Under the pieces are notes generated by a model. That model was not told where the DNA came from, did no database searches, and saw only the letters and a list, made by a program, of their open reading frames with translations. 64,000 nucleotides of DNA from Mermis nigrescens (lineage: Eukaryota > Nematoda > Enoplea > Mermithida > Mermithidae), in contig JAVLUZ010000154.1 in NCBI GenBank assembly GCA_036768485.1, positions 635,308 through 699,307 on the forward strand. The letters are read 5' to 3'. The translations under genes were made by a program, and so were the position numbers. This document shows positions 1 to 64,000 of the stretch, piece by piece (the first letter of the stretch is position 1; each line of letters starts with the position of its first letter).

Positions 1-1697
1 AAATTATATTGATTTCTGGGGGGTATTCAACTTCTGGGAGTTGCATTCCCCCACGAAACCCCCTTCCCCCTCCAACCCCTACGTGTGGTTAGCAGCCGCT
101 GACTGTAAAGTAAATTTAAAATCTAGTTCGCAATTTTAGTAATGAAGAGGATATTTAAAAAATTGTTTTTTTATGAAATTTTACTATCCTATCAATACGT
201 CAATAAAAATGGAATGAAATTGAGTGTGTAACGCTTTGATTGTGTCACATTTTCAGTACGATTTTTACGTTGCGTCTACTAAGTTGAGAAAGTTTCAAAA
301 TAAATTGTATTTTGCAATAAATTTTTCGCTTATAAGGCACTGTATCTAAAAAATCAAGTGCACATTTCAAAAAACAAAAAAATTTGTAGAACTCCTTTCT
401 CTGCAATTTCGATGCATAAGATTGCTTCAAGCACTTATAGTGATTTGTTTACAGGCGGTTAAATAAAAAATATCAAAATTCAACATTTGTCTTACTGGTT
501 AGATGATTATTAAAAATTTTCTCGATGGCTTCAGCAAATAAGTGTAAAGAAATTAAGAGTTAGGTCCTGTAATCCGCAAGTCAAGGTTAGCATTTAACGA
601 AATAGGCCCCTCCGCAATCAGTATATAAAGATTTATGTTTTTTGTGTCAAATTTAAGACGCTCGTTACTAGATTCGCCATAAGTGTAAAATCATTTTAAA
701 AAGGGTGACTAATTTTCGATCATCTATCTTTTAAAAAGAGCGCACCTCCCAGATAGGTGCCGTGCACACCATACTGGTAGAAAAATCAGGATCAACCCCC
801 ATTCGAGAATCTGGCGTATTCCTCAGAAATCGATATACCAACAGCATTGAAATTGTTGGTGCTATTTTTGACAATTTCGCCCCATCGGACACCCCCTAGG
901 ATTTGGCCGCTGTCCACGTATGGTTAAGTGTCTCAAGATACCCAAGTATGTACGCGCAAGCGCACTACTACGATATTTATATAAATTAATTTTAGGCTGA
1001 TTCTGGCGGCGGATATGTGTGCAAAGAGAATGAAGACACATTATCATTGCTGATAGGCGTAATAAATGGTCGAATGATCAATAAATTAAGATTTGGTCGA
1101 AGAGTAAACTATTATTATTCGTACTCGGCTTTTTTACCGAATTACATTAATTGGGTTTACAAGAAAATCGATAATATCGATGATGACGAAGCGGTGACTT
1201 GCACCACGTGTTGGCTGTAAGCTTTTAGGACATCATCATGTCAAATTTGTTTCGCAGTCGTAAATGTCATTAGACTTCCGATTGATAAGAGATTTCATCA
1301 AATTTAATAAATTGCAACTTTGGAAGCTAAGTCGCAGTATCCAAAATTATTACGCTTTGCAACTGAATTCCAAGATCTTAATCTAATCTTTAGTGTAAAC
1401 TTTTCACAATTAGTAGGTATTAAGAAAATTCGCAGTCACGTCCGTCATCCTGATTTCATGGAAAAATCTTGATCTTACGGACATCATTTAGAAGATTCGA
1501 CCCTCGGCAACGCTGTTTAATTACAGATCATCTGCAGTGTGAACTACATACAACCACTCAGTGTAATTTAAGATTCGTACTCCCTATGTTACTTAGAACA
1601 TTTTTGAAAAACCGTTCTATTGTATTACTCTAGTGCTTAACTTATTCAGCAATGGAAGCCTTACACAACTGCACCAAACTTTGAGTTATATTCGTAA
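1..1697. other. Gene-free AT-rich stretch
   Basis: No ORF here looks like coding sequence. A fragment at about 860-930 resembles short GC-richer repeat pieces seen at 39840-39890 and 49430-49465 (the motif around CCCCATCGGAC). A motif at 720-758 (TATCTTTTAAAAA..CGCACC) recurs at 4965-4990 and, inverted, near 60205-60230. The GTGTAAA motif already appears at about 540 and 680. No gene is supported. Confidence 0.6.
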
Positions 1698-2517
1698 CTA
1701 GCAAGGAAAAATGCTCCGATGGAACAAAAAAGGTGAATATACTTGGGATTGTGAATTATCGAGGATGTAGAAGGAGGGGACTAGGAAAAATCTCCCTATG
1801 TTATATGCCAAAAATCGCAAAATATGTTAAAAATCAGAACTTTCTCTAAACAATGCAAAAAATCGAAGTATATTCTGCGGTCTTTAAAAAAACGTATTAT
1901 TTTAAAATAATTTTCTCTGATTGACATAATATCTTAAAAGCATATTACGTAATGCAACTTTTTTGCAGACTTCATTCAACTTTGAGTTGCTTAATAATGT
2001 GACTGAAAGTGAAATGCTGTTAACAAATCATAATTAAGTTGTTCGTGTTTCATTATTACTAAGCATGTCACTTATCAGATGCAGCCATTCTAAGTGTCAA
2101 AGTGCAAGCAATATTCAAATTATCAAAAAATTCATTAAAAAAGCAGCGAATTAGCAATGCAGTAGCTAAGCGAATTGAATGAAATAGTACATATCGATGC
2201 ATTCAAGACAATCGATGATATTGTTGGTTCAAAGCAGTAGGAAACACGGAAAGCTGACGTGCAACAGACCTTATGTAGATACTCTTTTACACATGTCTAC
2301 AACAATTGTTTACTAAACTTTTACATTTTTCAAAGGCCGCAGAATATACTTCGATTTTTGCATTGTTTAGAGAAAGTTCGATTTTTAACATATTTTGCGA
2401 TTTTTAACATATGACATAGGAAGATTTTTCTCAATCCCATCCTTTTACATCCTCGATAATTCACAATCCCAATTATATTCCCCTTTTTTGTTCTATCGGA
2501 GCATTTTTCTTTGCTAG
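1698..2517. mobile_element. Foldback/MITE-like element, copy 1
   Basis: The two ends are long inverted repeats of about 185 bp (roughly 1698-1885 and 2334-2517). Both start CTAGCAA(A/G)GAAAAATGCTC when read inward from their own end. The middle (about 450 bp) is AT-rich with no coding potential, so the element is non-autonomous. A second member lies at 61647-62299. No convincing target-site duplication is visible, so the superfamily is unassigned. Confidence 0.8.
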
Positions 2518-2639
2518 TACCCTACTTTTAATTAGCAAGATTTGGAAATACAATACTAGATTTCATTTACTGTGCGTTTCTTCTAATAATTGAATGGTTT
2601 AAACTTTACAAAGCTACTAGTTGTAGGAGAAACAAACAT

Positions 2640-3890
2640 TCTGATTAGTAATTCTTATGTTACGTAGAACATCCTGTAAAGAAATGTGCTTCCAAAACGT
2701 TCTAGAGCTAAAACTTAATTTACATTTTAAGCTTTACACAAGAGTGTAAAGAATTTTAGTAGGATTAATAATTTCGATATTGCTCTGACATAACGATCAG
2801 CATTTATTGAGAAATGAAACCTCTCTAATGTTCTAAGAACAAATTAACATTAGGTGTTAATCACTTTACACTACTCTTCATGCGCCCCTAGCAGACGTAT
2901 CCTATCTGTTTCCATATATATTTTACGACTTTAGGGAAAAAATAAGTTACTGTGAGTCTCTAGAATGAAGCTTATTATAAAGTGTAAACTTTACACTAGC
3001 AACGAGTGTAAAAGAAGATTTTAGTCGGATTTGTAAATTCGATATTACTCGGATATTACAATCAACATTCATGAAAAAATTACGTCTCTATAACGGTTTA
3101 ATGACAAATAGACACATATGTAAACCACTTTACATCACTGTTGAGTGTAAACAAGCGCGAACAGCTGACGTCCCTTATTTAATTCCATGTAAATTTTCAG
3201 ATTTCGGCAAAAAATTTAGGTTTTTAGCAAAGCTCTAGAATGAGGATAAATCACTTTGCATCACTGTTGAGTGTAAACAAACGCACCCAGCTGACATCCC
3301 TTGTTTGATTCCATGTAAATTTTCAGATTTCGGCAAAAAATTCCAGGTTTTTGCAAAAGCTCTAGAACGAAGATTAATTAGCACTTTAAACTTTACACAC
3401 ACCCGCCTAGTGTAAGAGGATTTTATTCGATTTGTAAATCTGATATTACTCGGATATTATTTTCAACATTTTTGAAAAAATTGCATGTCTCTACAATGGT
3501 CTGAGGACAAATAAACAATGAGTGTAAACTACTTTACATCAGTGTCGGATGTAAACAAACGCGCCTACGTGACGTCTCACATTTGATTCTTTGGAAATTT
3601 CTAGACTTCAGGAAAAAATTAGGTTTCTGGAATGCTCAAAAACGAAGATGAATACATATGTAGTGTAAACTTCATGTAAACACCTAGTGTAAAGAAGATT
3701 TTGGTTAGATTCGTAATTTTGATATTGTTCCGATATTACGATTAATATTTATGAAAAAAAATTAAGTCTCCATAATGTTCTATGGGCAAACTAACCATAG
3801 GTGTAAGCCACCTTACAACACTGTAGAGTGTAAATATATGCGCCAGACTGGCATATCAAATTTGGTTTCTGGTCAATTTCTAGACTTGAT
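2640..3890. repeat. Degenerate tandem array with GTGTAAA motifs
   Basis: Four diverged copies of a unit of about 260-280 bp can be followed from the landmark TTTTAGT..GATATTACTCGGATATTA at about 2755, 3015, 3420 and 3700. Each unit carries several GTGTAAA or TTTACAC heptamers. Within the array, a segment containing CCATGTAAATTTTCAG is itself duplicated (about 3184 and 3311). Noncoding in all frames. Confidence 0.75.
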
Positions 3891-5622
3891 ATTCGTGTCC
3901 CTGACTCATAACCGGAGAAGCAGGCAGCAAAAACAAGACAGAAACGCATTTTAAACACCAAATTTTTCACTTAACACTCGCTAAATATTAATGTATAGAC
4001 AATTTGCTTTGACATGCACCCCATATAAAGCACTTTATAACTATTCTATTGGACTTATCCCGACTTCTGGACGGAAAAAGTGGCGAACAAAAAACGCTAC
4101 AAAAAACGTATTTTCCATCATTTAGAACCCTGTAAACTTTAAAATTCCGTACCGAACTCCACGTTGAGTTTAGAGAAATTTGCGTTTGGTACAATTTGTA
4201 GCTTTTAAATCGTAGTACATTCCTGTGTGCCAATATTCTCTTGCAAAAATTATTTGGTATGATTTATTAATCAAAATTCAGAAAAAACGTGTTTTTTCGC
4301 CCATTTTTTACCTCTGATTTCGAACTTTACACCCCCATAAATAACTCAATATTGCATTTTTTAAATGCGGTTTGCTGCGATATGTAGCCCCTGAAAGGCA
4401 CTTCATTACTGCTGTATTCAATTTACCCGGACTCAAAAGCGGAAAAATTTAGCAGAGAAATCTTAGTTAAAATCCGTTTTTTACACCATCCAGCTAGAGT
4501 GTAAACTTTAAAACCCAGGATCTAACTCACCATAGAGCGTAAAAGACTTTGCTTATATGCAGAATGTAGCCCTTGATCCTCTCTACATTTCTGTCAGAAA
4601 ACATTTTGAAGAACCTCATAATTGGAGTTAGTATCAGACATAGGCAGGTTGAAAACTCGACCAAAATGTGCTTTTTCACCCCAGATTTTCGCACTCTTTA
4701 CACTGCCGTTCGATAAATAATGCGAATTTCAACAAACAAACAAAGTGTCAATCTGTAGAATTCATCCCTTCCATCTATCCTAATCTGTGTCAATCTATTC
4801 GAGTCAGTCAATACTCGAGTTGTCCGCATGCCGTCAGTAAAAAGGCCTCCAAAAATGCGTCCTATGTTATAACGTTACACAAAAACTTTACACCTTCTTT
4901 ACACAGCCAGTTTTGAGTTTCAAGAAAAACAACAAAAACACGGGCAGCGAATTTTTTTATTATCTATCTTTTAAAAAAACCGCACCTTCCAGAAGTGTCC
5001 CGTTATAGCTGTAGGGGGGGTGCCCAGGTGTTGGGGGTACCCAAGTATATTATAGGTCAAGTGAAGGAGCAATCCTGCTGATTATTCGGTTTACTTCTAT
5101 TTATATTCACTTTGAATTTACGATTCAAATTTGCAGCTTTAAATCAGCAGTTACAGTTACATCGATTTGACCCGCATTGTTAGCTTACTACCTACAGTGA
5201 AATGCTTTTTTTAGAAGCTCGATACGTTATGCAATCTATACCTTACCTGCCTAGAGCCTGCTTAAAAATTCTTAAATTTTTTCAAAACCAACATTCATTC
5301 AAATTAAATGAAAAGAGCGCTATATTTTTCTAAGAATCCACTTAAATTTTATCGTTTTCAATGCAAGTCTCTGTTAATCAAACCTTACCTGTGGATAATC
5401 CATATCAAATGGTCGATGGGTCCCCTCCCACTCGACCATATCAGATTCTGATGAAATTTAATGTTTCAATTAAATTTAAATTAAATAATTAAATTTAATG
5501 TAATTAAATTGAATGTCGTCATATCCTTTAAATTTGTTTTAAATTTACCAACATCCCTCCTTTTTTATTTAAATTCTTTTTTCTTTTTCATTCTTTTTCG
5601 CCTCAACTCTAATCAGCATTAT
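3891..5622. other. Gene-free stretch with scattered GTGTAAA motifs
   Basis: More diverged sequence of the same GTGTAAA/TTTACAC character continues to about 4915, followed by AT-rich DNA up to the LTR. The ORFs here are short and of simple composition. No gene is supported. Positions 5619-5622 (TTAT) are the left copy of the retrotransposon target duplication. Confidence 0.6.
5619..5622. repeat. Target-site duplication TTAT, left copy
   Basis: TTAT directly precedes the TG of the left LTR and recurs at 20224-20227 directly after the CA of the right LTR. A 4-bp duplication fits Ty3/Gypsy-type integration. Confidence 0.85.
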
Positions 5623-6686
5623 TGTAAATGTAGACGGTTCGATCTGGGTCTACAGAATCGTCACAGATACGAACCATGCTAACATCCACCCTCGAGATTT
5701 ACCTAGGTACGTAGGTACTTAAGTCTACGCTTAGTGCTGGCCCCGATCGCGCGGCTCTAAGGCTTTCGATCTTTGGACCCTTACAGACCTTACGGCTTCG
5801 ATCCCCTCAGCCCTAATATTGCTGGCTGCTTCTATGTCGGGTGATCTCAGCAGCTACGCCCTAAGACCTAAGGCTACCTACCTAGTCTCGGTAATTGCCG
5901 CGGAGGTCAGTTGACCTATCTCAAGCTCAAGTTGTAATTTAACTTATTTTCAATCAGTGCCTGATCAGAAATGTTTTGGTTCCTAATTTGTGTAGCACGC
6001 TGAACTATGAAAACAACAACGACGAGCTCTATGCTGATCAATCATCCTTAAAGATTAGATAATAATTTTGATCAATTTTTGGCTTGAGAAATAAGTTATG
6101 ATTTTCGAATGGAGAAAACTATCATACGGAATTTACCTATCAGTCCACTAGAAGGTGGAAGTCCTCGACGTGGGGATGATGGCCGACCTAACCCTCGGTA
6201 TAACCGAAACCACTGGGTTGGTTTTCTATACTTTTATTCGACGAATAACGCACGGCCTATAGCCGGGAAACAAAATACGCAAAAGAAAAACGATAATGTA
6301 CAGTCGAATAAACCGGCCAACGAAAAAACCAAACAAGCCAGAAAAAACTAATACGACCTTCAGTACACTGGCCTCAAGGGCCATTACAGTAAATTAAAAC
6401 AACGATCAATTTAACATAATACTGAAATGACTTTTATCTCAGATCGAAAGTTCTCGATTCACGTAAGCGGTATGCATTAAACAATTACTATTATCATACA
6501 CTTAGCTCTATGCTACCGGACAAGTATCTAAATGTTTTTTATTATTGAAAATTTGGGAAAATAATGGGAAGACCGAAGGCATAGCCCACAGTACACTATC
6601 ATAGATAGCTACTAGTATTGGCTATGTTATGGCTATTGCGAACTGCTAAGGCAGGTTCGCCTAAACGTGTAACTCTCGCAGTTACA
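5623..6686 (-). repeat. LTR at the left end (3' LTR of the minus-strand element)
   Basis: Matches 19159-20223 almost perfectly over its whole length. It starts TGTAAATG and ends GTTACA on the plus strand, so both strands have TG..CA ends. The only differences I found are a one-base indel (CGAAAGTTC here, CGAATAGTTC in the other) and CACG versus CACA a few bases later. It contains an 80-codon ORF on the opposite strand (6109-6351). Confidence 0.95.
6109..6351 (+). CDS. 80-codon antisense ORF inside the left LTR
   Basis: An ATG-to-stop ORF on the strand opposite to gag-pol, identical in both LTRs (see 19645-19887). The product is basic and polar, with proline/glycine/arginine near residues 15-30 (PLEGGSPRRGDDGRPNPR) and a lysine/asparagine/glutamine-rich tail. 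I do not recognise it. It may be a chance ORF, since LTR regulatory DNA is GC-richer and stop-poor here. Identity of the two copies follows from recent insertion and is not evidence of selection. Confidence 0.3.
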   Translation: MEKTIIRNLPISPLEGGSPRRGDDGRPNPRYNRNHWVGFLYFYSTNNARPIAGKQNTQKKNDNVQSNKPANEKTKQARKN

Positions 6687-6695
6687 CTCCCCCAC
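6687..6695 (-). promoter_or_regulatory. Polypurine tract (plus-strand primer)
   Basis: On the minus strand the sequence immediately before the 3' LTR reads GTGGGGGAG, then TGTAA of the LTR. A purine run touching the 3' LTR is the expected plus-strand priming site and confirms the minus orientation. A run of T on the same strand lies just upstream (6699-6708). Confidence 0.8.
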
Positions 6696-7476
<781 letters not shown>

Positions 7477-10400
7477 TTAATATTCGTCGCGGTACTTGGC
7501 CTTCGAGCCATACGATTTTCCGCGACGTCGTTGTCGTTGAAAATATTCCTGATCCGATTCCGGTTCGCGACGCGTATTCGAACGCTCGCGATACTGATAT
7601 GGCGATTGCCTACGCCCGTACAGATGTTGGCGTAAGCGGCGATGTGGATCGACGGGTCGATCGTCGTCCTCAAAATCGTCGTCGTCCTCGTAGTCGTCCG
7701 CGTAACGACGCGGTATGGGTGGCGTCGGAGTAAATAATTGCTCCGGCGTAAAACCGTAAGTTCGTTGTCGGGAAGGTTCGCGTGGACGCTGTTGTTGTTG
7801 CGTAACAGGCCACGGTTTTGGCAAAAGTGGACCCGGTCGAGGTTGTGGCTGATAACCCCCGGTGGCTGGTTGACTTTGCTCCAACGGTGATTGATACTGG
7901 TCCCATTGTTGACGTTGACGGGATTGCGACCGGCCCCGATGAGTTCCGCGGTTCGACTGTGGCGGACGGCGATATTCATAAGGCTGCTGCTGTCGCGAGC
8001 GCGACAGATGACCAGCATCGGCCTGAGAATACGCCTCGGAACGCTCACGCGATTCCGTGAATTGCTGCTGTTGCCGCGGTTGGGTCTGCGGTCTTGTGTA
8101 TTGCTGTACATGCGGTTTTACTTGTGTCTGTTGCTGTGCTTGTGATTGTGAACGATGGTGCGTTTGCGCATAGCGCTGCCGGGATGACTGCGGGTCTTGC
8201 CGCCTCGATCCCCTTTGGCCTAAACGCGCTTTTAACTTAGCTGCAACTTCAGCTTGAACGAGTCTTCTTACTCGTTGTTTTTCCAAATTCTTCAACCGAC
8301 GCAAAGTGTGCTCGGATTTAGTATCGTAAAAACGATTCAATTTTGCCTTGTGTTCGTCTTCTGGCATGTGACAAACTTCTGACGTCTCAGCAAGAGAACC
8401 GGCGGCGCGTAACTTCGTCGCACGCCGTGGCATTTCCGTAGCCAAATTCTCACGATCACGCTGCTCGATCGTCATGCGTGTTCGACGCATCGCAATTTGT
8501 GCTTCCAAGGAAAGATCGACTTCGGGCATATCAAGGCTCGCTGCGGATCCGCTTGGGTCCTGCGAGGATGCCTGTCGCCTTTCTTTACAAATTTTTTCCA
8601 ATTCGTCTCGTATTCGATGTTTGAGGTAAAATACAGATTTTTGACGACCTCGAAAACGATCGAACTGAGCCGGAACTTCAAGTGCCGGGTCGGTAGCTAA
8701 CCGAATTTGCCTAATCATGTTGTGTAAAACATGAGGACTTTTGATTCGTGCTGTTAAGTCCGGGAATTCCGGAAAAGCCTCACGTGGAGATGGCGTGTAA
8801 GATTCGCCAAGGAACGCTACGCGTAACATGCGACGCAGCTGTTCCGTCATACGCCAACCTATTCCGGCATTGCCATAGGCGTATGCGAAATAGTGGAATT
8901 TTCTATCCAGAAATTCCAAAAGCGCTGTAGCGCGCATGACGTCTATTGAAGAAAAGACCGTCATGTGTCGATACTCCGATTCATATAAAGACTGAAATTC
9001 TCGGAAAGTATCGAAAATATCGACCATCTGGCGTGTCGGTATTAGAATTGGCGCTAGATGATCCGGCGCTGGTGACATTCGATGCGGATATAAATCCGGA
9101 GAAATTTGATGTGTCACGCCGTCGATCACTTTGCTTGGTGCGTCAAGATGTGGGTGTACGACCAAATACTCGAGCGGAACCTCGTACAACATCATTCCGG
9201 TTGTGATAAAAAACCGAATGCGCACGAAGTATTGGTCGGGATAAAATAATCGATTAAATACGCTCATATCGCTGATGAACCTAGGTGCGGGCTCACGATC
9301 GGCATCAGCCAAAGGCTGTGCGAGCGTAGACCACACTAAAGGGCGCGAGGGCGAATCAGTCGAATTCGCGTACTGCAAATGGATTGCGTACACTCGATCG
9401 AAGTACACTTGAGCAGCTTCGACCAACTGATCGTACAAACGCGATCCTGCGACTTCACCCAAATAGGAACGTAAATCGTGCAGAACGACTGGCGCGATAA
9501 TGCACGGTGGTTCGCGCGTCATATTTTCCATCATTGTGAAAAAATGCTGTACGTAGCGCGAGCGATTTTGAATTCTAGCGCTATCATTCGCGGCCATTTG
9601 GTCGCGAATAGCTTGCACGTGCGCAGGTATTGCGACTTCCATATTTGATGGTTGGCTTTGCGTAGCCTGTGATTGCAAATTTGCCACGGTACTAGACACA
9701 CCCGTCATGGCCATAGGAGCCGTGAAACGAGTATCCGGTGCCGTCGTACCTTGTGACACGGGCTGAGTCGTTACTTGCGTGTATAATGCTACATGAGGTA
9801 CTTCGTGTGCGGCTAATGTACGTTGCGGTTGTGGCGGAAAACCGATAATGTCAGTCATGATGACATCTGGGTCAGCCTGCTGCTCTGCCCCGACCGGCTG
9901 AAGAGTCGGCAAAGGTCCGAGTGCACTGATACCCAAGGGAGCTTGTTGAACCGCCGCAAGCGATTGCGAGACAATCGGTTGCGAAACGGTAACAATCCCT
10001 TTTCGAGCCATTGCTCCGCGTGTTACGCGCGGTGGCGACACGTTAGCCTGTGTTTCCGCCTCGGTGTCAGATAACGCCATAACTAAACGTTTGGGAGATA
10101 AATCATCGTCTTCAGTGGAGATCGATGGTTCTACACCCAGCATAGGCGAATCGTATGGAATATCGGTTTGCGAAGAAAACACAGAAGCTGGTGTACTCGT
10201 ACTGGTTGGTTTTGACTTAGGTTCCGTGTCAGGCGCATTTACCGGGCCCGAAACTGTGTCGGCAACGGTTTGCGAAGCCTGCACTTGTAAGTCAGGATTG
10301 TCAAACACGTTAGCGTGAGCCAACGCTTCCGTTACTGAGGCAATGGTGGTGGCTGCCGCTATAGCTACTTGTTGTTGCGGAGCCGGGCAATAAAAATCCT

Positions 10401-11625
10401 CAGCTAAGATTAACTCTTCGCCATTTGAATCAACTTCAGCTTCAACAGCTGCGCTGGTCGACTGCCCTTGTGGTGGCTTGCTAGTCGACAATGGTATGCG
10501 TACTTTGGCTTTCGGACCACTAGCCTTAATGTACAACTCATCGCCTACGAAAGAAACCGACATGGGCTTTCTATCGTCAGTAATGCGATTATCCTGCGAG
10601 CACCCTTCTATCAATATGAAAACATCGATAGTTATGAGGGCGTCCATCGCTAGATAATGCTGCATGTCCCGAGTTAAGGGTAAGCTCCACGCCTGTCCGA
10701 AGTTTCCAGGCGCGTTCGGATCAATATACATGTCGAAAAAGAATTCTGCCAAGCGCTTTAACGAATGCGATTGCGCTTTAATGCGTAAACGACGAGTAAA
10801 TGTTCTCGCCAACGGCTGAATGTCGATGAAATTTGCAATAAATGGGTCTTTCCAGTGCAGTTTATTGCGAATTTCTGCATCCGGAATTGCAACAATTTCC
10901 TCGAATGTTGGCCCGTAGACATGGAAATACGCAAGTCGATCTTGCGTCGGGTCATAACACACCATATACACGTTAGGTAAGCGTGTTTCGAGCAACTGGT
11001 GAAGCCCGAACGGAGGTTGCGGAAACTTCGCTAGATCCCAACAGAACACATGGCCAGTCGCGCTCGCAACTTGGACGTAGCGTACGAATGGGCCATGGAG
11101 GTCCTGGTAAGTGGGACATAGTTGCTGAAAACGCAGGTCCCAGGTCTTATAATGCCTGCCCTTTCTGTCATTCACAAATTCAGAGTCGTAGCCTAAAAAT
11201 AAAGTGCCATTAGTCATATTCGATGGCTGAATTAACGCCAAAATGGCGCCAAACGACGTCTGGTCGTCGGAGACTAAGACGGTGGGTAAAAGCCTATTCT
11301 TTGGTACGCGAGGGGTTACCAAAGGACTTCTACCAAGCCGATTCTCCCACCAGAGTTGTTGATCATTTATGCGCTTTCTGTGATTTGCGATTTTATGTGT
11401 TGCTTTATGCTTTACCCATTTTGCGGTAAGTGATTCGAGACCGCCAACACGGCGATTATCGTGTTGCGGCAGCGGGTTGGGTACGACCAATCCCCGCTCT
11501 AAAGCCATACTGGTCAACGCCGAACGAAACTCATCTAGGGACGCGGGAACACGTCCCTCGAATTTGCATCGGCGACCAGCTGCTTCCAACAATGCCTCCT
11601 TGCTGGGGGTACCTTGTGCAGCCAT
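7477..11625 (-). CDS. Retrotransposon ORF3: DEDDy 3'-5' exonuclease domain plus long low-complexity tail
   Basis: 1382 codons, third ORF of the element, in the position where retroviruses have env. Residues about 140-345 resemble the RNase D/WRN type of DEDDy exonuclease. Motif I is GYDSEF (D147, E149). A motif II candidate is D229 in YDPTQDRLAYF. FIDIQPLA then SLKRLAEFFFD match the region before motif III in the family. Motif III is HYLAMDA (Y324, D328, the Y-x3-D of DEDDy). By family knowledge such domains remove nucleotides from 3' ends of DNA or RNA with two metal ions. Residues about 350-640 are Pro/Ser/Thr/Gln-rich. Residues about 660-1000 form an unrecognised, globular-looking segment, and the C-terminus is very rich in Arg, Gln, Ser and Tyr with an acidic patch. 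No signal peptide or membrane segment is visible, so it is not an envelope. The ATG (ACCCATGG) overlaps the end of pol by 91 nt in the -1 frame. Confidence 0.85.
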   Translation of the reverse strand: MAAQGTPSKEALLEAAGRRCKFEGRVPASLDEFRSALTSMALERGLVVPNPLPQHDNRRVGGLESLTAKWVKHKATHKIANHRKRINDQQLWWENRLGRSPLVTPRVPKNRLLPTVLVSDDQTSFGAILALIQPSNMTNGTLFLGYDSEFVNDRKGRHYKTWDLRFQQLCPTYQDLHGPFVRYVQVASATGHVFCWDLAKFPQPPFGLHQLLETRLPNVYMVCYDPTQDRLAYFHVYGPTFEEIVAIPDAEIRNKLHWKDPFIANFIDIQPLARTFTRRLRIKAQSHSLKRLAEFFFDMYIDPNAPGNFGQAWSLPLTRDMQHYLAMDALITIDVFILIEGCSQDNRITDDRKPMSVSFVGDELYIKASGPKAKVRIPLSTSKPPQGQSTSAAVEAEVDSNGEELILAEDFYCPAPQQQVAIAAATTIASVTEALAHANVFDNPDLQVQASQTVADTVSGPVNAPDTEPKSKPTSTSTPASVFSSQTDIPYDSPMLGVEPSISTEDDDLSPKRLVMALSDTEAETQANVSPPRVTRGAMARKGIVTVSQPIVSQSLAAVQQAPLGISALGPLPTLQPVGAEQQADPDVIMTDIIGFPPQPQRTLAAHEVPHVALYTQVTTQPVSQGTTAPDTRFTAPMAMTGVSSTVANLQSQATQSQPSNMEVAIPAHVQAIRDQMAANDSARIQNRSRYVQHFFTMMENMTREPPCIIAPVVLHDLRSYLGEVAGSRLYDQLVEAAQVYFDRVYAIHLQYANSTDSPSRPLVWSTLAQPLADADREPAPRFISDMSVFNRLFYPDQYFVRIRFFITTGMMLYEVPLEYLVVHPHLDAPSKVIDGVTHQISPDLYPHRMSPAPDHLAPILIPTRQMVDIFDTFREFQSLYESEYRHMTVFSSIDVMRATALLEFLDRKFHYFAYAYGNAGIGWRMTEQLRRMLRVAFLGESYTPSPREAFPEFPDLTARIKSPHVLHNMIRQIRLATDPALEVPAQFDRFRGRQKSVFYLKHRIRDELEKICKERRQASSQDPSGSAASLDMPEVDLSLEAQIAMRRTRMTIEQRDRENLATEMPRRATKLRAAGSLAETSEVCHMPEDEHKAKLNRFYDTKSEHTLRRLKNLEKQRVRRLVQAEVAAKLKARLGQRGSRRQDPQSSRQRYAQTHHRSQSQAQQQTQVKPHVQQYTRPQTQPRQQQQFTESRERSEAYSQADAGHLSRSRQQQPYEYRRPPQSNRGTHRGRSQSRQRQQWDQYQSPLEQSQPATGGYQPQPRPGPLLPKPWPVTQQQQRPREPSRQRTYGFTPEQLFTPTPPIPRRYADDYEDDDDFEDDDRPVDPHRRLRQHLYGRRQSPYQYRERSNTRREPESDQEYFQRQRRRGKSYGSKAKYRDEY

Positions 11626-14600
11626 GGGTCTGCAAAAGGAAAAACATTAGATAATGGTACGGCATGTGCTGTTTTAGAACCATTTAATAAACGTACAGGC
11701 GCGCAGTCCTTAGCTTTTTGTTCCCTGCCCGGTAAATCCTCAAAACTTATGACAACTGCCGGGGCAAGAGGGCGATGTGGTAACTTTACCAACACAAAAT
11801 CGCCAGGGACATACGCGTGTTTTTCCACAATTAAGTCAGAATAAGGTAATTTAGGTTCAGGCAAAAGTCTATTCCTGTGAACGTGATGAATAATAAGAGG
11901 GTTATAGACATATGCAATTTTCGCAGTTTCAGGCGTAGGTAAGTCAATAATCCGATAGGGACCAACACGCTTGGGTGATAGTTTACCGATTTCAGGTTGA
12001 ATGACTGAAGTATTATTGAGGTAGACTATATCCGAGAGATTAAAATTTGTGTGCGTTACGGCTTTGTCATATTGCGATTTTTGCTGCTTACGCGCTTGAG
12101 ATAAATTTTGAGACGCGATTTCATGCAGATCCTGCAAAGTCAGCTTTAAATCAATGACGTATTTTTCCGCAACAGATGGTAAATTCGGATTTATCACGAA
12201 GTCATTTATGAGTAAAGTGTCAAGAGGAAATGCTGGTTCGCGACCATAAAGCATTTCAAAAGGAGATATATTAGTTGATGATTGTGGAGTCGCGCGGTAT
12301 GCAAATAATGCGAAGGGTAAAAATTGTTCCCAATCATACTGTGATCGCGCACTCAGCTTAGACAAACCATCAATCAATGTACGATTATAACGTTCCACCA
12401 ACCCATCACACTGGGGGTGATATGGGGTTGTAAATATTTTTTGAACGTTTAATAGTTTACAAACTTCCGAAATTAGGGTAGATGTAAAATTTGACCCCTG
12501 ATCTGTCAAAAATTTCTTGGGGACTCCATAACGTGGTATAATTTCTCTTAGTAATAGATTCGCAATAGTTGTTGCTTTTATATCAGAAACAGCAAAAGCT
12601 TCCACGTATTTTGTAAAATAATCCATAAAAACTACAATTTGGTCATTTCCGGAGGGAGATCGCGGCATATGCAAACAATCGCACGCAATGAGTTCAAAGG
12701 GCGCGGATACTTCGATTGGTTGCAACGGAACGGATGTGGAATTTAATGCGACCTTACGTTGTAAGCACACATCACAATTCCTACACCACGCGATTACATC
12801 ATTTTCCATACGCGGCCACCAATAACGCATTTGTATGGCGGGCAAGATTTTGCGCGATGAAAAATGAGCTCCGAAAATAGAGTCATGAAATTCCGTTAAT
12901 ATGAAGCGACGCAAAGATTTGGGTATGACGATTTGATGAACGACAGTTGGTGAACGCTTAGGTTGAAAACGACAAAAAAGTACATCGTTTACGAGAAAAA
13001 ATTCGTCACGATATTTTTTCGTTGTTAAGTCATTCAATGCGATACGAATTTTATGCAATTCGTCATCTGCACGTTGCTCAGCGAGTAAACGCGCAGGTGT
13101 TAGCATTTCAGCTTTTTCTGCATCGGTAAGTAACAAGCGTTCGCGAAATGTAGGTGGTTTAGAATTAATAGGATCGGTTTGCGCAGTAGGATTATTATTT
13201 TGTGCGTTTGGATGATTAATTGGCGCAGTAGGGGTATTATCGCACGATCGTTCAGGTGGAACCGATTCGTCATCTGACTCAGAATCTTCGGATTCTAAAT
13301 TTGCGATGTTAACGATATTTTTGCGCTCTACTTTATATTTGCGTTCTGCATGATCATATTTAGGATGACGTGAAAGAAGATCAGCTGCGCAGTTATATGC
13401 ACCAGGAACGTAAACGATATCATATTCGTATTCCTGTAATTTGAGACCCCAACGGCGTAAACGACTCGATGGGTCTTTAACATTTACTAGCCAGGTTAAC
13501 GCTTGATGATCCGTTTCGACAATGAATTTTTTACCGTAAAGATAATGTCGATAATGCTTGATGGCCCACACTACCGCTAGCGCTTCTTTTTCTGAAGTAG
13601 CATAATTACATTCAGCAGAATTTAGCACGCGACTAGCGTAGCTAAGAATAAAGCGACTTTTGGATGGTAAATGCTTTTGCGTCAAAATAGCACCTAACGC
13701 ATAGTTACTTGCGTCAGTTGTTAAAATAAATTGGTGCTCATGATCGAATTTTGGTAATTGCAAAATAGGTGGAGATGTAAATGCTTTCTTCAGAAGCTCA
13801 AAAGCGGTTTGGTGCTCAGCCTTCCAGCAAAATTCGACATCTTTACGTAGAAGATGGAATAGCGGTTTAGCGATTTTAGCGAGATCTTTAACGAATTTCT
13901 TAAACCATTGGACTAAGCCAAGAAATTTCTGCACGGATTTAACGGTTTTTGGTACGGGAAACGAGATTAAATCTGCGACTTTAGACATATCGGGAGCGAT
14001 GCCCATTGCACTGATGCTGTGGCCAAGAAATTTTACCTCTGCATGCGCGAGATGGCATTTATCAGGCTTGACACGTAAGTTTGCCTTTTTAAGAGCAATG
14101 AAGACATTTTCGAGATCTTTTAAATGTTCTTCGAAAGTACGTGAAAAAATAATTATGTCATCGATGTAAACGAGACAAGATTTCCAATTTAGACCTGCGA
14201 GCACAAGCTCCATTAGTCTTTGAAAATCTGCGGGCGCATTCTTTAAACCAAAAGGTAAAACTTCAAATTCGTAATGACCAACAGGACATATAAATGCTGT
14301 TTTTTCGCGAGATTTATTATCGAGTGGAATTTGCCAATATCCAGATTTCAAATCTAGTGTGCTAAAATATGCAGCACTGCCTAAAGTATCAAAATAATCG
14401 TCTAATTGTGGAAGAGGGTAAACTTGCGTTTTAGTAACGTCATTTAACCGTCGATAATCGACGACTGGCCTAAGGGAACCGTCCTTTTTCCCAATGAGAA
14501 ATAATGGACTTGCCCATGGGCTAGTTGTAGGTCGAATAATTTTATCCGCAAGCATTTCATTTATAATTTTCTGCATAGATTCTCTTCTAGAATGCTCAAC

Positions 14601-16355
14601 ACGGTAAGTTTTTCCAACAACGGGTGGATTATCCCCTGTGTCAATATGATGTTTCATCAAGGGGGTACGACCGAGAGGTTCATTTTTTAATGCAAAAATT
14701 GAGTCGTATTTTAAGCAAAGTTCACGAATTTGTTGCTGCTGTCTAGAATTAACGGCGGAGCCGTTTAAAGCTTTATTTATTGATGCAAAAAGTTCTGGTG
14801 TCCTATCATCAAAGGATGAAACATGTGACACGACTTCGGCATCAGTGGTTAAAGAACCTATTATTTCACCAGAGTCAATGCGAATTGGTGCTTTAGAGAT
14901 GTTACAGACGCGAACAGGTATTAGAGGTTGTGAAGCATCGACTATAGACGGAGCAACAAAAAGTGAAGTTTTTTCCATAAAATCGGGATTAGGTTCGAAT
15001 AATGCGAAATCAAAAGTGCAAGAACCGTGACTTATATAGCCAGGTGTAATTAGTTCATGCCTAGGTTGTATAATAACAGGCTCAGGTAACGAAACATGCA
15101 CACACACAACACCAGAGGTAGTTGCGTTGGGTTTTGCGCGAAATTGCAATTTTTCGTGAGATGAAAGTAAATTAACCTTTATGCCGTTTATAAAAGCACA
15201 ACGCTCAATAGGATTAACCCACATGAGTGCGGATTCGCAAAAATCATATCCTAAGAGCATGTCTTCCGGCAAGTGATCAATTATAGCTACTGAGGTAGAA
15301 ATAGATTGTTCCGCGATTGTTAAAGTCATATTTACTTTATAGCGAACGACTGCGGTGATTTCGCCTACACCATGCACGACTTGTGAAACTTGCTTAGGTG
15401 GTAAATTAAAACCAAGACGTAAGAATGCTGATGTGGTCATCATGGTGACCTGTGAACCTGTGTCTATCAGAGCAGGTACGTCAACGCCATGAACTTTAAC
15501 GAGAATAGTGGGTAAATTTGTCCCAGCATGACTTACGATAGGAATATTAGGATCGAAAATCTTAGATGGAGGTAGATTAATTTTTTCGTAAGTTGCAAGA
15601 CGACGTTGTAGACGTTCGTACTCTTCAAGAAATTCTTGCGACGCGAAGAAATTAGGACGCGCGCTAGATTCTTGGTCTTTCGCAGTAACCGTGTTCACAT
15701 CACGAGGAGATGTAAGGGTTGGCTGCGGTGGGGGCACATTCATGGCGGGTTGGTTGTCTGCAGTGTATGTGACATACGGGCGATTGAAATTATTATCGCT
15801 GCGATAACTAGAGTTATAGTATGTGCCACGTTGTTCATTAGGAAATTGCACAAAAGGTGTATTTTGGCGCGATTGGTTATTATAACGATTATCGTAATGC
15901 GAATTTTGATAATTAGCACGCGAATTTTGGTAATGATCATTACGATTTTGCCAAAAATTCGATCGTGATTGCTTTGCTTCAAAGCGATTATCATTATTCG
16001 CATAGTTAGATGAACGATGTTGACTAGAATTACGATAGCGTGATTGAGAACGATGCCTATTCTGCGAATTCGAACGCGATGGCGAACGATTTTGTCGCAA
16101 AAAAGAACGCGATTGGCTGCGATTGCGCGCCATAGAATTAGTATTCCGATCAGCTTGATTATTAAAATTAGCATTATTAGACGTTTCTTGCCTTTGACGC
16201 GTGAAGCATTCCTCATAAATGTGACCTATGCGCTTGCAAAAGGTACAATATTTACGAGAAGAATTTTCTGGTTTCTCAGCACGCGATGAGCGATGAAACG
16301 TTCGATGACGTGAACGATTTGGATCATTTTGGTTAGATGCGCTGAGGAGTATCTT
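11535..16355 (-). CDS. pol: Retrotransposon pol: nucleocapsid knuckle, protease, RT, RNase H, integrase
   Basis: The frame is open from just after a TAA at 16356-16358; its first ATG is at 16133. Upstream of that ATG lies a CCHC zinc knuckle (C-x2-C-x4-H-x4-C, about 16206-16247), so translation probably enters from gag. Counting from the ATG at 16133: aspartic protease DTGS at residues 224-227; reverse transcriptase with LPFGLKNAP and YIDD at 656-659; RNase H acidic residues D807, E850, D875; integrase zinc finger with H1083, H1090, C1120, C1123; catalytic D1152, D1211 and E1247 (D-x35-E); then a GPY-type segment (RVGPYRII). This order defines Ty3/Gypsy. The catalytic motifs are intact. The frame is -1 relative to gag and overlaps it by about 130 nt. 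I see no canonical slippery heptamer. Confidence 0.95.
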   Translation of the reverse strand, partial: KILLSASNQNDPNRSRHRTFHRSSRAEKPENSSRKYCTFCKRIGHIYEECFTRQRQETSNNANFNNQADRNTNSMARNRSQSRSFLRQNRSPSRSNSQNRHRSQSRYRNSSQHRSSNYANNDNRFEAKQSRSNFWQNRNDHYQNSRANYQNSHYDNRYNNQSRQNTPFVQFPNEQRGTYYNSSYRSDNNFNRPYVTYTADNQPAMNVPPPQPTLTSPRDVNTVTAKDQESSARPNFFASQEFLEEYERLQRRLATYEKINLPPSKIFDPNIPIVSHAGTNLPTILVKVHGVDVPALIDTGSQVTMMTTSAFLRLGFNLPPKQVSQVVHGVGEITAVVRYKVNMTLTIAEQSISTSVAIIDHLPEDMLLGYDFCESALMWVNPIERCAFINGIKVNLLSSHEKLQFRAKPNATTSGVVCVHVSLPEPVIIQPRHELITPGYISHGSCTFDFALFEPNPDFMEKTSLFVAPSIVDASQPLIPVRVCNISKAPIRIDSGEIIGSLTTDAEVVSHVSSFDDRTPELFASINKALNGSAVNSRQQQQIRELCLKYDSIFALKNEPLGRTPLMKHHIDTGDNPPVVGKTYRVEHSRRESMQKIINEMLADKIIRPTTSPWASPLFLIGKKDGSLRPVVDYRRLNDVTKTQVYPLPQLDDYFDTLGSAAYFSTLDLKSGYWQIPLDNKSREKTAFICPVGHYEFEVLPFGLKNAPADFQRLMELVLAGLNWKSCLVYIDDIIIFSRTFEEHLKDLENVFIALKKANLRVKPDKCHLAHAEVKFLGHSISAMGIAPDMSKVADLISFPVPKTVKSVQKFLGLVQWFKKFVKDLAKIAKPLFHLLRKDVEFCWKAEHQTAFELLKKAFTSPPILQLPKFDHEHQFILTTDASNYALGAILTQKHLPSKSRFILSYASRVLNSAECNYATSEKEALAVVWAIKHYRHYLYGKKFIVETDHQALTWLVNVKDPSSRLRRWGLKLQEYEYDIVYVPGAYNCAADLLSRHPKYDHAERKYKVERKNIVNIANLESEDSESDDESVPPERSCDNTPTAPINHPNAQNNNPTAQTDPINSKPPTFRERLLLTDAEKAEMLTPARLLAEQRADDELHKIRIALNDLTTKKYRDEFFLVNDVLFCRFQPKRSPTVVHQIVIPKSLRRFILTEFHDSIFGAHFSSRKILPAIQMRYWWPRMENDVIAWCRNCDVCLQRKVALNSTSVPLQPIEVSAPFELIACDCLHMPRSPSGNDQIVVFMDYFTKYVEAFAVSDIKATTIANLLLREIIPRYGVPKKFLTDQGSNFTSTLISEVCKLLNVQKIFTTPYHPQCDGLVERYNRTLIDGLSKLSARSQYDWEQFLPFALFAYRATPQSSTNISPFEMLYGREPAFPLDTLLINDFVINPNLPSVAEKYVIDLKLTLQDLHEIASQNLSQARKQQKSQYDKAVTHTNFNLSDIVYLNNTSVIQPEIGKLSPKRVGPYRIIDLPTPETAKIAYVYNPLIIHHVHRNRLLPEPKLPYSDLIVEKHAYVPGDFVLVKLPHRPLAPAVVISFEDLPGREQKAKDCAPVRLLNGSKTAHAVPLSNVFPFADPWLHKVPPARRHCWKQLVADANSRDVFPRP

Positions 16356-17161
16356 TTAGGTACTACGCTGCCTACTGGAGCAGCTGTTACCAATACGTAA
16401 GGCGTTACTGCCTTTTTATCCTCAAATTCTTTATTAGCAAATTCAGCGCTAAGCGCATTGTCCAAAAATTCAGCTAATGATGCCCTAGGTTTTTTATGAT
16501 ATGCCTCTTTCGAAATGTGTGGTAATAAACCTTGTTTTAGTTGATGTCGCATTAAATTATTGAAATGTGGCGAGTCAACTTCAAGATAGGGATCCGATTT
16601 AATTAACTCTTCGCGAAGCGAGAGATAATAAGCTTTAACCGATTCGTTAGGCTGCTGTTTGTGTGACAAAAAACGATTAAAGAGCGCACCGGTGTCCATA
16701 GGACAAAATTCGGTTATTAGCGCATGTTTCATTTTCGAATAAGATTGTTGTATATCAGCAGGTAACGAATGGTATAGACGCAAAACATAAGGGTCAAGAA
16801 ATCCAGTAGCGAATTTTAAACGATCAGCCTTGTCAATATCATAGGTATTGGCAAGCGATTCAAATTCTGCAAAATAAGCCTTTATATCCGATTTATCGCC
16901 GTCAAAAAATTTTTTATTTGCAATTGCAAATTGCATCTGCTGCAAAAATGGTCCGCGATTCAAGGAATCAGCGAGACGTGAATCACCACGCGAGCTTTCA
17001 GATGAAGAACCTGAACTATGCCTATGACGTCGTCTGCGCGATCGAGATTTGCGACGCGAGCGACGACTGCGCTGGGCGATCATAACTATTAGATGAGCTG
17101 TCGTCAGAAAATTTGACATGTTTTTTCCTACTGGACGATTCAGATTGAGGAGCAGCTTCAT
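16226..17161 (-). CDS. gag: Retrotransposon gag, main part (capsid region)
   Basis: A 311-codon frame. After an Arg/Ser-rich stretch (residues about 30-60) comes a retrotransposon-gag-like capsid region from about residue 68 (QMQFAIANKKFFDGDK; AYFAEFESLANTYDI; LPADIQQSYSKMKHALITEF; NESVKAYYLSLREELI). It packages the RNA and forms the particle. The last ~30 codons run out of frame with the zinc knuckle, which is read in the -1 (pol) frame. The annotated ATG is probably not the true start. Immediately upstream, coding-like sequence is in another frame until about 17075, and the first gag frame (17462-18580) has the same phase as this one. So this is the C-terminal half of a gag that is interrupted in this copy or expressed unusually. 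Confidence 0.8.
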   Translation of the reverse strand: MKLLLNLNRPVGKNMSNFLTTAHLIVMIAQRSRRSRRKSRSRRRRHRHSSGSSSESSRGDSRLADSLNRGPFLQQMQFAIANKKFFDGDKSDIKAYFAEFESLANTYDIDKADRLKFATGFLDPYVLRLYHSLPADIQQSYSKMKHALITEFCPMDTGALFNRFLSHKQQPNESVKAYYLSLREELIKSDPYLEVDSPHFNNLMRHQLKQGLLPHISKEAYHKKPRASLAEFLDNALSAEFANKEFEDKKAVTPYVLVTAAPVGSVVPKRYSSAHLTKMIQIVHVIERFIAHRVLRNQKILLVNIVPFASA

Positions 17162-17461
17162 TTTGCAAATTTGCAGATTCGTTATTAATACCAGATAAAT
17201 TTATCTCAACCGTTGCATTTCGATATTAGAAGAATGCAAGATAGGATTATTAGGTGGTATTTCCACTAATATATACAGCTGCACAATCCGCAAGACAGCT
17301 CAGTCCGAGTTGGTGACTATACAATGAACAAAGGTCAGCCCGGGTTAAGTATATATTTATTGAGAAATTATATTACTTTGAATACGGGGCTCGACAGACG
17401 TACAATACGCGGAGTAACCCATGTTAAAGTGAATATATTACTATGATTATTGTATTAACCA
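17162..17461 (-). other. Frame-broken segment inside gag
   Basis: 300 nt separating two gag frames of identical phase. On the minus strand, 17279-17479 (201 nt, starting inside the end of the first gag frame) is AT-rich, has stops and an AATAAA motif, and is bounded by GT (at 17479) and CAG (ending 17279). The positions are phase 0 on both sides, so it could be an intron or a small insertion. The next ~60 nt are open in the gag phase. Then about 17075-17220 reads as coding-like sequence only in the -1 frame (polar, Ser/Asn/Glu-rich) before the phase returns. Two compensating indels, programmed shifting or assembly errors would all look like this. Confidence 0.5.
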
Positions 17462-18580
17462 CTACCGGGCGTGACACACGTTTATAGGGTTAGGTACATA
17501 ATTATTGGGTAAGATTTCTCCTTGAGGTGGAAAATACTGCAGCGGTGGTGGATTTAGTTGCTGCTGCGAGTTCGCAATAGAAGGATTAGGTACGAAGGAA
17601 GGGGCATTACGATTTAATGGCAGCGAAGGCCGAGATCGCGACGTCTGCGAAATCGATACCGACGGCTGCGAAATCGTAGGTATATTCTCCGAAAAACCCG
17701 AGTTTTGCACTGATTGCAAACCCGTGTTTACAGGATTCTGTGACAAATTACAGATTTCCGGCGCGCGGTGCGTACAACTTTGAGAGATATTTTCTGGAAC
17801 AGTTTCCGAAGGTGAGCGTGAATTCGATGCTCTGTTGCTAGTAGACAACAGTGAAGATGCCCTATGCGTACTTTGCGCACGATTTGCACTTTGCGCATTG
17901 AATTCAGAAAAATTTGCACTATCGATTGAGTGGTTAACGCGCTCAGATACATTAGTTTCTATGCGATTCAGAACTGGTTGGGGTTTAAGCATAGTGCTTA
18001 GCTCCAAACGCAGTTTACGCATTTCATCCGCATTTTCCTTTTTATCTTGATCAACGCGCGTAGAAAGATCCGAAAATTGCAAATGAATAGCTTGTAGCGC
18101 TTTCAAAATAAGATCATTAGTCACATTAGCATTAGCACGCTCTCTGTCGGCATTCATGCAGCGACTATGATTACTTTCTACGTCAGAATCGTGATTTTCG
18201 CGTTCCGAACTGGTTTCAGGGTTATTTGCCGTGTTAATGGTAGTCGTATTATCGATCATTGTGTGACTTGATGAATTGTCAATATTAGGATCCGACCTAG
18301 TTAGCGAAGATTGATTAATGCGAGATCGCATGGTACTCAATGATAATTCGTCTTCGGACTGTGTATTACTCGCGGCATGTAGTGACGCGGGTAATTTATC
18401 ATTATTCGCCTTAGTCGTTACGTCTCTCGTAATTGTGTCATTACTCGCAGAATTACACGCGCTATTAGAGTCAACAGGCGCAGTAGGTAATTGGCGAGCT
18501 GAAACAGGTGGCGTAGAAGGTTTTTTCAATTTAGCGGGCGGTGTCCGCAAAACCTTTTTCCTGCCATTTTTAGGTGTCAA
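17462..18580 (-). CDS. Retrotransposon 5' ORF, probably N-terminal gag extension
   Basis: 372 codons, first long ORF after the leader. The N-terminus is Lys/Pro-rich (residues 1-35), followed by a Ser/Asn/Thr-rich low-complexity stretch to about 150. A predicted coiled coil lies at about 153-198 (LILKALQAIHLQFSDLSTRV, then charged heptads). A long Ser/Asn/Gln/Pro-rich region follows. I recognise no domain. Phase is the same as the capsid ORF downstream (17161-16226), which suggests one ancestral reading frame, with the coiled coil perhaps helping particle assembly. That role is inference. Confidence 0.65.
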   Translation of the reverse strand: MTPKNGRKKVLRTPPAKLKKPSTPPVSARQLPTAPVDSNSACNSASNDTITRDVTTKANNDKLPASLHAASNTQSEDELSLSTMRSRINQSSLTRSDPNIDNSSSHTMIDNTTTINTANNPETSSERENHDSDVESNHSRCMNADRERANANVTNDLILKALQAIHLQFSDLSTRVDQDKKENADEMRKLRLELSTMLKPQPVLNRIETNVSERVNHSIDSANFSEFNAQSANRAQSTHRASSLLSTSNRASNSRSPSETVPENISQSCTHRAPEICNLSQNPVNTGLQSVQNSGFSENIPTISQPSVSISQTSRSRPSLPLNRNAPSFVPNPSIANSQQQLNPPPLQYFPPQGEILPNNYVPNPINVCHAR

Positions 18581-19144
18581 AAATGTCGAGAAATGTGCCT
18601 TTGGGTAAAATAAATTTCAGTACGTCGGAATTTTTTCCCAAAATAAATGTTTCGAATTAGACCTTTGTCGATCCGAAAAACAGGTTTTTCCACGTAAATA
18701 GTACTTCCTTACGTGAAGTAAGATATACCTGACGTGAAATGATCGAAAGCAGATAGGACTAAGCCTAAAGCGCAAGAACGTGTACGTGGTTAGAAAAACA
18801 GTTAGGTAAGAACCTAAATGACGGAATTTCGTCGTCAGTTGAGAAGAATGATAAATCGTCGCCTGAGGGCTGACGTTTATAGAAAAATGAATATACGAGC
18901 GTGAGAGCTGCCTTCGTCGGTAGAGATCCGACGGAAATAGAAAAATAACGATGGCTTTACCACGATACACAAAATCTTTACCACGGACGCTTACTTAAAT
19001 TGCGCACTGCCACGATCGCGGTCGATACAACAACAAAGGTGAACGAAACGTTACACATTTTTAGATGGCCAAAATGATAATTTTTTGGATCGAAAAATAA
19101 TTTTACGATGATTGATCAGCTCGGCTGTAGCTAGCAGCCTAAAG
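18581..19144 (-). other. Retrotransposon 5' leader
   Basis: About 560 nt between the primer-binding-site candidate and the first gag ATG, where packaging signals would be expected. A 117-codon minus-strand ORF (18617-18970) is present but shows no recognisable family and is probably chance. Confidence 0.55.
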
Positions 19145-19158
19145 GAGGGAACATCCAA
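19145..19158 (-). promoter_or_regulatory. Primer-binding-site candidate
   Basis: On the minus strand the 5' LTR ends ..TTTACA and is followed by T then TGGATGTTCCCTCC. TGG complementary to a tRNA 3' CCA immediately after the LTR is the standard PBS arrangement. I cannot assign the tRNA with confidence from the sequence alone. Confidence 0.65.
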
Positions 19159-20223
19159 TGTAAATGTAGACGGTTCGATCTGGGTCTACAGAATCGTCAC
19201 AGATACGAACCATGCTAACATCCACCCTCGAGATTTACCTAGGTACGTAGGTACTTAAGTCTACGCTTAGTGCTGGCCCCGATCGCGCGGCTCTAAGGCT
19301 TTCGATCTTTGGACCCTTACAGACCTTACGGCTTCGATCCCCTCAGCCCTAATATTGCTGGCTGCTTCTATGTCGGGTGATCTCAGCAGCTACGCCCTAA
19401 GACCTAAGGCTACCTACCTAGTCTCGGTAATTGCCGCGGAGGTCAGTTGACCTATCTCAAGCTCAAGTTGTAATTTAACTTATTTTCAATCAGTGCCTGA
19501 TCAGAAATGTTTTGGTTCCTAATTTGTGTAGCACGCTGAACTATGAAAACAACAACGACGAGCTCTATGCTGATCAATCATCCTTAAAGATTAGATAATA
19601 ATTTTGATCAATTTTTGGCTTGAGAAATAAGTTATGATTTTCGAATGGAGAAAACTATCATACGGAATTTACCTATCAGTCCACTAGAAGGTGGAAGTCC
19701 TCGACGTGGGGATGATGGCCGACCTAACCCTCGGTATAACCGAAACCACTGGGTTGGTTTTCTATACTTTTATTCGACGAATAACGCACGGCCTATAGCC
19801 GGGAAACAAAATACGCAAAAGAAAAACGATAATGTACAGTCGAATAAACCGGCCAACGAAAAAACCAAACAAGCCAGAAAAAACTAATACGACCTTCAGT
19901 ACACTGGCCTCAAGGGCCATTACAGTAAATTAAAACAACGATCAATTTAACATAATACTGAAATGACTTTTATCTCAGATCGAATAGTTCTCGATTCACA
20001 TAAGCGGTATGCATTAAACAATTACTATTATCATACACTTAGCTCTATGCTACCGGACAAGTATCTAAATGTTTTTTATTATTGAAAATTTGGGAAAATA
20101 ATGGGAAGACCGAAGGCATAGCCCACAGTACACTATCATAGATAGCTACTAGTATTGGCTATGTTATGGCTATTGCGAACTGCTAAGGCAGGTTCGCCTA
20201 AACGTGTAACTCTCGCAGTTACA
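19159..20223 (-). repeat. LTR at the right end (5' LTR of the minus-strand element)
   Basis: 1065 bp, near-identical partner of 5623-6686, TG..CA ends, followed by TTAT (20224-20227). As the 5' LTR it should contain the promoter for the minus-strand genomic transcript. I did not find a promoter motif I would defend. Confidence 0.95.
19645..19887 (+). CDS. 80-codon antisense ORF inside the right LTR
   Basis: Identical in predicted product to 6109-6351, and antisense to gag-pol. See that entry. If transcribed, it would need an antisense promoter within the LTR or internal region; none was identified. Confidence 0.3.
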   Translation: MEKTIIRNLPISPLEGGSPRRGDDGRPNPRYNRNHWVGFLYFYSTNNARPIAGKQNTQKKNDNVQSNKPANEKTKQARKN

Positions 20224-20227
20224 TTAT
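20224..20227. repeat. Target-site duplication TTAT, right copy
   Basis: Matches 5619-5622 and marks the integration site of the LTR element. Confidence 0.85.
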
Positions 20228-23200
20228 AGCCAAACCGAAAAAGCTAGCATTTTTTCCTAACTCAGGATCATTGTGATAAAATTTAATAATTTAAGATGAA
20301 TGATTTTACATTTTGTAAAATTAGTTTAAACGTAGGTACAGTATTTTTCCAATATTTTATGATATGGTTATAAACATAGAACATTAACAATTTTGACTTA
20401 AACTTTTTCGATATTTTCCAATTTAGCATGGTCTTCGTTCATATTATAATATTTTATAGCTTATCAATAGAAGCTCTTACATAAAAAGTAAAAGAGAGCA
20501 CTTTTTGAGCAACAGACACTTGAATTAAACATAGTATGCAAAATGTAAATTGACGAATCAACCTGCCGCAGCATTTTACCGCTATTAAATTTGGGCAATC
20601 TTTTATACTGCATCATGGCGTTGGCTCTTATCACGGGCTTTTGCATACATACGTGACCACTTTTTTAAAAGTATGTAACAGACCTTTTAACGAGAACGTG
20701 GTGTGCTTAAAAATTATAAAATTTTGAAATTTTTGCAGGTAATGTCAAGGTATTTTCTTATTACTTTTTAAATAATTTGGGTCGCAGTTCACTAAGAATT
20801 TAAAAAATCAAAGGATCGATTTGACTTATTTTCTAATTGTTATAGGTTATTTCACACAACTTCGGTCATAAATTTCAAAACTATCTCCAACAATAAGCTG
20901 ACAGACTGCGATTATAGCATTGATCTGATATATAATTATCGTAACCCTCGGCTTACTGTCGTTGAAAATTCTTGGAATTTATGCACGAAGCTATGTGAAA
21001 CAGACTATAGATATAAGTTGGTTGTCATTGACACCGACACATAACTTTAAAGTCTCATCGTCAGACTTTATGAGGAAAAATGGAAAATATGTATATAATG
21101 CCCAAGTTTCGAGCAACAGACCTTAAATGAAACGTGGAGCTCACTGTATTATCAGATTTATATTATCAGATTTAGAGATCTGTGACCACATGTGGGCATG
21201 GGGTTTCGGGGGTATGAAATGCAACCACCAGAACTCATTTTTAAAATTTTTTCGCAATTTTTTAATGTCAATGTGATAGTGCTCGATGAGAAACGTTGAA
21301 AATAGTGATTTTTGCCATACCACCATTTTGACCTATGAAAATTCTTGCACCCCAGAACTTTGGTGCCGCCCACCTTGTATGGTTGCAGTGCAAACGATGA
21401 CCCAAGCGTATAAAATTACCAGAATAGAAAAACACATTTACGGTCGACTCAAGATTCTCTCAAGTTACTCCAAGTCCATACCTGGGCATGGGGGGTTTCG
21501 GGGTATGAAACCCATCGAGAAGCCAAAATACCCCCCCAGAATTCAATTGTTTGTAATTTTTTCTTGTTTGTTCGCAATGTTTTAATGCCAATGGATAGTG
21601 CTCGGTAAGAAACGTTGAAAAATTGAGTTTTTATCGTCATACCACCATTTTTAAGACCATTTTTTGACCTTTGAAAAAATCTTGTACCCCCAAGAACTTT
21701 AGTGCCGCCCACCTATGTCCAAGTTCCGTTGAAATCTGTGTATGTTGCTCAGAAGTAGGTTTTGAATGTTTTTTCATTTTGTTTTTCATTAGTCTGATGA
21801 TAGAACATAAAACTTAATTAGCCAACGCCACGACGCAGTATAAAAGATCGCCCAAATTTATTAATACTGTACGTAACTATAGGTTGAGTGGGTTATAGTA
21901 GGTAGTCTGTTCCATTGAAAACGGTATATTTTTTGTTGAAGGCTTATTGTAACAGATTTTCACTGCGCAAATTGCATCTTAAATTATGCTCTCGCAAGAA
22001 CTGGTTGCTTTAAACTCTTCCTTTGAATCTTAAATATGCTTTGCTTAACGTGTGGCGCATCTAACGGACAGCCGCTACAACCCAACCAGTACAATATTCT
22101 GCTACAGTAATATGCCGTAAATCAAAAATGGGCCGTTTGGAATGGAACTATAGTCCGTTCGGGTTTTTGAAAAAATTTAAAGTGCCTACAAAAGTGGTTT
22201 AAACTAACACTACAGCTGTGATATTCTACAGTATATTGAGTGATGGGGAGACGTTTGCCATTGTTCAGCCTCAGTGTTGCATCAAGTTTAAACCACTTTT
22301 CTAGCCCGATTCATGTGGATTAAATTGAAGAGAAAACTACAGTTAAGAGACAGACCTTAGCCGCTTGTTTTAGACTCAATTGCACCATATACAAAAGGGT
22401 TGATTATTCGATCAGTATTACGTGTAGGTATGTGAAATGTACATACCACCTACTACAAAGACTGTAGGTGAGCACCTAATTATTTTTAAATAAAAAAGGC
22501 TAATCTACAGTCTGCACAAAAAATTGTGGGAAGTGGCAGGCAATTCAAAAAATTCACTACTGTAAATAAATGAATGTGTTTTTGCAGCTTGCCCAAATTT
22601 TCCCGTTGACTTATGAAAATAGAGCGTTTGGAATGGGAAAGACTGCGTGTATGTACTGTAGGTATATGCACGCCTACCTAATACACATTTGCTGAATTGG
22701 AGCAGTAATAATATCAAATTGAATTGTAGCCCCGGGCTCTACTGATGATCGTCGACCAAAAACAAAAGAATATAATAATGTCATATAAATCCAACAAACT
22801 CGGACCGAGATTAAACAAACAATCACAAAACTAATTACACAGGGGAGATAACAGTCAAATAAACACTAGCAAATGACACATCGCACGTTTTACAGCGCTC
22901 GTACGCTATGAGCGAACAAAACTGAAAAACAAGGATAAACAAACAACTAAGAGTCAAATGAAACACACAAGTACAGTATCAAGTGTAGAAAATATAAATG
23001 CTAAAGGAACATAGTACATGTTTGGAGAGAATTCCGCATATAATTAAAATTTATTATTCTAGTCCGTTCCATTTCAAACGGCCCCTTTTCGCCGTCACTT
23101 TAGGCAATATAATTAAGAAGACTTCAAAGCAACCGGCCGCTACGAGAGCATAATTGAACAAGCACTTTGTGCAGTGAAAAACTAGTACAGTGATAAGGAT

Positions 23201-23619
23201 TTAGCGAAAATAGGCCGTTTGGAATAGAATAGGCTGTAGTACACAAGATCGTAAGGCGACAGTTTGTTCTTGACGCTTCTACTTAGCTAAAAATAACACG
23301 GAGCATACGGTATACCACGCATGAAATATGTAAAGGTGAAATAACTGAAACTGCGTATCGCGTAAAATAATATTTAGGTATGTTACCGCAGGAAATATGC
23401 TATCAAAAAAATATTATGCTAGGATTTTCGTAAGGGGAACGGTGGTACGCCAACTTTTCCGAGCCCCCAACGCCCACGTGTGGTGTAAAAGAGCGACCAT
23501 TATGAAAATCAACTCACATAAATTCAATTGGGGATCGTATAAACGAAAAATTCTCCAACTTCAGGTTCGAGGACTAAATTACTTTAAAAAATGCAAACGT
23601 TAAAGTGATGGCCGAGGAC
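20228..23619. other. Gene-free region between the retrotransposon and Pfk
   Basis: AT-rich, with no coding-looking ORF. It contains a repeat fragment at about 21188-21376 and a delimitable element at 21477-21717. The motif GTCCGTTC/GGCCGTTTGGAAT recurs (about 22130, 23065, 23215), which suggests another diverged repeat. No RNA gene was recognised. Confidence 0.6.
21477..21717 (-). mobile_element. Short non-autonomous element, family E (CATACCTGGGCG..CGCCCACCTATG)
   Basis: 241 bp with imperfect inverted ends (CATACCTGGGCATGG and CCGCCCACCTATG). It is flanked by TCCAAGTC (21469-21476) and TCCAAGTT (21718-21725), 7 of 8 bases identical, which is an 8-bp target duplication typical of hAT-like elements. 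Related copies are at 23838-24093 and 39115-39354, with fragments near 21188-21376, 26140-26400 and 59750-59965. Noncoding. Confidence 0.75.
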
Positions 23620-23764
23620 AACGCATGGGCGTGGGGGGTCCGGAGGGTATGACCCTCCAGAATCTTAAAGACCCCAAACAACGATAGTCCCTTGGATTTT
23701 CGGCGCTATTTTTAGCAATTAAGCCCCGTCGAACCTCCCAGAATTTAGTTTCCGCCCACGCATG
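23620..23764. mobile_element. Short non-autonomous element with CGCATGGGCG/CGCCCACGCATG ends
   Basis: 145 bp with inverted ends, flanked by CCGAGGAC (23612-23619) and ACGAGGAC (23765-23772), 7 of 8 identical. Its interior is distinct from family E although the ends resemble it. Noncoding. Confidence 0.6.
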
Positions 23765-23837
23765 ACGAGGACCCCTTCCCAAAATTTTGAACCGCTACCC
23801 ATGTAAGTAATGGCACCAGCCTAATTATGACTATGTA

Positions 23838-24093
23838 CATAGGTGGACGGCACCAAAATTCAGAGGGGGGGGGAGTGCAAGATTTTTCAAAGATCAAAAG
23901 ATGGCCTTTAAAAATGGTGGTATGGCGAAAAAAACACCATTTTTTCTTATCAAGCACTATCCATTGGCATCAAAAATTGCGAAAATAACAAAATTTCAAA
24001 AATTGAATTCTGGGGGTATTTAGGTTTCTGGGGGAGTATTTTGGTTTCTCGGGAGGGATGGTGCATACCCCCAAACCCCCCACGCCCAGGTGC
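23838..24093 (+). mobile_element. Family E element in the Pfk 3' UTR
   Basis: 256 bp with perfect 8-bp flanking duplications ACTATGTA (23830-23837 and 24094-24101). It begins CATAGGTGG and ends CGCCCAGGTGC. It lies 18 bp past the Pfk stop codon in the transcribed direction, so the Pfk 3' untranslated region must contain it unless polyadenylation is immediate. Confidence 0.8.
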
Positions 24094-24111
24094 ACTATGT
24101 ATGATTTTCAT

Positions 24112-56927
<32,816 letters not shown>

Positions 56928-59900
56928 CTTGCTTATAATCGAAACTTACTCTTTTAACAAATAACACTATGTTTGCATCGAAACGAGAGCGTCAGGTCAT
57001 TTATTTCTTTCGAACTGATTATCGCAAGGTAATAAAATCACTGGCTATGAAATAATATAGTATATAACGTTTTTTGCTAAAATAAAAAAACAAAAGCAAT
57101 ACCTTCTATAAAAACGAACTTTTCAATCAAATTTAAAGCAGTACCCATTAATTGCTGTTTCATATTTTAAGAACACTATACAATAATTTTCGTCAAAAAA
57201 TCTCGTACTGCTAGGGCTAAATCCTTACTGCATGATGTAAAAGAAACTACCCGCACAATTAAAATTTGCTATAAGATACACAAGTACCGCTTACTTGGAA
57301 ATAAGAAAACAACTATGACAAAGGAAGAAAGTCGAGAAATAAGCATTGGCTTGGCAAAAACGTGCACATATTGAAAAAATTTAATTCTTGTACGCTTGCT
57401 ACAATCGTACCATTACTTTTACACGAAGAGATTATAGCTTAAATAATATAGTGCGTCAACGTTTTCCGGTCTCAAAAGTACTCAGGTATAAAAGCAAAGC
57501 TGTTTTAAGATCTTAGAGTGAAGGGAAATAGTCGCATGCATACAATATCAGAACAAAAACGTAAGCCTAGTCCATAGCGAATATATCACAGTGATTAAAG
57601 AGTCTGACGTCACTGACCTAAAACGCATGCATTTTAGGTAGCAAAACCACTTAAATAAAAACTAGTTAGCAGAACGATAGCATTATTATATTATGCAACT
57701 TTTTGCAGGTGTGAATTAAGCTAGATGAACAAGACAGAAATAAACCAAAGATCGCTCCCATGAACGCAAATAGTATAGGCATAAGTCACGAGGATCGCAG
57801 AAGTTAGTGTCGTAAATAAATTATTAAATGGCAAATAATCGTATCATATACGCTAAATAAAAAGCGCAAAGAATAATCACACTTCTCTAAAAAAAGCCTG
57901 CAATATTTAGTATAGAAGAAATAATTTATACTTTTGGTTACATTAGATCGAAATGTTAAAGCAAATCTTCTATTTATTTCGAGCGCCAAATGTATGTAAT
58001 TGCTTGTCTTAACAGTGAGTCCTCAAAAAAGATATAGTTAGTTCTACTCAAATCCTATCTCGGACTAGGATCATCAGGATTGTAATTCCAAAGACCAAGA
58101 CAATTAAATCTTGCGTCCATGTCTATTTAGCAAGTCAACCGAATGAAACGGTCAAAATATCCTGTATAAAAAATGCTATTGTGTAGTAAGACAACATTTT
58201 TATCATTTTTTAAACCGTATTGCTTCATGCCATTTGTAACAAAAAACAGAATTCAATCATTCCGTTCCGATTTTGGCTTTTAAGATCATTTTGATTATAT
58301 TTTATGTCTTTAAGAATCAACAATCCATGGCAGAAAGATCTTCGATAAAGTAAGGTCATAATTTCGTCAGAAAAGATGTAGCGAATGTTACAAAAGTTCA
58401 AAATCGCCTGCCAGTGCCTGTTTGTCTAAACCGTCGAGGTAAGGCACATTTAAGTGTGTTCGGGATTACCAAGTATAAACACTTCGAAGATTTCTTCCGG
58501 TATGCTACGGATAGGCCGAATAAAAGATTGAAGAAAGCGAAAAAAGAGCAGACGAACGTAACCCCACAAAAAAATTTTTGGAAATTAGAATAAGAGAACA
58601 TGAATACCGGAAATAAATTATGATATGGATCGAACAATCACGTGATATGCAAAAAATCAAATAAGATTATACCTAGCACATAATCTTAGAAATCGAACAA
58701 TTATCTTCCGATTGAGACAAACATTTAAAATTGAGTTTCTTGACGTACTTATAGTTTTGACATAATTATACGAAGTATCAATGAAGCGAAATAATTCGAT
58801 TTTGAATAAAATTTCTAAGCATTTTACATCTATTCAAATTTTATAATTTCATATTTTTAATTTCTTTTTTAACAAAGTTTCAAGGGACCAGTCAGTCAGC
58901 CAAACCTACCAACCTAGATGAAACTTAAATAATGGAACCAATGGCTATAAAGAGGAAAAACTACGTACAATAGAAAAAACATACAATATCACACCGTATG
59001 TATGGCTTATGTTTTTTCTAGGAGGGCAAAAATCTGAAGAGGGAGCGGAAGATATGTCCTTAATAGTGATCAAAAACGACAAAAACACATAAAAAGGCTT
59101 GAAAAAGTATGATTCCTCCCTAATCCGCGAACAGGTTCGAGTATGGGCAACAGTGGATGTAATAAAATACGTAACAAACGAATGCAAATAATGGTATTGA
59201 CGTAAAAATATTTCGAGTCTACAAATTTTAAAAATTCTATAATTTCGAAAAATCGCCAATTTAAATATTGATGTATTTTCTAGAAAGAACTATAAAAAAG
59301 CCTAACGAAAAACGCGCTGAGAAATTTTTTTTTATTTAAAAAAACACTAAATTGATTAAGTTCTACCACATTGCGTTTTACTTTTTGAATAAAAGCATTT
59401 TTATCGAAATCGAAAGATCCCTTCCCTCCTCTAGAGAAAAAATGACTGATTTAGCAAGATGCGCTGAAGATTCTTATGATTTTAATATTCTTTGCTCAGC
59501 GTTTAGGCAAGAAAGGATACTAAAATGGCACGGTATCCAAAACGTATGGCATATCTATTATTTTCAACTTATTGTTGTCGCTTTGCAAATAGGAAAGGCT
59601 TGCAGTCATAAATGTTGTACGATGCGAAGCCAGGATGAGCATTAAAAATATTTGATGGTAATTAATTAAATAGGCAGTACACTGTTTCCAGCAAAATCAC
59701 TTGATAAAAAGATACTTAAATAAAATCCATTTAACGAAACCATAAAAGGGCAGCACCAAAATTCTGGGGGGGTGGTAAGACGAAATAACATTAAAAATGG
59801 TGGTATGACGAAATAACACAATTTTTCAACGTTTCTCATCGAACACTATCCATTGGCATCAAAACATTACGAAAAAACAAAAACTTCAAAAATTGAATTC

Positions 59901-60239
59901 TGAGGGGGTATTTTGGTTTCCGGAGGAAATGGTATTCGGCCTTCTGGGGGTGCATATCCTCACGACAATGTTTGATCGAATCGAAACCCCTCTTTCTGAC
60001 TTGAAGCCTAGCGAATTTTATATTTTTCATATCTGATTTCAGCTTTTTAGAGAAATAATAAAAACTACTGAATACCGAAAATTCTAAAAACTACTGAATA
60101 CCGCTACCTATAATATACTTGTCCACCTTTTTTCTTATATTTATCACAGCGAGTGCGAATTTAGTGACCACCCTCACAGCAACAACGGCACACACCTGGG
60201 AACTGCGGTTTTTTTTAAACGATAGATAATTAAAAAACT
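56928..60239. other. Gene-free region upstream of Pfk
   Basis: AT-rich sequence expected to hold the Pfk promoter and 5' untranslated region; no promoter element or upstream exon could be defended. A family E fragment is at about 59750-59965. Predicted ORFs are short and unrecognised. Confidence 0.55.
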
Positions 60240-60299
60240 CGATGTACCATTTTTTCTTTTGTTTACACTCAATGCCGAATTAGCAATGAGTGTGTAAAG

Positions 60300-61580
60300 T
60301 GTAAAGCAAAAATCAAATAATTTGCGGAGGGCCAATTTTTTTAAATGTTGCCCCCAAGCTGTTGATTACGGATATGACCTTACAATTTCTTTACACTCAA
60401 TGGTTGTTGCACAAAAATGTAAAGTATACGGGTTTTTTCCTCCTTGCGTGTTTTCAGCTTATCTAACTCAATTTTGGTTTCTGTGCAGTCCAACTGGCTT
60501 AATAATGTAGAGGTTTACAATATCTCAAGGACAAATTTTTTTCTCATTTAACGCAATATTTCTTGATCTGTGATCGTTTTAGTGTAAAGGTTTCGAGACG
60601 AAAAACGAAATTTCTTAAGCTAATCCGCTAAGTAGGCGGAACATGCTAATTATGCTTAAAATGTGCTCTGACCTTAGCGTTACAGATTCTAGTTTATTTT
60701 GTTTCTATGCACTTAATATTGCGTTATTAGCACAAGTGTAAAGTTTACACCGAGAAGCACTTTTCCGCCCAGAGCTTTGGGTATCAAACAATTTGCGGAG
60801 GGCCAATTTCAGCTTTGAAAATGTTGCCCCCGAGTTGAAGATTACAAATGTGACATTGAAATTTCTTTACACTCAATGGTTGTTGCATAAAAGTGTAAAG
60901 TATCCGGGTTTTTTTACTCTTGGCGTGTCCTAAGGCTATTATATCTCAATTTTGGTTTCTGAGCAGTCCAATTGGGTTTTTAAAGTAGAGGGTTACAATA
61001 TCTCAAAATATGAAATTTTTTTCTCTTCCAACGCAATATTTCTCGGTCTGTGATCGTTTTAGTGTAAAGGGTTCGAGACAATAAACTAAATTTCTTCAGC
61101 TACTCCGCTAAGTAGGCGGAACATGCTAATTATGCTTAAAATGTGCCCTGACCTTAGCGTTACAGATCCTAGTTTATTTTGTTTCTATACACCCAATATT
61201 GCGTTATTAGCACAAGTGTAAAGTTTACGCTGAGAAGCACTTTTCCGCCCAGAGCTTTGGGTATCAAACAATTTGCGGAGGGCCAATTTTTTTAAATGTT
61301 GCCCTCGAGTTGTAGTAACGAATCTGACCTTAAAATTTCTTTACACTCAATGGTTGTTGCACAAAAGTGTAAAGTATACGGGTTTTTCACTGTAAGCGTG
61401 TCCTGAAGCTTATCTAACTCAATTTTGGTTTCTGTGCAGTCCAATTGGTTTTATAATGTAGAGGGCTACAATATCTCAAACGGTAAAATTTTTTTCTCTT
61501 TTAATGCAATATTTCTCGATCTGTGATCATTTTAGTGTAAAGGGTTCGAGACGAAAAAAGAAATTTCTTCAGCTACTTGC
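60300..61580. repeat. Tandem array of ~475-bp units with GTGTAAA motifs
   Basis: TTTGCGGAGGGCCAATTT occurs at 60321, 60792 and 61272 (spacing 471 and 480). Each unit also carries TTTACACTCAATGGTTGTTGC, TCTGTGATCGTTTTAGTGTAAAG and GCACAAGTGTAAAGTTTAC. About 2.6 units, with high similarity between units. Confidence 0.88.
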
Positions 61581-61646
61581 ACCCTCCACAGAATTTTGGC
61601 GCTGCCCACCTATGGATATATGGCCTAAAATATTAAATAAAGGGAA

Positions 61647-62299
61647 CTAGCAAAGAAAAATGCTCCGATGGAACAAAAAAGGTAAATATACTTGAATTTC
61701 TTCATCTTAAGGATGTTAAAGGAGGGGACTAGGGAAAATTTACCTATATGCGCAGAAGCCATAGGAATGTGCTAAACAGTTAGACTTCCCCTAAACAACG
61801 CAAAAATCGAAGTATATTCTGCGGCCTATGCGCGTTTCTGCAGATTTTCCGTAGTAATTTCGATTACGATGGCGACTATTTTGATTACTTTATTTTGAAA
61901 GATTTAAAGAAATTTTTTGTGGTTCTTCATGAGGACTATTGAGTTGGCCATGTAGGTGTAAAGTTTACACTATTATCTTTTACGCTAGAGCATTGTGGAA
62001 GGTCAAGATTTCATCAAATAAATAATACATTGATTAATTAATAGTCATGGAAGTGTCTTCAATGCTCTTTTGCGAAACACTTGAGAACGTTTTGTGACTA
62101 CACCCTCATTTTTCACAGGCCACAGAATATACTTCGATTTTTGCGTTGTTTAGGGGAAGTCTAACTGTTTAGCACATTCCTATGGCTTCTGCGCATATAG
62201 GGAAATTTTCCCTAGTCCCCTCCTCTTAAATCTTTAACAATGAAGAAATTCAAGTATATTTACCTTTTTTTGTTCCATCGGAGCATTTTTCTTTGCTAG
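61647..62299. mobile_element. Foldback/MITE-like element, copy 2
   Basis: 653 bp. The arms, about 61647-61830 and 62117-62299, are near-perfect inverted repeats starting CTAGCAAAGAAAAATGCTCC. Same family as 1698-2517, with a different, shorter middle that includes GTGTAAAGTTTACAC. Noncoding. Confidence 0.85.
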
Positions 62300-64000
62300 T
62301 TTTTTGAGCACTTACCATCTTGCACCTAAACTTCAGTTTTATACGAGCAAACAATTCAGAATAATGATAAAATCCGGTCCGAAACCCAAATTATTATTTT
62401 TTTTAGCAAATACCCACCTACTAAATTTATTACTGAATATTAAGGAGCGAGTATGGTCATCTGCAGGCTATATATACTGGGTAAGCTAAATGTTGACGTG
62501 TACTTGACTAGATATTGAAAAACAGAAGCCAAGTTAGCCAGTAACAAAGCGTCAAAAGCAATAGAAAAAACTAAAGAGACGGAAATAGGCAAGTACATTT
62601 TTGCACAAAGGGAGTTGAGAGGGGTGCTATCATGTAAGGGCAGCGACCAAATTATGGGGATCTGTGTGGTGTAAAATTGACAAAAATCCAAAAAAATGTC
62701 AAAAAGTCAATTCTAGAAGTCGTTCAATTTTTGGGCATCCACCAAAATCTCATGTGGAAAGTGTAAACCCCCAAAACCCCAAAGACCATGTGTGGGGACA
62801 GCTATTGTCCGGCGATTGTATGCTGACTAAAAATTTTCTGCACCGTTTCTGAGTAATATCAAATAACATCAAAATTCACATTAATAATTTTATGTACGAG
62901 TACTGTTTGTTTACTCAAAAAGCGTCCAAAATCATGCCAAAATGGCCTTAAAAATCAAAATTTACGCCAAATTGGAAAATTTCTATATTTTTAATATTAA
63001 AAGCGATATTATGCGATCGAAATGGACTAAAAATGTTCTGAAGTGCGGTCGACCATTTTCCTCATTTGACAGGCAGAAGGCCTAAACACTGAGTGATTTG
63101 AATTTCAGTGATTTGATCTTAACCCACACCCCTTCCTGTCGACCACGACCTTATAGATCTAATATTAAGTAAGTACATGCATTTTTATTACAGATATTTT
63201 CATATACTCAACTAATTATAGAAGATAGAAGAAAGTTAAATTGCGTCAGCGAAAATATGCCTACATAATACTAAAACAATGTACAGTCGCGAAAGAGTTT
63301 AAATACAGATTAGAATAGCCAGCTAAGTCAATAGCTAGCTAAGTCATGGACACAAAGGCAATTGAATGAATGAATGAATATTTAATTACGAAGTCCGTGA
63401 AACAGATGAAATACAATCAAGCATAAATACGACAGAGCACAAGTTATCACTAATATCAATTCACTTATCTACGAACACCCTAGATTTAAATACAAATATG
63501 AATACAAATTACAAAGTCCGTGAAACATTTGAATTAAAATAAATTTAGTTAATTAATTTAATCTAATAAACAAACAAACCAATCAAACAGAAACAAACCT
63601 TTTCGATTCTTGCAGGGGAAAAATTTTCTGCTAGTGGGAAAGTTTTAACCTTTGTCTGAAAAACATTTACCGAAGAACAGATAATATCGTTAGGTAATTT
63701 ATTCCATAATGACACTACTCTACTCAGAAAAGAGCGTTATTTACTAAAACTGAACTGAACTGAAAAACTTTATTGCTAAAACGCGACAATAACGGACGAT
63801 GCAACAGAATAGTAAAAACGCACGGTCAATAAAGTAAAAAAATACGCAAAAGGTGACAAGCGAGTCATAAAAATGACGATTTAAGTTGCCCTCTAATAAA
63901 TTTAGACAAGTCGACGTCAATTAATCTAGATTTAAATATATTTAAGTTAGTGGAAGGAACTACAAAATCAGGTAGGTGATTCCGAACAGATATAATTACA
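62300..64000. other. Gene-free right edge
   Basis: AT-rich. A fragment at about 62630-62800 resembles the short GC-richer repeats elsewhere. AAGTCCGTGAAACA recurs at about 63390 and 63513. Nothing coding is recognised. Confidence 0.5.

What the first reader, a model, noticed from the sequence alone, without database searches (positions are those of the whole stretch)
7477..11625. DEDDy 3'-5' exonuclease as ORF3 of a Ty3/Gypsy retrotransposon
The third ORF, in the env position, carries D147-x-E149, a motif II Asp candidate (D229) and Y324-x3-D328, in RNase D/WRN-like sequence context (SLKRLAEFFFD upstream of motif III). All catalytic residues are present in a recently inserted copy. To my knowledge captured DEDDy exonucleases have been reported in other retroelements (giant rotifer telomeric elements of the Athena/Terminon type), but not as a standard part of Ty3/Gypsy. 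It might trim cDNA or primer ends, proofread, or act against host RNA; the role is inference.
Basis: partly seen in the sequence, partly recalled or inferred. Interest (0 to 1): 0.88.

Follow-up and report, generated by a model that had tools for sequence, protein, structure and literature searches.

The report
Retrotransposon carrying its own exonuclease gene
A young jumping gene (a Ty3/Gypsy retrotransposon), probably in an insect-parasitic worm, carries an extra gene for what looks like an enzyme that trims nucleic acids from their ends, and related jumping genes in the same genome carry it too; such genes were known before from retrotransposons of bdelloid rotifers.

Summary
The minus strand carries a Ty3/Gypsy element (5623-20223; LTRs 99.8% identical; TTAT duplication) with a 1382-aa ORF3 (7477-11625) in the env position. 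ORF3 alone matches the DEDDy exonuclease family weakly (PF01612 E 0.077; domain alone 0.0072; both below the cut-off). Relatives settle it: a 13-row alignment (window, 11 other genome copies, one metagenome fragment) hits WRN exonuclease at E 1.9e-13, and D147, E149, D229, Y324, D328 fall on motifs I-III. Twenty of 20 copies compared keep all five. The domain's dN/dS is 0.026, lowest of five ORF3 regions and similar to the neighbouring integrase end. A splice-acceptor-like sequence lies 4 nt before the ATG in 20 of 20. Two kinds of Gypsy backbone carry such ORFs: PWWP-tailed integrase (weakly so in the window), and one with a viral-glycoprotein domain before protease. DEDDy ORF3s of LTR retrotransposons were published from bdelloid rotifers in 2017, so the kind is known. 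What looks new: the host (probably the nematode Mermis nigrescens), these backbones, the long ORF3 and the measured selection.

The parts
5619..5622 (.). target-site duplication TTAT, left
   Evidence: flanks printed
20224..20227 (.). target-site duplication TTAT, right
   Evidence: flanks printed
19159..20223 (-). 5' LTR, 1065 bp, TG..CA
   Evidence: BLASTN of the two LTRs 99.8%, ends
5623..6686 (-). 3' LTR, 1064 bp
19144..19157 (-). candidate primer binding site (TGG... one base after the 5' LTR); tRNA not identified
   Evidence: sequence; inference
6687..6695 (-). purine-rich GTGGGGGAG before the 3' LTR, candidate polypurine tract
   Evidence: sequence; inference
17462..18580 (-). 372-aa open frame upstream of gag, no Pfam match at E<=0.05
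16226..17161 (-). gag (Retrotrans_gag PF03732 E 6.6e-6)
11535..16133 (-). pol, protease-RT-RNase H-integrase; the open frame runs upstream of the ATG and there holds a CCHC zinc knuckle (by eye)
   Evidence: Pfam; frame; RT closest to Ty3 RT 4ol8 E 2.3e-96
11631..11804 (-). PWWP-like tail of integrase, weak here (E 0.034, below cut-off)
   Evidence: strong in L030 and L036
11630..11646 (-). splice-acceptor-like TGTTTTTCCTTTTGCAG ending 4 nt before the ORF3 ATG
   Evidence: GCAG/ACCCATGG in 20 of 20 copies
7477..11625 (-). ORF3, 1382 aa
   Evidence: 34 scored places including the window, 92-100% identical
10591..11250 (-). DEDDy exonuclease domain, ORF3 residues 126-345
11179..11187 (-). motif I, D147-S-E149
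10939..10941 (-). motif II, D229
10642..10656 (-). motif III, Y324-x3-D328
7480..8595 (-). C-terminal Q/R/S-rich part of ORF3, residues 1011-1382 (by eye)
   Evidence: sequence; no Pfam match

Best explanation
ORF3 is a DEDDy 3'-5' exonuclease that the retrotransposon keeps as an accessory enzyme in the place where retroviruses keep env, most likely as a separate product of a spliced (cis or SL trans-spliced) mRNA. Shown here: homology, intact catalytic motifs, position, conservation in many copies, purifying selection similar to that on the integrase end, a conserved splice-acceptor-like sequence. Inferred: that it is catalytically active, that it is made from a spliced message (fusion to pol by a frameshift in the overlap is not excluded for this element), that the Q/R/S-rich C-terminus holds it on RNA or on the element's ribonucleoprotein, and that it works on RNA 3' ends. 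My leading guess for the substrate is RNA facing the host (small silencing RNAs, or 3' ends of element and host transcripts), about 0.45; trimming or proofreading of cDNA and primer ends about 0.3; the rest open.
For: Profile homology: 13 of 13 rows of A6 match PF01612 at E<=0.1; WRN 1.9e-13, Egalitarian 2.5e-11, EXD2 1.4e-8, mut-7 homolog 2.1e-7. Motifs: all five residues in 20 of 20 copies and, in A6, motif I D 13/13 and E 12/13, motif II D 13/13, motif III Y and D 12/12. Selection: exo dN/dS 0.026 against 0.11-0.21 for the other four ORF3 regions; 8 cluster representatives 0.034 (95% bootstrap 0.015-0.061); on 10 copies with open integrase end 0.023 for exo and 0.040 for that end. Stops in 7 of 20 copies, none inside residues 126-345. 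Acceptor-like sequence 20 of 20. ORFs with the domain follow an integrase end in 7 of 9 other element loci read and in L035; in L023, L030, L034 and L036 a gap of about 100-460 nt separates the two frames, which rules out fusion there (coordinates).
Against: No fold prediction or activity was obtained. ORF3 on its own does not reach the Pfam cut-off. Two copies of one other family have damaged motif I (L030 E to K, L034 D to Y). Egalitarian, the best PDB match of the window's own subfamily, is recalled to use this fold mainly for RNA binding. The splice donor and any transcript were not found. In bdelloids the authors saw no departure from neutrality for env- and GDSL-type ORF3s; DEDDy ORFs were not in that test.
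Confidence: 0.8

Rival explanations
1. The domain is a DEDD-fold RNA-binding module that no longer cuts, as recalled for Egalitarian or EXD1, tethering element RNA for transport or packaging.
For: Egalitarian is the best PDB match of the window's own subfamily profile (E 9.3e-5); the long Q/R/S-rich C-terminus fits RNA binding.
Against: All five catalytic residues kept in 20 of 20 copies and in nearly every row of the diverged alignment; the exo domain is the most constrained part.
Confidence: 0.12
2. The exonuclease acts inside the particle on cDNA or primer 3' ends (proofreading, removal of extra 3' nucleotides before integration).
For: WRN exonuclease, best match of the 13-row profile, acts on DNA 3' ends (recalled); selection is similar to that on the integrase end.
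Against: If made from a separate message, packaging needs an extra step; DEDDy ORFs also occur in Penelope-type elements (PMC5408684), which prime differently (recalled).
Confidence: 0.25
3. ORF3's domain is a chance weak match, or a captured gene carried passively.
For: Single-sequence matches are weak or absent.
Against: dN/dS 0.026 across copies; related ORFs in several other families; profile matches.
Confidence: 0.03

Closest known systems
DEDDy ORF3 of bdelloid rotifer LTR retrotransposons (Juno1/2, Vesta2/5; Rodriguez, Kenefick, Arkhipova 2017, PMC5408684, parts 1-3 of 5 read)
   Same: DEDDy exonuclease as ORF3 downstream of PR-RT-RH-INT; young LTR copies; more than one LTR lineage carries it; ORF3s there are said to be expressed from spliced messages
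   Different: Different host (inferred); no dUTPase found in pol; catalytic set D-E-D-D rather than the DEED reported there; PWWP-type integrase tail; ORF3 1382 aa; purifying selection measured here. Their sequences were not at hand, so relatedness of the ORFs was not tested
Athena/Terminon Penelope-like elements of bdelloids
   Same: carry DEDDy exonuclease ORFs (papers)
   Different: not LTR elements (papers)
WRN, Egalitarian, EXD2, mut-7 exonuclease domains
   Same: profile match and motifs II-III aligned to WRN; motif I aligned to Egalitarian only weakly
   Different: cellular proteins; no tree was built to place the element domains among them
Burro, giant Gypsy-like elements of planarians (PMC6431247, passages)
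   Same: fusion-glycoprotein env in frame between gag and pol, as in the exonuclease-bearing element of L045
   Different: the passages read mention no DEDD exonuclease in Burro; the window's own element shows no env match

Membership tests
Ty3/Gypsy LTR retrotransposon | LTRs with TG..CA and short target-site duplication | tested here: met
Ty3/Gypsy LTR retrotransposon | domain order PR-RT-RNase H-integrase | tested here: met
Ty3/Gypsy LTR retrotransposon | RT closest to Ty3 among solved structures | tested here: met
   Ty3 RT 4ol8 E 2.3e-96; next kinds are an 'Enzymatic polyprotein' 8r0s 5.1e-65 and Pr125Pol 1.6e-32 (best 60 of 205 shown). No RT tree was built
DEDDy 3'-5' exonuclease (PF01612) | motif I DxE, motif II D, motif III Yx3D | tested here: met
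DEDDy 3'-5' exonuclease (PF01612) | score over the family's curated cut-off | tested here: not met
   window ORF3 13.2 bits, domain alone 16.6, cut-off 23.6. Seven of 7 exonuclease ORFs of other copies scanned pass it, but these were found by that same family search
DEDDy 3'-5' exonuclease (PF01612) | RNase H-like fold | not testable with these tools
DEDDy 3'-5' exonuclease (PF01612) | metal-dependent 3'-5' exonuclease activity | not testable with these tools
   needs a bench assay
bdelloid Juno/Vesta DEDDy LTR elements | dUTPase domain between PR and RT | tested here: not met
   no dUTPase match in pol at E<=1
bdelloid Juno/Vesta DEDDy LTR elements | DEED catalytic set | tested here: not met
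   D147, E149, D229, D328
bdelloid Juno/Vesta DEDDy LTR elements | sequence relationship of the ORF3s | not tested
   rotifer sequences not available; protein searches gave one metagenome fragment only
envelope gene | viral glycoprotein homology | tested here: not met
   no Pfam match other than PF01612 in ORF3 (E<=1, residues 386-1382). Transmembrane helices were not predicted

The most novel reading that the evidence does not exclude
A whole assemblage of nematode Gypsy elements, with and without an envelope glycoprotein, depends on an encoded exonuclease about as much as on integrase, and uses it as a counter-weapon against small-RNA silencing or host RNA decay: an enzyme class recruited by LTR and Penelope-type retroelements in two animal phyla because they face the same host defence.
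Probability: 0.22. Interest if true: 0.82.

Novelty: new variant of a known kind. Interest (0 to 1): 0.55.

Why it matters
It appears to take the DEDDy ORF3 out of the one animal group for which I found it described, and shows from copies in one genome that selection guards the domain about as closely as the integrase end. That makes the open question of what these exonucleases do testable: many copies without stops, more than one backbone, and clear predictions for message structure and substrate. It also warns that an ORF in the env position need not be an envelope.

Tried and rejected
Single-sequence searches of ORF3: none in 5.8 billion proteins at E<=1 (the 8000 candidates sharing most words were scored); in the PDB one irrelevant match, E 0.12. 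A viral-contig scan with A6 could not run. NCBIfam gave one weak match, L023 to a bifunctional exonuclease/DNA polymerase, E 0.016.

Integrase as yardstick: the first two attempts were spoilt by copies whose integrase end is frameshifted or replaced (7 of 20; they gave 0.141 and 0.525, which I do not use); redone on 10 copies with an open integrase end. Of 13 such copies I left out L006, L007 and L012, whose ORF3 is identical to that of L005 or L011.

Alignment A6 took one copy per family from what had been read: 7 of the 20 loci L021-L040, plus L049, L050, L051 and L053. L034 (motif I D to Y) was in A1 and A2 and is not in A6.

Env as ORF3: rejected, no glycoprotein match. Chance match: rejected. 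Host gene as close donor: two host-like loci score far lower with the A1 profile (L025 42.5 bits, L037 8.9) than element ORFs outside A1 (108-211 bits); exons split the host scores, and other host exonucleases may exist, so this only says that no donor was found.

Corrected on re-reading: a frameshift fusion of ORF3 to pol is not excluded for the window's element, so confidence went from 0.82 to 0.80; the in-frame gag-env link is seen in L045, not in L047.
Full report
What is there. On the minus strand the window holds a Ty3/Gypsy element, 5623-20223 (14,601 bp). The LTRs (1065 and 1064 bp) are 99.8% identical, have TG..CA ends and are flanked by TTAT on both sides. The order is a 372-aa open frame without Pfam match at E<=0.05, gag (PF03732, E 6.6e-6; [quoted passage not shown] The RT matches the Ty3 RT structure 4ol8 at E 2.3e-96. 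ORF3 is 1382 aa and overlaps the end of pol by 91 nt.

The exonuclease. ORF3 alone gives PF01612 at E 0.077 (13.2 bits, cut-off 23.6), its domain 0.0072: suggestive, not proof. The proof comes from the same genome. A search with PF01612 gave 90 matches; 20 were cut out as loci (L021-L040), and three of these (L021, L037, L025) look like pieces of spliced host genes. Ten loci were read in full: L025 and nine element loci. In seven of the nine an integrase end lies upstream of the exonuclease ORF (L023, L029, L030, L031, L033, L034, L036); for L035 it was seen in a further stretch; for L026 it was not looked at. L029 has a stop inside its exonuclease ORF. Seven of 7 such ORFs scanned pass the Pfam cut-off, as expected since that family search found them. 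A profile of eight of these domains, made without the window, aligns to ORF3 residues 127-340 (probability 97.3, E 1.9e-11); the window's subfamily (window, L051, L053) against it gives 99.5, E 1.7e-22. Plain BLASTP also links ORF3 to L053 (E 3e-54), L051 (1e-33) and L033 (2.5e-9). All 13 rows of A6 (window, 11 other genome copies, metagenome fragment P0001) match PF01612 at E<=0.1. A6 against the PDB gives WRN 1.9e-13, Egalitarian 2.5e-11, EXD2 1.4e-8, NrnC 4.1e-8, a mut-7 homolog 2.1e-7; much of that strength comes from the other families, for the window's three-member subfamily alone finds only Egalitarian (9.3e-5, 0.0022), with WRN at 0.36 behind unrelated p300 at 0.26.

Catalytic residues. 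The columns of motif II (D229) and motif III (Y324, D328) align with those of WRN; motif I lies outside the WRN alignment and aligns only weakly with Egalitarian (same call). In A6 motif I Asp is kept in 13 of 13 and Glu in 12 of 13 (L030 has Lys), motif II Asp in 13 of 13, motif III Tyr and Asp in 12 of 12, P0001 ending before it. L034, a relative of L030 left out of A6, has Tyr for the motif I Asp. All 20 copies of the window's own family compared, the window among them, keep all five residues.

Copies and selection. The genome search scored 34 of 3871 candidates, so numbers are floors; the 34, one being the window, are 92-100% identical to ORF3, 30 over its whole length, 20 without a stop. 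Copies without ORF3 were not looked for. L001-L020 were compared. dN/dS (Nei-Gojobori, own script) is 0.026 for residues 126-345, against 0.164, 0.209, 0.106 and 0.132 for N-terminus, linker, middle and C-terminus. With one representative for each of eight 2% clusters it is 0.034 (95% bootstrap 0.015-0.061) and the other four regions run from 0.108 to 0.219, the lowest of their lower bounds being 0.069. On ten copies whose integrase end is open, exo is 0.023 (0.006-0.045) and the integrase end 0.040 (0.019-0.066). Close pairs of copies show relatively more amino-acid changes over ORF3 (non-synonymous:synonymous 5:2, 5:8, 15:14, 12:21, 22:14 in five pairs), from near neutral to moderately constrained. 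This fits constraint over rounds of transposition followed by decay at rest, but pairs overlap and numbers are small. The integrase end is frameshifted or replaced in 7 of 20 copies, four of which (L004, L009, L014, L015) have ORF3 without a stop; I read that as decay under way.

How it may be expressed. TGTTTTTCCTTTTGCAG ends 4 nt before the ORF3 ATG; the GCAG/ACCCATGG part is present in 20 of 20 copies, L003 having one change in the pyrimidine tract. These copies are close relatives and the stretch is also pol coding sequence, so conservation alone does not prove splicing. The ORF3 frame is open for only 7 codons above the ATG, but pol stays open 91 nt into ORF3, so a frameshift fusion within that overlap is not excluded here. 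In L023, L030, L034 and L036 a gap of 457, 334, 349 and 104 nt between the frames excludes it (coordinates). An AG lies within about 25 nt of the chosen ATG in 8 of 9 other families, which is near what chance would give. No donor, spliced leader or transcript was identified.

How widespread. Two kinds of backbone carry the exonuclease. In one, the integrase ends in a PWWP domain (PF00855 E 9e-14 in L030, 1.5e-11 in L036; 0.034 in the window, below the cut-off). Of 149 PWWP matches at E<=1 (460 candidates, 150 scored), 33 have a PF01612 or ORF3 match within 3 kb downstream on the same strand; 28 of 90 PF01612 matches are so explained. This is a floor, since Pfam misses diverged copies: of the 116 unpaired places I picked five that looked different, and four of five carry an exonuclease ORF next to the PWWP place by the A1 profile (E 1.5e-34 or better, in a database of a few ORFs); one, L052, does not. 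The five were not drawn at random. In the other backbone an env-like glycoprotein domain (PF24664 Monjiviricetes_fusion) lies upstream of protease in the same frame: L045 (E 9.6e-18), where a single 2330-aa frame also holds the gag zinc knuckle, and L047 (E 1.3e-17), where gag is in another, overlapping frame and pol is broken. The exonuclease ORFs of L035 and L023 follow these. No RT tree was built, so the number of lineages and of captures is open.

Host. The genome held is 523,963,438 bases in 860 contigs. The Mermis nigrescens assembly is 524,220,005 bp in 867 scaffolds with 83.98% repeats (PMC10989877, passages). A COX1-bearing stretch reads as an invertebrate-type mitochondrial gene (code 5, by eye). 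I take the host to be this mermithid nematode; this is inference.

What is known. DEDDy ORF3s in LTR retrotransposons were reported for bdelloid rotifers, acquired at least twice and shared with Athena/Terminon elements; the authors suggested 3'-end processing and left activity open (PMC5408684, text parts 1-3 of 5). A 2019 article counts such a domain among well-known accessory domains of LTR transposons (PMC6338049, passage), and a review repeats the rotifer case (PMC5718144, passage). My paper searches for the same in nematodes and for PWWP integrases in Gypsy elements listed no paper whose title or abstract start describes it; most listed papers were not opened, and the library holds open-licence papers only. 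An env in frame between gag and pol is known from planarian Burro elements (PMC6431247, passages).

Mechanism. The anatomy: nuclease domain at residues 126-345, a variable linker, a moderately constrained middle (part of it weakly similar to L051, E 0.013), and a Q/R/S-rich end. I think ORF3 is an active 3'-5' exonuclease held on RNA or the ribonucleoprotein by that end. Whether it trims cDNA and primers, processes element RNA, or removes host small RNAs is open; that such ORFs occur in both LTR and Penelope-type elements, which differ in priming but share host silencing (recalled), tips me slightly to the host-facing role. That last step is inference.

Verdict. Real, conserved in many copies and under strong purifying selection; the kind is already published from rotifers; host and backbones look new. 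Interest 0.55.

Noticed in passing
L045 1030-8019 (-), L047 1267-5871 (+): Gypsy elements with a Monjiviricetes-type fusion glycoprotein domain (PF24664) upstream of protease in the same frame (in L045 also in frame with the gag zinc knuckle; in L047 gag is in another frame), followed by an exonuclease ORF (L035, L023): glycoprotein and exonuclease in one element.
   Followed up: partly
L030 3-974, L036 2-1135, weakly window 11631-11804; 149 genome places: Integrases that end in a PWWP domain (usually a histone-mark reader, recalled); a possible self-made counterpart of LEDGF targeting of lentiviral integrase.
   Followed up: partly
L046 3-1292 (-): 430-aa ORF beside the L035 element with a weak double-jelly-roll match (PF21738, E 0.018, below cut-off), perhaps a Maverick-like or adenovirus-like capsid.
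   Followed up: no
L005, L006, L007: Three copies at different places share an identical ORF3 with the same three TGA codons: duplicated sequence, help in trans, or assembly duplicates.
   Followed up: no
ORF3 of L001-L020: In 7 of 9 columns with a stop, the stop is TGA where other copies have CGA, a CpG site.
   Followed up: no
L052: A PWWP place followed by an ORF of at least 618 aa, rich in basic residues, of unknown kind instead of the exonuclease.
   Followed up: no
L025 1393-1875 (+): Host-like exonuclease exon that matches the element profile (E 4.4e-13) better than the other host-like gene does; possible relative or domesticated copy.
   Followed up: no
window 17462-18580 (-): 372-aa open frame upstream of gag with a TTG at its start in the ORF list, Ser/Asn/Pro-rich by eye; may be a 5' exon of gag.
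   Followed up: no
L041: Reading frames that look by eye like mitochondrial COX1, nad1, nad2 and nad4 inside a 48.8-Mb contig: nuclear copy of mitochondrial DNA or a misjoin.
   Followed up: no
window 20224-64000: No ORF of 180 aa or more lies wholly in the rest of the window to the right of the element.
   Followed up: no
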